Assembly: GCA_910573755.1 (NCBI GenBank)
Contig: CAJTBO010000021.1
Coordinates: 1 to 64,000, forward strand
Source: Lachnospiraceae bacterium
GTDB lineage: Bacteria; Bacillota; Clostridia; Lachnospirales; Lachnospiraceae
Direction of reading: 5' to 3'
Length of the DNA stretch: 64,000 nucleotides
In this document: one piece after another, positions 1 to 64,000 of the stretch
Position numbering within the stretch: position 1 is the first letter of the stretch
Layout of the letters: each line of letters begins with the position of its first letter
Notes under the pieces: generated by a model
The model's input: the letters and a program-made list of their open reading frames with translations, nothing else
Told to the model about the DNA's origin: nothing
The model's database searches: none
Position numbers and translations under genes: made by a program

Positions 1-98
1 TCAATCTACACTTCTCCTTTTTTCTCTACATTGTATCACGCTTTTCTATCCTGTTAAAGTTTGCTTGCGCCCCAAGGGGCGGGGAATGTACCCACATA

Positions 99-569
99 TC
101 ATTCAAAAATACTCATACGCTTCACCTCTGCCCTATTTTTCAGCAAAAACTCTTCCAGAACACCCTGCCCGATACATTCATCCACCGCTTTATCCACAGC
201 CTCGCCTATCGGCATACGTTTGGCATAATTCCTGACCTTATCCACATACAACATATATTCTTTCAGCGTCCGGCATGCCTCTTTCAGCTTTTTATTAAAC
301 CCTTCATTAATATTCAGTACCTGTACCCGCAATTCCAACTCCGGAACTTCTTCCGGTATCTGAAATGCGTCTGACAGCTTCAATTCTGCCCGCCCGCCGA
401 AGCTCTCTGTCCCATTATAAAATACCAGAAAATGCGGTGCCGGAATCTTTACCAGTCCTCTCTGATAAAGATTTTTCGATACTGTCAGTTCTTCATACTC
501 TGCGGACACATATTTCAGAAACCTGAACTGCATATTTTTATTGATAGTGGACTGATTTTGCTCATCCAT
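99..569 (-). pseudogene. Rpn/PDDEXK transposase-like family fragment
   Basis: A 156-residue piece that resembles the middle of the Rpn family of recombination-promoting nucleases/putative transposases. Recognisable family signatures are QSTINKNMQFRFLKY near the start, HFLVFYNG in the middle and a late VDECIGQGVLEEFLLKNRAEV. Full-length members normally carry about 80-100 residues before the QSTIN motif, including part of the PD-(D/E)XK catalytic core, and continue past the final MSIFE with a charged, coiled tail. Both ends are missing here, although a decent ribosome site (GGAAGGAGAA) stands before the ATG. I take it as a decayed relic; a second possible relic of such a tail lies at 46103-46261. 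Translation of the remnant cannot be excluded. Confidence 0.7.
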
Positions 570-815
570 TTCTCCTTCCGGGATCTCGAAAACAGGCTTT
601 CGTTGAACATTCAGACAGGAAAGATTCCCTTAGATATGGCTTCGCCATAAGAAATTCAAAGAATATATGCTTTTAAAACACTATAACAAAATTCTTTTTA
701 TCCGGCAAGTACTTTTATATACCTTTTATATTACCTTTTATATTATTTATATGTCAGTTCAACACTCAGCTTCTCTGCTGCGGAATTCACATAACTTTTC
801 CGTCCCGCCTTCTGC

Positions 816-848
816 AAAACCGGCGCCAGAGATTCCCCAGCGCCGGTT
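816..848 (-). terminator. Rho-independent terminator of the surface-protein operon
   Basis: A 9-bp perfect GC-rich stem (AACCGGCGC at 818-826 with GCGCCGGTT at 840-848) around a 13-nt loop. Read on the minus strand, the stem is followed by TTTTGC. It lies about 35 bp past the stop codon of the large surface protein, so it should end that transcript. Confidence 0.75.
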
Positions 849-881
849 CCATTGTATTACCATGTCAAAATACTATATGTT

Positions 882-3800
882 TTATACTTCCTGTTCATCC
901 TCATATTTCTTATTAGAGAGCGCCACCATAACGGTCTGCACGATCGCAATGATCAGCATAACAATCGTATACTTATCAACAAATGCTGTCGGCAGAGTAA
1001 TATCCTCTGTCAGAATGAATGCGATAAGGGAGATAATCGCTACCGGAAGGCTGATAATTCGGAATATGCCTTTCTTTTTCAGTTTTCTCTTCTCTTCTTC
1101 GTCATCATTCTTCGTCTTTACAAAATACCCGATCAGAAGCATTACCGATTCAAAGATCGCAAGATTCATTAATGCGAAGTTAATGAGTGCCCAGGCTGCT
1201 CCTTTACCGCCTGCTAACGGCGTCTCTTCTTCATCCACTGCTTCCAGTTCCGGCTGTTTATCTTCTTCCGCCGCAAGCGGTACTGCTTCATCCGCCAGCT
1301 CCACTGCTTCCGGTGTCGGACTTACCAACGCCGCAGTCGGTGTCGGTGCTGCAGGTGTAGCTGCTACAGGTGTTACTGTCGGAACGACCGGCGTAGGTCC
1401 CACTGTGGGAACAGGTCCCGGTATGATCGGTGTAGGTCCCGGCGTAGGGGTTGCAGGTCCCGGTGTAGGTGTCGGATCAGGATCACTGCCGCCGCCGTTT
1501 CCGCCGCCACCGCCGCCTCCGGGAGGTGTAGGTGTCGGATCGGTAGGATCGGCAGGATCGATCGGATTAGTCGGGTTAGTCGGATTTTCCGGTTCCGTAT
1601 CTTTCAAAGCATAAGGTACTTTAATCAGAATATCCTTATCTCTCATCGTTCCTGTCAATGCCACATCCGGATCACCGTTTTTAACGTAGTTGTTTCCTTC
1701 TTCATCCGTGAACTCATTCTCAACCCTTGTTGTTACATCATAATCCACATCCTTCTTATATGAATCGCCGCTCTTTGGATCTTCCGTAATAACCTGCTCT
1801 TTCAGAACATTACCGTCTTCATCTACATACCAGATCGTAATCTTTCTGTCGGCTTCATCTTTATCGACAACCTCTACTGTAACTTCATCCTTCGGATCTG
1901 TTTCATCCTCAGGTTTATTTACATATTCCGCTGTCGCTACATTTTTAATGACAGTGCCAACTGCAACTTCACCTTTTACCTTTGCGGTGATCACCAGTTC
2001 CGCCTTTTGACCTGCCGGCAGACTTCCAATGATATACGCACCCGCATCATTCTTTTCTGCCTCCTCATCGCCAATTCTTGCACTAACCAGTTCCAGTTCT
2101 TCCGGTAACTTATCTGCAACAATAACATCCTTTGCCTCGTTAGCGCCTTTATTGGTCACTGTGATCGTGTATTCTATCTCTTCACCTGCTGCAACCTTTT
2201 GTTTATCCGCTTCCTTTTTTACTTCAAGCGTTGTCGGCATATAATCAGAAACAACCGTTACTGTCACTTTATCCTCCGGATTCGGAGCATCTTCCGGCTT
2301 ATTTGTATAATCTGCCGTTGCTGCATTATTGATCTTCGTTCCGGTCGAAACACTGTCCTTTACTCTTGCAGTGATCACCAATATAGCTGTTTTTCCTGCT
2401 TCAATATCTCCGATCATATAGCAATCATCAGCAGGTTTTGTTGTTTTTAGTTCTCCGCCGTTCAGGCTCCAGCTTTCAAATTCCAGTTTACCTGTATCCA
2501 GTTTATCCGTTACTTTTACATCCTTCGCTTTAACCGAACCGCTGTTTTTCACTTCGATCTTATATTGGATCGTATCTCCCGCCTTAACTTCTTTCTTGTC
2601 GGCAGTCTTTGTAACCTCAAGTGTAGTCGTTTCATCAGTTGGATCTAACGGTTTCCATGTAGCTGTAATTGTGATATTGCCATCTTCATCCGTTTCAGGT
2701 TCACCCCAACCGTCAAACTCATAACCCTCGCGAGTCGGATCATCCGGATAAAGTTCCTTTAATTCTTCATCCTCAATATTCTTATCAACTGTCTCAACTT
2801 TGATCGGAGTGTCAGTGTAACCGTCTTTCCAGATTACGGTAATAGTATCCGGATCAGTGGAACCGCTTTCGATATAGGTATTGGTAATGGTGCGAGTCCC
2901 GCCGCTAAACATTGCAGCAATATTTAACGTAATCACATTTCCATTAACAGAACCACTTGATGCTTTCGCTGTATATGTATAGCCATCCACATCACCATGT
3001 TCAGTAACTTTAATAATATTACTGTTACCTTGATCATAATAATACGGCGCTTTCCATGTTACAGTCAAATTATCTTCATCAATACTCTCTGCATTATTAA
3101 GATCCAATGTTTTACTAGTTCTCAATTCTCCGCATACAACATCTACAGTCATTGAAAAATTTTCCGGAATTTCATCCAGTCCCTCAAATACCTTTTCTAG
3201 AGTAAACTCCCTTGGCTTAACCTCCTTACTCTCCCACACAGCTGTCAATGTTCCGGAAACAGTACCGTTAGCAACACCAGTCATATTAATCTGACCATTT
3301 GAATCAATATAGCTGCCATTTCCATCATAAGTCCAGCCTTTAAATGTATAACCAGCCTTTTCCGGTCTGGGACTTCCATAGCCACCAGCATCCTCATAAA
3401 ATGTATGAGTGCCGCGCTGAGTTATCTCTTCCTTTGTCCGGCTGTTATCATTGCCTACCATACCGCCGTTATAATCCCATGTCAGTTGATAAGTATAGTT
3501 GGTGGTTGCAACAGTGCGTTCATACTTAAGATAGAAAACACCTTGCTGACCGCTCGCACCTTTTGATACCTTGACAGTTGCAGGCTCGCTGCTCATACTC
3601 TTATAACTATAAGTATTGCCGCCATAACTTGGCTTTCTTGTCTTAATGTCACTTGGGTAAATAGTTTTAGGAACATTATAGTTCGGCGCCGTCACCGCTT
3701 GATACTCTGTAACCTCCCCGTTCTTTGTTCCACCAGTATAATACTGGTGTACCACCTTCACATAAGGACCGGCGGGAACACTTGGATTATCCGGGTTTTC

Positions 3801-4814
3801 TGGCGCAGTGCCCGTAGATTGTACATTATAGTATGTATTTTCCCCACCAGTGTATATAATTATGGGGTTACTGCCAACTTTAGGTTCACCAGTAAACGAA
3901 GTTCCTCTGACATACGTTTTATAGTCGCTAGTTACGCCAGTCCAGATCATCTCTGGCGCAGGAATCTTGAAACCATTATTATGTTCACCATACGGTGAGC
4001 CAAATTTAACACTGGAAGTGCTTATGGATTCTACATACCAATGTCCATTGATACAATCTCCCACCTTTAATTTTGTGCCGGTAGGCGTAGCGTCGCCTGG
4101 ATAAAAAATGATATGTGACGTATAACTTGTATAAACCAGCTCCTCAATCCCTGCATCCGGATTCCCCGCCGCCACTTCTTCACGGTAGCCGACAATATAC
4201 TCATACATTTCTGTCTGCGCCGCCTGATCCTCCGGTGAAAGCCTGTCATAAATGCTCAGACAGTTATCGATAGCCGCAAGAAGATCTTCCTGTGTATCAA
4301 CCTCTCCGACCGCCGCCACTGCCGCCAGAAATTCTTCTATCGTGGCATATGCCGGCGCAACCTCCTCCGCGTCCTCAGAACTATCCGTAACCTGTGCGGT
4401 ATCCGCCTCATCGTTATCAGGTGCCGCAGGATCCGTCTGCTCTGTGTCTGTATCGGATGTATCCGGCATATCAGAAGTTACCCCCCCGATCACCTCAGGC
4501 GTACCTGCCTGCGTGCCATCCGTATTTGAAAGCGTATCATCTCCCGACTCCTTCGGCAGTTCCGCTTTCGATGCAGATGTGTCCGCTCCATCAAAAGCTG
4601 ACGCATCTTCTTCGACTGTATCTGCCGCGGCTTTTTCTGCAGTATCTTCATTATCCCCGGCAGAGTCATCTGAAACCGTTGCTCCTGCTTCCGTTTTCTG
4701 CTGCGGGTCACCTGCGGCAAAGCTGGATGTACCCGCAGTGCCTACAAGCATGCTCGCAACCAACAGAGCTGACAAAAGTTTCGTCCAGAACGGTTTCTTT
4801 TTCCTTGTTGTCAT
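882..4814 (-). CDS. Large multidomain cell-surface protein (InlB-like repeats, DUF11 repeats, proline-rich stalk)
   Basis: About 1310 residues. The second in-frame ATG is preferred because AAAGGAGG lies 8 nt before it; the first ATG, at 4820, is only 2 nt from that site. Domains in order: signal peptide (basic RKKK, hydrophobic core, cleavage near SSFAAG); acidic Ser/Thr/Asp/Glu-rich stretch to about 150; helical region to about 220; InlB/MucBP-like beta repeats with YTFKGW near 495 and YEFDGW near 700; a Cna-B-like segment near 540-650; two DUF11-type repeats (about 735-850 and 855-975) sharing DVKVTDKL / DVIVADKLPEEL; a MucBP-like WYVDEDGN segment; a proline/glycine stalk with TPTPGP repeats; and three C-terminal membrane spans ending in a charged tail. 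No LPXTG motif is visible, so membrane anchoring is inferred. Likely an adhesin or surface-layer protein, cotranscribed with the small gene 29 bp upstream. Confidence 0.85.
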   Translation of the reverse strand: MTTRKKKPFWTKLLSALLVASMLVGTAGTSSFAAGDPQQKTEAGATVSDDSAGDNEDTAEKAAADTVEEDASAFDGADTSASKAELPKESGDDTLSNTDGTQAGTPEVIGGVTSDMPDTSDTDTEQTDPAAPDNDEADTAQVTDSSEDAEEVAPAYATIEEFLAAVAAVGEVDTQEDLLAAIDNCLSIYDRLSPEDQAAQTEMYEYIVGYREEVAAGNPDAGIEELVYTSYTSHIIFYPGDATPTGTKLKVGDCINGHWYVESISTSSVKFGSPYGEHNNGFKIPAPEMIWTGVTSDYKTYVRGTSFTGEPKVGSNPIIIYTGGENTYYNVQSTGTAPENPDNPSVPAGPYVKVVHQYYTGGTKNGEVTEYQAVTAPNYNVPKTIYPSDIKTRKPSYGGNTYSYKSMSSEPATVKVSKGASGQQGVFYLKYERTVATTNYTYQLTWDYNGGMVGNDNSRTKEEITQRGTHTFYEDAGGYGSPRPEKAGYTFKGWTYDGNGSYIDSNGQINMTGVANGTVSGTLTAVWESKEVKPREFTLEKVFEGLDEIPENFSMTVDVVCGELRTSKTLDLNNAESIDEDNLTVTWKAPYYYDQGNSNIIKVTEHGDVDGYTYTAKASSGSVNGNVITLNIAAMFSGGTRTITNTYIESGSTDPDTITVIWKDGYTDTPIKVETVDKNIEDEELKELYPDDPTREGYEFDGWGEPETDEDGNITITATWKPLDPTDETTTLEVTKTADKKEVKAGDTIQYKIEVKNSGSVKAKDVKVTDKLDTGKLEFESWSLNGGELKTTKPADDCYMIGDIEAGKTAILVITARVKDSVSTGTKINNAATADYTNKPEDAPNPEDKVTVTVVSDYMPTTLEVKKEADKQKVAAGEEIEYTITVTNKGANEAKDVIVADKLPEELELVSARIGDEEAEKNDAGAYIIGSLPAGQKAELVITAKVKGEVAVGTVIKNVATAEYVNKPEDETDPKDEVTVEVVDKDEADRKITIWYVDEDGNVLKEQVITEDPKSGDSYKKDVDYDVTTRVENEFTDEEGNNYVKNGDPDVALTGTMRDKDILIKVPYALKDTEPENPTNPTNPIDPADPTDPTPTPPGGGGGGGNGGGSDPDPTPTPGPATPTPGPTPIIPGPVPTVGPTPVVPTVTPVAATPAAPTPTAALVSPTPEAVELADEAVPLAAEEDKQPELEAVDEEETPLAGGKGAAWALINFALMNLAIFESVMLLIGYFVKTKNDDEEEKRKLKKKGIFRIISLPVAIISLIAFILTEDITLPTAFVDKYTIVMLIIAIVQTVMVALSNKKYEDEQEV

Positions 4815-4843
4815 TTCCATATCCTCCTTTCAACAACATGATA

Positions 4844-5248
4844 TTATCCGGCAAGTATCTCATCCAGCAGCTGAAGCAGTTCCAGTGCACTCCTGAATAC
4901 CGTCTCCTGATCTTCATTCTGCCAGATCAGTTTTCCCTGCCATGTGCAGTTTTCCCGGAAAAGTATCTGGATACGGAACACCGCCGTATCCTCCCGGTCA
5001 TCACACATCGAATGAATCAGCGGGAGCGGCCTGCCCGGACAGTTTTCCAGATCCAGCAGACTGTCCAGAAGCAGGATCATCTGTGACAGACTCTGTAACT
5101 CTTCCTTTTTCTCCAGCCGCGGATGCTGCAGACAGCCTTCTATCACACCGTCTTTATACGACCTGATCGAGACTACCGCTTCACAGCTATTGCAGGGAGA
5201 CATGTTTTTCCTAAACATACTTCCCTGAAGCCTTCTGCCCTGATGCAC
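4844..5248 (-). CDS. Small protein of unknown function upstream of the surface protein
   Basis: 134 residues from a GTG codon preceded by AAAGGTGG; an internal ATG (MFRKNMS) is possible but has a poorer site. A cysteine pair (SPCNSCEAV) stands near the N terminus. The C-terminal half, with VFRIQILFRENCTWQGKL and a leucine-rich helix at the end, looks like a small alpha/beta fold, and I have no family name for it. No signal peptide or membrane span is visible. It ends about 29 bp before the surface-protein start, so the two form one operon. A role in controlling or assisting production of the surface protein is inference from position only. The 147 bp upstream hold a 6-bp GCCGCT hairpin at 5292-5306 and presumably the operon promoter. 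Confidence 0.65.
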   Translation of the reverse strand: MHQGRRLQGSMFRKNMSPCNSCEAVVSIRSYKDGVIEGCLQHPRLEKKEELQSLSQMILLLDSLLDLENCPGRPLPLIHSMCDDREDTAVFRIQILFRENCTWQGKLIWQNEDQETVFRSALELLQLLDEILAG

Positions 5249-5395
5249 ACTACCACCACCTTTTCATCCAATTTCAACCTAACTATATCAAGCCGCTGTT
5301 AGCGGCCTGTTATTTTTTCGAAAATGATGATCCCTATTTTTTATTTTCTTGGATAAAAGTTGAACTGTAATATAAGAAAACACTGAAACAATAGA

Positions 5396-6598
5396 TCAAT
5401 ATCTCAACACCGCGATCTGATAGGTAAGCCGTGCCCTGGAATGCCTGTATACCTTATGGAAACTGCTGTCAAGCCTGTTTATCACAAGCTGTGCGTTCTT
5501 CTTGTCAACTCCCGCCAGCATCAAAATATAAGAGCCGGCTTCGAGCCTTGCAACAGGGTCACCAAGCCGGAGCCCCTCCAGCAAAATGCGTTCCAGCCGG
5601 CGCGAATCCGTTGCCGGCGCGGCTTCTTTACCCAGACTTACGATAACAAGTGTGGAACTCTGCCCCGAGCGCATCAGATGCCTCTTTTCCAGTGCCACAA
5701 TATTCTGAAACATCTCAAAGGTACAGAAAAACGCATGCTGTTCCTGATCCTCTTCACATATCAGCCTGAAAATATCGTCCGCCTGCAATCCGTTTCTTCC
5801 CATTCCGAGCGCCAGCGCGCGGATCTGCTCTATCTGCCCACCCGGTAGCAGTCCAAATTCCTGCTCCAGCTTTTCCTGAAATGCCTCATACACCTCAAGC
5901 GCCCGTTCCGCCTGCCCCAGCGCGATCAGCGCCCGCATCTGATAGGCTGTAAATTCTTCCACGGCAAAATCAATTCTGTATGCCTGCTCGCAAATGCCGG
6001 TCATCTCGATCCAGCGTTCCTTTTTATATAAAAGCGGCAGAACCGCTCTGCAGGCATCCAGATACAATGCTCTGTAATACTGCCTTGATACCATTGCCCA
6101 GTCACTGTCGTTCGCCAGAAGAAAATCTCCCCGATACAGCGCGATTGCCTTTAAAATCTGCTCCGGATCGATATTCTCCGGCATTTTTCCGGCTTCCAGA
6201 CAAGCCTCCTCGAACTGCTCCGCGTCCAGTTCCAGCCTGACACCGGGAGACCACATATAGCCAAAGGGCAGCGTCAGAAACAGTTCTTCCTCTCCCGGAA
6301 ACATCTCCTTCAGTAAATTCCGTACTCTAAAAAGCATATTCCGCAGCGCGTTCCCCGGCGCTTTGCTCTTTTCCGTCCAGAATTTCTCGATCAGTTCCTC
6401 CGGAGAGATGCAGCGCCTGTGGTTTACGATCAGATACTGTAAAAAAGACAAGGCCTTTTTTCCGGCTTTCACCGCCCCGGCGCCATGCGCCTGCTTTCCC
6501 TCTTCCCCATAGGAAAAAGCCCCCAGCAGTTCAAATCGTATGATCTTTTTCTCTTTTGTGCCACCCAAATCCCCGCTAAGATTTTCCACCTTTCTCAC
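5396..6598 (-). CDS. SARP/BTAD-type transcriptional regulator with C-terminal cyclase-like domain
   Basis: 400 residues, GTG start with GGGCGGA just upstream. Residues about 20-100 form a winged helix of the OmpR/SARP type (VKAGKKALSFLQYLIVNH, then the LRNMLFRVRNLLKE recognition region). Residues about 110-260 are a bacterial transcriptional activation domain of helical TPR-like repeats (ALYRGDFLL, ALIALGQAERALEVYEAF). The last 130 residues resemble a degenerate GGDEF/cyclase-like domain (FCTFEMFQNIV, DPVARLEAGSYILML) without a catalytic GGDEF motif. Such proteins activate neighbouring genes in known systems. It is 7 bp downstream of the 135-residue gene and next to the surface-protein operon, which is its obvious candidate target. 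Its own promoter is not evident in the present orientation of the neighbouring inverted-repeat cassette (7051-8194). Confidence 0.8.
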   Translation of the reverse strand: MRKVENLSGDLGGTKEKKIIRFELLGAFSYGEEGKQAHGAGAVKAGKKALSFLQYLIVNHRRCISPEELIEKFWTEKSKAPGNALRNMLFRVRNLLKEMFPGEEELFLTLPFGYMWSPGVRLELDAEQFEEACLEAGKMPENIDPEQILKAIALYRGDFLLANDSDWAMVSRQYYRALYLDACRAVLPLLYKKERWIEMTGICEQAYRIDFAVEEFTAYQMRALIALGQAERALEVYEAFQEKLEQEFGLLPGGQIEQIRALALGMGRNGLQADDIFRLICEEDQEQHAFFCTFEMFQNIVALEKRHLMRSGQSSTLVIVSLGKEAAPATDSRRLERILLEGLRLGDPVARLEAGSYILMLAGVDKKNAQLVINRLDSSFHKVYRHSRARLTYQIAVLRY

Positions 6599-6605
6599 TC
6601 CGCCC

Positions 6606-7013
6606 TCAGCCGCATCCCCGCATCAGTTTCACCATTCTGCCAACTTCCTCAAAGTCCTCCTGATCCTCCCTGTCAAACCATATCTGCTTTCCGATCAGAA
6701 TATAGGGCGCGCGCCTGCTCAGTTCCGATATCATGCTTCCCGCTGTCCGTCCGGTCAGTTCCGTCCTGATCCGGAAATGACAGTTCTCGGAGTTATAAAG
6801 ATACAACTCCCCGTCTGTCTCTTCCGTGATATCCGTAATCTCCGGCTCGAACCAGGCGCCGGAATCCCTGTCAGGTATCCTGATCCCCGCCAGAACCAGC
6901 TCTCCGTAGGGAATCCTGCATTTCCCCATGAGGGAATCCACGATCCGGATACATTTTTCAGTAAAATCGACCCTCTCCGGCTTGAATGTAATGTTCAAAT
7001 TTTTTTCCATCAT
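6606..7013 (-). CDS. Small protein of unknown function, first gene of the SARP operon
   Basis: 135 residues, ATG ATG start with AAGGGAG 6 nt upstream. The sequence is mixed alpha/beta and acidic (DFTEKCIRIVDSLMG, PEITDITEETDGELYLY, WFDREDQEDFEEVGRMV), with no signal peptide, membrane span or recognised catalytic motif. It overlaps nothing and is separated from the SARP gene by only 7 bp, so cotranscription is very likely. The 37 bp between its start and the left 23-bp inverted repeat hold no promoter I can recognise. Its function is unknown; a signal-sensing or partner role for the SARP protein would be guesswork. Confidence 0.65.
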   Translation of the reverse strand: MMEKNLNITFKPERVDFTEKCIRIVDSLMGKCRIPYGELVLAGIRIPDRDSGAWFEPEITDITEETDGELYLYNSENCHFRIRTELTGRTAGSMISELSRRAPYILIGKQIWFDREDQEDFEEVGRMVKLMRGCG

Positions 7014-7050
7014 TGTACACTCCCTTGAACATCCGCTTTGTGGAAGTTGA

Positions 7051-7073
7051 CGCAGAGGTTCACACTCTGCGAC
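7051..7073 (+). repeat. Left 23-bp inverted repeat (candidate recombination site)
   Basis: It reads CGCAGAG-GTTCACA-CTCTGCG followed by AC on the plus strand and is a perfect reverse complement of the copy at 8172-8194. The 7-bp arms are perfect and the 7-bp middle is asymmetric. On the minus strand the flanking bases are TCAACTTCC, so this copy has only a 7-bp stem and no T-run; unlike the right copy, it should not terminate transcription well. Confidence 0.8.
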
Positions 7074-7078
7074 GGAAA

Positions 7079-7099
7079 AATATCAACTGCATTGGTTAA
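7079..7099 (+). repeat. Imperfect secondary inverted repeat, left copy
   Basis: The 21 bases ending ATTGGTTAA match the reverse complement of 8221-8241 at 18 of 21 positions. The left copy lies just inside the 23-bp repeat and overlaps the recombinase stop codon; the right copy lies outside the other 23-bp repeat. They could be accessory recombinase-binding sites or traces of an older rearrangement. Confidence 0.4.
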
Positions 7100-8031
7100 A
7101 AGTGAATTATATTCTTTAAACGGCTCATATTTTCTCTTTTTCGTTCCAGATCGGGATGGACATACTGGTTCATCGTAATACCAATATTGGCATGGCCTAA
7201 AATTTCACTTAATGTCTTTACATCAAATCCCACTTCAATACAGCGGGTGGCAAAGGTATGGCGGAGGGTATGGAAATGTGCTTCAGAGATGCCGCATTCC
7301 TCCAGATACGACTTCAGATAACGCTGCAGTTTTCTCGGCTCCATGCACTGGCCCGTCCCTGTCAGAATAAAAGCCTTCGGATTCCCGCAGTCGAACATCC
7401 TGCATAAAGCGGCAATATCCGGCATAAGCGGAATTGTCCGCCGGGAACTGTCACTTTTGGGCGTTCCGACGATTACCTTTGTTTTCCGGTAAGCCTCCCC
7501 GTCCAAGTCTCTGATCCTCTGAACCGTATGAGTCACCGAAATAGTCAGCGCTTCCATCGAGATATCATCCCAGCGGAGCGCACAGAGTTCCCCGACCCGA
7601 AGCCCTGTCCTGAGTGCCATGTAGACACCGAATTTACACAGATCCATTTTATCCGCAAGATACAAGATCAGCCCCTTTTCCTCCTGCTCATTCAATATAC
7701 GTATCTGCTTTCTGCTCCTTTTGGGGTAAATGATCTCAAGATTGGACTGGCTGCTCTCCGAACGCCTCCCCGCATATACAAAGATAGAATGGAACAATAC
7801 AAGAATGTCCCGAGTTGTCTTTACCGATAATTTTTTCTCATATATCAGCGTCCGGGTAAATTCATCAACCTTTTCGGAAGTAATGCCGCATAACTGTTCT
7901 GCTCCAAAATAAGGTTTAATGTGCTTTTCAATATTTACATAATATTTTGCACAGCTTGAAGGTTTCAGCCGGGAACTGTTCGAGAGAAACCAGTTGTCGC
8001 AATACTCAGAAAAATTGAACTTTTTTGTCAT
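7096..8031 (-). CDS. Tyrosine recombinase (phage-integrase family)
   Basis: 311 residues from the ATG at 8031, chosen because AAAGGAGGTG stands just upstream; an upstream extension exists but has no such site. Residues about 1-90 are the SAM-like core-binding domain (NWFLSNSSRLKPSSCAKYY). Residues about 110-300 are the catalytic domain with the expected R-H-R-H/W-Y residues: Arg in TGLRVGELCALRW, His-x-x-Arg in HTLRHTFATR, His in LGHANIGITMNQY, and the nucleophile Tyr in MNQYVHP. No relaxase, excisionase or other element gene is adjacent. It lies wholly between two inverted 23-bp sites, which suggests a dedicated invertase and not an element integrase. A weak possible promoter (TTGTGG, 18 bp, TAAACT) lies upstream. 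Confidence 0.9.
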   Translation of the reverse strand: MTKKFNFSEYCDNWFLSNSSRLKPSSCAKYYVNIEKHIKPYFGAEQLCGITSEKVDEFTRTLIYEKKLSVKTTRDILVLFHSIFVYAGRRSESSQSNLEIIYPKRSRKQIRILNEQEEKGLILYLADKMDLCKFGVYMALRTGLRVGELCALRWDDISMEALTISVTHTVQRIRDLDGEAYRKTKVIVGTPKSDSSRRTIPLMPDIAALCRMFDCGNPKAFILTGTGQCMEPRKLQRYLKSYLEECGISEAHFHTLRHTFATRCIEVGFDVKTLSEILGHANIGITMNQYVHPDLERKRENMSRLKNIIHF

Positions 8032-8116
8032 ATAATGGCACCTCCTTTTGGCTCTAAGTTTAGCGGATAAAAAACACACACCACAAGTCCGGCTGAAAAA
8101 TTTCCGACTGAATCTA

Positions 8117-8145
8117 TTGCCAAACAAACAGAGAGACGATATAAT
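8117..8145 (+). promoter_or_regulatory. Strong sigma-A promoter inside the inverted-repeat cassette
   Basis: TTGCCA at 8117-8122, exactly 17 bp, then TATAAT at 8140-8145: 5 of 6 and 6 of 6 consensus matches. It points rightwards, away from any plus-strand gene, toward the right repeat hairpin and the 3' end of the minus-strand ATPase gene. As drawn it has no gene to express, which fits an OFF orientation. After inversion it would face the SARP operon. Confidence 0.7.
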
Positions 8146-8169
8146 ACAATAGAGAAAAAGCTTTAATTT

Positions 8170-8206
8170 ATGTCGCAGAGTGTGAACCTCTGCGACATTT
8201 TTCTTA
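8170..8206 (+). terminator. Right 23-bp inverted repeat, embedded in a terminator-like hairpin
   Basis: The right copy of the 23-bp repeat spans 8172-8194. With its flanks it forms an 11-bp perfect stem (8170-8180 with 8188-8198) around TGTGAAC, followed by TTTTCTT. Read rightwards it looks like a rho-independent terminator about 20 nt downstream of the promoter at 8117-8145. The T-run lies outside the putative invertible segment and would therefore stay behind after inversion. Confidence 0.65.
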
Positions 8207-8220
8207 TTATGTGCCCGCCA

Positions 8221-8241
8221 TTAACCAATCCAGTCAATATT
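8221..8241 (-). repeat. Imperfect secondary inverted repeat, right copy
   Basis: It starts TTAACCAAT and pairs with 7079-7099 as an inverted repeat (18 of 21 bases). The rest of 8242-8358 holds only a direct duplication of CTTTAATTCATT and the ATPase 3' flank. Confidence 0.4.
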
Positions 8242-8358
8242 CCTATTCAAAAAAAGCACCATACCCGCTGCATCATATAATGCCTCAGTAAGTACAATGC
8301 CTTTTCTTTAATTCATTCTTTAATTCATTCAGATTCTGCCGCCTGTTTTAAATATCCA

Positions 8359-10311
8359 TCAACGCTCCTCTGTTTTCAACGCCCGCATGGAGTTCATGAT
8401 CGCGATCACCGCCACTCCTACGTCCGCAAAAACAGCTTCCCACATATTTGCCATGCCCAGCGCCCCCAGCAGCAGTACCAATGCCTTTATACCAAGCGCA
8501 AACACAATATTCTGTTTCACGATGCGCAGGGTCTTTCTCGCGCAGCACACCACTGCCGCAATCTTTCTGACATCATCATCCATCAGCACCACATCCGCCG
8601 CTTCGATCGCCGCATCGGAACCCATGCTTCCCATGGCGATGCCGATATCCGCCCTTGAAAGTACCGGTGCGTCATTGATACCGTCTCCGGCAAACGCCAG
8701 CTTTTCATGCCCCTTCTGCCCTTCCAGCAGTTTTTCCACAAGGCTGACTTTATCTCCCGGCAGAAGTTCCGCATGCACTTCATCGATGCCAAGTTCCTCC
8801 GCTACGGCCTTTGCCGCCTGCTCTCTGTCGCCGGTCAGCATCACGCATTTTTTTACGCCCACTTTTTTCATACTGCGGATCGCCTCAGCAGCCCCGTCCT
8901 TCACAAGATCAGAGATCACAAGCGCTCCCAGATACTTTCCTTCGCATGCTGCGTATACAACGGTTCCCGCCGCCGAAACCGGCTGATAATCGATCTGTTT
9001 TAACCGCATCAGCTTTTCATTTCCCAGAAGAACTTCTCTGCCGTCTATCCTGACGCAGATGCCATGTCCCGCGATCTCTTCCGCATCGCTTACCCGGTCC
9101 ATTGCAGGCTTCCCGCTTTTTTCTTCATAAGCTTCCCGGATGGAAAGCGCAATGGGATGGTTGGAATAGCCTTCCCCCAGCGCAGCCAGTTCCAGCAGTT
9201 CCAGCTGCTTTGCCCCGCCTGTGCCGACACCTGCGGTTTCCCCGCTGCCCGCTCCGTAACTTCCTTCGTTTTCCCTGCCCTCTTTTGCCGGCAGGATTTC
9301 CGTCACCTTAAACTCACCCTTTGTCAGCGTCCCTGTCTTATCAAATACGATGGTCGTCATCTCCGCCACCGCTTCCAGATAGTTTCCGCCTTTCACCAGT
9401 ACGCCCATCTTTGACGCCGCGCCGATCCCTCCGAAAAATCCGAGAGGCACCGAAATCACCAGTGCGCAGGGACAGGATATCACAAGGAACGTACAGGCTC
9501 TCTGAAGCCACTCCCCAAAACCGCCGCCCAGAACCAGAGGCGGCACAACAGCCAGCAATACCGCGCCTATGGTCACCACCGGTGTATAATACCGGGCGAA
9601 CTTTGTGATAAACTTTTCCGTCCTTGCCTTCTTGGAACTGGCATTTTCCACCAGTTCCAAAATTTTCGCCACCGTGGAATCATCAAATTCCTTCGTCGTC
9701 CGCACCTTCAATGTACCGCTGCCATTCACGCAGCCGCTGAAAATCTCTTTTCCCGCAGCCACCTTTCTCGGCACGGATTCTCCGGTCAGCGCCGCCGTGT
9801 CAATATAGGATTCCCCGTCTGTCACGATACCGTCTAACGGAATCCGCTCTCCCGGCTTTACGACGATAATGCTGCCCACTTCCACATCGTCCGGGTCCAC
9901 CTGCAAAAGCCCGCCGTCCTGTTCTATATTTGCATATTCCGGACAGATATCCATCATCTCGGAAATAGACTGACGGGACTTTCCCACCGCATAACTCTGA
10001 AACAGTTCACCCACCTGATAAAACAGCATCACAGCCGCCGCTTCCGAATATTCCCTCACGCCGAAGGCGCCGAAGGTCGCCAGCATCATCAGAAAATTTT
10101 CATCAAAGATCTGGCCGTTTTTAATATTGCGCGCCGCCTTGTATATAATGTCATACCCGATGATCAGATAAGGCACCGCGTAAGCCGGCAGCATCAGCCA
10201 GCTCCCCGCCAGTGCGCCGAATACGCCAAGATGCTCACATACCATCAGCGCCGCCAGTAAAACAAAAGAAACTATGATCCGCTGCAGCATATTTTTCTGT
10301 TTTTTAGACAT
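8359..10311 (-). CDS. cadA: Heavy-metal P1B-type ATPase, zinc/cadmium/lead exporter
   Basis: 650 residues, an ATP-driven exporter of divalent soft metals in the plasma membrane. Visible signatures: TGES in the actuator domain, the transmembrane metal motif SCPCAL, the phosphorylated DKTGTLTKGEF, the HP locus in GYSNHPIAL, TGDREQA, and GDGINDAPVL. The final membrane pair contains Lys in NIVFALGIKALVLL and Asp in FADVGVAVIAIMNSMR, which are ZntA/CadA (P1B-2) features. A glycine-rich insert (about 350-370) lies in the nucleotide-binding domain. The N terminus has no metal-binding domain; a separate HMA protein is encoded 81 bp upstream. The order repressor, HMA protein, pump suggests one metal-induced operon. 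Confidence 0.9.
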   Translation of the reverse strand: MSKKQKNMLQRIIVSFVLLAALMVCEHLGVFGALAGSWLMLPAYAVPYLIIGYDIIYKAARNIKNGQIFDENFLMMLATFGAFGVREYSEAAAVMLFYQVGELFQSYAVGKSRQSISEMMDICPEYANIEQDGGLLQVDPDDVEVGSIIVVKPGERIPLDGIVTDGESYIDTAALTGESVPRKVAAGKEIFSGCVNGSGTLKVRTTKEFDDSTVAKILELVENASSKKARTEKFITKFARYYTPVVTIGAVLLAVVPPLVLGGGFGEWLQRACTFLVISCPCALVISVPLGFFGGIGAASKMGVLVKGGNYLEAVAEMTTIVFDKTGTLTKGEFKVTEILPAKEGRENEGSYGAGSGETAGVGTGGAKQLELLELAALGEGYSNHPIALSIREAYEEKSGKPAMDRVSDAEEIAGHGICVRIDGREVLLGNEKLMRLKQIDYQPVSAAGTVVYAACEGKYLGALVISDLVKDGAAEAIRSMKKVGVKKCVMLTGDREQAAKAVAEELGIDEVHAELLPGDKVSLVEKLLEGQKGHEKLAFAGDGINDAPVLSRADIGIAMGSMGSDAAIEAADVVLMDDDVRKIAAVVCCARKTLRIVKQNIVFALGIKALVLLLGALGMANMWEAVFADVGVAVIAIMNSMRALKTEER

Positions 10312-10392
10312 TCCCCTTTTACCCTGCCTTTCCGTCCTGTATATCCATCACCCGCAGGCAAAAAGCCTGGGGCCTCTATATCCCTCCGGTCT

Positions 10393-10611
10393 TTATAGTA
10401 AGATCCTGCAGTCCGGTTCCACCTTTGCGCAGACTGCCGCCACTTCCTTCATGATCTCGTCAAATTTTTCATCCTCTGCATCGATCGTCATCTTCTGTGC
10501 CATAAAACTGACATTTGCGTCATTTACACCCGGTATCTTTTTAATAGCTTCCTCCATCTTTGCCGCACAATTTGCGCAATCCAGATCTTCCAGTTTGAAT
10601 TTTTTCTTCAT
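10393..10611 (-). CDS. Stand-alone heavy-metal-associated (HMA) domain protein
   Basis: 72 residues with a ferredoxin-like HMA fold. The metal site is in LDCANCAAKMEEAIKKI (C-x-x-C), followed by GVNDANVSF and the typical second half ending KVEPDCRILL. Shine-Dalgarno GAAGGA is 7 nt upstream of the ATG. In many relatives this domain is the N terminus of the ATPase; here it is a separate gene directly upstream of the pump, so it may hand metal to the pump or act as a detached regulatory domain. Both roles are inferred. Confidence 0.85.
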   Translation of the reverse strand: MKKKFKLEDLDCANCAAKMEEAIKKIPGVNDANVSFMAQKMTIDAEDEKFDEIMKEVAAVCAKVEPDCRILL

Positions 10612-10745
10612 TTTTTTATCCTTCTTTCTTCTTTTTTTATTATATTTTCTCCCCGGCCGGCAAAGCCGGGGGGCTTTCCGGTTTATAAAATATCATGTCC
10701 CGTAAATATTGCAGAGCCCTTCTCCTGCCCCGGGATCCGTCCCGC

Positions 10746-11105
10746 CTACTCTTCTATATGCTCCCGTCCCTGTGCGATAATGGTCCGCACATGGTCATCC
10801 GCCAGCGAATAAAATACAGACTTTCCTTCCCGCCTCGCACTGACAAGCTTTGCCTGTTTCAAGATCTTTAGCTGATGGGAAACGGCAGACTGCGTCATAT
10901 GCAGCACCTCAGCCAGATCGCAAACGCAGACCTCAGCCTCAAAAAGCACAAAGAGAATGCGAATCCTTGTAGAATCCCCGAACACCTTGAACAACTCCGC
11001 CAGATCGTATAACTCCTCTTCTTCAGGCATGCCCTCATTTACTTTTTTCACCAGATCCTCGTGTACAAAAACCTGATCGCAGCAATCCGCGCTTTGTTTT
11101 TCCAT
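10746..11105 (-). CDS. cadC: ArsR/SmtB-family metal-responsive repressor (CadC-like)
   Basis: 119 residues from the ATG at 11105, preceded by AAAGGAG; a GTG 18 bp upstream is less well placed. Winged helix-turn-helix with LAELFKVFGDSTRIRILFVL, the metal motif EVCVCDLAEVLHMTQSAVSHQLKILKQAKLV, and a C-terminal ADDHVRTII helix. Cys-x-Cys in the ECVCDL-type motif, with the N-terminal DCCDQ cysteines, matches the alpha-3N site known in CadC proteins that sense cadmium, lead or zinc. It should bind the operator at 11190-11207 and release it on metal binding, inducing the HMA protein and pump downstream. Confidence 0.88.
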   Translation of the reverse strand: MEKQSADCCDQVFVHEDLVKKVNEGMPEEEELYDLAELFKVFGDSTRIRILFVLFEAEVCVCDLAEVLHMTQSAVSHQLKILKQAKLVSARREGKSVFYSLADDHVRTIIAQGREHIEE

Positions 11106-11189
11106 ATCCTTCTCCTTTTCCACATCCTGTTTCGGTTACGACTGTTCGGATCCTGTATCAATCTGCTGTCATCTTTCTATTATTGAACA

Positions 11190-11207
11190 TATGAATAATC
11201 GTTCATA
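11190..11207 (-). promoter_or_regulatory. Probable ArsR/CadC operator
   Basis: The palindrome TATGAA-TAATCG-TTCATA lies about 85 bp upstream of the repressor start. It matches the usual ArsR/SmtB operator form, a 12-2-12-type AT-rich inverted repeat with TGAA...TTCA. The remaining bases up to 11484 contain no gene that I can support. Confidence 0.65.
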
Positions 11208-11484
11208 CGTTTAACATACTCCTGCTTCCTCTGATTGTCAACAACTTTTCTCATTTTATCCGGCCATTTTATACACCGGTTTTGTAACGGTTCCGTCCCC
11301 GGCTTCTCCGCCGCACCATTTAATACAACTGCCAAAAGAACATTTAAAAAAACCGTGCCAGAACCATACAGCATTTCCGACACGGCAGCCCACTATCAAT
11401 TATTATATAACTGCGCCCTGATCATTCCGAGACATATCCTCCCGCCATAAACTCAAGCGCTTCTTTTAATACCAGTACGTATGA
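11208..11484. other. Intergenic region without a supported gene
   Basis: Between the metal operon promoter and the 3' end of the GH3-like gene. A short minus-strand reading frame here has no usable ribosome site or family match. A weak CCGTG/CACGG hairpin is visible near 11353-11385; nothing else stands out. Confidence 0.4.
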
Positions 11485-13155
11485 TCACTCCGTAAGCATT
11501 TCCTCTCCCTCTTCAGCACCGGCGTCTTCTCCCTCCGGTACGCTTTCCATACCGGGATCTTCTTCCCCCAGTGCGGTATCCACTTTATCTTTATACTTCA
11601 CACGGTAAATCCGCAGCAGGGATTCATCAATACGACTCTCCTCTATGGAACCGCTTTGTACTGCCTGCAGAAGCCCCGTATATGCCTCCTCAAAATTCTC
11701 CGGCATATAAATCATATCCACCCCTGCCCTCAGCGCTTTCTCCGCCGCATCCGCAGATGTATTATAATCAGTCACCGCAGCCTCATTTAATGCGTCCGTA
11801 ATAATGATTCCGTCAAACCCAAGCTGGTTTCGCAGCAGCCCGACTACTGAGGCAGAGAGACAGCAGGGCGTATTATCCCCTCCGGTCAATCCCGGAGCCG
11901 ATATCGTCCCTACCATGACAAACTCGCTTCCCGCCGCGATAGCCGCCTGATACGCAGGAAATTCCGCCGCCTCCATATCACTCTGGCTCCGCTGTGTATC
12001 CGCCATTCCATCCGACGTGGATTTCGTTACGCCGCCTAACCCCGGGAACGTCTTTACACAGGCGCTGATCCCCCGCTCCATCAGTCCCGTCACATAAGCT
12101 GCCGCCATCTCACCGACCTGTACCGGATCGGAACCGAAACTTCTGTTTCCTAAAATACTGTCCTCCGATGTCTTAACATCCGCCACCGGCGCCAGATTCA
12201 GGTTAAAGCCGTACTCTGCAAGATTTACCCCTGTGTCATCGCCTGCCATATGGGCGCCGTCCACCCCGCTGACCGACGCCATATCCGTCACTTCCGTTAC
12301 GGTAAGCTTCGAAGCCAGCACCGAATTCTCTCCGCCCTCTTCCTCTATCGCCAAAAACAATGTCTGGTCGATCAGTACCGTATTGGCTAAAAGTTCTTTC
12401 AGCTGATCGGCTCCTGTAATATTATTTTCCGTATATACAAGGCCGCCCACCTTATACTTTGCGAGCGCCTCCTTTGTTGTATCTCCAGCCTTTGTCACAG
12501 TCGGTACGCCTGTAAGCTGCTCTGGTGTCACGATAAACAGTGCCGCCACCTTATCTTCCAGCGGCATCTCGGCGATCCTTGCCGTCACGATCTGATCCAG
12601 AGGACTAAGCTGCTGCTCTTCCGTCTGCTCCGTTTCCTCCGTTTCGCCTATATCTACAACCGGCTCTTCCTCCGAATCCTGCAACGCCTTCAGCTGTTCC
12701 TCCAGTTCCTTTTCCTGCTTATTATCCCGAACCTTCTGAACGATTACTCTGCCGCCCAGAAAACATCCTGCGATAATCCCTGCTATTACTACAACGATCA
12801 ACAGATATGCCAGGATCTGGTTTCTGATCCTTCTCGCCCGTCTGCGCGCCCTTCTTGCTCCATTGCTGTTCCACTCACTCTCATCATCCCCGTCGTCGTC
12901 TTCCAGATCATCCTCGTCTTCATCGTCTTCTTCATAGTCATCGTCATCTTCGTCTTCATCTTCGTCTTCATCTTCGTCGTCTATATCGTCGCCGTCCTCT
13001 ATATCCTCATCCTCGTCGTCATCGTCATCTTCGTCTATATCGTCTTCTTCTTCGTCATAATCGTCATCATCATAATCGTCATCCATAGCAAAAAATCGTT
13101 TCTTTTTATATTCTTTCTCCGTTTTTCTGTTTTTTTCTGCTTTATTTTTTCTCAT
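11485..13155 (-). CDS. Membrane-anchored GH3-like protein with long acidic cytoplasmic tail
   Basis: 556 residues from the ATG at 13155, where GAGGAG is suitably placed. Order: basic start; about 75 residues made almost wholly of Asp and Glu (runs such as DDDYDDDDYDEEEDD); an Arg-rich patch; one membrane span (ILAYLLIVVVIAGIIAGCFLGG); a linker; then a beta-N-acetylhexosaminidase-type GH3 barrel (about 215-530) with LNLAPVADV, GNRSFGSDP and the nucleophile-bearing IIITDALNEAAV. The usual K-H-F-P-G-H-G motif reads KTFPGLGGV, and the following loop lacks the Asp-Ser-His acid/base dyad of NagZ enzymes, so hydrolytic activity is doubtful. The acidic tail should be cytoplasmic and the GH3 domain outside. 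Confidence 0.8.
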   Translation of the reverse strand: MRKNKAEKNRKTEKEYKKKRFFAMDDDYDDDDYDEEEDDIDEDDDDDEDEDIEDGDDIDDEDEDEDEDEDDDDYEEDDEDEDDLEDDDGDDESEWNSNGARRARRRARRIRNQILAYLLIVVVIAGIIAGCFLGGRVIVQKVRDNKQEKELEEQLKALQDSEEEPVVDIGETEETEQTEEQQLSPLDQIVTARIAEMPLEDKVAALFIVTPEQLTGVPTVTKAGDTTKEALAKYKVGGLVYTENNITGADQLKELLANTVLIDQTLFLAIEEEGGENSVLASKLTVTEVTDMASVSGVDGAHMAGDDTGVNLAEYGFNLNLAPVADVKTSEDSILGNRSFGSDPVQVGEMAAAYVTGLMERGISACVKTFPGLGGVTKSTSDGMADTQRSQSDMEAAEFPAYQAAIAAGSEFVMVGTISAPGLTGGDNTPCCLSASVVGLLRNQLGFDGIIITDALNEAAVTDYNTSADAAEKALRAGVDMIYMPENFEEAYTGLLQAVQSGSIEESRIDESLLRIYRVKYKDKVDTALGEEDPGMESVPEGEDAGAEEGEEMLTE

Positions 13156-13406
13156 AAGCTCCTCATTTTCATACAGTATATTATTCCAAACACGGCATTT
13201 TTCGCGGCATACCTTCGCTCTGCCCTCCGCCGATATCATATCTGTCGATATTATACCTTATTTATCTGCAAATATCTACAGAAAATGGATTCCAAATATA
13301 AAAAGTTATAACAGTCGGATCATGTTCTCACAAAACCACAGTAAATACACATTCCTGCTCCGTGAAGGACAACCGGCAGTTTCCGTATTTCTCTACGGCT
13401 GCATAA

Positions 13407-13442
13407 AAGAGGGTATCAATCGTCTTCGACCAATACCCTCTT
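13407..13442 (-). terminator. Hairpin terminator, possibly bidirectional
   Basis: A 10-bp perfect stem (AAGAGGGTAT at 13407-13416 with ATACCCTCTT at 13433-13442). Read on the minus strand it ends in CTCTTTTATG. It sits at the left edge of the repeat array and could end a minus-strand transcript crossing it. Confidence 0.55.
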
Positions 13443-13453
13443 CTAAACTATGC

Positions 13454-14162
13454 TGTCCAATGGTTTAACCTCCATTTTCTCAAATGATCTATATGAAATT
13501 TTTGATCCTCCGCATCCTTTCCATTCTCTCTTTCTTTGTACCTTTGTACTGTAACGCTCTCTTCTTTTTTCTCTCTTCCCGTTACCTTCTCAGATGTACT
13601 CGTCCGCTTCAGTTTGTCTTCGGTTCCCTATTCTTTTTATGGGAAAGTTTTACGTTTTAGGTGGCCCGTACCTCCTTTGCTTAGATTTCATGATCTATAC
13701 TTTCATCGGTGTCAACCGCTGTCCATTATTCATTTCTGAATCACCGTCTGATCTCTCATCCGGCTTTACCGTATTCATTTTTTCTTATATCTCGATTCCG
13801 ATATTCCCCGCTTATCTGCCTGCCGACTTACTCTGCAGTCTTCCCCTCGAATTACGTCTCCCTTTGGTTCGTACCGCTCTCGCTATATTCAGATCGTGAA
13901 TTACTTTTTAATGGCCCATTGGTCTATACCACCTTATCATGTTTTATTTTATTACTTTCAATCCGGCTTTTGAACTTTACCTGTCCACTGGCCCGTACCT
14001 CTTTCCTTTTATTTTCTCTCGGAATCTTTTCTCAGCCCATTGGTCCGTACCTCTCTGGTCTTATTCTTTTTAGGCTTTTCTTCTACCTGTCCATTGGCCT
14101 TTACCCCTTTGTCTTAGTATCATTCCGGTTAAGATTTACTTTCTCATTGGACCGTACCGCCT
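13454..14162. repeat. Degenerate repeat array with about 53-bp spacing
   Basis: A roughly 20-bp core, best written CCCATTGGTCCGTACCTCT on the plus strand, recurs along 0.7 kb. Clear copies are at 13454-13472, 13661-13677, 13861-13880, 13912-13933, 13981-14001, 14034-14053, 14087-14108 and 14141-14162; weaker ones are near 13614, 13702, 13754 and 13815. Spacing of the last four is 52-54 bp, and several earlier gaps are 53 bp or twice that. Between cores the plus strand is pyrimidine-rich. The period is not a multiple of three, so this is unlikely to be coding. Not CRISPR: the repeat is too variable. Aligned by eye. Confidence 0.6.
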
Positions 14163-14398
14163 TTTCTTTTTTCTTCTCTCTGTTTATGTTTCCATTATAT
14201 CACCTTCTTTTTAATTGTCAATACATTTTTCAAAAATATTTTAAATTTTTTTATTCTTTCTGTTTTACCATATTTATTTTTGAATTTTCAGAAAATTCAG
14301 ACCGTTTTTCAGTCTTCTCCGGAATGCCTGCCTTATCCGGTAATCATCCGGAACCCGCCTGCATCCTATGTTCCCGCCCATACACAAAAAGCCTTCTC

Positions 14399-14427
14399 TT
14401 GCCATCCTGAAAACTTCATATTATACT
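14399..14427 (+). promoter_or_regulatory. Promoter of the LUD-domain gene
   Basis: TTGCCA at 14399-14404, 17 bp, TATACT at 14422-14427, about 40 bp before the start codon. AAAAGGAG lies between promoter and ATG. Confidence 0.65.
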
Positions 14428-14468
14428 AAAATATACGAAAACAAAAACGGAAAAGGAGAAAAAACATC

Positions 14469-15104
14469 ATGAACAATCTACAGGCCGCTTTCAGCGCCGC
14501 CGTTCCCGGCATCATCATGAATCTGAAAAAACGAAATATCGAAGCTTTCTATTATGAAAACTCTAAAGCTATGGTGGAAGATATCCTGACAAAGATCCCG
14601 GCAGGCAGTTCCATTACCTGGGGCGGTTCGGAGTCCGTCGAAGAATGCGGACTGATGGATGCCATCAAAAACGGCTCCTATACGCTGCTGGACCGTGCCG
14701 CGGCAAAGACTCCTGAAGAAAAACGGGAATTCTACGGCAGGGCGGTTATGGCAGACGTCTTTTTGATGAGTACAAACGCCATCACGTATAACGGGGAACT
14801 GATCAATATCGACGGCAACGGAAATCGTCTCGCCTGCCTGATGCAGGGGCCGAAAGAAGTTTTTATCATAGCCGGTATGAATAAATTCGTCACTTCCATA
14901 GAAGAGGGAATACAGCGGATCGAACACACAGCAGCACCTGCCAATGTACAGCGTCTCCGGAAGGATACGCCCTGCCGCACACTGGGAAAATGCGCGCACT
15001 GTTTCTCCGAGAGCAGTATCTGCAGCCATACAGTGATCACCCGCCGCAGCAGCCATCCCGGCAGGATCAAACTGTTTATCGTACCGGAAAACCTCGGTTA
15101 TTAA
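14469..15104 (+). CDS. LUD-domain protein (LutC/YkgG-like)
   Basis: 211 residues, ATG with AAGGAG upstream. The LUD fold is shown by GSSITWGGSESVEECGL near residue 47, ADVFLMSTNAITYNGELINIDGNGNR near 95-120 and KEVFIIAGMNKFV near 137. A C-terminal cysteine group (CRTLGKCAHCFSESSIC) is present, which resembles a metal or Fe-S site. In lactate-utilisation operons LutC works with LutA and LutB, but neither is nearby and this gene has its own promoter and terminator, so its substrate is open. Similar single-gene LUD proteins are common in Clostridia. Confidence 0.85.
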   Translation: MNNLQAAFSAAVPGIIMNLKKRNIEAFYYENSKAMVEDILTKIPAGSSITWGGSESVEECGLMDAIKNGSYTLLDRAAAKTPEEKREFYGRAVMADVFLMSTNAITYNGELINIDGNGNRLACLMQGPKEVFIIAGMNKFVTSIEEGIQRIEHTAAPANVQRLRKDTPCRTLGKCAHCFSESSICSHTVITRRSSHPGRIKLFIVPENLGY

Positions 15105-15145
15105 TCGACGGGCACATACCCCACAGGCGGCTTTACACATCTAAA

Positions 15146-15186
15146 AGAACCATTCCGCATCAACCGCGGAATGGTTCTCTTTTTAT
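15146..15186 (+). terminator. Terminator of the LUD-domain gene
   Basis: A 12-bp perfect stem (GAACCATTCCGC at 15147-15158 with GCGGAATGGTTC at 15166-15177) with 7-nt loop, followed by TCTTTTTATT. It may also end leftward transcripts. Confidence 0.9.
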
Positions 15187-15242
15187 TCACTCGTCTCCTG
15201 ATCATAAAACAACCGGAAGCGCCGTGTTCACTATATTCAAAT

Positions 15243-16946
15243 TTATACTTCGTGAAGTTTGAACTGTTTCTCCAGATTTGTCATTGTTTCAGCCTGAGCC
15301 AGCATTTCCTCACTTGTTGCGGAAAGTTCCTGTGCCGCCGCGGAGTTGGACTGTACGATCTCGGAAATCTGGTTAATACCGATCTCAACCTGTCCCATAG
15401 ACTCTGCCTGCTCGGAAGAAATCTGAGCCAGTCCGGAAACCGTTCCTGCAATCTGGTTCACACCTTCCACTACTTCCGCGATAGAACCTGCCGCGTGGCC
15501 TGCAACACTGTTTCCGTCCTCGATCTCCTGCAGGATGCCTTCGATCAGACGACGGGTGTCCACTGCGGACTTACCGCTCTGGTCAGCCAGCTTGCCGATC
15601 TGATCGGCAACAACCGCAAAGCCCTTGCCTGCCTCGCCTGCCCTTGCCGCTTCGATAGAAGCATTCAGAGACAGCAGATTTGTCTGGCTTGCAATGTCTT
15701 CGATCTCGGAAATGATATTTCCGATCTGCTGGGATGTCTCGTTGATACGTCCCATAACTTCCATAAGTTTTTCCATCTCGCCGCGGCTTGCATCCGCTTT
15801 TTCGGAATATTCCTGAGCCTGATCGTAGGATTCTTTCGTCTTTTCCGCCGTATGGCTTACCGCTTCACTGATATTGGCAATCGTAGCCTGCAGTTCCTCC
15901 ACCGCGCCTGCCTGATCCGTAGCGCCTTCAGCCAGGGACTGTGCCGCTTCCGCAAGTCCGCTCGCACCTATCGATACCTGATCGGATACTTCCCTGATGC
16001 TATGTAATGCTTCGTTCATCTTATTAATGGTCTTATCCATACCCTGCGCGATCTCTGCCAGGTCGCCGATAAACATTTCAGGATACTGGGATGTCACAGT
16101 CCAGTCGCCTGCCGCCAGACCATTCAATGCCTGACGCAGATCTTTTATAACGCCGCACAGCACACGGCTCATCTCCTGTCCGGATCTTACCATATCGCCG
16201 ACTTCATCCGCACCGTCGTAAGTCGGGAACGGGCTCTCCAGATCACCTTTCGAGAACTTGTCAAACCGGTCCGCCAGCGCCATGCTCGGTTCCGCAATGC
16301 CTCTCGCCACACTAGTGCCCAGCTTCAACGCGATAGTCTGCCCTATGATGACAAGCACAACAGCCAGCCCCGCGATCGCATACACCGCAATATCCAGTGT
16401 CTTGCCGAGTTTGTTGCCGTTGTCTGTCTTTGTTGACATTACCTGTTCCATCAAAGAATATGCTTCCTGATACGCGGAACCCATTTCCGTATATGCCTTC
16501 TCCTGCGCTGCGAGGTTCTTTTCCGCGTCACCGGCGCCTGCCATCGCCTGCACTTCTTCCTCTATCTGCAGGTACTTGTTCACCGCCGTTTCAACCTGTG
16601 CAAAAGTCCTCTTTCCGTCTTCGGTCACCAACCCTTCTTTAACGGTTGCCATAGCCTTCTCAAACTCCGCCCTGGTCTCCTGATAGTCCTCATACACATC
16701 CTGAACCATTTCCTGATCCGAGTAACCGATGATCGCACGGGTGCAGCTCCGCATGTCCGCAAACTCCGTCAGCATCATCCCGACATCCCCCTGCGCAAAG
16801 CCGTAATTCTGCAGAGCGCCGGAATACTGACGTCCCATAATAAACAGCGCAATAGCGGCCGCGATACCGACAATGCTCAACAATATGGCTACAATAAAGA
16901 AGCTTGTAGTCAGTCTTTTCTGGATCCTCATGTTTTTCATATCCAT
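15243..16946 (-). CDS. Methyl-accepting chemotaxis protein
   Basis: 567 residues, ATG with GAGGGAG 7 nt upstream. N-terminal membrane span at about 14-36, an extracytoplasmic four-helix-bundle-like sensor (about 37-185), a second span near 187-210, HAMP to about 260, and a long coiled-coil signalling domain whose tip reads [26 protein letters not shown] near 395-420. No pentapeptide CheR-docking tail is seen at the C terminus. It should relay a signal to CheA/CheW; no chemotaxis genes are adjacent and the ligand cannot be told. The 5' intergenic region (16947-17290) shows no other gene. Confidence 0.92.
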
Positions 16947-17290
16947 TTTAAAACTCCCTCACTTTCGTATCTTCGTGTCTTTTCTTACTTAAAGATTATT
17001 CTATCTCCAAAGCATTATGAAGTCAAGTTGTAAGTTCAAAAGAAATATCCTATGTTTGCCACAAAAAACATAATCTGGCATTCATATCACCCCCCGCATA
17101 ACTCTGCCGCACAGCCAAAGCCCTCCCCGAAGAGAAGTTGTCGTTACTTTTCACGGGGCAGGAATGCGCATTTACTGCGCGTTCCGTGAGAACATGATTC
17201 AGATCCGGGGCGATTTTCCCGCGGCAAAACTTTTGATATCGCCCCGAATCGTTACTATGGGCGGCTCCCGGGCCGTAAACAATAACAAGT

Positions 17291-17331
17291 TGTCAACAAA
17301 AATTTCCCTGCTCCGAAAATTTTTGTTGACA
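17291..17331. repeat. 15-bp perfect inverted repeat over the tRNA promoter
   Basis: TGTCAACAAAAATTT at 17291-17305 and its exact reverse complement at 17317-17331, with 11 bp between. The right arm contains the -35 box TTGACA of the tRNA-Leu promoter, and the left arm carries the same box facing left, but I see no matching -10 box leftwards. Confidence 0.7.
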
Positions 17332-17354
17332 GAAAAATCTGATGGTGGTATTAT
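17326..17354 (+). promoter_or_regulatory. tRNA-Leu promoter
   Basis: Perfect -35 TTGACA (17326-17331), 17 bp, TATTAT (17349-17354), 15 bp before the mature tRNA 5' end. Confidence 0.8.
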
Positions 17355-17368
17355 GATACTCGTGGCTG

Positions 17369-17452
17369 GCGGAAGTGTCGGAACTGGCAGACGAGCAAGA
17401 CTAAGGATCTTGTGGTGGTTACACCGTGTGGGTTCAAGTCCCATCTTCCGCA
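17369..17452 (+). tRNA. tRNA-Leu (anticodon AAG), copy 1
   Basis: 84 nt. Acceptor arms GCGGAAG and CTTCCGC pair fully, with discriminator A. Anticodon stem CAAGA/TCTTG closes the loop CTAAGGA, giving anticodon AAG (reads CUU). A long variable arm (class II, as expected for Leu) and T loop GGTTCAAGTCCC are present. CCA is not encoded. An identical copy lies at 18785-18868. Confidence 0.93.
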
Positions 17453-17581
17453 TTTAACCTTGGTAAATTCAAAATTTGTCAGGGTTTTTCTTTCTGAAAA
17501 TTTCTATTTGTTCCTTTTTTACCCGTAAGACCGATTTACAGTTTTCTGGACGTTTGACGCGCACAAGAAAGGAGCATTTCC

Positions 17582-17747
17582 ATGAAAAAATTATCCCTTA
17601 AAAACTCAGACAACTTAACCGTGGACGAGGCATTGTCAGTAAGCGTTCTGAAAGAGTGATGACTACACTCGTTGGACTTCCCGACAAAGCTGATAAGCAA
17701 TCCCTGTTCCATATTACCTTGCTTATTGACGCTGTAAGATATGGCTA
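17582..17747 (+). pseudogene. Gene remnant between the two tRNA-Leu copies
   Basis: An ATG with a strong site (AAAGGAG) opens MKKLSLKNSDNLTVDEALSV, then stops after 25 codons. The next frame continues as SERVMTTLVGLPDKADKQSL to a stop at 17747. The start resembles N termini of some tyrosine recombinases (NLTVDEA), but too little is left to be sure. Best seen as debris of a small element. The remaining bases to 17998 hold nothing I can support. Confidence 0.4.
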
Positions 17748-17998
17748 AATCGAAATACGCATTTTTCCATAGATGCCGCCTAAATAGAAGTGCGGAGGAA
17801 ACACACCCCTATTCCGAAAATAAACAACTGCTGCCATACACTTGTCTTTCTATGAAAAAATGGTGCTTAAAATATTTTTTTAATTCTGTATTTCATTTTA
17901 AATTCGGGGAATCGTCCGCACCGAGTGGTGAGCAGTGTGAATTTTAAACCTTTAAAGTTTTAAAATATGCCATTCAGAAAATCTATTATCTTACCGTT

Positions 17999-18331
17999 TT
18001 AGTATGTATAATCACGTTGCCTTGTAAGAATGCTTTCCCAATCACGTTCCTCTCTCAACACCCTTAAGACATGGATTTCTTTTTCGGATTCTATGATAAT
18101 GTAAAAAATAATAGACGGCGGAAATGGGTCTTTGTAAATAGAATATCCACGATAATATAGATATGTCTTTCCAAAAATGCTGCCTAATAATTCAAGTTTA
18201 TCCAAACGTTCCTTTATCTCTTCCTGAAAGCGGTCAGCCCTTGCTATCCCAAACTGCGTTTCTATATAATCTGCAATTTCGGCTATATCATAAACAGCTT
18301 CCCACGTTACGATAACTTTATACTTCTGCAT
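17999..18331 (-). CDS. RelE/ParE-family toxin
   Basis: 110 residues with the RelE/ParE fold: KYKVIVTWEAVYDIAEIADYI at the start, a helical hairpin (DRFQEEIKERLDKLELL), and strands ending in SIIFYIIIESEKEIHVLRVLREERDWESIL. RelE-type members cut mRNA in the ribosome and ParE types poison gyrase; sequence alone does not decide which. The start overlaps the upstream antitoxin by 14 bp, the usual type II arrangement. It lies between two identical tRNA genes, suggesting it arrived with, or stabilises, a small inserted segment. Confidence 0.85.
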   Translation of the reverse strand: MQKYKVIVTWEAVYDIAEIADYIETQFGIARADRFQEEIKERLDKLELLGSIFGKTYLYYRGYSIYKDPFPPSIIFYIIIESEKEIHVLRVLREERDWESILTRQRDYTY

Positions 18332-18491
18332 TTCTCCGCCTGTTCCTTAATTCAGTAATTTTAACAAAAGCTTCTGTTAAAGGCAATTCTCTTCCGGCTT
18401 CCATATCGTCAATGCCTCGGTCAAGCATTTTAAGCATTTTTTCGTAATTGATTGTTTCGTTCACTTTTTCATCTTGTAATGCATATGCCAT
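18318..18491 (-). CDS. Antitoxin partner of the RelE/ParE toxin
   Basis: 57 residues from the ATG at 18491, preceded by GCAGGTGAG; a longer reading frame to 18551 lacks such a site. Small and charged, with NYEKMLKMLDRGIDDMEAGRELPLTEAF, as in antitoxins that wrap around RelE/ParE toxins. It ends in an RNRRR basic patch. No clear ribbon-helix-helix DNA-binding part is visible, so self-repression is uncertain. Confidence 0.75.
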   Translation of the reverse strand: MAYALQDEKVNETINYEKMLKMLDRGIDDMEAGRELPLTEAFVKITELRNRRRNAEV

Positions 18492-18784
18492 AAACTCACC
18501 TGCTTTCTTCTTGCCATTGATACTTCTTAATTTAAGATACCATAGTCCCATCTATGAATCAAGTTTTTCTCATTTCTATTCTGCCAAAGCCGGTGTTTTT
18601 TATCCATGTGCAAAATTATTAAAAAGTCCTTTACTTTTCTCACAAGATTAGAGATAATTAAAGGATCAAGAAGTAAATGGTGACTCGTCAGACTATTTTC
18701 TCTAAATTGAGCAGTCTTACGACAGAAAACTGAAAAATATCTTGTGTGAAAAAAGAGTAAACTTATGATTTAGCAGGGCTTTAT

Positions 18785-18868
18785 GCGGAAGTGTCGGAAC
18801 TGGCAGACGAGCAAGACTAAGGATCTTGTGGTGGTTACACCGTGTGGGTTCAAGTCCCATCTTCCGCA
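18785..18868 (+). tRNA. tRNA-Leu (anticodon AAG), copy 2
   Basis: 84 nt, identical base for base to the copy at 17369-17452. Its upstream flank is different and shows no promoter as good as the one before copy 1. The identity stops exactly at the tRNA ends. Confidence 0.93.
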
Positions 18869-18920
18869 TAAAAACAGCGCGGAACAGGATATTATCATTC
18901 CTGTTCCGCGCTGTTTTTAT
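18868..18920. terminator. Long bidirectional terminator hairpin
   Basis: A stem of about 22 perfect bp (18868-18889 with 18899-18920) around a 9-nt loop, A-rich on the left and T-rich on the right. It directly follows tRNA-Leu copy 2 and its right arm reaches the stop codon of the minus-strand gene at 18917, so it serves both directions. Confidence 0.88.
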
Positions 18921-19825
18921 GCGCCCCAGATCTGGTTCCTTGTGATCTCAAGGACCGTATCCGTGGGTGTGCCGGCGATCTCATCGCCGAAGATCTCCCT
19001 CAGCCTTCCGCCCTGCATCATCTCCGCCAGTTTGGACCTTGCGGATGCCTGAGCCGCCAGATCGGCAAGCTGCCGGGAACTTTGTATACTCTCCTCGATC
19101 TGTTCCTGTGCCAGCCATCTCATAAACTCAGCCCGCTTCGCCATGCGCAGATAGTAAGCCCTCACCATCTCGTCGCTGCTGACCGTGATCTCGCCGCCGC
19201 AGCTCGAAGAAACCGCATTACAGATATTCCCGTCCTCCCCGATCGCCACAGCCTGGGACATCCCGGCAGTACAGCCCGGCCTGATCGCCTCGTTGCGGAG
19301 TACATCGAAGGTAAACCAGGTATCTATCTTTTCCATGATCTCCCTGGCATATGCCGGGTCCTGCTCCATCCTTTCCTGCACTTTGGGATGGATCACGACC
19401 GCCTTGCTGCCCGGCGGAACATTGCCCAAGGCGTGGATTTCCGGCGGCGCGATAAACTTCCCGTCTTTGGAACCGTAAAAGGGGTTCGGCCCCTCCGGCT
19501 GCCAGTTTTCCAGCGTCTCTTTCGCCTTGTCCCCGGACTGATACAGCAGATAATGGGGATAATCGTTCCTCGTCCTCCAGTAGCCGCTGCTGGCATCAAA
19601 CACATGATACACCAGATTGGGATATTTTGCTTTCAGCATAGATTCCAGCGTCGCCCCCTTTGCAGCCTCCGCGCCGTCCGTCTGCGCCATCGCCGCTTCC
19701 CGGCTCGCCTGATCGACTCTCTCCAGAAAGCTCTTGTCTTTTACTTCCGGTCGTTTTGTTTCCCCGGCTGCCGCCTGAGAGCCGTAAAGCCCTATCCCGT
19801 AACCGGATTGGATCATATTACTCAT
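18917..19825 (-). CDS. Protein of unknown function linked to a LytTR two-component system
   Basis: 302 residues, ATG with GGAG 5 nt upstream. No signal peptide or membrane span is visible. The start MSNMIQSGYGIGLYGSQ and a central region with YHVFDASSGYWRTRNDYPHY, PPGSKAVVIHPKVQERM and CNAVSSSCGGEITVSSDE recall a Lachnospiraceae family often present in several paralogs per genome, without an assigned function. The C-terminal half is helical. Its start overlaps the kinase stop by 8 bp, so it is the third gene of the LytTR operon and may be its output or modulator; that is inference from position. Confidence 0.65.
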   Translation of the reverse strand: MSNMIQSGYGIGLYGSQAAAGETKRPEVKDKSFLERVDQASREAAMAQTDGAEAAKGATLESMLKAKYPNLVYHVFDASSGYWRTRNDYPHYLLYQSGDKAKETLENWQPEGPNPFYGSKDGKFIAPPEIHALGNVPPGSKAVVIHPKVQERMEQDPAYAREIMEKIDTWFTFDVLRNEAIRPGCTAGMSQAVAIGEDGNICNAVSSSCGGEITVSSDEMVRAYYLRMAKRAEFMRWLAQEQIEESIQSSRQLADLAAQASARSKLAEMMQGGRLREIFGDEIAGTPTDTVLEITRNQIWGA

Positions 19826-21203
19826 AAGTGCTCCTTTCCTGCAACAAAACCGTTGCGCAAAATACCTGCCCCTCTGCCTTCAGTTCCAGCTCTCCCATAT
19901 ACTTTTCCGCGGTGCGGCGCACATTGAACAGCCCGATCCCGTGCATCCGGACATCTTCTTTTTTTGTTGTGGCGATCATGCCCTCCGGCCCGATCTCCAC
20001 CTCTCCCGCAAAATTGTTTTTAACTTCGATCAGGAAAAATTTCCCTTTCTGTTTTCCCGCCAGCGTAATAAAGCTTTCCTCTCCTGCCGCTTTTTTTCCG
20101 GCTTCCAGTGCGTTCTGCAGCAGGTTCTGCAGAATGATCCCCAGATCAAAGGCCTCGTAACCGCCCGTTTCCGGGTAATGAAAATCCGTCTCAAAGGAAA
20201 TGCCCGCCTCAAGGCATTGGCGACGCTTGTCATTGACGATCACATCCGTGACCGCATTTCCCGTCTGCAGCATAAGTTCCAGTTCTCCCATCTCCTGATC
20301 CATCCGGCCGATATAGGCATCCAGTTCCCCATAGCTGCCGCTTGCCGCAAGCCCCCTGATATTCATCATATGTCCCCGCATCTCATGTTTCATCCGGCGG
20401 ATCTGTCCGGCGGAACGCTCCGTTTCCTGCAGTCTTTCGCGCAGTGTCCGCATCTGCTGCCGCTCCACAAAGCCGGCGGCTTCTTTTTCCTGCAGTACCG
20501 CCATCTCCTGCCCTGCGGCAATGGCAAGGACCGTTCCCGCGTAAAACAAAAGCGCCAGAAGCGGTACCATGACCAGAAATACCGGATGCCGCTCATAAAG
20601 CTGAAGGAATACGCCGTCCTGAAACTCAAAGAGCAGTCTGGAGATCATCTGGCCGAATAAGATCCCCGCCGCCGGGATCAGGCTGATGCAGCACAGCTCC
20701 CGCCGGCAAAGATACAGGCTCTTTTTTCTGATCTGCCGCTGCAGGATATACAGCATAAGCCCCAGTACGGCTATATGGGTAAACAAAAACAGCAGTACCA
20801 GAACAGCCGCGCGGCAGTAAGCCTTCTCCGGTGTCCCGGCGCCCTGCGGCAGCAGTCCTTCTATCAGGAAATACAGGCTTTCCAGCATCAGACCGCCGCA
20901 GACTCTGCCATTCCAGTAAAGCAGGGTAAGCCACAGTGCCTTCTTTCTCCCCAGCCCCAGCACACCTGACATTCCTGTCAGCAATACCGCCAGCAGCACG
21001 CCCGATGCACCCCGCGGAAGCACCGCCGCACCGGTAAACAGGCTGACGGCAAGATATGCCGCAAATACAACCGGCAGCTTCCTTCCATCCTGCTTCCTTC
21101 TTATCATAAACGGCCTGAAAAACAGCATCAGCATCACCGCATAAAAGAGCTCCGCCCCCGCCCGGTACACTTCCCGGAAGATCCGGAATCCCGCTTCACT
21201 CAT
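19818..21203 (-). CDS. AgrC/LytS-type sensor histidine kinase
   Basis: 461 residues from the ATG at 21203, which overlaps the response-regulator stop by 4 bp (ATGA). The N-terminal half has about six to seven membrane spans and no large external domain, as in AgrC. A coiled coil (QEKEAAGFVERQQMRTL) leads to the phospho-acceptor region MKHEMRGHMMNIRGL near 310, then the GHKL ATPase with LQNLLQNALEAGKKA (N box) and GIGLFNVRRTAEKYMG (G box). It should phosphorylate the LytTR regulator encoded directly upstream. No AgrB/AgrD-like peptide genes are in the vicinity, so the signal is unknown. Confidence 0.88.
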   Translation of the reverse strand: MSEAGFRIFREVYRAGAELFYAVMLMLFFRPFMIRRKQDGRKLPVVFAAYLAVSLFTGAAVLPRGASGVLLAVLLTGMSGVLGLGRKKALWLTLLYWNGRVCGGLMLESLYFLIEGLLPQGAGTPEKAYCRAAVLVLLFLFTHIAVLGLMLYILQRQIRKKSLYLCRRELCCISLIPAAGILFGQMISRLLFEFQDGVFLQLYERHPVFLVMVPLLALLFYAGTVLAIAAGQEMAVLQEKEAAGFVERQQMRTLRERLQETERSAGQIRRMKHEMRGHMMNIRGLAASGSYGELDAYIGRMDQEMGELELMLQTGNAVTDVIVNDKRRQCLEAGISFETDFHYPETGGYEAFDLGIILQNLLQNALEAGKKAAGEESFITLAGKQKGKFFLIEVKNNFAGEVEIGPEGMIATTKKEDVRMHGIGLFNVRRTAEKYMGELELKAEGQVFCATVLLQERSTYE

Positions 21204-21952
21204 AAGCCCGCTCCTTTTTTCAGAAAATGAAGATAAGCCTTCACAAAATCCCGGTATTTGTATTTGGAGATCAGGAGCCTTTCCCCGTTTTTCAGCACCG
21301 CTTCCGTTTTGGAATACTGTTCTATATAGGAAAGATTGACCAGATAGCCCTTGTGAATGCGGAAAAAACAATCCCGCAGTTCCTCCTCCAAATCCCTTAT
21401 CTTCGCATAACAGGCAAACTCTTTGTCCGTCAAATGCAATACCGCCTTATGATTGCTGCTCTCGATATAGAGAATCTGATCCAGCGGCAGCGTTCTGCTG
21501 GTGCCTGCCGTTTTCAGCGTGATCGTTTGGGCTTTTTTCCTGTGATCCCCGCCTGCCGCGATCCGCTCCAGCGCCCTTTTAAAAACCCGGGCAAATTTTT
21601 CTTCCTCCACCGGTTTGACCAGATACTGAAACGCATCCACATCAAAGGCATCATACACATAACTGTCATAGCCTGTCACAAAGATGATCAGAGGCTGTAC
21701 CTCCCGCTCCTGCTGCCTGATCTGACGCGCCAGTTCCATTCCGTCCATGCCCCCGCCGGGAGCCTGCAGCTCAATGTCCAGAAACAGCAGGTCGATCCTC
21801 CGCTTATCCGAGAGGCACTCCGTCGCGGAAGCATATTCCCGGATCTCACAGGCGCATTTTTTTGTGAAAGAATCCGCCTGCTCCCGGATCAGCCGGGAAA
21901 GATAGCCGCGGGTTTCTTTTTCATCCTCACAAATGACAATTCTCAACTTCAT
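21200..21952 (-). CDS. LytTR-family response regulator
   Basis: 250 residues. Receiver domain 1-125 with the acidic pocket in RIVICEDEKE, phospho-acceptor in LLFLDIELQAPGG and Lys in FQYLVKPVEEEKF. A LytTR DNA-binding domain (about 145-245) has LYIESSNHKAVLHL and FRIHKGYLVNLSYIEQYSK. LytTR proteins bind paired direct repeats about 21 bp apart; an array with that spacing lies immediately upstream (22022-22162), which suggests autoregulation. It is the first gene of a three-gene operon with the kinase and the 302-residue protein. Confidence 0.9.
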   Translation of the reverse strand: MKLRIVICEDEKETRGYLSRLIREQADSFTKKCACEIREYASATECLSDKRRIDLLFLDIELQAPGGGMDGMELARQIRQQEREVQPLIIFVTGYDSYVYDAFDVDAFQYLVKPVEEEKFARVFKRALERIAAGGDHRKKAQTITLKTAGTSRTLPLDQILYIESSNHKAVLHLTDKEFACYAKIRDLEEELRDCFFRIHKGYLVNLSYIEQYSKTEAVLKNGERLLISKYKYRDFVKAYLHFLKKGAGL

Positions 21953-22021
21953 GCCCCTTCCCTTCCATCATTTTTTCGTCGGATCCGATGCCGCAGTAAA
22001 GCCTTTTGACGCAACCGGACC

Positions 22022-22162
22022 GTTTTACGGCGTAACTGGACCGCTCCATAGTGTGTTCCGGTTGTTTCACCGTGCAACAAAACTGTTTCCGAACGCATTC
22101 AGGCATTCAGGGCGTTTTGCGGTATAACCGTACCGTTTTACAGTACATTCAGGGCGTTTCAC
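22022..22162. promoter_or_regulatory. 21-bp-phased GTTT repeat array, probable LytTR operator
   Basis: Motifs of the form (C/T)GTTT(T/C)(A/C)C recur with their first G at 22022, 22064 and 22085 (a degenerate one at 22043), then 22114, 22135 and 22156, so within each block the step is exactly 21 bp. A whole unit reads about GTTTYACRGTRYAAYYRGRCC. The array fills the region upstream of the LytTR regulator start at 21952. LytTR-domain proteins are known to bind direct repeats with a GTT core about 21 bp apart. That this array is their target is inferred. Confidence 0.55.
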
Positions 22163-22187
22163 AGCACAAAAAAGCGGCGGGAAACCT

Positions 22188-24950
22188 TCATTCCCCGCCC
22201 TGTCCGATCTCCTCCCGCAGCCTCTCTTCCATCCCCTCCAGCATAAACCGTTTCCCGGCAGGCTGTTTTTCCAGATAATCCGTTTTCAGATTTTGACTAT
22301 AGTAGTCAATCTCCTTTTTGAGTTCTCTCGCCGACAGCAGGCGGCAGCCCTGCCCCCGGATGATAATCTGCTCCAGACCGTCCGAAGTCGCCACCGTGAC
22401 ATCATATTTTCTGCCGTTTTCATGGGAAAACCGCTCAATATACTGATCCGCCGTCTCCGCTTCCTTCGTGTAGACCACATGGATATTGTGGTAATCCAGC
22501 ATCTCCGTGTCATGTCCCTTAACCCGGTAGGCGTCAAAGACCGCGATCACCTCGCACTGCCGCATCCCCTGATAGTTGCAGAGGATATCCAGAAGCCGCC
22601 CCCTTGCGCCGTCGATACTGACCTCCGACAACTCTTTCAGCTCGTCCCATGCAAAAATGATATTATATCCGTCCACCAGCAGATACTCCTGTTTTGCCTG
22701 CTTCGGCTTCCCGGTCTTCTGCCCGTTTTCTCCGCCGTACTTCAGCATCTTCGCGGATACTCTCTCCCTGCCTGCCCCTTCTGCGGATACCGTTTTTTTG
22801 CCGCCGGCACCGCTTTTTCTTCCGGCGTTCCATTTCCGCCCCCCGGCGTCCGGTTGGCTGTTTGCATGGGATGCCCCCGCTATAATGGCGTCGATCTCCT
22901 CGGTTCCGATGGCTTCCCTGCTCTCCCGCTCCTGATAAGCCCTCTCCTGCCGCAGCCGCATCTGCTCTTTGGTCTGTTCCCTTCCTTTTTTCAGTCCCTT
23001 TATGCTGCTTTCCACATGCATATGGGAAGGCGCTTCATACCAGGGTACCAAAAATCCCGCGCCGTGGGCACAAAATACCGAAGAGGAAGGGTTGTCCGCA
23101 TCTGCCTCCGGATCATAGCCGGTCCGTTCCAGCACCTCCTCCGCGTTATGGCAGGGCGCATACCCGCCGGGCTGGCAGCTTAAATGCCCACGCCCCTTTG
23201 TGTATGCCGTGACTTCTATCTGGTAATCCTGCAGGCATGCCACCGGCGCGCGCCCCCGCAAAACCGCCGTATCCTCCCGGATCTCCGGCGCCGTGATCTT
23301 TCCCTGCATGCGTTCAATATCCGTCATCGCCCGCCCCGCCGTCTGCGCCGGCACCTCCAGCACAAACTCATAGAAGGGCTCAAGCAGTACGGACTCCGCC
23401 TGCATCAGCCCCTGCCGCACCGCCCGGTAAGTCGCCTGCCGGAAATCCCCGCCTTCCGTATGCTTTATATGCGCCTTTCCGCCGGTCAGCGTTATCTTGA
23501 TATCCGTTATGACCGATCCGGTCAACACACCTTTGTGTTCCCGCTCCTCCAGATGGGTCAGCACCAGTCTCTGCCAGTTTTTATCCAGAATATCCCCGCT
23601 GCAGTCCGACGCGGTCTGGATGCCGCTGCCCTGCTCTCCGGGCTCTAACAAGAGCTGAACCTCCGCATAATGGCGCAGGGGTTCAAAATGCCCCACGCCC
23701 TCCACCGCATTTGCAATGGTTTCTTTATAGACGATATTGCCCGGTCCGAAGCTGACCGTCATCTGAAACCGCTCCGCGATCATGCTCTGCAGCACTTCCA
23801 ACTGTACCGGCCCCATAAGCTGTATATGGATCTCCTGCAGTTTTTCCTCCCACAAAATATGAAGCTGGGGATCTTCCTCCTCCAGCTGCCTGAATTTCGG
23901 CAGCGCCGCTGCCGCCTGCACTTCCTCCGGCAGATAGACCCGGTAAGTCAAAACTGGTTCCAGCACAGGCTGCATCACGGTTTTCTCCGCCCCCAACCCG
24001 TCTCCCGGCATTGTATATGACAGTCCTGTCACTGCATAAATACCGCCTGTTTCGGCCCTGTCAACGGTATCATATTTCTCTCCCGAGTAACTGCGTATCT
24101 GTGTCGCCTTCTCCTGCCAGATACTTTCCGGATCTCCCGGCATCCGTCCCTCCAGTTCTTCCCGGATTTTTAAATTTCCGCCGGTCACCTTTAAAAAAGT
24201 CAGCCGGTTTCCCTGTTTATCTCTGGAAATCTTATAAACTCTCGCTGCAAATGCGCCATCTTTCCGGTATTGCGGCTCTTTCGTATATTCCCGCAGTCCC
24301 TGCAGCAACTCTTCCACCCCTTCCATCCTGAGGGCGGAACCGAAGAAACAGGGAAACAGTTTCCTCTCCGCGACCAGCCTGACAATCTCATCACGGGAAA
24401 TGCTTCCCGTCTCCAGAAACTCCTCCAGCAGCTTTTCCTCACAGACCGCTATATTTTCAAAAAATGCTTCCGTATTCTGACCGGAAAAGTCAACGATCCC
24501 TTCCCCCAACAGTTCCCGGCATTCCGAGAGCAGCGCTTCTTTCTCCGTTCCCGGCTGATCCATTTTGTTGAAAAATAAAAATGTGGGGATTTTATATTTT
24601 TTCAGAAGCCGCCACAATGTTTTCGTATGTCCCTGTACGCCGTCCGCACCGCTGACAAGCAACAGGGCATAGTCCAGCACCTGCAGCGTGCGCTCCATCT
24701 CCGCGGAAAAGTCCACATGCCCCGGCGTATCGAGCAGGGTGATCACCATATCTTCATATCGCAGGACCGCCTGCTTGGAAAATATGGTGATCCCACGCTT
24801 TTTTTCCAGTTCGTACGTATCCAGAAAGGCGTCTTGGTTATCCACCCGCCCTAACTTCCGGATCATGCCGCAATGATAGAGCAGCCCCTCGGAAAGCGTG
24901 GTCTTGCCCGCATCCACATGCGCCAGAATGCCTGTTACCAGTTTTTTCAT
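22188..24950 (-). CDS. TetM-like translation-factor GTPase fused to a NYN ribonuclease-like domain
   Basis: About 920 residues from the ATG at 24950, with AGAGGA upstream; it overlaps the deacetylase stop by ATGA. Residues 1-640 follow elongation factor G and ribosomal-protection proteins: AHVDAGKTTLSEGLLY (P loop), DTPGHVDFSAEMER, FFNKMDQPG, then domain-IV/V-like parts (GPVQLEVLQSMIAERF, GGYAPCHNAEEVL). After a charged linker, residues about 745-900 form a NYN/YacP-like domain: YLLVDGYNIIFAWDEL, CEVIAVFDAYRVKG, ADQYIERFSHENGRKYDVTVATSDG. YacP (Rae1) in Bacillus cleaves mRNA in the ribosomal A site, so the fusion suggests a GTPase that recruits a nuclease to ribosomes. Tetracycline protection is not shown. 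Confidence 0.85.
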   Translation of the reverse strand: MKKLVTGILAHVDAGKTTLSEGLLYHCGMIRKLGRVDNQDAFLDTYELEKKRGITIFSKQAVLRYEDMVITLLDTPGHVDFSAEMERTLQVLDYALLLVSGADGVQGHTKTLWRLLKKYKIPTFLFFNKMDQPGTEKEALLSECRELLGEGIVDFSGQNTEAFFENIAVCEEKLLEEFLETGSISRDEIVRLVAERKLFPCFFGSALRMEGVEELLQGLREYTKEPQYRKDGAFAARVYKISRDKQGNRLTFLKVTGGNLKIREELEGRMPGDPESIWQEKATQIRSYSGEKYDTVDRAETGGIYAVTGLSYTMPGDGLGAEKTVMQPVLEPVLTYRVYLPEEVQAAAALPKFRQLEEEDPQLHILWEEKLQEIHIQLMGPVQLEVLQSMIAERFQMTVSFGPGNIVYKETIANAVEGVGHFEPLRHYAEVQLLLEPGEQGSGIQTASDCSGDILDKNWQRLVLTHLEEREHKGVLTGSVITDIKITLTGGKAHIKHTEGGDFRQATYRAVRQGLMQAESVLLEPFYEFVLEVPAQTAGRAMTDIERMQGKITAPEIREDTAVLRGRAPVACLQDYQIEVTAYTKGRGHLSCQPGGYAPCHNAEEVLERTGYDPEADADNPSSSVFCAHGAGFLVPWYEAPSHMHVESSIKGLKKGREQTKEQMRLRQERAYQERESREAIGTEEIDAIIAGASHANSQPDAGGRKWNAGRKSGAGGKKTVSAEGAGRERVSAKMLKYGGENGQKTGKPKQAKQEYLLVDGYNIIFAWDELKELSEVSIDGARGRLLDILCNYQGMRQCEVIAVFDAYRVKGHDTEMLDYHNIHVVYTKEAETADQYIERFSHENGRKYDVTVATSDGLEQIIIRGQGCRLLSARELKKEIDYYSQNLKTDYLEKQPAGKRFMLEGMEERLREEIGQGGE

Positions 24951-25891
24951 TTTGTCAAATCCTCTAAAGTACCGAACCGGTACCCCATCTGTTCCCATTT
25001 CGTCAGCAGTTCATCCAGAACCTCGCCGTTTGTCCTTGATGTGTTATGCAGCAGCACAACGGCTCCGGGATGGACCCTGCCGGTCAGTTTCGCAAGCGCC
25101 TCTTCCTTCGTTGGCTGGGCGTCCACATTCCAGTCTACATAGGCAAGGCTCCAGAATATCGTTTTATAGCCCAGCTTCTGTGCCATTTCCAGGTTGTTCA
25201 GATTATATTTCCCCTGGGGCGGGCGGTAGAAATGATTCAGCTCCACCCCCGTGATCTCCTGATATTTATCCGACACCAGCTCCAGTTCCTCACGGAACTT
25301 ATCCTCCGAAGCGATGGTATCCATATCGGGATGGTGCCAGGTATGGTTTCCCACCATATGCCCTTCCGCCTGCATCCGCTTTACCAGATCCGGCGCGCTC
25401 TCCAGAAAATGGCCTACCACAAAAAACGTGGCTTTTGCGTTATGTTTCTGCAGCGCGTTCAGGATATTTTCGGTATTGCCGTTCTCATAACCGCAGTCAA
25501 AAGTCAGATAGAGTACCTTCTCCCTGTCGTCTCCCAGAAACCATGCATCGTATTTTTCCAGTTCTTCTTTGGAGAGGCTTCCGGCGGGCTGCGTCTCGCT
25601 GCCGTCCGCCCCGAAGCCGAGCCCCCAGCTTCCGGACGCCGCGGTCTCCACGTACTGCTGCCCGCCGTAGGTAACGACAGTCACGCTTCTTTGTACCTCG
25701 TCTCCGTCGTTTTCCCGGTAGCCCAGCGTCCCGTCATTGCCTGATACATCGTTTTGGTTTCCTCTTTCTCTTTCCGCTTCCTCTCCGGGCAGAAGCTTTT
25801 TCCCGAAAAACAACACCAGTACCAGTATTGCTGCCCAGAAAACCGTTTTCACCAGTTTTTGCGTGTTTATCTTTCCCTGTTTCTTTTCCAT
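24947..25891 (-). CDS. Membrane-anchored polysaccharide deacetylase (PdaA-like)
   Basis: 314 residues. One N-terminal membrane span (VKTVFWAAILVLVLFFGKKL), a low-complexity linker, and a NodB-type deacetylase domain (about 110-310). The motifs are YLTFDCGYENGNTENIL (motif 1, with the Asp-x-Gly pattern typical of PdaA), GNHTWHHPDM (metal-binding His pair), YRPPQGKYN and VLLHNTS. In Bacillus PdaA removes acetyl groups from N-acetylmuramate while spore cortex is made, so a role in cortex peptidoglycan is plausible. Coupled to the GTPase-NYN gene by a 4-bp overlap. Confidence 0.88.
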   Translation of the reverse strand: MEKKQGKINTQKLVKTVFWAAILVLVLFFGKKLLPGEEAERERGNQNDVSGNDGTLGYRENDGDEVQRSVTVVTYGGQQYVETAASGSWGLGFGADGSETQPAGSLSKEELEKYDAWFLGDDREKVLYLTFDCGYENGNTENILNALQKHNAKATFFVVGHFLESAPDLVKRMQAEGHMVGNHTWHHPDMDTIASEDKFREELELVSDKYQEITGVELNHFYRPPQGKYNLNNLEMAQKLGYKTIFWSLAYVDWNVDAQPTKEEALAKLTGRVHPGAVVLLHNTSRTNGEVLDELLTKWEQMGYRFGTLEDLTK

Positions 25892-25990
25892 ACATTACCC
25901 CGCTTACATAAAAAATATCTCTTTCTATATGATTATGTAAGCAGAGTACGTCCTATCACAAAGCGGGCAGGCCCGCACATGAGATTTGTT

Positions 25991-26116
25991 TCGCAGACCC
26001 GCGCTTTCCTCTTCAGCTTCTCTTAACAGGCAGGCCCGCTTTCGGAATCTGCTTCGCAGGCCCGCATTTTCCTCTATTGCTTCCTTTAACGCTCAGGCCC
26101 GCTTTCGGAATCTGCC
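25991..26116. repeat. 63-bp tandem duplication in an intergenic region
   Basis: Two units (25991-26053 and 26054-26116) share TTAAC...CAGGCCCGCTTTCGGAATCTGC and start TCGCAG(A/G)CCCGC; a partial third copy of CAGGCCCGC lies just to the left. It is between the deacetylase start and the aldose epimerase stop. Non-coding as far as I can see. Confidence 0.75.
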
Positions 26117-26137
26117 TCCCAGACTTATCGTTTTCCC

Positions 26138-27022
26138 CTACCGCCTTGCAGAAATCGTATACGAAGCGGTAAATTCCTCCTCCGGCTCCAGTGCATTTCC
26201 CCGGCGTCTCTCCTGCAGTTCTCCCTCAAAATCCGCGTCGTCGCATCTGCCGCACCAGGGTTCGATGCACAAAAACGGCGCTTCCTTTTTGATCGGCGTC
26301 CAGATCCCGACGATCGGCATATGGAAATCTACCCGCAGGTATTCCTTCCCCTCCGGATCATAAAGAGAAACTTCATCTGTCTGCCCGTCCTCCAAAACGA
26401 TCGTATCCGTATCAAATAACTCCGGCGTCACAGGCAGATAACCGTCCTCCAGCCCAAACTCCAGTGTTTCCTCCGTCACAAGGCCGCCGTCTCCTATTAC
26501 GGCGGAGATAATCTCCTGCAGAGGCTTTCCGTCTTTCATGAACCGGAGCATATAATCGCTCTGACTACCCTTTCCCTCCATCGGACAGTTGAAAGCAGGA
26601 TGCCCTCCGATGGAAAAATACAGCGTTTTATCACCGGTGTTCCTTACACGCCAGCTCACAAGCAGTTCTTCTTCCCTCAGTTCATAGGAAAGTTCCAGCA
26701 AAAACCGGAACGGGTATTTTTCCATTGTCTCTGCCGTCTCGCAAAGCCGCATCACCAGCGTGTTCTCCGTCTGGGAAACAGGCGTAAACTCCATATCCCG
26801 TGCAAACCCGTGCTGCCCCATCTCATAGCTCTTTCCCTGATAGCGGTACTGTTTTCCCTTCAGGCTTCCCACAAAAGGAAACAGGATCGGCGCGGTCCTG
26901 CCCCAGTATGCCGGATCGGCGCTCCACATGTACTCCCTGCCCTCCCTTTTCAGGGATATCAGTTCCGCCCCCTTTGAACAGATCTTTGCTTCCATTTTTC
27001 CGTTTTTCAAACAAAATTCCAT
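26138..27022 (-). CDS. Aldose 1-epimerase family protein (LacX-like)
   Basis: 294 residues. Galactose-mutarotase-like beta-sandwich: KGAELISLKREGREYMW near the start, FPFVGSLKGKQYRYQGKSY, the active-site-like GQHGFARDMEF, SIGGHPAFNCPM near 160, and C-terminal VGIWTPIKKEAPFLCIEPWCGRCD. Two His residues and a Glu (IEPWCG) sit where family members bind sugar. It belongs to the LacX/YihR type whose substrate is generally not known. It has its own ribosome site (AGGGGGC) and no operon partner. Confidence 0.85.
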   Translation of the reverse strand: MEFCLKNGKMEAKICSKGAELISLKREGREYMWSADPAYWGRTAPILFPFVGSLKGKQYRYQGKSYEMGQHGFARDMEFTPVSQTENTLVMRLCETAETMEKYPFRFLLELSYELREEELLVSWRVRNTGDKTLYFSIGGHPAFNCPMEGKGSQSDYMLRFMKDGKPLQEIISAVIGDGGLVTEETLEFGLEDGYLPVTPELFDTDTIVLEDGQTDEVSLYDPEGKEYLRVDFHMPIVGIWTPIKKEAPFLCIEPWCGRCDDADFEGELQERRRGNALEPEEEFTASYTISARR

Positions 27023-27228
27023 ATCTTCTGCCCCCTTCAGACCTGATACGCTTTACGGCGCACACCTGCCCCGCTCCGCTGTAATGTAAACATTCGTGAA
27101 TAATATATCCAGTATAGCACAAAATTTTTCTATATACTATTGCAATAGCAGTTTTCTTATGATATCATCATGTAGTAATGAAAACTAGATGATAAAGTTC
27201 TTTTCAAGAAGAGAAATGGAGAAAATAA

Positions 27229-28068
27229 ATGCGTTATAAGATTGTGGTTGACAGTTGTTGTGAACTTCCTGACGAATATAAAAACGATCCCCGTTTTGAG
27301 CGTATCCCGTTGACTCTTGAGGTCGGCGAACATCAGATTCTGGATGACGAGACTTTTGACCAGCGGGATTTTCTGGATAAAGTTGCCGCTTATCCGAAAT
27401 GTCCGAAATCCGCCTGTCCCTCTCCGGAACGTTATAAAAAAGCCTACGCTTCTGACGCGGAGCATATTTACTGCGTCACTTTATCCTCCCACTTAAGCGG
27501 CAGTTACAGCAGCGCCGTGCTGGGAAAGAATCTCTATGAAGAAGAATTCGGCGGGAAAGATATCTATATCTGCGATTCCGAGTCCGCCAGCATCGGTGAA
27601 ACCCAGCTCGCCATGAAAATCATGGAATGGGAGGAAGAAGGCCGGATGAGTTTTTCCCAGATTGTGAAAAAACTGGAGGCTTTCCGCAGCGCCATGAGCA
27701 CCTACTTTGTATTGGATAATCTGGATACCCTGCGCAAGAACGGCAGGCTTACCGGCGTCAAGGCGCTGATTGCCTCCACCCTCAATATCAAACCCGTGAT
27801 GGGTGCTGACAGAGGTGTCATTATTCAGAAAGGCCAGGCTGTCGGCATCAAAAAAGCCCTCACCAAAATGGCTGACATCATTGTCAGTGAAGGCAGAAAT
27901 CTGGAGACAAAGGTTCTTTATATCTCCCACTGCAACTGCTCTGCCAGGGCTAACCTGATGAAAGAGCTGCTGCTTGCACGGGCGAAATTTAAAAATGTGA
28001 AGATCCTCGATACCGCCGGCGTCAGTTCCATGTACGCCAACGAGGGCGGCGTTATTATTGCGATCTGA
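27229..28068 (+). CDS. DegV-family fatty-acid-binding protein
   Basis: 279 residues; starts MRYKIVVDSCCELPDEYKND as DegV proteins do, with ATGGAGAAAATAA before the ATG. Other signatures: CPSPERYKKAYAS, VTLSSHLSGSYSSAVLG, DSESASIGETQLAMKI, LDNLDTLRKNGRLTG and IKPVMGADRGVI. Family members bind a fatty acid and can serve FakB-like roles in fatty-acid phosphorylation with FakA, whose gene is not in the window. Isolated plus-strand gene among minus-strand genes. Confidence 0.9.
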   Translation: MRYKIVVDSCCELPDEYKNDPRFERIPLTLEVGEHQILDDETFDQRDFLDKVAAYPKCPKSACPSPERYKKAYASDAEHIYCVTLSSHLSGSYSSAVLGKNLYEEEFGGKDIYICDSESASIGETQLAMKIMEWEEEGRMSFSQIVKKLEAFRSAMSTYFVLDNLDTLRKNGRLTGVKALIASTLNIKPVMGADRGVIIQKGQAVGIKKALTKMADIIVSEGRNLETKVLYISHCNCSARANLMKELLLARAKFKNVKILDTAGVSSMYANEGGVIIAI

Positions 28069-28074
28069 TCATTT

Positions 28075-28368
28075 TTACAGCACAATAAACTGCACCGGTC
28101 CCTTCCAGATAAAGAGGACCAGCAGGATATGTATCGCCAGCATAACCGGGATGCCATATACAAAATACCAGTGCCTTGTCTTATGGCGGAACAGATGCAT
28201 TCCGATCATAGAGCCGACCGCGCCGCCCAGTCCGGCGATCAGCAGAAGCGTTGCCTCCGGAATCCTCCAGGCGCGCTTTTTTGCTTTCCATTTATCCAGT
28301 CCCATAAACAAAAATCCAAGAAGATTCATCGTGACCAGATAATATATAATAACCTGAAATACCGTCAT
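28075..28368 (-). CDS. DUF1294 family membrane protein
   Basis: 97 residues from the ATG at 28368, preceded by AAGGAG. Three hydrophobic segments and the family signature LLGFLFMGLDKWKAKKRAWRIPE, followed by LLLIAGLGGAVGSMIGMHLFRHKTRHWYF. Function unknown; small integral membrane protein. It converges with the DegV gene (7 bp apart). Confidence 0.88.
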   Translation of the reverse strand: MTVFQVIIYYLVTMNLLGFLFMGLDKWKAKKRAWRIPEATLLLIAGLGGAVGSMIGMHLFRHKTRHWYFVYGIPVMLAIHILLVLFIWKGPVQFIVL

Positions 28369-28441
28369 ATCCGTTTTCTCCTTTGTGCCGCCGGCGCAGG
28401 ATCTGCTTCCTGTTTTTCCCCGGCTTCCTCCACCGGATCTG

Positions 28442-29590
28442 TCACTGCACCGCATTTTCATAATCTTTAAAGCAGATATTTATGTCCACTGCCGCCGGAA
28501 TGCCCGCTACCTTTCCTTTTTCGGAATACTGCAGCATCTTGTATTCATAGGGATAGTAGATCGGCAGCGTATAGCCTGCAAACCATTTGTCATATTGTTC
28601 CAGCGAAGCCAGATCCACCATCAGCAGGAAAGACTTCATATTGCCGTACAGCGCAGGCTCATATCCCGCTTCCCTGATCCGCTCCAGAAATACTTTCGCG
28701 TTGTTTGTCCGCTCTTCCACCGTCAACCCGTTGGTACGGCAGCTTTCCTTTTTGACATCTTCGATATCCAGATAGACCGGATAAGTCAATTCATATCCCT
28801 GCAGCATCCCGATCACAAAGTCCGCCTCTTCTAAAGCTTCCGCCTCATTGACCGCCTGCGTAAAGAAATATACACCCACAGGAATTCCGTTTGCAATAGC
28901 GCCTTCTATATTCTGACGGAAAAATTCATCTTCCAGAATGCCGCCCTCGCTGTAGCCGCGGATACCCACACGGATGATGGCGTAGTCTATCCCGTCATTT
29001 TTGACCGCCTCCCAGTCTATCTCCCCCTGATATTTGGAGACATCGATCCCTTTTCTGGTCAGCACCTCCCCGTCCTCCTGATAGGATACCATTCCGTTCT
29101 CTTCCGCGATAAAATTCTCGTCTATATATGTATTCATCGCCAGATCCTCCTGCAGCGGCAGGAAATAATACTGGCCGGAGTCCAGCATCACCACATGCTC
29201 CGGATACAGATCCCGCAGGATTGTCATCGTCCCGTCACCGTTTTCCAGCCTGCTCTGCAGGATCTGCAGAAGCTCCGAATCCGCATTATCGATCGCATTG
29301 GTGACCGCAGCGGTCACCATGGAATCCACCTCTTCCTGGGTATAGACTATCCCGCCGGAAACCGCCTCTACCGCCTCTTCGTCTTCTCCATTTTGATCCT
29401 CCGCCGTTTCTTCGGCAAACACTTCCAATTCACTGCTCTGTTTTTTATAATAAAGACATATGACAATGCTTGTTATGATCGTTGTAAATGTTATGATAAC
29501 CGAAAGGCTGGTGATGACCGCCAGTATGCGTACCCGCTTCTGCAGCCTGCTTTTTGTGCTTTTCTGTTTTACTTTTTCTTTGCTATCCAT
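28442..29590 (-). CDS. Membrane-anchored GH25 lysozyme (muramidase)
   Basis: 382 residues. A short basic cytoplasmic tail, one membrane span (VRILAVITSLSVIITFTTIITSIVICLYY), a linker of about 130 residues, and a GH25 catalytic domain (about 185-380). Key motifs: GIDVSKYQGEIDWEAV with the first catalytic Asp, DYAIIRVGIRGY, PVGVYFFTQAVNEAEALEEA, and YLDIEDVKKES containing the Asp-x-Glu catalytic pair. It cleaves the glycan strands of peptidoglycan outside the cell. No cell-wall-binding repeats are present, so localisation depends on the membrane anchor. Confidence 0.9.
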   Translation of the reverse strand: MDSKEKVKQKSTKSRLQKRVRILAVITSLSVIITFTTIITSIVICLYYKKQSSELEVFAEETAEDQNGEDEEAVEAVSGGIVYTQEEVDSMVTAAVTNAIDNADSELLQILQSRLENGDGTMTILRDLYPEHVVMLDSGQYYFLPLQEDLAMNTYIDENFIAEENGMVSYQEDGEVLTRKGIDVSKYQGEIDWEAVKNDGIDYAIIRVGIRGYSEGGILEDEFFRQNIEGAIANGIPVGVYFFTQAVNEAEALEEADFVIGMLQGYELTYPVYLDIEDVKKESCRTNGLTVEERTNNAKVFLERIREAGYEPALYGNMKSFLLMVDLASLEQYDKWFAGYTLPIYYPYEYKMLQYSEKGKVAGIPAAVDINICFKDYENAVQ

Positions 29591-29798
29591 AGGTATCCTT
29601 ACCGTGTTTTCTTTATAAATATACGTCTGTCTTTACGATACCATTCCTTTTCTTTTACCGCAATAGATTTCACAAAAACTTAACTTTTGTATCATAGGGG
29701 AAATGCTGGAATTTTTTTAATCCGCCGTATGCCCTGCAGAAAGCCCCGTGCCGATCCAGCGCCATGAGAAGGAGGCGCATCCTTCCCATGGCAGCCGG

Positions 29799-30155
29799 CT
29801 ACTTTTTCATCTTCGGCTGGAAAATCAGGCTGGCAAGGTAACCGAAGATCAAAGCCGCACCGGTCCCCACGGCAGCCGCTTTGAAGCCGCCCATAAACAG
29901 ACCGATGAATCCGTTTTCATCTACGGCTTCCCTGACGCCCTTCATCAAATTATGGCCAAAGCCCATCAGAGGGACCGTGACGCCCGCTCCGGCAAATTCC
30001 GCCAAAGGCTCATAAAGGCCGATAAAGCTTAGTACGGCGCCGATACATACGAGCAGCACCATAATCCGCCCCGGCAGCATTTTTGTTCTTTCTAATAATA
30101 TCTGCGCCAGCGCACAGATCAGTCCGCCGACCCAAAACGCATGAAAATAATCCAT
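29799..30155 (-). CDS. spoVAE: Stage V sporulation protein AE (SpoVAEb type)
   Basis: 118 residues from the ATG at 30155 (GGAGG 6 nt upstream). Four hydrophobic segments and family sequence FHAFWVGGLICALAQILLERTKM, FAGAGVTVPLMGFGHNLMKGV, and GFIGLFMGGFKAAAVGTGAAL. SpoVA proteins form the inner-membrane channel for dipicolinic acid in spores. It lies alone here, far from spoVAA-AB-AC (46.3-48.2 kb) and spoVAD (37.7 kb). Confidence 0.9.
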   Translation of the reverse strand: MDYFHAFWVGGLICALAQILLERTKMLPGRIMVLLVCIGAVLSFIGLYEPLAEFAGAGVTVPLMGFGHNLMKGVREAVDENGFIGLFMGGFKAAAVGTGAALIFGYLASLIFQPKMKK

Positions 30156-30305
30156 AAAAAACCTCCACATACCTTTGGGTCTAGTATGTGGAAGATTCCC
30201 TTTTTTATACCGTTTATTTTTATGCCGGAAACCGTGAAAAAGTATGCGTTCCCCGGATGGCTTTGTCAAATAGGACAAACTTTCCTATGTGAGAACAAAC
30301 TCTGC

Positions 30306-30806
30306 CTATCGTATTTTACAAAGCTCCTCTGCTATATCCCGAATCCGCTTTTTTTCACAGTCCAATATGATATCCGCATATTTTTCATAGAGAGGCACCC
30401 TCTCCAGATACAGATCCTCCAACGTCTGCCCTTCCCGCAGGGTCACGCCCCGCTCGTTCAAATCCCCGAGCCGCTCCTTAATCGTACCGCAGGACAGCTT
30501 TAAATAAACGATCGTACCGATCTCCTTAAAATGCGCCATCGCGGCGGGACCGTATATTACGCTGCCTCCGGTGGCTATGACCGTGCGTTTCGCCCAAATG
30601 GAGGCATTCACCTTTTCTTCGATCTTCCAGAAGCCCTCCGTTCCGTATTCCGCAATCAGTTCATGCAGCAGGGCGTCATATTTTTCCTGTATCAGAAGGT
30701 CACTGTCCAGAAAACGGCATCCTCTTTTTTTGGCAAGAACAACGCCCACGGTACTTTTTCCCGCCCCCGGCATGCCGATCAGTATGATATTATTTTTTTC
30801 TGCCAT
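30306..30806 (-). CDS. aroK: Shikimate kinase
   Basis: 166 residues from the ATG at 30806. Walker A GMPGAGKSTVG near the start, the DSD shikimate-binding motif in CRFLDSDLLIQ, and the glycine-rich IATGGSVIYG; an adenylate-kinase-like lid (LNERGVTLREGQ) follows. It phosphorylates shikimate in the chorismate pathway. Other aro genes are not in the window. Close to the RidA gene upstream (42 bp), so probably cotranscribed. Confidence 0.88.
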   Translation of the reverse strand: MAEKNNIILIGMPGAGKSTVGVVLAKKRGCRFLDSDLLIQEKYDALLHELIAEYGTEGFWKIEEKVNASIWAKRTVIATGGSVIYGPAAMAHFKEIGTIVYLKLSCGTIKERLGDLNERGVTLREGQTLEDLYLERVPLYEKYADIILDCEKKRIRDIAEELCKIR

Positions 30807-30848
30807 TATTTTTCCCGTTTCTTTTCCTGAAATGTATGAATGCTCCAC

Positions 30849-31223
30849 TTAAATTACGCCGATCACCTCCACCTCGCAGAGCACATCTCTGGGAAGCTGC
30901 TTTACCGCCACACAGCTTCTTGCCGGTTTTCCGGTAAAGTATCTTTCATAAACCGTGTTAAAGGCTCCAAAATCTGCCATATCCGCCAGAAAGCAGGTTG
31001 TTTTCACCACATTTTCATAGGTGGTGCCGGCTTCCTTTAATATTTCCCCGATATTTTTCATCACAAGCTCCGCCTGCTCCGTGATCGTTTCTCCCTCGAT
31101 CGCTCCTGTCGCGGGATTGATCGGGATCTGCCCCGATGCAAACAGAAATCCGTTCGCAATAATACCCTGAGAATAGGGGCCGATCGCTGCCGGCGCCTTG
31201 TCTGTCGTTATTTTTCTTATCAT
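30849..31223 (-). CDS. ridA: RidA family reactive-intermediate deaminase
   Basis: 124 residues, ATG with AGGAGG. Typical length and signatures: KITTDKAPAAIGPYSQGIIANGFLF, ASGQIPINPATG, NIGEILKEAGTTYENVVKTT, and the Arg/Cys site GKPARSCVAVKQLPRDVLCEVEVI. RidA proteins hydrolyse 2-aminoacrylate and similar enamines formed by PLP enzymes. It is followed on the same strand by shikimate kinase. Confidence 0.93.
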   Translation of the reverse strand: MIRKITTDKAPAAIGPYSQGIIANGFLFASGQIPINPATGAIEGETITEQAELVMKNIGEILKEAGTTYENVVKTTCFLADMADFGAFNTVYERYFTGKPARSCVAVKQLPRDVLCEVEVIGVI

Positions 31224-31300
31224 TGTAATATCCTCCTGTTATTCTTATCCGCAGGAGCACTGCCTCTGACAAAACCGCCGCACTGCTCCTGCTTATTCTT

Positions 31301-31531
31301 TTACTCCTCAAATTCCGCCGTCACATAATATCCCGCCGGGCGCTCTTCCACGCCGATCACAACCCCCTCTCTCGCCAGCATACGCTCCGAAAAGGGAAAG
31401 TTGCCGGACATTGCCAGCGACGGATCTATCGTATAATAATAGTTGCTTGGAAGCACCCCTTCCGTTACGGTGATCTTATCCCCTTCTTTCAGCAGGCCCG
31501 GGCGCTCCATCTTAAATTCCATTTTTCTCAC
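31301..31531 (-). CDS. Small protein of unknown function
   Basis: 76 residues from a GTG at 31531, which has GAGGACGG at the proper distance; an ATG at 31522 is the alternative. Beta-rich sequence EGDKITVTEGVLPSNYYYTIDP, ...REGVVIGVEERPAGYYVTAEFEE, no signal peptide or membrane span. It precedes ridA by 77 bp on the same strand. I do not recognise the family; codon use and ribosome site make it a likely real gene. Confidence 0.6.
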   Translation of the reverse strand: MRKMEFKMERPGLLKEGDKITVTEGVLPSNYYYTIDPSLAMSGNFPFSERMLAREGVVIGVEERPAGYYVTAEFEE

Positions 31532-31647
31532 ATTTCCGTCCTCAACCAATGACTGCGCGCCTCTTAAGCGGTTTTAATCCAGCCTCTCCGGCGATGCGCT
31601 TCATGTGCCTCCTTATGCCGCCTGCATGTTTCGCGGACGGCTTTCGT

Positions 31648-31679
31648 TAAAAAATCCCTGCAGCTTTGGCCGCAGGGAT
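31648..31679 (-). terminator. Terminator of the exported-protein gene
   Basis: 8-bp stem ATCCCTGC (31654-31661) with GCAGGGAT (31672-31679); on the minus strand it runs into TTTTTTAA. About 30 bp past the stop at 31711. Confidence 0.8.
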
Positions 31680-31710
31680 ATGCCTTCTTTATTTTCCGGA
31701 GCCGCCGGGG

Positions 31711-32469
31711 TTACGGAACCGCCTGAAACCCTAAAGCTGCCAGGGTAACCGGGTCTGTCGGAATCCCCATAGCCGCCCATGCTGCCAGTGTTGCCTGATC
31801 TACCGGTATCAGCTGAGGTGCGGGCTTATATGCATCAAAGCATCCGTGTCCGCCGTAAACAAGGCAGTACACACTGTAAGTGCCGAAATAATTCGTGCGG
31901 AACGTGATCGTCTTCGGGTCTGCATCCAGATCTGTCAGGTAGGATACCGTTCCGTCCGCATTCAGTCTGAGCACCGCAAAATCCCTCGTATTGTCTCTGA
32001 GCGACTTGGGGATCTCCATCACAAAATCCATCTCCTGAATAGTGCTTTCCCTCGGCTTATAAACGCCCCCTTCATATAAGAAAAGATTCATTGTAAAACT
32101 GGGGCCCATCTGCGCGCCCACTGCCCATCTGGCACTGTCCAGCGCGGACTTCGCAATCTGCCCGTATTCTCTGTTGTTTCCGACATACACATGCGTAGCC
32201 GCATCCGCGTACTGACTGATATTTGCTCCGGTTTCCACATCAAACACGTTCATCGGTGTGATAGGTACCAGTGCTGCCAGATCCGTTGCATGAAAATCCG
32301 TCACCACAGATGGCCAGATGACCTCTCCCGATGTCGTCGTCACTCTGTTGGTAAGCTCTTCCGGTGTATTTCCGTCAATCCAGGCGTTCTTTGCGCAAGC
32401 TGCCAAAGGCGTTCCCACCATCACTGCCGCTGCCAGAACAAGCGCTGTCATTTTTTTCCATATTCTCAT
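31711..32469 (-). CDS. Exported protein of unknown function
   Basis: 252 residues from the ATG at 32469 (AGGAGG upstream). Signal peptide: RIWKKMTALVLAAAVMVGTPLAACAKN; a cysteine in LAACAK could be a lipobox-like site, but the context is poor. The rest has beta-rich parts such as VVTDFHATDLAALVPI, MDFVMEIPKSLRDNTRDFAVLRLNADGTVSYLTDLD and a C-terminal low-complexity piece with two ATLAAWAAMGIPTDPVTLAALG-type motifs. I do not know the family. It is a single gene with its own terminator. Confidence 0.7.
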   Translation of the reverse strand: MRIWKKMTALVLAAAVMVGTPLAACAKNAWIDGNTPEELTNRVTTTSGEVIWPSVVTDFHATDLAALVPITPMNVFDVETGANISQYADAATHVYVGNNREYGQIAKSALDSARWAVGAQMGPSFTMNLFLYEGGVYKPRESTIQEMDFVMEIPKSLRDNTRDFAVLRLNADGTVSYLTDLDADPKTITFRTNYFGTYSVYCLVYGGHGCFDAYKPAPQLIPVDQATLAAWAAMGIPTDPVTLAALGFQAVP

Positions 32470-32623
32470 GGTTGTCCTCCTATTCCAGTCCTGCTTGATC
32501 GTTAAAATTGTTGCTACTTTCATCATAAGCACGGCTGAAATTTGTGTCAACTCTTTTTTGCTGGCAAAACATGCAAAACCTTAAAATTTAAGGAAATTTT
32601 AATCTTCTTCTCATACAACTTTC

Positions 32624-34726
32624 CTATTTCTGCATCCGGATCGTTTCAATCAGGTTCTGATCTTTCAGCGCGTGCAGCGACACCCGGACAGTCCCCCACA
32701 CCAGCGCAAACGCCGCAGCCATTACCCCGAAAATCGTTCCCCAGAGCATCCGGAACTCAAAGGGCAGTATCCTCTGCACACAATATTTCATAAGTCCCAC
32801 AATGATCATACCGGCAGGCAATCCTGTCACAAGCGCTCTGCCCGCACAGAAAACACTTTCCAGATTCAGCATCTTTTGCAGGGATTTTGATGTCATGCCG
32901 ACACTCTGCAGCACCGCGAATTCTCTCGCCCGCATTCTGACATGGAACATCTCTGTACTCATAACGTTAAGAATACCGATCAATCCCAGCAAAAAGACAA
33001 AACCGTACAGGAAAAAGAAAGCGATCACAATGGCAATATTCATGATCTTTACAAAATCCTGCGCTCCGAACACCCTGCATACGAATCCCGCCTCGCCATA
33101 GTTTAAGCCTCCCTGCGGAAAATATTTTTCCAGAACCTCTTTCGCATATGCCATATAGCCGTTTTCATCCTCCGGAGACGACATCCAGTTGTACCCTCTC
33201 ACCTCCGCATAGGGAAGGACCAGGCGCACCGGCCTGATATTGGGATAGATCAGTTCCGCGGGTATCTCCTCACCCTCCAGAATGCCGCCGATCCGAACAG
33301 CCTCCGCACTGCCGTCCCCTTTCTCAAGCCGCAGGGAAGATATCGATCCAGACAGCGGAACGATATTTTTTTCTTTTCCGTTGTCGTTATATCTGTAGTC
33401 ATTGAGCAATACCGCATCGCCATACTCAGCCCCTGCCTTACGACAGATCTCTTTATAGTGTTCCTCATCAATAATGATGATCTCCACTTCCAACTCGTAT
33501 TCCGTCCGGTTATGCCCTGATCCCTGCTGTGACTGCCCCTGCGCCGGTTCCTGCTCTGATCCTTTCTGCTTCGACTCCTGTTCCGCTCCTTCCTGTCCCG
33601 GCTCGTCCCGCATCGGTTCCTGTTCTTCTCCCTGCATCTCCAGCGCTTCTTGCAGTTCCGCCGTGATCTCCTGTTCTCCCAGAACCGTCACATAAGTAAA
33701 ATAGTCCTGTCCGCAGCCAAAAACCTCAGTTCCTTCATATGCCTCCAGCTTCTTTGTAATTTCCTCCGCCAGTTTATTATCTATAGTCTGCACATAATAG
33801 CTTTCCCTGCGTCCCGTTTCCGGATTGATCCTGTTCTCATAATTTGACGTATAATCCGCCACCACGGTATACCCGCTATCATCGGAAATATAATCCGATA
33901 TGCCGTCCGCTATCTCTTTCAGCCCGCTCATTGTGACAAACAAAATGATACTGAAAGAAAGCGCCGTCACTGCGGATCTCATCCGTTTATCACCGGATAT
34001 CGTATTTCTGCGTGCCAGTTGATATTCGACTGCTTTTTTTCCATCGATTTTACGCTTCCCGCGCCTGTATTTTGCCGTACTGCCCTCCCCGCCGCTGCGG
34101 ATACACTCCAGGGCTGAAATCTTCATTGCCTTCCCCGCAGGGAGCAGGGCTGAAAAAACAACCGTACCGGCAGATATGACAACGGATATGATCAGTGCCG
34201 CCCCGGAAAAAGTAAAGGAAAGATCAAAAGTAACCTGCATCATCATAGCACGCACCAGCACATTCAGCTCATCCATATAACCGTTTGCCACCCTGATTCC
34301 CAGAAAACTCAGTACATATCCCAGCGCCACACCGGGCGGCACTGCCAGCACAGACAGGAAAAAGCTTTCATACATGATCGTTTTACAGATCTGTTCCTTC
34401 GTTGCCCCCGCACATTTTAATACACCGAACTCCGCCACCCGCTCGCCCGCGCTCATGCGGAACACGTTAGAGATCACAAGGATCGACATGGCAATGATCA
34501 GCAGGCCCAGAACGATGGCAGGCACGATCAGCAGCACGGCATAGGCGCCGCCGTACACACCATAATCCTCTCCCAGAAAATCCACCAGCATAGCATGCCC
34601 GCTGGCGGCAAAATTCACCACAGCCGTGAGCAGCGAAGAGGATAACACCACAGCCAGCACGGTAATAACGGTCCGCGCTTTTTTCCTCCTGATCTGGCTA
34701 AGCGCCAGTTTCCCCAGAACATTCAT
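32624..34726 (-). CDS. FtsX/MacB-type ABC transporter permease
   Basis: 700 residues; start overlaps the ATPase stop by 4 bp. N-terminal span with LSQIRRKKARTVITVLAVVLSS, then FtsX-type blocks around 55-200 and 580-690 (SAGERVAEFGVLKCAGATKEQIC and VRMRAREFAVLQSVGMTSKSLQKM are the characteristic couplings). A large external region of about 270 residues contains a Glu/Gln-rich stretch (about 345-395, repeats such as GSEQEPAQG). It likely works with the ATPase at 34723 in exporting or resisting a peptide or lipid. The nearby two-component system (35607-37107) fits a peptide-sensing module. Confidence 0.88.
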   Translation of the reverse strand: MNVLGKLALSQIRRKKARTVITVLAVVLSSSLLTAVVNFAASGHAMLVDFLGEDYGVYGGAYAVLLIVPAIVLGLLIIAMSILVISNVFRMSAGERVAEFGVLKCAGATKEQICKTIMYESFFLSVLAVPPGVALGYVLSFLGIRVANGYMDELNVLVRAMMMQVTFDLSFTFSGAALIISVVISAGTVVFSALLPAGKAMKISALECIRSGGEGSTAKYRRGKRKIDGKKAVEYQLARRNTISGDKRMRSAVTALSFSIILFVTMSGLKEIADGISDYISDDSGYTVVADYTSNYENRINPETGRRESYYVQTIDNKLAEEITKKLEAYEGTEVFGCGQDYFTYVTVLGEQEITAELQEALEMQGEEQEPMRDEPGQEGAEQESKQKGSEQEPAQGQSQQGSGHNRTEYELEVEIIIIDEEHYKEICRKAGAEYGDAVLLNDYRYNDNGKEKNIVPLSGSISSLRLEKGDGSAEAVRIGGILEGEEIPAELIYPNIRPVRLVLPYAEVRGYNWMSSPEDENGYMAYAKEVLEKYFPQGGLNYGEAGFVCRVFGAQDFVKIMNIAIVIAFFFLYGFVFLLGLIGILNVMSTEMFHVRMRAREFAVLQSVGMTSKSLQKMLNLESVFCAGRALVTGLPAGMIIVGLMKYCVQRILPFEFRMLWGTIFGVMAAAFALVWGTVRVSLHALKDQNLIETIRMQK

Positions 34727-35406
34727 AACCGTATCACCTCGTCTCTTATCATCCTGCCGTCGCTGATCGTGATAATCCGGTCCGCCTGCAATGCGATATT
34801 TTCGTCATGTGTGATCAGGATCAACGTCTGCTTTTCCTTCTTATTTGCCGAAAGGAGCAGGTCTAGGATCTCCTTTCCTGCCTTGCTGTCAAGATTTCCG
34901 GTAGGTTCGTCCGCCAGAATGAACGCCGGATCGTTGATCAGCGCCCTGCCCACAGACACCCTCTGCTGCTGTCCCCCGGATAATTCCCCCGGCAGATGCG
35001 TTCTGCGATGTGACAGTCCTGTCATTTCTATAATCTGCTCCAGTTTCTTTCTGTCCGGTTCCCGCTTATCCAGCAGGCAGGGCAGCATGATATTCTCATC
35101 CACGGTCAGATTGGGGATCAGATTATAGAACTGGTAAACGATACCGATATTTCTGCGCCTGAAGATCGCCAGTTCGCTTTCATTCATCCCGAAGATCTCT
35201 TTTCCCTCAATAATGACGCTGCCGGATGTGGGACGGTCTATCCCGCCGATCAGATTCATCAGCGTGGATTTTCCGGAACCCGATGCGCCTACCACAGCGA
35301 CAAACTCCCCTTTTTTCACCCGAAAACTGACATGGTCGAGAGCCTTTACCTGATTGTCCCCGCTCCCGTAGATCTTTGTCAGCTCCTTTACTTCCAAAAC
35401 TGCCAT
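34723..35406 (-). CDS. ABC transporter ATP-binding protein (MacB/LolD type)
   Basis: 227 residues. Walker A GASGSGKSTLMN, Q loop YQFYNLIPNLTVDENIMLP, signature LSGGQQQRVSVGRAL, Walker B FILADEPTGNLD, and H-loop LILITHDENIA. The sequence class (with NLIGGIDRPTSG) is that of the LolD/MacB/BceA group, which pairs with FtsX-type permeases. ATG with AGAGG. It is the first gene of a two-gene operon with the permease. Confidence 0.93.
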   Translation of the reverse strand: MAVLEVKELTKIYGSGDNQVKALDHVSFRVKKGEFVAVVGASGSGKSTLMNLIGGIDRPTSGSVIIEGKEIFGMNESELAIFRRRNIGIVYQFYNLIPNLTVDENIMLPCLLDKREPDRKKLEQIIEMTGLSHRRTHLPGELSGGQQQRVSVGRALINDPAFILADEPTGNLDSKAGKEILDLLLSANKKEKQTLILITHDENIALQADRIITISDGRMIRDEVIRL

Positions 35407-35606
35407 ATGATACCTCTTTTCTTATTTACTTTGTAACGGTATTGCACCAGTTAAAGTACCGGCCGCCGGAACACAAATTCTCGGAAAACCCTTTAAAAAC
35501 CGAGATAGCGGAGCCTCTCATCAATGCTCCGGAATACGCCTGTCTTAACCGGATAACATCCGTTTTCATATATCCATCATAAATAAGAAAAGTGACTCTC
35601 CGGTGA

Positions 35607-36431
35607 CTATTTGTAAAATTTCATTACAAATGTTGCCCCGGTCCCTTTTCCGCCCGGCAGTACCTCTATCTCCCCGTTCTGCGCCCGCATAATGGAAAGC
35701 GCCAGCGGCAGGCCGATCCCGTACCCGTTCTCCTTCCGCGAATTTTCATACCTGCGGAACAGCCCCGCAACCTGTTCCTTCCGCAGCCCTTCCCCGGTAT
35801 CCGTCACGGAGATCCAGCAATAGATCGGATTTTCGCCGCAGTCTACCACAATCTCGCTGTCCTCCTTCGAGCACTCCGAAGCATTTTTCAGCAGATTGAT
35901 CAATGCCTCCGTGGTCCACTTTTTATCGCAAAACAATGACTGATCCTGTTTCAGTATCACGGTCTGATTCCTGACATCCAACATGATCTCTATGGATTTC
36001 AGCGCCTCGTCCAGCAGTCCGCGCACGCCTGTCTCTTCCTTATAAAAAGAAGTGACAGATGCGTCAAGTTTCGCCATCTTTAAAAGCGCCGTCACCAGCC
36101 ACTCCATGTGTCTGACCTCTTTCTTCATGCAAAGCAGAAACGCTTTCTGTTTATCCTCCGGCGCCTTTTCCATCAGTTCCGTCATCAGCAGCAGGGATGT
36201 GACCGGCGTTTTCAACTGATGGGATATGTCGGAGAGATACTGTGCCAGATGTTCCTTCTCTTCTATTGCCGCGTGTTTTCTCTCCTGCTCCAGATGAATC
36301 AATGTATAGATGTCATTTTTCAGGATACTCCATGCGCCTTCCCGATTATCTCTGGGATCAAACCCCTCACCGTCTATTGCACTGCGGATTCCGCCTGAAA
36401 GCTCCGAAACTTCCTTTTTTCTAATCCACAC
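35607..36431 (-). CDS. Histidine kinase without membrane domain
   Basis: 274 residues from a GTG that overlaps the response-regulator stop by 11 bp. A coiled N-terminal part (about 1-65) leads to the H box YLSDISHQLKTPVTSLLLMTEL, N box ALINLLKNASECSKEDS, G1 SVTDTGEGL, F box VAGLFRRYENSRKENGYGIGLPLALS and G2 GGKGTGATF. No hydrophobic span is visible, unlike most sensors that pair with ABC exporters, so it must sense in the cytoplasm or through a partner such as the nearby ABC permease. A start further upstream inside the regulator is possible but would not add a membrane segment. Confidence 0.85.
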   Translation of the reverse strand: MWIRKKEVSELSGGIRSAIDGEGFDPRDNREGAWSILKNDIYTLIHLEQERKHAAIEEKEHLAQYLSDISHQLKTPVTSLLLMTELMEKAPEDKQKAFLLCMKKEVRHMEWLVTALLKMAKLDASVTSFYKEETGVRGLLDEALKSIEIMLDVRNQTVILKQDQSLFCDKKWTTEALINLLKNASECSKEDSEIVVDCGENPIYCWISVTDTGEGLRKEQVAGLFRRYENSRKENGYGIGLPLALSIMRAQNGEIEVLPGGKGTGATFVMKFYK

Positions 36432-37107
36432 GATATCCTATCCCCCTGACCGTAGTAATCTCCACCGCATCTTTTAACTTCTGCCGCAGCCGCCTGACAT
36501 ACACCGTCAGCGTATTGTCCTCCACAAAATCCCCGCCGATATCCCAGATCCGTTCCAGAAGCTGCTCCCTTGTCAAAAGAACGGACCGGTTTTCCGCAAA
36601 GATCAGCAGCAACCGGTATTCCAAAGCCGTCAGAGTGACCTCTCTGTCCCCGATATATACTTTTCCCGCCTCCCTGTCAATTACCGCTTCACCGAGTTTC
36701 AGCATACCGGAAGGCTCTCTCTCTTTTTGCAGCGCTTTTTTGATCCGCGCCAGCAGCTCCCGCAGCCGGAAGGGCTTTGTGATATAATCGGCGGCGCCCT
36801 CCTCAAAAGACTCCACGATCCTGTCCTCATCATCCACAACAGTCAGATAGATGACCGGCGTGCATCTGTTTTTCGCTGCCTGTCCGATCTCTTTTCCCGA
36901 GCCGTCCGGAAGCTGCATGTCAAGCAGTGCCAGATCAAAGGACTGCTCCTTTATTTTCCGAAGCGCTGACGCGGCATCTTTACAACGGGTTACCCTATAG
37001 CCCTCTTCCTCCATCGCGTAGACCAGTCCGGCGGCTATGGAATCATCGTCCTCTGCAAATAAAATGTGAGCCGTATACTTTTCTTTATCCGCTATTCTTT
37101 CCTGCAT
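36421..37107 (-). CDS. OmpR-family response regulator
   Basis: 228 residues from the ATG at 37107; a TTG 9 bp upstream is too close to GGAG. Receiver: HILFAEDDDSIAAGL, phospho-acceptor in FDLALLDMQLPDG, VIYLTVVDDEDRI, and Lys in GAADYITKPFRLREL. The winged-helix domain has VTLTALEYRLLLIFAENRSVLLTREQLLERIW and VYVRRLRQKLKDAVEITTVRGIGYRV. Its partner is the overlapping kinase, and the ABC exporter two genes downstream is the likely target. Confidence 0.92.
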   Translation of the reverse strand: MQERIADKEKYTAHILFAEDDDSIAAGLVYAMEEEGYRVTRCKDAASALRKIKEQSFDLALLDMQLPDGSGKEIGQAAKNRCTPVIYLTVVDDEDRIVESFEEGAADYITKPFRLRELLARIKKALQKEREPSGMLKLGEAVIDREAGKVYIGDREVTLTALEYRLLLIFAENRSVLLTREQLLERIWDIGGDFVEDNTLTVYVRRLRQKLKDAVEITTVRGIGYRVD

Positions 37108-37189
37108 GATTGTCAATCTCCTGTCTTTCCTGAAAAGCTTTTCCTGAAAAACCTTTCCATATTATCCTCTTAAAATTTCTTCTATTTCC

Positions 37190-37369
37190 TCATCCTCTAT
37201 CCGGGAAGAATACACAGGTACCGCGCGTTGTTTTCCGTGTTCCTGCTTCTCCGCCAAGAGAAACAATGTTCGGATTCCCGATTTTGCATAAATAAGCATC
37301 ACAGAGATTTTGAAACGATCCTGCATCCAACCGAAGTATTTTCTGTTTTATACTCTCAATACCTGCCAT
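37190..37369 (-). pseudogene. Truncated start of a large NTPase-like protein
   Basis: 59 residues from the ATG at 37369, with GAGGAAGG upstream. The opening MAGIESIKQKILRLDAG and ...CKIGNPNIVSLGGEAGTRKTT resembles the N terminus of long NTPase/restriction-like proteins that continue with a nuclease-type fold. Here the frame ends after GTCVFFPDRG. The family assignment is from memory and modest. To its right, 37370-37584 holds only possible control sequences. Confidence 0.5.
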
Positions 37370-37584
37370 AGTCCCGCCTTCCTCATATCTGTATTTCATT
37401 ACAGCATAAGCAATTTTTCCCTTTAAATCAACCCTTACGCAACCAAGATCTGTGAAAGACATAAAAATGTGATTGCAATACACAAAAATACTAATAATAA
37501 TGTGATGGAGTATATCTATGGAACGATTGATTTTAAATAAATTGCTTGATAGAAGAACAATCGGATAGGGTTCATACCGGCAGC

Positions 37585-37630
37585 AAAAAATCCTTGTATC
37601 ACCTGAAAAAAGGCTTTACAAGGATTTTTT
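37585..37630. terminator. Bidirectional terminator left of spoVAD
   Basis: 13-bp perfect stem AAAAAATCCTTGT (37585-37597) with ACAAGGATTTTTT (37618-37630). A-rich and T-rich ends let it work both ways; it ends the spoVAD transcript. Confidence 0.85.
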
Positions 37631-37675
37631 TGTTATGCTCTTCTGATCAATTACCGCACTCTGCTTCCGCCCTCA

Positions 37676-38737
37676 TCAGGCGCCTGCGCCTTCCAGCACG
37701 ATCCCGTGCGCAATGCCGGGGACTGTCATCCCTTCATTAAAACTGGTCTTGGATAAAAGCGCTCCTGTGGGCACAAAAAGCACTCTTTTCCAGACGCCCT
37801 CCTCCAGCATTTTCAGAATATAAGCAGAAAGAGTTACCGCGCTGCAGCCGCAGCCGGAACCGCCGCTTCCCACATCCTGCGCATTGCTGTCATAAATTTC
37901 AATCCCGCAGTCCATATGCTGGTTTTCTATGTCTATATTCTTTTCCTTCAGCAGATCGATCAGCGCCCTCTGCCCTACAAGCCCCAGATCTCCTGTGATG
38001 ATCTTGTCATAATCCTCCGGCGTCCTGCCGAAATCCTGCAGGTTTGCAGCAATCAGGTCGCAGGCGGCAGGCGCCATACAGCATCCCATATTCATGGAAT
38101 CCTTGATGCCATAGTCCACGATCTTTCCGTTTGTCACACCGGTGATCTTTGCCCGGTTTCTTTTGCTCATCCTGGAAGTCAGCACAAAAGCCGCGCCCCC
38201 CGTCACGGTCCATGTCGCTGACGGCGGCCGCTGGTTTCCGTAGGCGAGAGGATATCTGAACTCTTTCTCCGCGCTGGCAAAATGACTGGATGTGACACAG
38301 ACGACATCTTCCGCCATTTCTCCTGATATTGCCATTGTGCCAAGTCCCAGCGTCTCCCCGCAGGTGGAACAGGCCCCGTATACGCCCATATGGGGAATAT
38401 TAAATGAGGATACTCCAAACGAGGAAGCCGTGGATTGACCAAGCAGGTCACCCGCAAACAGATAGCGGACTTCCTCCGCCTTCATACCCGCCTTTCCAAG
38501 CGCCAGCGTCACCGCTTCCTTCTGCAGTGTGCTTTCCGCCTCCTCCCAGGTCTTACAGCCGAACAGATCATCCTTTCCCACCATATCGATCAGTTCCCCG
38601 AGAGGGCCTTCACCTTCCTTTGTTCCCGCCACACAGGCACTCTGCCTGATATAAACCGCCCTCTGCGGCACAAAGCTCTGGCTTCCCGCCGTAATGCCAT
38701 TTCCGCCCGCTCCTGCTTTTTTATTCTGCTGTCCCAT
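37676..38737 (-). CDS. spoVAD: Stage V sporulation protein AD
   Basis: 353 residues, ATG with GGGAGG. Thiolase-like fold without thiolase activity, as known for SpoVAD: AVYIRQSACVAGTKEGEGPLG, a cysteine-containing MGVYGACSTCGETLGLG near 125, NMGCCMAPAACDL near 225, QDVGSGGSGCGCSAV near 290 and a C-terminal VLFVPTGALLS. It binds dipicolinic acid in the spore inner membrane complex. The rest of the spoVA set is about 8 kb to each side (spoVAA-AB-AC at 46.3-48.2 kb, spoVAE at 29.8 kb). Confidence 0.92.
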   Translation of the reverse strand: MGQQNKKAGAGGNGITAGSQSFVPQRAVYIRQSACVAGTKEGEGPLGELIDMVGKDDLFGCKTWEEAESTLQKEAVTLALGKAGMKAEEVRYLFAGDLLGQSTASSFGVSSFNIPHMGVYGACSTCGETLGLGTMAISGEMAEDVVCVTSSHFASAEKEFRYPLAYGNQRPPSATWTVTGGAAFVLTSRMSKRNRAKITGVTNGKIVDYGIKDSMNMGCCMAPAACDLIAANLQDFGRTPEDYDKIITGDLGLVGQRALIDLLKEKNIDIENQHMDCGIEIYDSNAQDVGSGGSGCGCSAVTLSAYILKMLEEGVWKRVLFVPTGALLSKTSFNEGMTVPGIAHGIVLEGAGA

Positions 38738-38799
38738 GAAAAACCTCCCTGCTCAGACTTTTTAAGTTCACAAAACGAATCTCCAAATACAAGCGGTGC

Positions 38800-38895
38800 C
38801 CCTCATGTAAGCAGCGCCCGCAATATAAGCAATACCCATAATGTAAGCAAAACTTGTCATGCAGGCAAAATTCGTCATGTGAACGAAACTCACTA
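38800..38895. repeat. 18- to 20-bp imperfect tandem repeat
   Basis: About five units, each beginning AT(G/A)TAAGCA or close to it (for example ATGTAAGCAAAACTTGTC and ATGCAGGCAAAATTCGTC), between spoVAD and the GT-C-like gene. In one frame it would give a hexapeptide pattern, but no start or ribosome site supports translation. Confidence 0.6.
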
Positions 38896-38924
38896 TTATA
38901 TAAAGTGCGCAGAGACGCCTTATT

Positions 38925-40841
38925 TTATTCTTTTCTGTAAATCCGTATATACCGTCCCTGTTCCAGAGATGTATATCCGAATTCTCCTTCCGCATACCGC
39001 ATCAGCCAGCCGTCCGGATCCGTCATCAATTGACCATACCAGTCATCCACAATAATCACATTCGGCCTCTTTTCCGGAAACTTTTCCCAGTAATCCAGCA
39101 GCCTTTCGTCGTAAGCCGTAGGATTGACAATGGAATAATGGGAGATCTCCACATCTTTAAACAGATACTGGATCGTTCCCAGATTCATCACCTGATCCAC
39201 CATGATCAGCACTCTGTCCCCGTCCCGTACCATGCTCTGCCAGTCTTCATAGTCGCAGTTGTAGATATAGGCGCACATATAATCGGAGATCGTCCCTGCT
39301 GCCGGCCCGTACTTTAAGATACCTCCGCTCTGCAGTACATTGTGGTATCCTGTACCGGAACGCAGCGTGTAACCTTTCCCGAATACAGCCGTAAACGCCC
39401 ATAAGAATAATGCAATATAAGCGCAGGCTGCAGAACTGCCGCTTTTTCCGGTTGCCCCGGCCGCTGTATTTTCATCTGCCTCACCAATCTCACCGGCGTG
39501 ATTTCCCGACATCCCGCCGGAATTTTCCCTCTCCCGCTCTTCCTGATACATAACAGCAAGCACCATCCCAAAAAACGCCGCCGTCATGGCATGGGGCAGA
39601 GAATCCATCAGGCCCAGATCCGTCAGATACAATACCGCCGCCAGCGCAGCGCCTGCCAGAACCATTTGATCCAATAAAAGACTTTTTTGTTTCCATGCCC
39701 TTGTTTTTTGCCTACCTTCCTGTTTCTCTGCGGAAATATAATACCAAACTCCCAGTATGGCAAACACTGCCAGATGAACCTGCATCCCCTCATATCCTGC
39801 ATTGAAAACCACCCAATACCATATTTCCACCAGACAGGAAAGCCCTGTGATCCAGGTCAACTGCAGAGAACATCTCTTTTTCTCTGTTCCAACTGTTCCT
39901 TCTCCTGCCTCTTTCCCTATTCCGCCTTTTTTCCCTTTCCATATTTTCATACTTATCCCTGCTCCCGCTTTCGCCGGAACAAAAATACCCAGACATATCC
40001 CGGCCGGCACCAGCAAATCTCTTCCCAGAGAAACCAGTTTATCCATGAAAGTCAGAGAATGCGTAATATCTCCGTTCACAATACTGAAAAAAGTGTCAAA
40101 CAGCCCCTCCAATGTATTATGCCGCAGAAGCAGAGCCAGATATACGATGCCGCACACTGCACAGATTCCGGTAAAAATCCCCATATCCGCAAATCTGCGC
40201 TTCCCGGAGCGCCTCCATACAATCCACATCACAAAAAAATACAGGATCAGACAGGATGGATAGGAAAGCACCTCCAGAACCAGCGCAAACGCCGCAAAAA
40301 TCAGGTATTTTTTCTTTCCGGCATTCCCATCAGCAGCGCTGACGCTTCTGCCTTTATTTCTGACATCAATGTCATAATATTGTATCAGGAAAAGCGACAA
40401 TAATGTAAGGAACCATACCTGCATCATGCCGAACTCCGGCAGCATGATCTGTTTGGGAATCGTATTAAAATAGATCAGCCCCAGCAAAAAAGCGCTGTCC
40501 CCGCTGATCATCCGGCGCAATGTCCGGCACAGATACATACTCATCCCCAGATGGATCAGCGTCCCGCAAAACCGCAGCCAGACCACAACACCGGTTTCCC
40601 CGCATACCGCCAGATAAGGCCGCATCAGCAGCGCACACAAAAACGCCGAGGACTGGTGAGGCTCCCACATATCCAGAAACAGCTTATCCCCTTTCACATT
40701 GCGGTAAGCCATCACCAGCTGGTATTCCTCATCCAGTCCGAATGCAAAAAAAAGCATTTTCACAGCCGCAAAAATGCTTAAAACAATCAGTACGATTTTT
40801 AATTTTTCAAAATGACTGCCTGTTTCTTTCCTGTTTCTCAA
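38925..40841 (-). CDS. GT-C-like multi-spanning membrane glycosyltransferase
   Basis: 638 residues from a TTG with a weak ribosome site; a nearby alternative start is possible. Roughly 10-12 membrane spans. The first external loop carries the Asp-Glu motif FGLDEEYQLVMAYRNVKGD that marks GT-C enzymes of the ArnT/dolichyl-mannosyltransferase type. A hydrophilic C-terminal domain of about 150 residues follows. Acceptor and sugar are unknown. It follows the GT2 gene by about 60 bp, so it likely uses the lipid-linked sugar that GT2 makes. Confidence 0.75.
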   Translation of the reverse strand: MRNRKETGSHFEKLKIVLIVLSIFAAVKMLFFAFGLDEEYQLVMAYRNVKGDKLFLDMWEPHQSSAFLCALLMRPYLAVCGETGVVVWLRFCGTLIHLGMSMYLCRTLRRMISGDSAFLLGLIYFNTIPKQIMLPEFGMMQVWFLTLLSLFLIQYYDIDVRNKGRSVSAADGNAGKKKYLIFAAFALVLEVLSYPSCLILYFFVMWIVWRRSGKRRFADMGIFTGICAVCGIVYLALLLRHNTLEGLFDTFFSIVNGDITHSLTFMDKLVSLGRDLLVPAGICLGIFVPAKAGAGISMKIWKGKKGGIGKEAGEGTVGTEKKRCSLQLTWITGLSCLVEIWYWVVFNAGYEGMQVHLAVFAILGVWYYISAEKQEGRQKTRAWKQKSLLLDQMVLAGAALAAVLYLTDLGLMDSLPHAMTAAFFGMVLAVMYQEERERENSGGMSGNHAGEIGEADENTAAGATGKSGSSAACAYIALFLWAFTAVFGKGYTLRSGTGYHNVLQSGGILKYGPAAGTISDYMCAYIYNCDYEDWQSMVRDGDRVLIMVDQVMNLGTIQYLFKDVEISHYSIVNPTAYDERLLDYWEKFPEKRPNVIIVDDWYGQLMTDPDGWLMRYAEGEFGYTSLEQGRYIRIYRKE

Positions 40842-40902
40842 TGCTTTTCTTAATCCTTTATTCCCGCTTTCATTTTTACCTGTTTACTGCCCTTTTCTCA
40901 TT

Positions 40903-41838
40903 TCACTTCTTATCCCTTACTTCCTTCACTTCATCCACAATATAAGGCGGCCGCGTCCTCGCCGCATCCAGTGTGCGCCAGATATATTCCCCCAGTATGC
41001 CCATCATCAGCATCAAAATACCGGAAGCACAGAGCGTCACACACATCAGAGAAGCCCAGCCTGCGATCGGGGTTCCGTTCGTAAACTTCTCCACAAACAC
41101 GCTGATCAGCAATATCACGGCAAGTATATTGAATACGATTCCCAGTCCTGACATAAACCGCAGCGGAAAATAGGAGAAACTCATCACGGAATCCATCACC
41201 AGCTTCACCTTTTTCGACAGTGTCCAGCGGGATTTTCCAACCTCCCGGTCCTGCCGCACAAAATAGACCATATCCGTCTTAAATCCTACCCACATAACCT
41301 GCAGTGTCAGAGAAGAATTCTTTTCATCCAGACGTTCCAGTACCTCGATCACTTTTCTGTCCACCAGATAACAGTCGCAGCCGCCGGCAGGCATATTTTT
41401 ATTGACCATACTGCGGATGATCTTATAATACATATTTGCGAAAAATACCTTTACAGGATTCTCCTTCCGCTCTTTCCGGACAGCCAGCACTACCTTGTTG
41501 CCCCGCTTCCAGCTTTCGTACATCTCCAGAATCAGAGAGGAATCCTCCTGCAGATCCGCCTGCTTTGTTACCGCACAGTCTCCGGTACTGGCGGAAAGGC
41601 CCGCAAGAAGCGCCGCATGTTCTCCGAAATTGCGGGAAAGCTTCACGCACTTGATATGCTCATCTTTGTCTCTCAGCCGGTTCATCACTTCCCAGGAATC
41701 ATCCCCGGAACCATCATCCACGAAAACAATCTCATACTCTTCCAACTTATCCAGAACCTTTTTCCGCATATCCTCATATAAAAGTTCCAGTGTGTCCGCA
41801 TTATAATAGACCGGTACTACGATCGATAATTTACTCAC
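40903..41838 (-). CDS. GT2-family glycosyltransferase (DPM1/GtrB-like)
   Basis: 311 residues from a GTG with GGGAG. GT-A domain with KLSIVVPVYYNADTLELLYEDM, YEIVFVDDGSGDDSWEVM, LSRNFGEHAALLAGL, and VTKQADLQEDSSLI in place of the usual DADLQ-type metal site. Two C-terminal membrane spans end near TRPPYIVDEV. GtrB-type enzymes transfer a sugar to undecaprenyl phosphate. It is in a run of sugar genes with FdtA and FdtB homologs. Confidence 0.88.
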   Translation of the reverse strand: MSKLSIVVPVYYNADTLELLYEDMRKKVLDKLEEYEIVFVDDGSGDDSWEVMNRLRDKDEHIKCVKLSRNFGEHAALLAGLSASTGDCAVTKQADLQEDSSLILEMYESWKRGNKVVLAVRKERKENPVKVFFANMYYKIIRSMVNKNMPAGGCDCYLVDRKVIEVLERLDEKNSSLTLQVMWVGFKTDMVYFVRQDREVGKSRWTLSKKVKLVMDSVMSFSYFPLRFMSGLGIVFNILAVILLISVFVEKFTNGTPIAGWASLMCVTLCASGILMLMMGILGEYIWRTLDAARTRPPYIVDEVKEVRDKK

Positions 41839-41889
41839 TTTTGCTCCCGTCTCCTGTCATGGCAGGCAAATGGATCAGTCTGCATACAT

Positions 41890-42336
41890 CTACTTCCCGG
41901 CAGGATTCTGATCCGTCTGTCCCGCCTCCTTTATAAATCTTAAGTATTCCTGATAATCCCGAATATATTCCGACTCATCATAATGCTCGCTGGCAAGCAC
42001 AAGCAAAATGGAATCCGCCGAAAAATCATACATATCCTTCCAGATATTATTTTTCAGATACAGTCCCATCCTCGGCCTGTTCAGTTCAATAACGCGGCTC
42101 TCCTCCCCGTTATCCACCTTCACTTTGCTCGTCCCGCTGACATTGATCATCACAAATTCGGACAGCCTGTTTGCGTGCTGTCCTCTGACAACCGTGTCGT
42201 CTGAACCGTAAATATAAAAAATACGCTTAATCTCAAAAGGAATATCCATATTCCCCTCAACCACCACGAGATTACCCCGCTCATCACCTAAATCTTTCCA
42301 TTCCAGCAGTCTGATCTGCCCATCCAGTTTACTCAT
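41890..42336 (-). CDS. FdtA/QdtA-like dTDP-sugar 3,4-ketoisomerase
   Basis: 148 residues, ATG with GCAGGAAC. Single cupin domain: ERGNLVVVEGNMDIPFEIKRIFYIYG, RGQHANRLSEFVMINVSGTSKVKVD with the family His, and NIWKDMYDFSADSILLVLASEHYDESEYIRDYQEYL at the end. Known homologs isomerise dTDP-4-keto-6-deoxyglucose to the 3-keto sugar. An aminotransferase of the FdtB type is two genes upstream, so the pair would make a 3-amino-3,6-dideoxyhexose. The RmlA/RmlB enzymes supplying the substrate, and any acetyltransferase, are not in the window. Confidence 0.86.
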   Translation of the reverse strand: MSKLDGQIRLLEWKDLGDERGNLVVVEGNMDIPFEIKRIFYIYGSDDTVVRGQHANRLSEFVMINVSGTSKVKVDNGEESRVIELNRPRMGLYLKNNIWKDMYDFSADSILLVLASEHYDESEYIRDYQEYLRFIKEAGQTDQNPAGK

Positions 42337-42445
42337 ATGTTCCTGCCGCCAAAAGCAGCCCTTTCCGTTTTCAATATGATGCGGAAAAGATTTTCCACTC
42401 TACTCCATTATGTATGTCATTGCTTTTCGTGTCAAGTTTTTATTA

Positions 42446-42721
42446 TCACTCTTCGATCACATCGTCTTTTGTCGTTTTCCCATAACCGCAGATCATTTCC
42501 GGCGTCAGCGCCCCTGCTTTCTCTTCCCATTTTTCCCGTGACGGAAAAATCAGCGTATCCACCGTGTTATAAGCGGAAGGCTTATCCGGCAGACCGGCCT
42601 GTGCCCTATCTACCCGCTCAAAAATAATCCGTACAGCAATAAACAAAGCCGCCAGAGTAACAGCAATCCCAAAAACAACAGCCCCAATAATCTTCCTCTT
42701 TTTAGATTTACGTAAACGCAT
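42446..42721 (-). CDS. Small single-span membrane protein within the sugar operon
   Basis: 91 residues; ATG with GAGGCGG, inside the last codons of the aminotransferase (14-bp overlap). A basic start RLRKSKKRK, one membrane span (GAVVFGIAVTLAALFIAVRIIF), then a hydrophilic external tail with PSREKWEEKAGALTPEM. No family recognised. The tight overlap shows it belongs to the operon. Confidence 0.7.
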   Translation of the reverse strand: MRLRKSKKRKIIGAVVFGIAVTLAALFIAVRIIFERVDRAQAGLPDKPSAYNTVDTLIFPSREKWEEKAGALTPEMICGYGKTTKDDVIEE

Positions 42722-43802
42722 TTACCGCCTCTATTACGTAATCCTGTTCCTGTCTTGTCATCCCGGTATACATCGGAATCGAAAGCACCGTATCCGCATA
42801 ACTTTCCGTGACCGGAAAATCGCCCCTTTTATGCCCAAGATAAGCATAGGCTTCCGACAGATGCGGCGGAATCGGATAATGGATGATCGTTCCGATCTCT
42901 TTTTGACTCAAATAGTCAATCAATTCCTGCCGCCTCTCACACCGGATCACGTACTGATGCCAGACAGTCTCCGTCTCATCTCTTTCCATCGGCAGAGCCA
43001 CAAGTTCCTGTTTGATTTTTTCCCGGTAGCGCGCCGCCAGTTCCTGCCGCTCCTTCGTAATCTCATCCATATGGGGCAGACGTACATTAAGGAGCCCTGC
43101 CTGCAGCTCGTCCAGACGGGAATTTGTGCCTACCACCTTGTTATAATAACGCTTTTCACTGCCGTAGTTTCTGTATATCTTTACTTCCTCCGCAAAAGAC
43201 GCATCATTTGTAACGATTGCCCCCGCATCACCGAAGGCGCCCAGATTCTTGGACGGATAAAAGGAGAAACATCCCGCGTCACCAAAAGTTCCCGTCATTT
43301 TTCCTTTATACATCGCCCCGTGAGACTGCGCGCAGTCTTCTATCAGTTTCAAATGATGCTTTTTGCAGATCGCCACAATCTTGTCCATATCCGCTACATG
43401 GCCGTACAGATGCACCACCATCACCGCTTTCGTCTTTTCCGTGATCTTTTCTTCTATCTTATCCGCATCAATCTGATAATACGCATCCGGTTCCACAAAT
43501 ACAGGCGTTGCCCCGTTCATGGTAATCCCCATCACACTGGCAATATAAGTATTCCCCTGCACAATAACTTCGTCCCCTGCGCCGATTCCCAAAAGATGTA
43601 CGGCAATCTGGAGCGCCTCCAGGCCGTTCGCCACCCCTGCGCAGTATTTTGCCCCGGTGTAGGCTGCAAACCTCTCCTCAAAAGCGCTGACTTCCTTCCC
43701 CAGCACATACCACCCCGAGCGCAAAACTTCCAGCGCCTTGTCCTCAAATTCCTGCTGATATTTTAAAAATCCGTAATCCATACGGTTAGGCATAATCTTC
43801 AT
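42708..43802 (-). CDS. DegT/DnrJ/EryC1-family sugar aminotransferase (FdtB-like)
   Basis: 364 residues from the ATG at 43802, with AGGAG. PLP enzyme of sugar biosynthesis: FEERFAAYTGAKYCAGVANGLEALQI, VIVQGNTYIASVMGITMNGATPVFVE, LKLIEDCAQSHGAMYKGKMTGTFGDAGCFSFYPSKNLGAFGDAGAI (Lys in YPSKNLG binds PLP), then SRLDELQAGLL. With the FdtA-like enzyme it likely makes dTDP-3-amino-3,6-dideoxyhexose (Fuc3N or Qui3N). First gene of the operon; probable promoter in 43803-44000. Confidence 0.88.
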   Translation of the reverse strand: MKIMPNRMDYGFLKYQQEFEDKALEVLRSGWYVLGKEVSAFEERFAAYTGAKYCAGVANGLEALQIAVHLLGIGAGDEVIVQGNTYIASVMGITMNGATPVFVEPDAYYQIDADKIEEKITEKTKAVMVVHLYGHVADMDKIVAICKKHHLKLIEDCAQSHGAMYKGKMTGTFGDAGCFSFYPSKNLGAFGDAGAIVTNDASFAEEVKIYRNYGSEKRYYNKVVGTNSRLDELQAGLLNVRLPHMDEITKERQELAARYREKIKQELVALPMERDETETVWHQYVIRCERRQELIDYLSQKEIGTIIHYPIPPHLSEAYAYLGHKRGDFPVTESYADTVLSIPMYTGMTRQEQDYVIEAVNAFT

Positions 43803-44000
43803 CCTGTTTTCTCCTGTGTGTACATCCATTTATAATCAAATACTCTCCCGGCAGGCTGCGTGGTATCCGACCCCCGCGGCATTCGCCAAATACCTGCGCC
43901 AGCGCGGTTGCCCGGCTCACTGCCCGCAGAAATAAACGGCAAATATTTTTGCCGTTTACCATATAAACATAGCATGATTTATCAAAGTCCGCAAGTTTAA

Positions 44001-44250
44001 CTATTCCACAAAAAAATGGCTCATAATATAAAACTCTTCCTGACTTGCTTTTGCATACATGATATTTCCGGTGATCCGCCCGTCCAGTTCCATCACAAAA
44101 TCAGGCCCGGCTATAAAATCCTTATCCCCCGCATAACATGGACCAGATATGTTCGAAACAGTCCGGAACAAAAAGGGTATAGAACGCCTTCCTCGTGATC
44201 TCCTCCACGGCCTTATGGCCCGCTTCCGTTTCATTTCGTATCTCTATCAT
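44001..44250 (-). pseudogene. GNAT-family acetyltransferase remnant with frameshift
   Basis: From the ATG at 44250 the frame reads MIEIRNETEAGHKAVEEITR and continues to FVPDCFEH, the known start of a GNAT acetyltransferase family. One base appears missing near the His codon at 44149-44151: restoring it gives the usual reading through LVHVMRGDKDFI, while as written the frame closes at a TAA soon after. The second part continues in another frame (AGPDFVMELDGRITGNIMYA) and then ends early at 44001, so the acetyl-CoA-binding half is lost. Clearly degenerate. Confidence 0.75.
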
Positions 44251-44330
44251 GATGCCCTCCATTCCGCCGCCTTTCAGTCGGCAGCACAGATCGCAATAAA
44301 AGTCTGTTTTCTTTCACCCGTTAAAATATT

Positions 44331-46025
44331 TTATCCGATCAGCACTTCCTTTCCCCGAAAAGCAAATCCGTATTTCCGAATCTTCTCTTTCGGAATTCCC
44401 TTTGCAATAAGGGCGGCTTCATAATTCTTTTCCTCTATCTGCTTAAGGGCTGCATTCACCGTATCCGAAAGTTCTTTTTCCTCCCCCGGCTCCTGCACTT
44501 TAAATTCCAGAATAAATGCATCGTCTTTCAGATCTCTCGGTTCCAGCATAACATCATAACGGCCAAATCCGCTTTCCCTGTTGGAGGTAAGCACCCATTT
44601 TTTGCGAAGAGTCACCAACAGTCCCAATACAAAACCGTGATAGAATCGTTCCGGCTCCTCTCTGGAAGGATCGCTTCCTGTATCAAAATAGCTGAAGGTC
44701 TCTACAGTAATGCGGTTCATATAGAGATTCATGTTTTTCACGTTTCCGTCCCACAAAGCCCTGATAAATTCATCATAATCATATAGATCCTTCTGGAACC
44801 ACCCGGCTACCATCCGATGGAACATAATTTCCACTTCCAGATTTGTGATTCCCAGCTCATACTGTGGAGTCTCCAAAAACCAATCTTCCTCTGCAAGCTT
44901 CCGACTGCCAAACACTCTCAGATATCCGCCGGCAAGCAGAAGGCTCCAGACTGCAGTCTCATTTTCACTCATCAGGCTGTATACGAACTGCTCATCAATA
45001 GATACGTTCAAATGCTCCCCGGAAAGAAGTCTCTCAAAACTTTGTTTCATATATCGATTTCCTTCTCTGAGCAGCTTACTCACCAGACTGTTGGAACTTG
45101 TGTTGGCCCAGTAAGTTCCAAATTCCCTTTTGTCCAGATAATTGATGATAGACCAGGGATTATAAATATCTGACCGTTTCCCAAAGTTAAAGCCATCATA
45201 CCATTTTTTTACATCTTCTTTCCGGTCAGACAGTCCAAATTCGTCCAATGCCGCAAAAACCTCTCCCTCTGTAAATCCGAAGCTGTCTTCATATTTTTCT
45301 GCAATTGTTGTCACCACTTCAAGATTATTCAGATCCGAAAAAATCGATTCTTTGCCGACCCTCGTGATCCCCGTCATAAGCGCCCGCTCCAAATAAGGAT
45401 TTGTCTTAAATGTAGAATTGAATAAGTTCCGGATAAAGGCCGTAAGCTCATCCCAACAGCCGTTCACATAAGCCTCCTGCATGGGTGTGTCATACTCGTC
45501 CAGCAGGATGATCACTTTTTTCCCATAATAACGGGACAGATATAAAGACATCTGATGAAGCGCCATAAAAGCATGAACATCATCCATTCCTATGGATACC
45601 TCTTTAAAAAATTCAATTTCCCGCTCATCTAAAATGCCTGCCTCCAGCAAGAAGCGTTTTTCCGAATACAGCATAGTCAGGATCTGACAGATCTGTCCGC
45701 GCATAGTAGCATAATCTCCCGCCTTTACATTGGAAAAAGAAAGGCTGATCACCGGCCAGCTTCCCTGAAGTTTCCGAAACTTTTCATTTCCCCAGATTTC
45801 AAGCCCCTCAAACAGATCTCCCCGATCAGCATATTTTGCGGAAAAAAAACATTCTGTCATGCTCATGTTCAGCGTCTTGCCAAAACGTCTGGGACGGGTG
45901 ATCAGGGTAACGTCATCATCTGATTCCCACCATTCCCGGATAAAGCCTGTTTTGTCCACATAAAAATTATTTTTTATCCGCAATTTTTCAAAATCCTGAT
46001 GTCCGATCCCCACTGTTCTCGCCAT
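44331..46025 (-). CDS. AAA-ATPase-like/PDDEXK nuclease family protein (DUF1703-like)
   Basis: 564 residues, ATG with AAAGGAG. The start IGHQDFEKLRIKNNFYVDKTGFIREWW with RPRRFGKTLNMSM (Walker-A-like) defines the AAA_ATPase-like family. Further on: ILLDEYDTPMQEAY (Walker B) and TGITRVGKESIFSDLNN. A C-terminal PD-(D/E)XK nuclease-type domain has RYDVMLEPRDLKDDAFILEFKVQ. These proteins occur in many copies in Lachnospiraceae and Bacteroidetes; their function is unproven, with defence or selfish roles both suggested. No partner gene. Confidence 0.88.
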   Translation of the reverse strand: MARTVGIGHQDFEKLRIKNNFYVDKTGFIREWWESDDDVTLITRPRRFGKTLNMSMTECFFSAKYADRGDLFEGLEIWGNEKFRKLQGSWPVISLSFSNVKAGDYATMRGQICQILTMLYSEKRFLLEAGILDEREIEFFKEVSIGMDDVHAFMALHQMSLYLSRYYGKKVIILLDEYDTPMQEAYVNGCWDELTAFIRNLFNSTFKTNPYLERALMTGITRVGKESIFSDLNNLEVVTTIAEKYEDSFGFTEGEVFAALDEFGLSDRKEDVKKWYDGFNFGKRSDIYNPWSIINYLDKREFGTYWANTSSNSLVSKLLREGNRYMKQSFERLLSGEHLNVSIDEQFVYSLMSENETAVWSLLLAGGYLRVFGSRKLAEEDWFLETPQYELGITNLEVEIMFHRMVAGWFQKDLYDYDEFIRALWDGNVKNMNLYMNRITVETFSYFDTGSDPSREEPERFYHGFVLGLLVTLRKKWVLTSNRESGFGRYDVMLEPRDLKDDAFILEFKVQEPGEEKELSDTVNAALKQIEEKNYEAALIAKGIPKEKIRKYGFAFRGKEVLIG

Positions 46026-46102
46026 AAGTTTCTCCTTTCACTATATCCATATTATAATCGTAAAAGGCTAAAAGCACAATAATAAACACTGTCCCAAGAC
46101 CT

Positions 46103-46261
46103 ATGAACATTCTTCCCGGCATGCAGATTGCGGAATCGGAGGCACGTATTGCGAAAGAGGATTCTCAACTCATGGCAGATAAAACCGCTTTAGCTGAAAA
46201 AGATTCCGAATCTACACCTGTTGGAAACATACGCGGAAAGCACATAATAACAGCAGGCTGA
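46103..46261 (+). pseudogene. Short remnant, possibly an Rpn-type C-terminal tail
   Basis: A 52-codon frame (MNILPGMQIAESEARIAKED, then MADKTALAEKD and a stop) in the 310-bp gap between the AAA-ATPase and spoVAC. The Ala/Glu/Lys-rich pattern recalls the coiled tails of Rpn proteins, one fragment of which is at 99-569. No ribosome site. Probably a relic; the rest of the gap shows nothing. Confidence 0.35.
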
Positions 46262-46334
46262 CGAATCCCTAAACTCCGGCAGCCTGCCCGCAAAATCTCT
46301 TCCCATACCTATTCCCATGTTGATTTTTGTTTAC

Positions 46335-46793
46335 CTAAAATACCCCGAAACACTTCCCGATCCAATAAACCACTCCCAGCACCCAGCTCGTAAAGATCCC
46401 GTACAGTATCACCGGCCCGGCGATCGTAAAGATCTTGCACCCGATCCCGTAAACCTGTCCCTCCTTCTGGTACTCAATCGCCGCGGAGGAAACCGAGTTG
46501 GCAAACCCGGTGATCGGCACCAGAGCTCCCGCACCGCCGAACTTCACCAGTTTCTGATACAGATTAAGTCCCGTAAGGACCGCGCTGGCGAGCACCAGCA
46601 GCATCGCGCACCAGCTGCCCGCCGTATCCTGATCGAGCCCGTACTTCTGCTGCGCCAGATTCAAAATCGCCTGTCCGATCATGCAGATGATCCCGCCTAC
46701 GAGAAAAGCCTTTACCATCTGTAGCGGCAGATTGTTTTTCGGTGTGACCTCCTTCACATATTCCGCATATTCCTGTTTTTTCTGTTCATCCAT
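46335..46793 (-). CDS. spoVAC: Stage V sporulation protein AC
   Basis: 152 residues from the ATG at 46793, with GGAGGGA. KKQEYAEYVKEVTPKNNLPLQMVKAFLVGG at the start, then GAGALVPITGFANSVSSAAIEYQKEG, both SpoVAC signatures; about four membrane spans. Known as a mechanosensitive-type channel component in dipicolinate release. It follows spoVAB after a 262-bp gap that holds a tandem repeat. Confidence 0.92.
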   Translation of the reverse strand: MDEQKKQEYAEYVKEVTPKNNLPLQMVKAFLVGGIICMIGQAILNLAQQKYGLDQDTAGSWCAMLLVLASAVLTGLNLYQKLVKFGGAGALVPITGFANSVSSAAIEYQKEGQVYGIGCKIFTIAGPVILYGIFTSWVLGVVYWIGKCFGVF

Positions 46794-46842
46794 TTCTCTG
46801 TCCCTCCGCAACTTAATCCTGTAATTTGAGTTCCGCATTATG

Positions 46843-46945
46843 ATGCCGGTAGCCTTTTTCCCTTTTCATTCCGGAAGCCTTTATTCCCTTTTCACTCCGA
46901 AAGCCTCTTTCCCCTTTTCATGCCGGAAGCCTTTTGGCACCTTCG
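46843..46945. repeat. 25- to 26-bp tandem repeat between spoVAB and spoVAC
   Basis: Four units starting ATGCCGG, ATTCCGG, ACTCCGA and ATGCCGG, each followed by (T/A)AGCCT and a T/C-rich end (CCCTTTTC in three of them). Units at 46843, 46868, 46894 and 46920. It separates spoVAC from the upstream spoVA genes; no open frame is plausible. Confidence 0.75.
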
Positions 46946-47054
46946 ATGCCGGACCGCTCCGCACTTTGTACCCATGCGCTCCGCCGCCACGCATCCGCTG
47001 AAAGGTTTCCTAAACCCCCGATTTTTCTCCCGCTTACTCTCTCCCGCCCGTTTT

Positions 47055-47570
47055 TCATCCCTGATAAATACCGCCCTGCCAGAAATAATACAGACTCCCC
47101 AGCAGCTTGCCGGCCGCCACCGCCAGCACCGCGATCCCCAGACCGTGCCGGTAGGAAGCCCTTCTGGCAAAAATCGGAATACTGTTCAGCATTTCCGCGA
47201 TCGCCAGCGCAAGGCAGCCCACAAACATCCCGATAAACAGTCCCGCCGCCCCGAGAAATATCTCTCCGCCGGCATCCATCGCCGCCAGAAGAAAAGAGCT
47301 CCAGGCCGCCCCCCGGACAGCCAGCCTCTCCCGCAGCCAGCCGCCTGTATTTCCCAGCGCCGGGATCGCGCTGAACAGCGTACCGATAATGGCGCCGCTC
47401 ATAATGCAGCTCTCATATAAAAATATTTTCTTTGCCGTATGGGTCGCTCCCACGAACCGGGGAGTCATCCCCACCGCGATCAGCACCGTAAATACCCCCG
47501 CCGAGACCAAAAGCCCTGCCGAGACACCGTAAACTGCCAGTAATATCACAAAACCGCTACTTTGTATCAA
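47055..47570 (-). CDS. spoVAB: Stage V sporulation protein AB
   Basis: 171 residues from a TTG at 47570, supported by GGGAGGGACTGGAAG just upstream; it overlaps spoVAA by 14 bp. Membrane protein with about four to five spans: LLAVYGVSAGLLVSAGVFTVLIAVGM, the conserved PRFVGATHTAKKIFLYE, GNTGGWLRE and LGIAVLAVAAGKLLGS. Part of the SpoVA dipicolinate transport set. Confidence 0.88.
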   Translation of the reverse strand: MIQSSGFVILLAVYGVSAGLLVSAGVFTVLIAVGMTPRFVGATHTAKKIFLYESCIMSGAIIGTLFSAIPALGNTGGWLRERLAVRGAAWSSFLLAAMDAGGEIFLGAAGLFIGMFVGCLALAIAEMLNSIPIFARRASYRHGLGIAVLAVAAGKLLGSLYYFWQGGIYQG

Positions 47571-48186
47571 CTTCCAGTCCCTCCCTGTCCGCGTTCTTGA
47601 TCAGAGCCTTTTCCACATCCTCCTCATAGCTCGCCATCTCCACTTCAATGGGTGTCGGATCTTTTGTGATCCTCCTGCCACCGATATGATTGAAAAACAG
47701 GATGATCCCCGCCGCAAGCCCGATACTGTAACTCACCTCCAGCACGGTAAACCCGCTGGACTCCTTCCCTGTCACAAGCTCATAATATTTCCCGAAAACA
47801 TCCACGATCCCGATATCATTATGAAACGCCATGATCGTAAAGGATGCCCCGAAAAAACACACCAGAGCGACGATCAGAATCTTAAGGACTTCCACCGCGC
47901 CCTTCTTTTTCTCCACATAAACCCGCTCCACGATCATATCCGGCTCGCCGATACTCTCCACTTCCACTCCGGAAGCCGCCTCTTTGATCATTCTGACCAC
48001 CTCTGTCATACTGATAAAGAACCGTTTTTTGCCCTTCTCATGAAAAGTATGCAGCTTCACCGCCTTCACTTTGGCAAGAACCGCCTTATCCTCACAATAC
48101 AGGCTGGCGATATCCTTCAAAAAAACATCGTCCGTCTGCATCTGCGTATTTCGTTCCGCCTTGATATAAACCGTCGTCTGTGCCAT
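47557..48186 (-). CDS. spoVAA: Stage V sporulation protein AA
   Basis: 209 residues from the ATG at 48186 (AAGGAG). Starts MAQTTVYIKAERNTQMQTDD; a soluble N-terminal region with YCEDKAVLAKVKAVKLHTF and ISMTEVVRMIKEAA; two membrane spans in the second half (VLKILIVALVCFFGASFTIMAFHNDIGIVDVF and VLEVSYSIGLAAGIILFFNHIGG). First spoVA gene; it follows sigF by about 120 bp with a candidate forespore promoter between. Confidence 0.9.
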   Translation of the reverse strand: MAQTTVYIKAERNTQMQTDDVFLKDIASLYCEDKAVLAKVKAVKLHTFHEKGKKRFFISMTEVVRMIKEAASGVEVESIGEPDMIVERVYVEKKKGAVEVLKILIVALVCFFGASFTIMAFHNDIGIVDVFGKYYELVTGKESSGFTVLEVSYSIGLAAGIILFFNHIGGRRITKDPTPIEVEMASYEEDVEKALIKNADREGLEVDTK

Positions 48187-48208
48187 ATCCAAACTCCTTT
48201 TTCCCGCT

Positions 48209-48238
48209 TAGTATGCACAGCAGATATCCGTTTTATGC
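48209..48238 (-). promoter_or_regulatory. Possible sigma-F/sigma-G promoter of spoVAA
   Basis: On the minus strand, GCATA (-35, 48234-48238), 15 bp, then GTGCATACTA (-10, 48209-48218). This is close to the forespore consensus GYATA-15-GGnnAnAnT. Its position 23 bp before the start of spoVAA fits forespore expression. Confidence 0.45.
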
Positions 48239-48306
48239 GGACTGTCCTGTCAGTTTATAACTCATTTCCACAATATTTTCCGTAATATTTTCCACAGCCA
48301 GTATAT

Positions 48307-49026
48307 TCACAGCAGCGCCTTATCCCGCAGCCTTCTCAAAATCCTTTTCTCCAGCCTGCTCACCTGCACCTGGCTGATCCCGAGCCTTCCCGCCACCTCC
48401 GTCTGCGTTTTTCCCTGAAAATAGCGCAGCCGGATCAATTCTCTCTCCTCTCCTTCCAGTTCCGAAAGAAGCTGCTTCAGCAGCATATGGTTTAACAGCT
48501 TTTCCCGCTCGTTATTTTTGCCGGCGATCTGGTCCACCAGATAGATCTCGTTGCCGTCGCTCTGATAGACGGATTTATAAATAGACTCCACCTCCGCCCC
48601 GGCATCCATCGCCATCACCACCTCTTCTGTTGACAGTCCCGTCACCTTTGCGATCTCCTCCAGCGTCGGTTCTCTTCCGTGTTCATGCTGAAACTGTTCT
48701 CTTGCCCGGGTAATCTTCCAGCCGTTTTCCTTTAAACTCCTGCTCACCTTCACCATCCCGTCGTCCCGCAGGAATCGTTTGATCTCGCCGGAGATCATCG
48801 GCACGGCATAGGTGGAAAACTTCACATCAAACGCAAGGTCAAACTTATCTACAGCCTTCATCAGCCCGATACAGCCGATCTGGAACAGGTCCTCCGCATC
48901 CACTCCCCTGTTCAAAAAGCGTTTTACAATATGATGCACCAGCCCCAGATTTTTCTCAATCAGTACTTCTCTTGCCTGTTTATCTCCTGCATGGGATTTT
49001 TCGATCAGCACTGACATCTCTTCCAT
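48307..49026 (-). CDS. sigF: RNA polymerase sigma-F factor
   Basis: 239 residues from the ATG at 49026 (GGAGGA about 13 nt upstream). Sigma-70 regions are in the order expected for SigF: AREVLIEKNLGLVHHIVKRFLNRG, DAEDLFQIGCIGLMKAVDKFDLAFDVKFSTYAVPMISGEIKRFLRDDG (region 2), PTLEEIAKVTGLSTEEVVMAM (region 3) and GKTQTEVAGRLGISQVQVSRLEKRILRRLR (region 4). It directs the first forespore programme. Cotranscribed with spoIIAA and spoIIAB, as in other spore formers. Confidence 0.94.
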   Translation of the reverse strand: MEEMSVLIEKSHAGDKQAREVLIEKNLGLVHHIVKRFLNRGVDAEDLFQIGCIGLMKAVDKFDLAFDVKFSTYAVPMISGEIKRFLRDDGMVKVSRSLKENGWKITRAREQFQHEHGREPTLEEIAKVTGLSTEEVVMAMDAGAEVESIYKSVYQSDGNEIYLVDQIAGKNNEREKLLNHMLLKQLLSELEGEERELIRLRYFQGKTQTEVAGRLGISQVQVSRLEKRILRRLRDKALL

Positions 49027-49028
49027 AG

Positions 49029-49550
49029 CTACTCGAGTTCCTCCAGCCACGGTATACTGCCCAGCTTTTTCTCCATTATGACCTTGCACCCTCTCCCCGG
49101 CGCCGAGAGCACCTGCAGATCATCCATAAAGGCTTCCATAAAAGCAAATCCCATGCCGGAACGTTCATACTCCGGTTTTGTCGTGTACAGCGGCTCAAGC
49201 GCCTGCTCCACATTGTCAATCCCCTTTCCGTCGTCCTCTATTTCCACAAACAGTACATCCCCCTCAATCCTGCAGTACATCCGCACTTTTCCGCTGCTGA
49301 TCTCTCTCGGACACTGCATCCGTCCGGGTATGTATCCCTGCACATTGCCATAGCCATGTATGACAGCGTTCGTCACCGCTTCCGATACCGCGGTCTTCAC
49401 ATCCGCCATCTCCTCCAGCGTAGGGTTCAGGGGAGTGATAAACGCCGACACAGCCATCCTCGCAAACCCTTCATTACAGGAAATGGCGTCAAACTCCATC
49501 CGCAGTTCATTGTCATATCCTTTCCTGATCTTTTTTTCTTCCTGTTTCAT
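49029..49550 (-). CDS. spoIIAB: Anti-sigma F factor and protein kinase SpoIIAB
   Basis: 173 residues, ATG with GGGGGAG. GHKL-type kinase: NELRMEFDAISCNEGFARMAVSAFI, TAVSEAVTNAVIHGYGN (N box), IEIEDDGKGI-type segment (VEIEDDGKGIDNVEQALEP), ERSGMGFAFMEAFMDDLQV (G box). It is longer than the usual about 146 residues because of an insertion near PGRMQCPREISSGKVRMY and a longer tail. It holds sigma-F inactive and phosphorylates SpoIIAA. Confidence 0.93.
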   Translation of the reverse strand: MKQEEKKIRKGYDNELRMEFDAISCNEGFARMAVSAFITPLNPTLEEMADVKTAVSEAVTNAVIHGYGNVQGYIPGRMQCPREISSGKVRMYCRIEGDVLFVEIEDDGKGIDNVEQALEPLYTTKPEYERSGMGFAFMEAFMDDLQVLSAPGRGCKVIMEKKLGSIPWLEELE

Positions 49551-49564
49551 CTGTATCTCCCCCT

Positions 49565-49873
49565 TTATTCCATAATTTCCATGATCTTTGACAATCCTGA
49601 TATATACAGGATCCTCCGAATCTGCCTGTCCGCATGAATGGCAAAAACCTTTCCGCCCAGACAGGCTATTTTCTTGTACCTGCCCATAATGATCCCGATG
49701 CCCGAGCTGTCCATAAACTTCGTGTCTTCAAAATCAAATACGATTCCCCGAATGGAATCCTGCATCAGAAAAGAATCCGCCCTCCTGCTGATGGCGCCTG
49801 ACTGATGATGATCGATCTCAGCCGGCATTTTTACCATCAGATAATTGTCGATCACCTGAAAATCCGCCTCCAT
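49565..49873 (-). CDS. spoIIAA: Anti-anti-sigma factor SpoIIAA
   Basis: 102 residues; AAAGGGG before the ATG. STAS fold with the phosphorylatable serine motif FEDTKFMDSSGIGIIMGRYK and HADRQIRRILYISGLSKIM. It releases sigma-F by binding SpoIIAB. First gene of the spoIIA operon; two 37-bp repeats and a TATAAT-like box stand directly upstream. Confidence 0.95.
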   Translation of the reverse strand: MEADFQVIDNYLMVKMPAEIDHHQSGAISRRADSFLMQDSIRGIVFDFEDTKFMDSSGIGIIMGRYKKIACLGGKVFAIHADRQIRRILYISGLSKIMEIME

Positions 49874-49908
49874 AATAAAATTCCCCTTTCTGTTATATAT
49901 ATTATATG

Positions 49909-49982
49909 ATGCTAACCAACGTCCTCCCGCTTCGCGGGTGTCCTTATGCTAACCAACGTCCTCCCGCTTCGCGGGTGGACTT
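49909..49982. repeat. 37-bp direct repeat upstream of the spoIIA operon
   Basis: Two tandem units (49909-49945 and 49946-49982) differ by two bases; each contains CTAACCAACGTCCTC and the hairpin CCCGC-TTC-GCGGG. They abut the likely spoIIA promoter (TATAAT on the minus strand near 49900). Confidence 0.8.
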
Positions 49983-49989
49983 ATACTAA

Positions 49990-50022
49990 AAAAGAGAATA
50001 CCCCCTTCAGGTATTCTCTTTT
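49990..50022. terminator. Bidirectional terminator between the TPR gene and spoIIA
   Basis: 13-bp perfect stem AAAAGAGAATACC with GGTATTCTCTTTT around a 7-nt loop, 30 bp past the stop of the TPR gene at 50052. Confidence 0.85.
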
Positions 50023-50051
50023 GTATGCTGTATTTTATTTACTTTTCATTG

Positions 50052-51479
50052 TCACTGCGCGCTGTTTATCTCTTCCAGATAGCTTTCACTGCGCCTTGCC
50101 CTTTCCGTGCCCGGGAAGTTATCGATCACATGCTGATAATAAACCGCCGCATTCTCAAAATCCCCGCTTCTGTAATAGGCATTGGCAAGATTATAGACCA
50201 CATCAATATTCTCCGAATCATAGATAAAGGCTTTCTCCAGATTCTGGACGGCGTCGGTATACACCTCCTGCCTGTACGCCGCCATCCCGTCGTCATAGTA
50301 GGTTTTGGCAACGCTCGGCCCTACCGCTGTCAAAAGGCTTTTATAAACCGCCTGAAAGGCCTCTGAGGTTTCCGTCAGCACAACCTCGTTCTGAATACTC
50401 TCCAGATACGCCGCGATCTGCTCCACATCTCCCGGATTCTCCAGATAGTCATTCACCGCTTTCAGCATATTATCCATGATCTGGATCGTACCGTCCGTTC
50501 CTACATAGGCTTCCATCTCTGTGTGCAGATCATTGTTTTCCCTCTGCAGCGTCTCCAGCTTCTGCTGCAGGTCATTGGTCGTGGCAGACTCTGCCGCCAG
50601 CTGCTCGCTGACCGTCTTTAACTGCCCGCTGACATTATCCCTGACGCTCTGAATCCTGGCAGGCAGAATCAGAAACACCGTCATCGCCACACCGATCGCC
50701 AGTCCGATCAGCAGATACAGAATTGCGGAAAAACTGACGCCCTTCGGCTCTTTTACATCCAGCGGCTGAATGATCATTTCATTGCCGCTCCGGTAACGCA
50801 TCACTTCCTCCTGCGTCTCTTTCTTTTTCTTCCGGGTGCTCCTTCGGTCTTCCGACTCCTCGGGATGGAGCATCATGTTTACTTCTTTCAGATACCGCTT
50901 TGTCGTGGTATTTCCGGAATCGATCTGCTCACAGCGCTGCAGCTCCCTCTCCGCCCTCTGCCAGTCCTCCGCATCAATGTATAAAAGCGCAAGAAGCTGA
51001 TGCGCCCTGATATACTTCGGGTTCAGGGACAGTACCTTCTTCAACTGAATAATCGCCAGATCCTTCGATTCCTGATGGCAGTATAAAAGCGCCTGATTAT
51101 ATTTTTTAATTGTCTTATTGATCGTATCAAGCCTGGTGGGATTACTCTGCACCATATTGATATAATCATCTGCAATATTCTTCTTCGGACGCAGATTCTT
51201 GCTGATCACCCACTCGCTGAGCGCCGCAACCACTTCTCCGGTCTCAAAATAGACAAGCCCCAGCAGATTTCTCGCCTCTACATTATTTTTATCAAACTTC
51301 AGACACTGCCGCAGGCTCTGGATCGCGCCTGTCAGATCCCGGACACCTGCCTTCTCCAATCCTTCATTATAGAAATTGTTGGATATCTTTAACACCTTTT
51401 TATATATGAAAACATCCGCACCGCAGCTCGTACAGAAGTTATGTTCCGACAGGGTGCAGCCGCAATTATAACATATCAT
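50052..51479 (-). CDS. Zinc-ribbon TPR membrane protein
   Basis: 475 residues, ATG with GGAG. N-terminal zinc ribbon MICYNCGCTLSEHNFCTSCGAD (two Cys-x-x-Cys pairs), then TPR-like repeats (about 40-215; KYIRAHQLLALLYIDAEDWQRAERELQRCEQ), a charged linker, one membrane span (SAILYLLIGLAIGVAMTVFLIL), a coiled coil (about 285-335), and a second external TPR set (YYDDGMAAYRQEVYTDAVQNLEKAFIYDSENIDVVYNLANAYYRSGDF). Likely a scaffolding protein at the membrane; no function is known to me. Followed upstream by a small acidic gene and folC. Confidence 0.82.
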   Translation of the reverse strand: MICYNCGCTLSEHNFCTSCGADVFIYKKVLKISNNFYNEGLEKAGVRDLTGAIQSLRQCLKFDKNNVEARNLLGLVYFETGEVVAALSEWVISKNLRPKKNIADDYINMVQSNPTRLDTINKTIKKYNQALLYCHQESKDLAIIQLKKVLSLNPKYIRAHQLLALLYIDAEDWQRAERELQRCEQIDSGNTTTKRYLKEVNMMLHPEESEDRRSTRKKKKETQEEVMRYRSGNEMIIQPLDVKEPKGVSFSAILYLLIGLAIGVAMTVFLILPARIQSVRDNVSGQLKTVSEQLAAESATTNDLQQKLETLQRENNDLHTEMEAYVGTDGTIQIMDNMLKAVNDYLENPGDVEQIAAYLESIQNEVVLTETSEAFQAVYKSLLTAVGPSVAKTYYDDGMAAYRQEVYTDAVQNLEKAFIYDSENIDVVYNLANAYYRSGDFENAAVYYQHVIDNFPGTERARRSESYLEEINSAQ

Positions 51480-51494
51480 CCAATAAACTCCTGT

Positions 51495-51653
51495 TTACTC
51501 TTCCTCTTCGACTTCCAGACTTTTCGCTTCCTTTACGACTTTCACCACCAGATCAGCCATATCCGTCATATCCTGATTATAAATTGCATCCTCCGCGTCC
51601 TCCACTTCCAGACTGGGATGAAATTTCTTGATCTCTTCTTCAAAATTGATCAT
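51495..51653 (-). CDS. Small acidic protein
   Basis: 52 residues; ATG with GAGGAAG 5 nt upstream. MINFEEEIKKFHPSLEVEDA, then DMTDMADLVVKVVKEAKSLE and an acidic end (EVEEEE). Mostly helical and strongly acidic. It sits between folC and the TPR gene on the same strand (16-bp gap to the TPR gene), which supports it as a real cotranscribed gene. Function unknown. Confidence 0.6.
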   Translation of the reverse strand: MINFEEEIKKFHPSLEVEDAEDAIYNQDMTDMADLVVKVVKEAKSLEVEEEE

Positions 51654-51731
51654 ATCTTCCTCGTTTCTTCACTGCTTTTACACAGGACAGAATTTCCAGT
51701 ACAATGCAGGCCCTGTTTCTTTTCCCGAAAA

Positions 51732-53018
51732 TCATACCGCACCCGTTCTGATGCCTGCCGTTATCTGGCCTGCCAGATACAAAGAGCCTGTTATATAAAC
51801 TTTCTCGCCCGCCCTTTTTTTATGCAGGCAATAGCGGAAAGCTTCTTTCAAATCCTCAATAACAACTACATCCTTCTCCCCGAACAGTGCTGCCAGCTCC
51901 TGCGGCTTCGCCGCCCGGCTGCTCTCTATCCCGGTGACCACAATCTCCTGAAATACACCGGCGTTTGTTATTTCCTTCACCATTTCCCCGCAGGCTTTTT
52001 CCGCCAGGGAGGAATACAGCAATATCCTGCCGCCTCCCCCGCCGTCCGCCTGCACGCTTTTTAAAAACGCCGCTATCCCGTCCGGGTTATGGGCGCCGTC
52101 CAGATAGACCTCCGGCAGGATTTCTTCCATACGGGCTTCCCAACGGGCTTTTTCCAGCCCGCGCTGCAGCTCCTCTTCACTGACCGCCGCCGTTTTCCGC
52201 TCTCCCAGCACCGCCAGCGCCCTGATACAAAGCGCCGCATTTTCCGTCTGATAGAGCGCCTTCGTAGAAAGATGAAATGCACTATACTTATAATACCCAG
52301 AGTAATAAGAAAAATCAATGCCTTTCTCATCACAATTTTTTAAGTTTATTTCTTCCGGTTTTACCGAAAAAGCCTTAGAATCCGCCTTTTTCACACTTTT
52401 TTCTATCACGCCGGATATGATTTTATTCTTCGCAAAATAGACGACAGGTATTCCTTTTTTGACAATTCCCGCTTTTTCCGCCGCAATCTCCTCCAAAGTC
52501 TCCCCCAAATGCTCCGTATGGTCCAATCCGATCTCTGTAATAATACTGATGCAGGGAGAGGGAAAAGAGTTTGTGGCATCCAGTCTGCCGCCCATTCCTG
52601 TCTCTAAAATGATAAAATCCGGCTGCTCTTCTTCAAAATAGAGCATCGCCATAAAATACAGGTATTCAAAATAGCTGGGGTGGTAATGTTCGCCGCAGCT
52701 TTTTTTTACCTGTGTAAAAATCCTTACGAAATCCGCCTCCGGGATCAGTTCCCCGTTCACCCGGATCCTCTCCCGGATATCCACAAGATGAGGCGATATG
52801 AACATCCCCGTCCTGTACCCCGCCTCCCTCAGTACGGACTGCAGATAGGCACAGACGGAGCCCTTTCCGTTCGTGCCTGCCACATGGATCACTTTGCTGC
52901 CTGTACAGGGACACGAAAGCTTTCTGTAAAAAGCCTTCGTGTCCTCCATTGTATTTTTTTTCACAAACTTCGGAATATGGTCTATATATTCCTGCGCTTC
53001 CCGAAAAGCCTGCATCAT
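51732..53018 (-). CDS. folC: Folylpolyglutamate synthase/dihydrofolate synthase
   Basis: 428 residues; start overlaps the valS stop by 4 bp (ATGA). Mur-ligase fold: [48 protein letters not shown] (P loop), [49 protein letters not shown] and [13 protein letters not shown]. It adds glutamate to (dihydro)folate or dihydropteroate. The gene order valS-folC is common in Firmicutes. Confidence 0.93.
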
Positions 53019-55678
53019 AACTGGGAAAGCCTCTCTTGTACCTGCTGCATCATCTGCGTGTACTTCTCCAGTTTCGCCTTCTCTTCCGCCACCTTTGTCT
53101 CCGGAGCCTTCGCCAGAAACTTCTCGTTTTTCAGCATGCCGTTCACTCGGGCAAGCTCGCTCTGCAGACGTTTTTCCTCTTTCTGCAGACGTTCTTTTTC
53201 CTGTTTTAAATCCACCAGTTCCGCGAACGGCATATACAGCACCGCCCCCGGGATCACCACGGATACTGCGTCCTCCGCAATACCGCTTCTGTCACTTTGC
53301 ACCGTCACCTCGGAGGCATAGGCGAGGGAAGCAAAGAACAGTTTCCCTTCCTCAAACGCCGCCCTCACCTCTTCTTTTTCCGTCACCACATAGACCGCCG
53401 CCTTCCGGGAAGGCGCAACATTCATGGCAGTCCTCACGTTACGGATGCCGCGGACCGCCTCCTTGATCGTCTCGATGGCTTTTTCCTCCGCCGCAAAGTT
53501 CCGCTCCTTTTGATACTCCGGCCATTTGGAGATCATGATCGTCTCCTCCGCGGACTGCAGGGAACAGAAGATCTCCTCCGTGATAAACGGCATATAGGGA
53601 TGCAGCAGTTTCAGCGCATCGATCAGCACATTCTGCAGTGTCCAGAGCGCCGCATTCTGGCTCGCCTTATCGTCGGAATTGTACAGACGGGGCTTCACCA
53701 TCTCAATATACCAGTCACAGAACTCATCCCAGATAAAGTCATACACCTTCTGTACCGCAATACCCAGCTCAAAACTGTCCATATTGTCTGTCACTTCTTT
53801 TACAAGGCGGTTTAACTTGGAAATGATCCATTTATCCGCCGGCTCGAAAGCTTCCGGCTTTGTGATGGTCTTTCCCTCCATGTTCATCATAATGAACCGG
53901 GAGGCATTCCAGACTTTATTGGCAAAATTCCTTGCCGCCTCCACTCTTTCATAGTAGAAACGCATATCGTTGCCCGGCGCGTTTCCGGTGATCAGCATCA
54001 GGCGCAGCGCATCCGCGCCGTACTGGTCGATGATCTCCAGCGGATCGATGCCGTTGCCCAGCGATTTTGACATCTTCCGTCCCTGAGAATCCCTCACAAG
54101 CCCGTGGAACAGCACGGTTTTAAAGGGCCTCTCTCCCATCTGCTCATAGCCCGAGAAGATCATACGGATCACCCAGAAGAAAATGATGTCATAACCCGTC
54201 ACCAGCACATCCGTCGGATAGAAATATTTCAGATCCTCCGTCATTTCCGGCCACCCCAGCGTAGAGAAAGGCCACAGCGCAGAGGAAAACCACGTATCCA
54301 GCACATCCTCATCCTGTGTGAAATGCGTTTCGCCGCACTTCGGGCAAACCTGCGGCGCCTGCCTTGCAACCACCACTTCGCCGCACTTGTCACAGTAATA
54401 AGCGGGAATCCTGTGGCCCCACCAGAGCTGGCGGCTGATGCACCAGTCCCTGATATTATCCGTCCAGTTAAAATAGATCTTCTCCATTCTCTCCGGGATC
54501 AGTTTTACTTCCCCGTTCTTTACCGCTTCCGCAGCCGGCCTTATCAGTTCCTCCATCTTTACAAACCACTGTTCTTTTACAAGGGGTTCGATGGTGGTAT
54601 TGCAGCGGTCATGGGTGCCTACATTATGGCTGTAGTCCTCAATTTTCCCGAGAAGCCCTTCCTCTTTCAGTTCCTCCAGAATCTGTCTTCTCGCCTCATA
54701 GCGGTCCAGTCCCGCGTATCTGCCGCCGTTTTCATTGATGGTGGCATCATCGTTCATGATATTCACGATCGGCAGGTCGTGGCGTTTACCTACCTCAAAG
54801 TCGTTAGGGTCATGGCCCGGTGTGATCTTCACAACACCGGTTCCGAATTCCATATCCACATATTCATCTTCCACCACGGGGATCGCTTTATTGACAATCG
54901 GAAGCCATACGTATCTGCCCTTCAGATAGGTATAGCGCTCGTCCTTCGGATTCACCGCGACCGCCGTATCGCCAAGCATGGTCTCCGGACGGGTCGTTGC
55001 AAACTCAAGGAACTCCGTCCTGCTTGGCTGCCCGTTTTCATCCACCAGCGGATATTTGATATGCCAGAAATGCCCCGCCTGCTCCTCGTATTCCACTTCC
55101 GCATCGGAGATGGACGTATTGCAGACCGGACACCAGTTGATGATCTTTGCGCCTTTGTAGATCCAGCCCTTTTCATGCATCTTGCAGAATACTTCCGTAA
55201 CGGCTTTATTACAGCCCTCGTCCATCGTGAAACGTTCCCTGTCCCAGTCACAGGAAGAGCCCAGTTTTTTGAGCTGTGAAACGATCCTGCCGCCGTACTC
55301 CCTTCTCCAGTCCCAGGCGCGCTCCAAAAATTTCTCCCTGCCCAGATCATGCTTGTCGACGCCCTCTTTTTTCAGCGCCTCAATAATCTTTACCTCCGTG
55401 GAAATGCTGGCATGATCCGTGCCCGGCTGCCACAGCGCATTATAGCCCTGCATCCTCTTATAGCGGATCAGGATATCCTGCATCGTATTGTCCAGTGCAT
55501 GTCCCATATGAAGCTGTCCGGTGATATTGGGGGGCGGAATCACGATCGTGAAAGGTTTCTTTGTGTGATCCACTTCCGCATGAAAGTATTTCTTCTCTAA
55601 CCATTTTTGATAAATTCTGTCCTCGATGCCTTTGGGATCGTAGGTTTTTGCAAGCTCTTTTCCTGCCGCACTGCTCAT
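53015..55678 (-). CDS. valS: Valyl-tRNA synthetase
   Basis: 887 residues from the ATG at 55678 (GGAGGAG upstream). Class I synthetase: HIGH motif [16 protein letters not shown], editing domain ([22 protein letters not shown]), zinc-type cluster ([22 protein letters not shown]), KMSKS motif [14 protein letters not shown], anticodon-binding helices, and the C-terminal coiled coil ([22 protein letters not shown]) typical of ValRS. Charges tRNA-Val and edits Thr. A terminator-like hairpin lies immediately upstream. Confidence 0.95.
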
Positions 55679-55702
55679 AATCTTCTCCTCCTTCAGTCTG
55701 AG

Positions 55703-55747
55703 TTCCTCAAAAAGCAAAAGCCCTCTGCCGATCTGTCGGCAAAGGGC
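55703..55747 (-). terminator. Terminator or attenuator between htrA and valS
   Basis: 12-bp stem (55720-55731 with 55736-55747, one G-T pair), followed on the minus strand by TTTTGCTTTTT. It is about 85 bp past the htrA stop and about 30 bp before the valS start. It ends htrA transcription, and it could also act as a leader attenuator for valS. Confidence 0.7.
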
Positions 55748-55830
55748 ATCAAACTGCTGTATCACCTTTGTCCTCTTTTCCTAAAGAGAATCATAGTGGA
55801 TATGCACCTGATTTGTCAAGTGTTTACTGA

Positions 55831-57324
55831 TCAATTATTGAAGAACGGAAACAGGTTTCCGAAAGGATTCATCTGGTCAGAGGGCACATAGTAACCGCCT
55901 TCGGATGGAACCTGAGTCCCTGACTGTTCCTGAGACTGGCTGTTATCGGATTCAATGCCCGCTTCTTCGGCTGTATATAACGTAACCGGGATCTGCCTGT
56001 CTTCATAGCCTGCATCGTTTCTCACCTTCACCGTGAGAGTAATGGTTTCATCTGCTTTATAATAGGTCAGATATTCTTTCAGTTCTTCGATGGTCTGCAC
56101 TGTCTTTCCGTCGATCTGCGTGATGATCATACCCCGCTGAAGCCCTGCTTTTTCCGCCGGGGAGCCTTCCGCAATACTGATGATATGCGCGCCGATCGGA
56201 ATGTCGTAAGCCTGATTTATCTCTTCCGTCACATTATTGCCGGTAATGCCGAGGTATCCTCTTTCCGCTTCCTCCACTACCGGCCGTGTCTCCCGTTCCA
56301 TCATCATCTCCATATCTCCTTTGATGTCGGAGATCGGAATGGCATAGCCCATGCCTTCTACCTTTGTATTTGCCACCTTAACGGAATTGATCCCCACCAG
56401 TTCCCCTTTCATATTGAACAGGGCGCCGCCGCTGTTGCCCGGGTTGATCGCCGCATCGGTCTGGATATACTGGTTGGCGCTGCCGATCGTCTCGCCGGAA
56501 GCTTCCGCAGATACGGTACGTCCCAGCGCACTGACAATACCTGTCGTTATGGACTGGCCATAGCCAAGTGCATTGCCGATCGCCACGACCTGCTCCCCTA
56601 AAACCAGTTCTTCGGAGTCCCCCAGCGTCGCCACTTTGATATTATCCATCGTTTCCTGAGAAAGGCTGCTTAAATCCACCGCGATGACGGCAAGGTCCTT
56701 GCTGGAATCATAATCCTTGATCTCCGCATCGGCGATCTGCGCATCCGAAATGTCCCTGCCGCCCTCCTGATAGCTGAACATCACACTCAGTTCCCTGCTG
56801 CCGGAAACCACATGGTAATTGGTAACGATCATCAGTTCCTGATCCGTTTTTCCGATGATGACACCGGAGCCGGAGCCTTCGGTCTCCTGCGTAAATGTTC
56901 CCCAGAGGCTTCTGATCTCTGCCTCCCCTTTGTTGGTGATCGCCACAACGGAAGGCAGGCACATTTCCGATATCTGCTTTATTGACAACCCCGACTCCGC
57001 TGTCGATGATGTCGGAGTTCCCGCAGCCGGCTCCGTCGTCTGAGGGAAGCTCTCCTGTATCTGCTGCTCTGCCGCCTGCTGCGCGGCCGCTTCCTTATTA
57101 TACTGCTGCATCACAAGCCCGCTGCCCAAAGCGCCGCCTGCCGTCCCCATCACAAGGGATAACGCAACGCAGAGGGGCACGATCCCTTTTCCGCTTTTTT
57201 TCTTCTTTTTCCAGTCAGGCTCCGGCGCCGGTCCGTTTCCGCCGGTCTGATTATGATAGTAAATATAGTCGTTGGTTCCCTGATAATTGCCTGTTTCGTT
57301 GTTTTGTCCATACTGATATTCCAT
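55831..57324 (-). CDS. htrA: HtrA-like serine protease with PDZ domain
   Basis: 497 residues from the ATG at 57324 (AAAGGAG at 8 nt; the GTG next to that site is too close). A cytoplasmic N-terminal tail rich in Asn/Gln/Tyr, one membrane span, then a trypsin-like domain: the catalytic His is in IVTNYHVVSG, Asp in SSKDLAVIAVDL, Ser in INPGNSGGALFNMKGELVGIN. One PDZ domain (about 365-460, YLGITGNNVTEE, GLQRGMIITQIDGKTVQTIEEL). Surface protein quality control. It has its own terminator. Confidence 0.93.
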   Translation of the reverse strand: MEYQYGQNNETGNYQGTNDYIYYHNQTGGNGPAPEPDWKKKKKSGKGIVPLCVALSLVMGTAGGALGSGLVMQQYNKEAAAQQAAEQQIQESFPQTTEPAAGTPTSSTAESGLSIKQISEMCLPSVVAITNKGEAEIRSLWGTFTQETEGSGSGVIIGKTDQELMIVTNYHVVSGSRELSVMFSYQEGGRDISDAQIADAEIKDYDSSKDLAVIAVDLSSLSQETMDNIKVATLGDSEELVLGEQVVAIGNALGYGQSITTGIVSALGRTVSAEASGETIGSANQYIQTDAAINPGNSGGALFNMKGELVGINSVKVANTKVEGMGYAIPISDIKGDMEMMMERETRPVVEEAERGYLGITGNNVTEEINQAYDIPIGAHIISIAEGSPAEKAGLQRGMIITQIDGKTVQTIEELKEYLTYYKADETITLTVKVRNDAGYEDRQIPVTLYTAEEAGIESDNSQSQEQSGTQVPSEGGYYVPSDQMNPFGNLFPFFNN

Positions 57325-57424
57325 AACCGCCACTCCTTTATCTTATATTTATGTGCTCCCTGCGGCTGCTTTCAGAAATCTTTTCTTTTACAAAAGCCGG
57401 TACAGGACACATGGTCTGCGATGT

Positions 57425-57465
57425 AAAAAGCACCTGATGTGGATTTCCCTCATCAGATGCTTTTA
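57425..57465 (-). terminator. Terminator of the BMC gene pair
   Basis: Stem of AAAAAGCACCTGATG with CATCAGATGCTTTTA (one mismatch) around a 12-nt loop. On the minus strand it ends in GCTTTTTACATC. About 65 bp past the stop of the BMC gene at 57533. Confidence 0.8.
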
Positions 57466-57532
57466 TCTTATTCTCTAATTATGTTAAAATTGTGATGCGA
57501 TTGTGTTTATTTTGTGAAAACTGCAAACCGAT

Positions 57533-57844
57533 TTATTTCTCAAACGCCGCTCTCGCAAATCTGCTGTTCTCCCGGTTTTCCAGCACCAGACGCTCCGCCT
57601 CCCCGGAAGGATTGGAGATCACAGCCGTCTTGATGATCTCGCAGGGAGGATCGGTTTTCACCCGCTCCACAGCCTCCGTCACCGCCGCCACATCACCGCT
57701 GACAAATACCGTCGTATGGCCGCCGCACTTTGTATGCCATGTCTGAAATTCCACTTCCGATGTTTTTAACATCACATCCACAGCCTGAATGGCATCCGCG
57801 CTGCCGAGTACCTCCACCAGGCCAAGGGCTCTAAATACGTTCAT
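57533..57844 (-). CDS. Bacterial microcompartment (BMC) shell-type protein
   Basis: 103 residues, one BMC domain. RALGLVEVLGSADAIQAVDVMLKTSEVEFQ in place of the usual GxVE-G-xAAI motif, CGGHTTVFVSGDVAAVTEAVERVK, and ISNPSGEAERLV. ATG with GGAGGGATGGATAG. Downstream of a second BMC gene with a 15-bp gap. Shell proteins of this size form hexamers; no enzyme or encapsulation genes are nearby. Confidence 0.85.
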   Translation of the reverse strand: MNVFRALGLVEVLGSADAIQAVDVMLKTSEVEFQTWHTKCGGHTTVFVSGDVAAVTEAVERVKTDPPCEIIKTAVISNPSGEAERLVLENRENSRFARAAFEK

Positions 57845-57859
57845 CTATCCATCCCTCCT

Positions 57860-58162
57860 CTACTTATTGATCGTCATCCGGATTGCCAGTTCGGAATCTT
57901 CGGACGGAGACGCGATGATCGTATGGGAATACACTTCCGAATCCATCTCTTTCGCCGTCTCGAGAGCCGCTTCCATCGCCGCCCTTACATCCGAAACGCT
58001 GCCCCGCATCTTCACGCAGGCACCGCTCTTTAAACGGTTTCTCTCCACCCCCTGAATCTTCACCGCCGCCGCCTTCGCCGCCGCATCCAGCGCCACAAAA
58101 CAGGATAGATAGCTGTCCAGTTCAAATACCCCGATCGCCTGTCTCTCAAACCCCTCCGCCAT
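57860..58162 (-). CDS. Bacterial microcompartment (BMC) shell-type protein
   Basis: 100 residues from the ATG at 58162 (GGCGGGG upstream); a frame from 58186 is 8 residues longer but has a poorer site. BMC domain: RQAIGVFELDSYLSCFVALDAAAKAAAVKIQGVERNRLKSGACVKMRGSVSDVRAAMEAAL. Cys at SCF and at ACV may lie on the pore-facing part. Forms a two-gene operon with the BMC protein at 57533. Only two shell genes and no pentamer protein are seen, so it may serve a small or reduced compartment, or a shell encoded elsewhere. Confidence 0.83.
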   Translation of the reverse strand: MAEGFERQAIGVFELDSYLSCFVALDAAAKAAAVKIQGVERNRLKSGACVKMRGSVSDVRAAMEAALETAKEMDSEVYSHTIIASPSEDSELAIRMTINK

Positions 58163-58346
58163 ATCGATAGCCCCGCCTTTCTCCATGCCTGCCGTAATTA
58201 CCGCTTCCGCTGTTTTACAGTATTTATTTTATCTATGATCGATAGGAACAGTATACACTATTTTCTGCCCGGTTGGAACCATAAATTTAACTTTTTCCCT
58301 GCCGGACTGATCCGCCTGTTCCCACGGACTGAACGGTTGCTTTTTT

Positions 58347-59669
58347 CTACCGCTCCATCTTCCAGAACGCCGCACTGTAGGGAGGCAGCTCGCTTCCTCC
58401 GCCGAAATCATGCATCTTGCCGGTCAGCAGATCCTCCGCCCTGCCGCAGCCTGCGTCAAAATGCGCCGTATAACTTTCCCCGTCCGCATTGATCGCCACA
58501 AGGACGCGCTCATTTTCCGACTTTCTCTCAAAAATACACTGCTTATTCGTAAGGACTACCGAACGGAACGCGCCGTAATTCAAAGCTTCCGAATTTTTCT
58601 TCGCCTGTGCCATACGGCTGATCTCATCCGTCAGTTCATTCCAGACGGGTGCATCGAAGCATGCCCTGAGCACCGGATCGCCCTCGCTCTTATTTGCCTT
58701 CGCGCCCCACTCGCTTCCATAATAAACGCAGGGGATACCCGGCATGCCGAACATCAGCGCATAGATCAGCGGCAGATGCTTTTCGTTTGTCAGAATGCTC
58801 GCCACTCTTGTCACATCATGATTATCCACAAAGGACAGCATGTGCTTTCCTTTATATAAGGTCCAGTTTTCCGGCCCGAACTGCCGCAGCAGGGAGTGAT
58901 TGATCTCAAACAGATTCATGCTGTTAAAGCTGGAATACAATCCTTTATAACATTCGTAGTTGGTCGCGGAATGCAGCATCTGGTCGTTCACCATCTGGTT
59001 GTAATCTCCGTGGAGCATTTCACCGAGCAGATAGAAGTCCTGCTTCTTCCCGTCGCAGAAACTTCTGAGCCGCCTTACAAAATTATGGTCAAGACAGTAC
59101 GCCACATCCAGCCGCAGCCCGTCAATATCAAACTCTTCGATCCAGCAGTTCACCGCATCCAAAATATGCCGGATCACTTCCTCATTCTGCAGGTTTAATT
59201 TTACCAGATCATAATTGCCCTCCCAGCCCTCATACCAGAGCCCGTCGTTATAATTGGAATTTCCCTCCAGACTGATATGGAACCAGTGAAGATAGGGGGA
59301 ACGCTCCCTGTTTCTCACCACATCCTGAAACGCCCGGAAGCCGCGCCCCACATGGTTGAACACACCGTCCAGCACAACCCTGATGCCTGCCTCATGCAGT
59401 TTCGCGCAGACTTCCTTAAAATCTTCATTGGTGCCGAGGCGCCTGTCTATCATCTTGTAATCCCTTGTATTATACCCGTGGGTATCCGACTCAAATACCG
59501 GCGAAAAATAAATCGCATCCGCCCCCAGCTTTTTGATATGGGGAATCCACTCCTCCACCTTTTTGATCCTGCCTGCCAGTACACCGTCATTTTCAAAAGG
59601 GGCCCCGCAAAACCCCAGCGGATATATCTGATAAAACACACTTTCAAAATACCATTTTCTGTTTTCCAT
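58347..59669 (-). CDS. GH13 alpha-amylase family protein
   Basis: 440 residues. TIM barrel with YFSPVFESDTHGYNTRDY, IRVVLDGVFNHVGR (conserved region I), FDIDGLRLDVAY with the nucleophile Asp (region II), FYLLGEMLHGDYN with the acid/base Glu (region III), and MLSFVDNHDVTRV with the third Asp (region IV). A C-terminal beta domain ends near the stop. No signal peptide, so it likely acts inside the cell on maltodextrin or a similar glucan. ATG with only a weak ribosome site. Independent of the BMC pair (160 bp away). Confidence 0.9.
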   Translation of the reverse strand: MENRKWYFESVFYQIYPLGFCGAPFENDGVLAGRIKKVEEWIPHIKKLGADAIYFSPVFESDTHGYNTRDYKMIDRRLGTNEDFKEVCAKLHEAGIRVVLDGVFNHVGRGFRAFQDVVRNRERSPYLHWFHISLEGNSNYNDGLWYEGWEGNYDLVKLNLQNEEVIRHILDAVNCWIEEFDIDGLRLDVAYCLDHNFVRRLRSFCDGKKQDFYLLGEMLHGDYNQMVNDQMLHSATNYECYKGLYSSFNSMNLFEINHSLLRQFGPENWTLYKGKHMLSFVDNHDVTRVASILTNEKHLPLIYALMFGMPGIPCVYYGSEWGAKANKSEGDPVLRACFDAPVWNELTDEISRMAQAKKNSEALNYGAFRSVVLTNKQCIFERKSENERVLVAINADGESYTAHFDAGCGRAEDLLTGKMHDFGGGSELPPYSAAFWKMER

Positions 59670-59863
59670 AAAATTCTTTTCTACTCCTTTTTCCGCAATG
59701 TCTTTTCTCAGTGCCGCCGGGATACCCGCGCTTTTTTACACTGCCCATTGCTATCCTGAATATTATACCACACATTTCCTTTTTACTCCATGTCTAATTT
59801 TTTCAACCATTACGGATAGTAACGATTCAGCCTCCTGAAATAAAATTCTCAAAACCTAAATCC

Positions 59864-59891
59864 TTTACCGGCCCCCGTTTCGTTATATACT
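59864..59891 (+). promoter_or_regulatory. Promoter of the sigma-factor operon
   Basis: TTTACC, 16 bp, TATACT (59864-59869 and 59886-59891) some 30 bp before the TTG start. A weak inverted AGGGG/CCCCT (59895-59904) overlaps the start of the transcript. Confidence 0.5.
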
Positions 59892-59920
59892 GATAGGGGA
59901 ACCCCTCAGGAGGAATCAAC

Positions 59921-60460
59921 TTGACGCGCGAAGATAAACTGATACAAAAAATGAAACAGGGTGACACGGACGCCGTAAATGAGCTGATAGCAATGTACTA
60001 TCCGGAAATTCTGCGCTATTGTCTCTGGCATGCCCCGAACCGTTCTCTGGCAGAGGACATCACCCAGGAAACTTTTTTAAAAGCAGTCCGCTATTTTGAC
60101 CGCTACACGCATACCGGCAGTTTCAGGCCCTTTTTATACCGGATCGCCAAAAACACATGCATCGATATGCAGCGGAAAAACCGGCATCCGGATATGTCTT
60201 TTGACGAGGCTGTGCCCGACATTCCGTATCGTGAAACCGGTTTTGAAACGATCCGGTCTGATCTGGCTCTGCGGCAGCTGATCGCCGGACTTCCTGCACA
60301 GTCGCAGGAAATCCTGCTTTTAAGATTCGGCCACGACCTGACCATAAGGGAAGTCGCAAAAGCCGTAAATCTGCCGCCCAGAACCGTCCAGTCCAGACTG
60401 CGTGCGGCGCTGAAAAAAATCAAAAAAGATCTGGAACAGGAAAAAGGAGGAACCTCATGA
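59921..60460 (+). CDS. ECF-like RNA polymerase sigma factor
   Basis: 179 residues from a TTG start with AGGAGG 7 nt upstream. Sigma region 2: DAVNELIAMYYPEILRYCLWHAPNRSLAEDITQETFLKAVRYFDRY, then TGSFRPFLYRIAKNTCIDM; region 4: LPAQSQEILLLRFGHDLTIREVAKAVNLPPRTVQSRLRAALKKIKKDL. First gene of a plus-strand operon ending in an ABC transporter. It likely activates its own operon; no classic zinc-type anti-sigma factor is next to it, and the next gene may take that role. Confidence 0.9.
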   Translation: MTREDKLIQKMKQGDTDAVNELIAMYYPEILRYCLWHAPNRSLAEDITQETFLKAVRYFDRYTHTGSFRPFLYRIAKNTCIDMQRKNRHPDMSFDEAVPDIPYRETGFETIRSDLALRQLIAGLPAQSQEILLLRFGHDLTIREVAKAVNLPPRTVQSRLRAALKKIKKDLEQEKGGTS

Positions 60461-61236
60461 AAAGAAAAGATCTGGAACAAACCTTAATCCGTACACTGCA
60501 TCAGCCGCCGGTCACGGTAAATGAACAGCACTTTGCCGCCACCTGCCGGCTCGCCGGAATGCAGGCACACCAAAAACAGGCACGCAGGCGCATTACCTTC
60601 CTGCCCTTTTTATCCATGCAGATCCGGTATATCGGCTGGAAGATCTGGCTTGCCCAGAGTATATTTCTGCTGCTCACCGGCTGTATATTAAACCGTATTT
60701 ACGGCATAGATCATCTGAAGACCCCTCTGCATCTGGCAAAATTACTGTCTTGCCTGTCCGTTCTGGTCTTTATGAGCGCACTGCCGCCAGTCTACCGCTC
60801 TGCCCGATACCGGATGCAGGAAGTGGAAGCGGCGGCACGCTTTTCCTCAGCGAAGCTTCTTATGGCGAAACTGATCATCATCGGAGCCGGCGACCTCTTT
60901 ATTTTGAGCGGTATCTTCTGTATCACGATATGGAAGGCATCCCTGCGGGCAGACAGCGTGATCCTGTATCTCTGCTTTCCTTTTCTTCTGGGCAGCAGCT
61001 GCTGTCTGTTTCTTCTCGGGCATCTGCCTCCCGGACAATTTTTTGCCGCCAGTATAATGCTATGCTCTTTCCTGATCCTGGCAGCGGCAACCCTATCCCG
61101 GCATGCCGTACCGCCTTTTTACAATTCTTTCTCTTCGGGATGGATCGCAGTATGTATGATTCTGGCAGCCTTCAACATCCGACAGTTCCGTTACATTCTG
61201 TACGGTTCATCTTATACGGAACTGCAGTTATCTTAA
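60457..61236 (+). CDS. Membrane protein coupled to the sigma factor
   Basis: 259 residues; ATG with AAAAGGAGG, 4-bp overlap with the sigma gene. A hydrophilic N-terminal segment of about 50 residues (KDLEQTLIRTLHQPPVTVNEQHF), then six membrane spans. The N-terminal part lies inside the cell and could hold the sigma factor, as in membrane anti-sigma proteins. I see no HxxxCxxC motif. The translational coupling supports a regulatory partner; function is inferred. About 130 bp follow before the ABC genes. Confidence 0.7.
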   Translation: MKRKDLEQTLIRTLHQPPVTVNEQHFAATCRLAGMQAHQKQARRRITFLPFLSMQIRYIGWKIWLAQSIFLLLTGCILNRIYGIDHLKTPLHLAKLLSCLSVLVFMSALPPVYRSARYRMQEVEAAARFSSAKLLMAKLIIIGAGDLFILSGIFCITIWKASLRADSVILYLCFPFLLGSSCCLFLLGHLPPGQFFAASIMLCSFLILAAATLSRHAVPPFYNSFSSGWIAVCMILAAFNIRQFRYILYGSSYTELQLS

Positions 61237-61367
61237 ACGACAGGTTCCTTTGCCGCTTTCAGTGACGCCGCGGAAAAAAATCGTTTATGTCACACAAAGC
61301 TCCCCGCGCCGTGCGCCCCTGAAACGCCTCAGATCCGGTAATACATTTTAACAGAAAGGACACAACT

Positions 61368-62249
61368 ATGGAATTATCGATTGAACACATTTCAAAACAA
61401 TTTAAGGACACCCAAGCGGTGGACGATGTCTCCCTGCTGATCACCCCCGGCGTATGGGGGCTGCTCGGCGCCAACGGTGCCGGAAAGACAACTCTGATGC
61501 GGATGATCGCAGGTATTATGAAGCCCTCTGCCGGAACGATCCGGTATGACGGCATCCCCATCGATGAACTGAAGGAAAACTATCGGGATATCTTCGGCTA
61601 CCTCCCGCAGGAGTTCGGATTTTATCCTGAATTTACAGTGAAAGACTACCTGAACTACGTCGCCGTCCTAAAAGGCCTGACCGCAAAGGACAGCAGACGA
61701 AGGATCGACAAATTGCTGGAACAGCTGACGCTGTCCCATGTAAAAAACAAAAAGATCATCAAACTCTCCGGCGGCATGAAGCGCAGGGTGGGCATAGCGC
61801 AGGCGCTGCTCAACGAGCCGGAGGTCCTGATTCTGGATGAGCCCACCAGCGGGCTCGATCCCGGGGAACGGGTGCGCTTCCGCAATCTCCTTTCGGAGTT
61901 TGCCCACGACCGTATTGTACTGATTTCCACACATATTGTCTCCGACGTGGAATACATCGCCTCGCAGAACGTGATCATGAAGGGCGGAAAACTTCTCGCC
62001 GGCGGAACCACGGAGGAACTGGTGAAACTGGTCAGCGGCAAAGTATGGACTGCACAGATTCCGATGGATTCCCTGGCTGAGTATGAGCGCAGGCTGCCTA
62101 TCGTAAATATCCGCAACGAAGAGAACGGGCAGATCTCTATCCGTTATCTGGCCAAGCAGCCCTTTACGGAAAATTCCCGCCCCGCCGCGCCCCATCTGGA
62201 AGATTTATATTTATGGCTGTTCCCGCAGCAGCCGGCAAACAGGAGGTAA
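61368..62249 (+). CDS. ABC transporter ATP-binding protein
   Basis: 293 residues, ATG with AAAGGA. Walker A GANGAGKTTLMRM, Q loop GYLPQEFGFYPEFTVKDYLNYVAVLKG, signature KLSGGMKRRVGIAQALL, Walker B EVLILDEPTSGLDPGERVRFRNLL and H loop LISTHIVSDVEYIA. C-terminal extension with SGKVWTAQIPMDSL. The order and the partner with six spans suggest an ABC-2-type exporter of an antibiotic or lipid. Likely controlled by the sigma factor upstream. Confidence 0.93.
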   Translation: MELSIEHISKQFKDTQAVDDVSLLITPGVWGLLGANGAGKTTLMRMIAGIMKPSAGTIRYDGIPIDELKENYRDIFGYLPQEFGFYPEFTVKDYLNYVAVLKGLTAKDSRRRIDKLLEQLTLSHVKNKKIIKLSGGMKRRVGIAQALLNEPEVLILDEPTSGLDPGERVRFRNLLSEFAHDRIVLISTHIVSDVEYIASQNVIMKGGKLLAGGTTEELVKLVSGKVWTAQIPMDSLAEYERRLPIVNIRNEENGQISIRYLAKQPFTENSRPAAPHLEDLYLWLFPQQPANRR

Positions 62250-62253
62250 ATCT

Positions 62254-63501
62254 ATGCGTTTATTCATATTGGAACTTAAAAGAGTTTTAAAGACAAGAAT
62301 GACTATTATATTATTGCTTTTTTCATTGTTTCTCGCTTTTTTTATGGCTTATATACCGATCACCTTTTCCTGCCACGAATATACGGATGCCGACGGTAAC
62401 AAAGTCGAATTGACCGGCCTTGCTTCCATCAGGTACGAAAAAGACCTGCAGGCGGATCTTGCAGGCGCCGTTACGCCAGAGAAGGTGCGGCAGGCTGTGG
62501 AAGACTATCAGGCATGCCTGAGAAAATACGGGGTGGATAGTTCCTATGATCTGCCGGACGGCGTTTATGAGGAGGAGATCACTCCCTATGCTCCGCTGCT
62601 GCATGGCGTCCGGGAAATATTCGCCAATCCGAACACGGGAATCGCCCCTTCCCTTATGGAGATCGAACCCGCAGATATTGATGACTTCTATGGTCAATGC
62701 GAAAGACGGAACGTCTCTCTGCTGAAACAGGAGCAGAAGGAATCCCCCGCGGCACAGGCAGCCGCGCAGACTATGTATCAGAACGTGGAAAAACCGTTCC
62801 TGTTCTTTCCCGGATACAGCAGTAATCCTATGGATTATCAGATAATCATCGCTTTTTTGATCCTGCTTTTCTGCACGGTGATAGCCGCACCGGTTTTTAC
62901 TTCCGACTACCAGACCGGTGCGGACGATATCCTGCGCTGTACAAAATACGGAAAAACAAAATTTGCGGTTACAAAAATCCTGTCCGCCCTTTTAATCTGC
63001 AGCACAGCCTTTTCTCTCTGCACTTTTATCTACATCATGGTGTCAAACAGCCTTTTCGGCTGGGACTGCACCAAAACCTCCATGCAGATGATCTACTCTG
63101 CCGTCAATCTGCCGGATATGAATATCGGAGAGCTCCAGCGCTTTACCGCCGCTTCCAATATACTCTGTGTCCTAGCGGCTGTAAGTTTTACGCTGTTCCT
63201 CTCCTCAAAATTTAAAAATGTTGCGGTATCCCTGTCAGCGGCTCTGCTGTTTTGTATTCTGCCGATCATCGTCTACATGGCGCTTCCCACAAAAATCGGG
63301 AACTGGATCTATCCCGTGATCCCTGCCGGCGGTGTCGGGCTGCAGACAAGTATTCTATACGCCGTTACTGACTTTGAATTCTGGAATATCGGAAACTCAG
63401 CCATATGGCTTCCCTATGTGATGATCGGGGCTTATATTATCGAGATCCCGCTGTTTATCGTTTTGACGGTTTATTCTTATATCAGGCATAATGCAAGTTA
63501 A
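62254..63501 (+). CDS. ABC-2-type transporter permease
   Basis: 415 residues; AGGAGG and a 4-bp gap to the ATPase. N-terminal span (TIILLLFSLFLAFFMAYIPITF), a large external region (about 40-195), then about five spans in the second half, including QIIIAFLILLFCTVIAAPVF, KFAVTKILSALLICSTAFSLCTFIYIMV, VAVSLSAALLFCILPIIVYMALP and ending near IPLFIVLTVYSYI. Substrate unknown. The transcript ends at the terminator at 63610. Confidence 0.88.
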   Translation: MRLFILELKRVLKTRMTIILLLFSLFLAFFMAYIPITFSCHEYTDADGNKVELTGLASIRYEKDLQADLAGAVTPEKVRQAVEDYQACLRKYGVDSSYDLPDGVYEEEITPYAPLLHGVREIFANPNTGIAPSLMEIEPADIDDFYGQCERRNVSLLKQEQKESPAAQAAAQTMYQNVEKPFLFFPGYSSNPMDYQIIIAFLILLFCTVIAAPVFTSDYQTGADDILRCTKYGKTKFAVTKILSALLICSTAFSLCTFIYIMVSNSLFGWDCTKTSMQMIYSAVNLPDMNIGELQRFTAASNILCVLAAVSFTLFLSSKFKNVAVSLSAALLFCILPIIVYMALPTKIGNWIYPVIPAGGVGLQTSILYAVTDFEFWNIGNSAIWLPYVMIGAYIIEIPLFIVLTVYSYIRHNAS

Positions 63502-63528
63502 AATCGTTTGTATTATATAACCGGTTCC

Positions 63529-63592
63529 TATTATTTGACCGGAAATGCAAACACCGGGATAAAAGCAGTCCATATTATTTGACCGGAAATGC
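63529..63592. repeat. Direct repeat TATTATTTGACCGGAAATGC
   Basis: Exact 20-bp copies at 63529-63548 and 63573-63592, 44 bp apart, after the ABC operon. Without a gene or other assigned role. Confidence 0.75.
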
Positions 63593-63609
63593 CAATACAA
63601 AAACAGAAG

Positions 63610-63656
63610 TATAATTCTCAGGGGCTCTCCTCTGAGAATTATATTTTCATTTTTTC
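63610..63656 (+). terminator. Terminator after the ABC operon
   Basis: 12-bp perfect stem TATAATTCTCAG (63610-63621) with CTGAGAATTATA (63632-63643), extended by a few weaker pairs, followed by TTTTCATTTTTT. Confidence 0.85.
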
Positions 63657-63771
63657 CGGCTATGCTGTCAATGACATTTATAAAACAATAACCTTCTGCT
63701 ATCCCTAAAAGAAAATTCATGTTTATTTTCTTCGATTTCTCTGATCTCCCCTTCTTGTGTTTACATAATAC

Positions 63772-63905
63772 TTATCCACATCCCATTGACTGATTCGGTT
63801 CTATTTTCCTTTTTTTAAAAAGTAATCCACATTTTGGACTCGATTTTTATGAATTTCATGTCATTTTTGCCATCAAAATCCCACTTTTCCACATGTTTAT
63901 CCACA
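63772..63905 (+). other. DnaA-box cluster, possible replication origin region
   Basis: Nonamers TTATCCACA (63772-63780 and 63897-63905), TAATCCACA (63823-63831) and TTTTCCACA (63885-63893), all on the plus strand, in AT-rich DNA that has no gene from 63502 to the end of the window. TTATCCACA is the DnaA consensus. In many Clostridia such a cluster lies just upstream of dnaA; that gene would be right of this window. A chance cluster or another DnaA-titration site cannot be excluded. Confidence 0.55.
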
Positions 63906-64000
63906 TATACACATCTGTCAGGTTAAAATTCCAAAAAAATCACTCATGTCTTTTTCCAAAATGCAAGTATTTTTTTCCATGTCATATCACAACTTTGCTT

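Follow-up and report, generated by a model that had tools for sequence, protein, structure and literature searches.

The locus described here raises the question of whether a tyrosine recombinase gene lying between two inverted sites, beside an operon with a SARP-like regulator, turns its own segment around and thereby switches the operon. In the window, by which we mean the whole 64,000-nucleotide stretch of DNA that was analysed, two identical 23-bp sites in opposite orientation (7051-7073 and 8172-8194) enclose a segment of 1.1 kb (7051-8194). Judging from the sequence, we put the probability at roughly 85% that this segment is a self-contained phase-variation switch that flips itself with its own recombinase. 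The features that matter for the argument are:

7051..7073, plus strand: left, operon-proximal recombination site, with arms around the spacer GTTCACA; the reverse complement of 8172-8194
7096..8031, minus strand: tyrosine recombinase, 311 aa, with its start ATG at 8031 behind AGGAGGT and its stop at 7096
8117..8145, plus strand: predicted promoter TTGCCA-17-TATAAT (consensus match, 11/12), pointing out of the cassette (OFF); inversion would aim it at the gene starting at 7013
8172..8194, minus strand: right, distal recombination site; on the plus strand it doubles as the stem of a hairpin that resembles a terminator, with TTTTT behind it
6606..7013, minus strand: 135-aa small protein whose gene would be the first of the target operon; all eight copies found (in two genomes) stand behind an inverted-repeat pair
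5396..6598, minus strand: SARP-like regulator with a BTAD domain (PF03704, 8.1e-15)
4844..5248, minus strand: conserved protein, 134 aa as listed, which adjoins the SARP gene in L066, L071, L186, L187 and L188
882..4820, minus strand: large surface protein of 1312 aa, with repeats of the DUF11 type and, at its C-terminus, a FILTED domain
8359..10311, minus strand: heavy-metal ATPase of the right flank, convergent with the outward promoter of the cassette

The sites and the recombinase between them

The left site reads CGCAGAG-GTTCACA-CTCTGCG-AC and the right site is its exact reverse complement, which gives positions 7051-8194 the flanking inverted repeats of an inverton. A search of the 64 kb for the extended palindrome GTCGCAGAG-N7-CTCTGCGAC with at most three mismatches finds the two sites only, compared to 0.03 matches expected, and none of 100 shuffles contains two copies. 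Exact inverted pairs of 15-mers with starts 30-2500 bases apart are similarly rare, there being two in the whole window; one is the pair of cassette sites and the other a short hairpin at 18865-18923. The single long open reading frame between the sites is that of the recombinase, the remaining two that are listed (100 and 60 aa) overlapping it on the opposite strand. The preliminary description, which had named two perfect, opposed 23-bp sites around exactly one recombinase gene, was thus exact.

The protein matches Pfam Phage_integrase (PF00589, 6.6e-26) and carries a SAM-like domain. Tyrosine recombinases share the catalytic motif R...H-x-x-R...H...Y, and the corresponding residues R145, H254, R257, H280 and Y290 are invariant in an alignment of 11 family members. 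Its family matches are to tyrosine-recombinase families only, with none to the serine recombinases of the Hin type. The best solved relatives are the Int proteins 6en0, 6emy and 6emz, which we take to be the integrase of the conjugative transposon Tn1549. Elements of the Tn916/Tn1549 type have an integrase with an N-terminal arm-binding domain and an excisionase or cargo between their ends; the window segment holds one long open reading frame, and its enzyme has no KRKDG-type motif. A simple pattern finds this N-terminal stretch, presumably an arm-binding motif, in the recombinases of 32 of 43 cassettes, the window enzyme being among the 43 and without it. Some cassettes have short repeats (e.g. 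GGTCA, CAGTCA) in both gaps, which are candidate, though only suggestive, arm-type sites.

Predicted promoter and terminator, and how the switch would work

A lenient promoter scan (9/12, 2 kb) gives three matches where 3.2 are expected, hence no excess. When the 142-base 5' gap is shuffled 500 times, however, only one shuffle reaches 11/12. On the evidence of its consensus match and its conservation, the segment contains a predicted promoter that could face the downstream gene after inversion. In the assembled orientation it faces the right site, which is followed by a T tract and is terminator-like on the plus strand, and beyond it lies the convergent gene at 8359-10311, so the dead end proposed in the preliminary description is borne out. 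When folded, the OFF transcript (8152-8210) pairs over 11 bp at the right site to give a hairpin with TTTTTC behind it, the stretch having -20.0 kcal/mol. In the ON transcript as modelled, a hairpin of 7 plus 2 pairs arises (-17.3 kcal/mol for the whole stretch); behind it stands TCAACTTCC, and a T tract is absent. A distal terminator is not a rule of the family: at least five T in 10 nt occur at the distal site in 10 of 41 cassettes and at the proximal site in 8 of 41, and we rejected the idea.

The mechanism we propose is as follows. The recombinase would bind both inverted sites, exchange strands across the 7-bp spacer and invert the entire segment together with its own gene. In the OFF state, which is the assembled one, the strong promoter would fire to the right and be halted at the right site, where hairpin and T tract of the fixed flank combine. 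In the flipped, ON state it would read to the left into the genes for the small protein, the SARP and the surface protein, passing the other site, where no T tract follows. As the T tract is supplied by the fixed flank on one side only, a site would stop RNA only there, and after a flip the same tract would be expected to stop the recombinase transcript. The recombinase would be expressed from within the segment in both states, and switching would therefore be reversible. The proposal that inversion aims the promoter at the gene starting at 7013 and at the SARP gene fits the layout, the promoter being known by its consensus match. From these arrangements we infer promoter function, terminator function and control of the operon by the cassette.

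Between the stop of the recombinase (7096) and the start of the small gene (7013) a terminator scan lists none, giving only a weak 6-pair stem at 7247-7229 inside the recombinase gene; some low basal operon RNA is thus possible in the OFF state. Together with the fact that recombinase and operon are co-directional in all three cassettes beside a SARP gene, this leaves room for a different view, in which the switch mainly controls read-through from the recombinase, the assembled state is ON and the outward promoter is irrelevant. We think this very unlikely, since the outward promoter recurs in related cassettes (35 of 44) and since such a promoter is directed at the small gene in two segments of the same genome that contain no recombinase (L062 and L063, below). 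A promoter-bearing switch remains the preferred reading.

The operon and its cassette in other species

Reading away from the cassette, the left flank encodes the 135-aa protein, the SARP-like regulator, the second small protein and the surface protein, the last of which is likely to be the end target of the switch. The AlphaFold model of the 135-aa protein is confident for residues 5-110 and weakly PH-like, with no fold match at E <= 0.001.

The genomes used for comparison include one per species. One scan of their contigs finds one close relative of the recombinase (L036) and two distant ones, and a search of the genus (9 genomes) adds two further relatives: L066, beside a SARP gene, and L070 (60-61%), the next nearest in the genus, which has long flanks and no site pair. 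L036 comes from a C. symbiosum MAG, with L066 being the same stretch from G004, and its recombinase is 79-80% identical to that of the window; L071, from a species of another genus, shows 62%. Both of these loci have the cassette, the SARP gene and the second small protein in the order of the window. The 135-aa small gene was not found in L071, and tblastn with the window surface protein gives no match in either L066 or L071; downstream in L066 lies a 1520-aa protein with SpaA domains. The promoters of the orthologues are set almost as far from the distal site as that of the window (TTGCCA-17-TATAAT in the window, TTGCCA-17-TATAAT and TTGCGA-17-TATAAT in the orthologues, which match at 10-11/12). 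The spacers are GTTCACA in the window and GTTCATA and GTTTATA in the two orthologues, changing between species with identity kept within each pair.

A look at close relatives for the opposite orientation, as the preliminary description had suggested, showed one state at this locus: all three SARP-linked cassettes with both sites (the window and its two orthologues) are OFF, with the promoter directed away from the operon. In a fourth, L187 in G316, the contig breaks off within the recombinase gene; its relative direction agrees with that of the other three. The uniform orientation would fit a frozen relic that once flipped and is now fixed, but of the explanations considered this is the one we find hardest to credit: the recombinase is intact with its catalytic residues, the window sites are perfect, and spacer identity has been kept within each pair despite the spacer change between species. 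Nor is there a conserved loss of the sites, as both orthologues retain the two of them. We therefore continue to regard the cassette as a probably active switch.

Searching 397 genomes for the SARP gave matches in 7. Three of these (L186, L189, L190) have no recombinase of the window's family in the stretch examined. G316 is the only genome of its genus among those compared, hence it offers no further comparison of the SARP locus, and genus searches around G021, G317 and G374 gave no further orthologue beside the same target. In L199 (G409) the match is confined to the cassette. A different arrangement is found in G345, a genus-mate of the L071 genome, where the same SARP/FILTED operon stands behind a short inverted-repeat segment with an external recombinase (L188:4497-7540). 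From these sequences the type of switch before the operon seems to have been exchanged between L071 and L188.

A family of self-enclosed recombinases

Though the window locus has few orthologues, its recombinase has many relatives. At E <= 1e-85 the recombinase profile matches at least 98 places in at least 75 of 397 sampled genomes of the bacterial family, these counts being lower bounds as at most five candidates were scored per genome. We surveyed 72 loci, namely 70 of the 71 best-ranked of the 98 places and two from the genus, which leaves out one place with an internal stop and 27 that ranked lower. Site pairs were sought with a filter for inverted, semi-palindromic 21-bp sites of 7-7-7 layout within 2.5 kb, agreeing at 17/21 or better.

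Such a pair is present at 43 of the 72 loci, and at 41 when 19/21 or better is asked for, compared to 2 of 181 and 0 of 181, respectively, for random placements. Direct repeats give 5 of 72, each being the same palindromic pair as the inverted match, and among other recombinase loci of the window's own genome 1 of 18 has a pair at 17/21 within flanks of 1.5 kb. We accepted 44 of the 72 loci as having an inverted pair around the recombinase, which in these relatives too lies inside its own segment. They are the 43 from the filter less L149 and L161 (dropped by eye as unlike the rest, L161 being one of the 41 at 19/21 or better), plus L073 and L074, whose inner arms are degenerate, and L065, whose pair exceeds the 2.5-kb limit. 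The filter found no pair at 29 loci, of which 3 were paired by other searches; some are cut near contig ends (L077, L122, L127) and others, e.g. L070, have long flanks.

Tyrosine recombinase strand exchange demands spacers that are identical within a pair, not between loci. Within the 41 pairs we count 25 mismatches in the outer arm, 7 in the inner arm and 1 in the spacer, the last in a pair scored out of frame (L156), and there are 36 distinct spacers, the same within a pair and different between loci. The inverted arms and 7-bp spacer assigned to the window sites at the outset thus agree with how sites of the family vary. In 35 of the 44 cassettes one or more promoter matches at 10/12 or better are directed to the distal site, facing away from the recombinase; overall, the raw counts, without comparison to shuffles, are 44 divergent and 7 co-directional matches.

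A viral or plasmid origin was considered and rejected. Phage records contain eight recombinase matches (29-43%), and the two that were examined have cassettes, one of which is 100% identical over 5.6 kb to the bacterial locus L120, in the same orientation. A scan of viral contigs gave no match to the recombinase, megablast of the L177 and window cassettes against phages likewise gave none, and a scan of up to 5000 plasmid records had no match above 41% among the matches listed, the nearest being from R. albus.

Inversion among the relatives

Comparison of paired cassettes within single genomes catches the inversion itself. In G374 the cassettes of L177 and L174 are 95% identical in plus relation while their flanks align in minus relation (92% over 2.5 kb and 93.5% over 248 bases); the breakpoints fall in the sites, whose outer arm has a C/T difference that goes with the flank. 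A similar picture emerges in G122, where the cassettes of L130 and L136 align in plus relation (87.6%) and flank pieces in minus relation, on one side only. As these alignments demonstrate, cassettes of the window's recombinase family flip, for instance between L174 and L177. Flipping probably also occurs at the exact locus in the window.

With targets assigned by homology and states by the direction of the recombinase, helicase targets are ON in 2 cassettes and OFF in 3, TnpB-like targets ON in 3 and OFF in 5, LoaP targets ON in 1 and OFF in 1, and SARP targets ON in 0 and OFF in 3, so that three of the four shared target families occur in both states. OFF may be the usual state, if assemblies show the commoner one. 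A 10/12 promoter is present in 13 of the 18 cassettes with an assigned state, and in only 3 of the 6 called ON.

These same data bear on another explanation, that the sites are the ends of a small mobile element whose recombinase moves the cassette from place to place, with promoter effects being incidental. The kinship with Int proteins, which we take to be conjugative-transposon integrases, would agree with it, as would the occurrence of cassettes before unrelated gene families and the several recombinase copies per genome (e.g. at least five in G374 and at least four in G122). However, inverted sites with identical spacers, as found here, give inversion and not excision. L174 and L177 share both flanks, and L130 and L136 one, so these pairs are duplications combined with inversion, not jumps, and all 18 assigned targets read away from the cassette. 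We consider mobility an improbable explanation. An invertible promoter cassette, as first proposed for the window, is the best reading, related cassettes being found in both orientations relative to homologous flanks.

Several of the target genes are of interest in themselves. One recurring target (L174, L176, L177, L163, L075) is a helicase that has ResIII/DEAD domains along with repeated HA domains (PF03457, tested in L174); in L174 and L163 it weakly matches models of PbeA and of type IV restriction. A LoaP/NusG-like antiterminator, with the LoaP model just below its cut-off, stands behind the cassette in L130 (5413-6177) and in L136, which are in opposite states in one genome; in L130 a sugar transferase gene comes next. 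At 29-90 bases from the cassette, a TnpB/Cas12f-like gene (about 440-460 aa) is found in L065, L141, L146 (partial), L155, L156, L160, L167 and L170, with matches to PF07282 in L065 and L155, to NCBIfam TnpB below cut-off in L065, L155 and L170, and by homology in the others. These proteins retain the zinc-ribbon end, and acidic RuvC residues, which we take to be the catalytic ones, look replaced; the TnpB-like protein may thus be nuclease-dead, TldR-like and under phase-variable control.

Probable further switches of the genome

Three paralogues of the 135-aa protein are encoded in the genome of the window, and the C. symbiosum MAG has four homologues; each of the eight genes is preceded by a pair of inverted repeats with a similar type of promoter. 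One paralogous small-gene/SARP locus (L063) is orthologous to L067 of the second species; the two align in minus relation over kilobases on both sides and in plus relation over the approximately 279 bases between the repeats, meaning that the short promoter segment is inverted.

At a second paralogue (L062, contig C3) the sites are CGCAAAG-GTTCATA-CTCTGCG and CGCAGAT-GTTCATA-CTCTGCG, 203 bases apart, and the promoter is ON, before the small gene and then genes with PelG and glycosyltransferase domains. The segments of L062 and L063 contain no recombinase, and none of the 23 recombinase matches in the genome lies on C3. Because its sites are nearly identical to those of the window and no recombinase was detected nearby, this Pel-like polysaccharide operon could be switched in trans, and the window recombinase probably flips the 0.2-kb promoter segment before it as well. 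As the spacers of the window's contig (C21) and of C3 differ by one base, one would expect recombination between the two loci to be disfavoured. For a single site-like match at C3:48897, L079 contains no inverted partner that is exact over 15 bases.

On another contig of the genome, C9, a further cassette (L065:12111-13424) lies beside a TnpB-like gene. There the site pair encloses two nearly identical open reading frames (MNHLKTSGSISKLASFTGTIGYPLMNDY..., L065:8839-10764) in addition to the recombinase, making a flippable segment of 3.7 kb.

Discussion and comparison with known systems

Taken as a whole, these loci could represent a new and widespread class of self-flipping tyrosine-recombinase cassettes, placed before master regulators (SARP, LoaP, nuclease-dead-looking TnpB-like proteins, helicase), with the window recombinase serving a second, Pel-like switch in trans and a one-base spacer difference keeping the two apart; we give this broader picture an even chance. 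If true, the Hin switch would have a self-contained counterpart built on a tyrosine recombinase, and a common one in one large family of gut bacteria. The picture predicts that SARP, LoaP and TnpB-like regulators are expressed in only part of a population. Additionally, the modular sites with their cassette-specific spacers could serve as orthogonal genetic switches.

Comparable to the cassette of the window are short invertons of the same kind of locus (L063, L064, L067, L068, L069, L188), which likewise have a homologue of the small gene first, followed by SARP or polysaccharide genes, with a TTGCCA-18-TATAAT-like promoter in all five that were scanned (L063, L064, L067, L068, L069). They differ in being about 0.27-0.35 kb long, with other site sequences and the recombinase outside (L063/C4, L064, L068, L069, L188), and their recombinases have another SAM-like domain where tested (L064, L188).

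Among known systems, Hin is a serine recombinase, unlike the enzyme of the window cassette, which is a tyrosine recombinase with 7-bp-spacer sites. The likeness lies in the layout: in the Salmonella H segment the hin gene lies inside the inverted segment that re-aims a promoter (PMC5903667, PMC2784873), just as the window recombinase lies inside the segment it would flip. A putative 844-bp fimbrial inverton of Providencia stuartii also encloses a recombinase gene and stands beside a surface-structure locus, though it is one putative case with 14-bp imperfect repeats, likened here by description and not by sequence (PMC5903667).

The fim and RecV types resemble the window cassette in that a recombinase inverts a short regulatory segment between inverted repeats. 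The fim recombinases lie outside the segment in its immediate vicinity, and C. difficile cwpV combines RecV-type inversion with an orientation-dependent terminator, which the window cassette also appears to have, but its promoter lies outside the segment and recV is not near cwpV (PMC2784873); the window cassette has both its predicted promoter and its recombinase inside. Pneumococcal psrA is located between hsdSB and hsdSC and yet catalyses the IR1 inversion between hsdSA and hsdSB (PMC4948785), and a 2025 survey of invertons in a gut community reports invertases near invertons that are generally not regulatable by them (PMC11892184). Our literature search, limited by strict co-occurrence and sparse coverage of subscription journals and hence weak evidence, returned no description of a self-contained tyrosine-recombinase family. 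The preliminary description had known of no cassette that has the recombinase inside the flipped segment and feeds a SARP regulator; for the recombinase inside its own segment there are the precedents of hin and, putatively, Providencia stuartii. The layout is thus not new in principle, Hin having it already, while its widespread tyrosine-recombinase version appears to be new.
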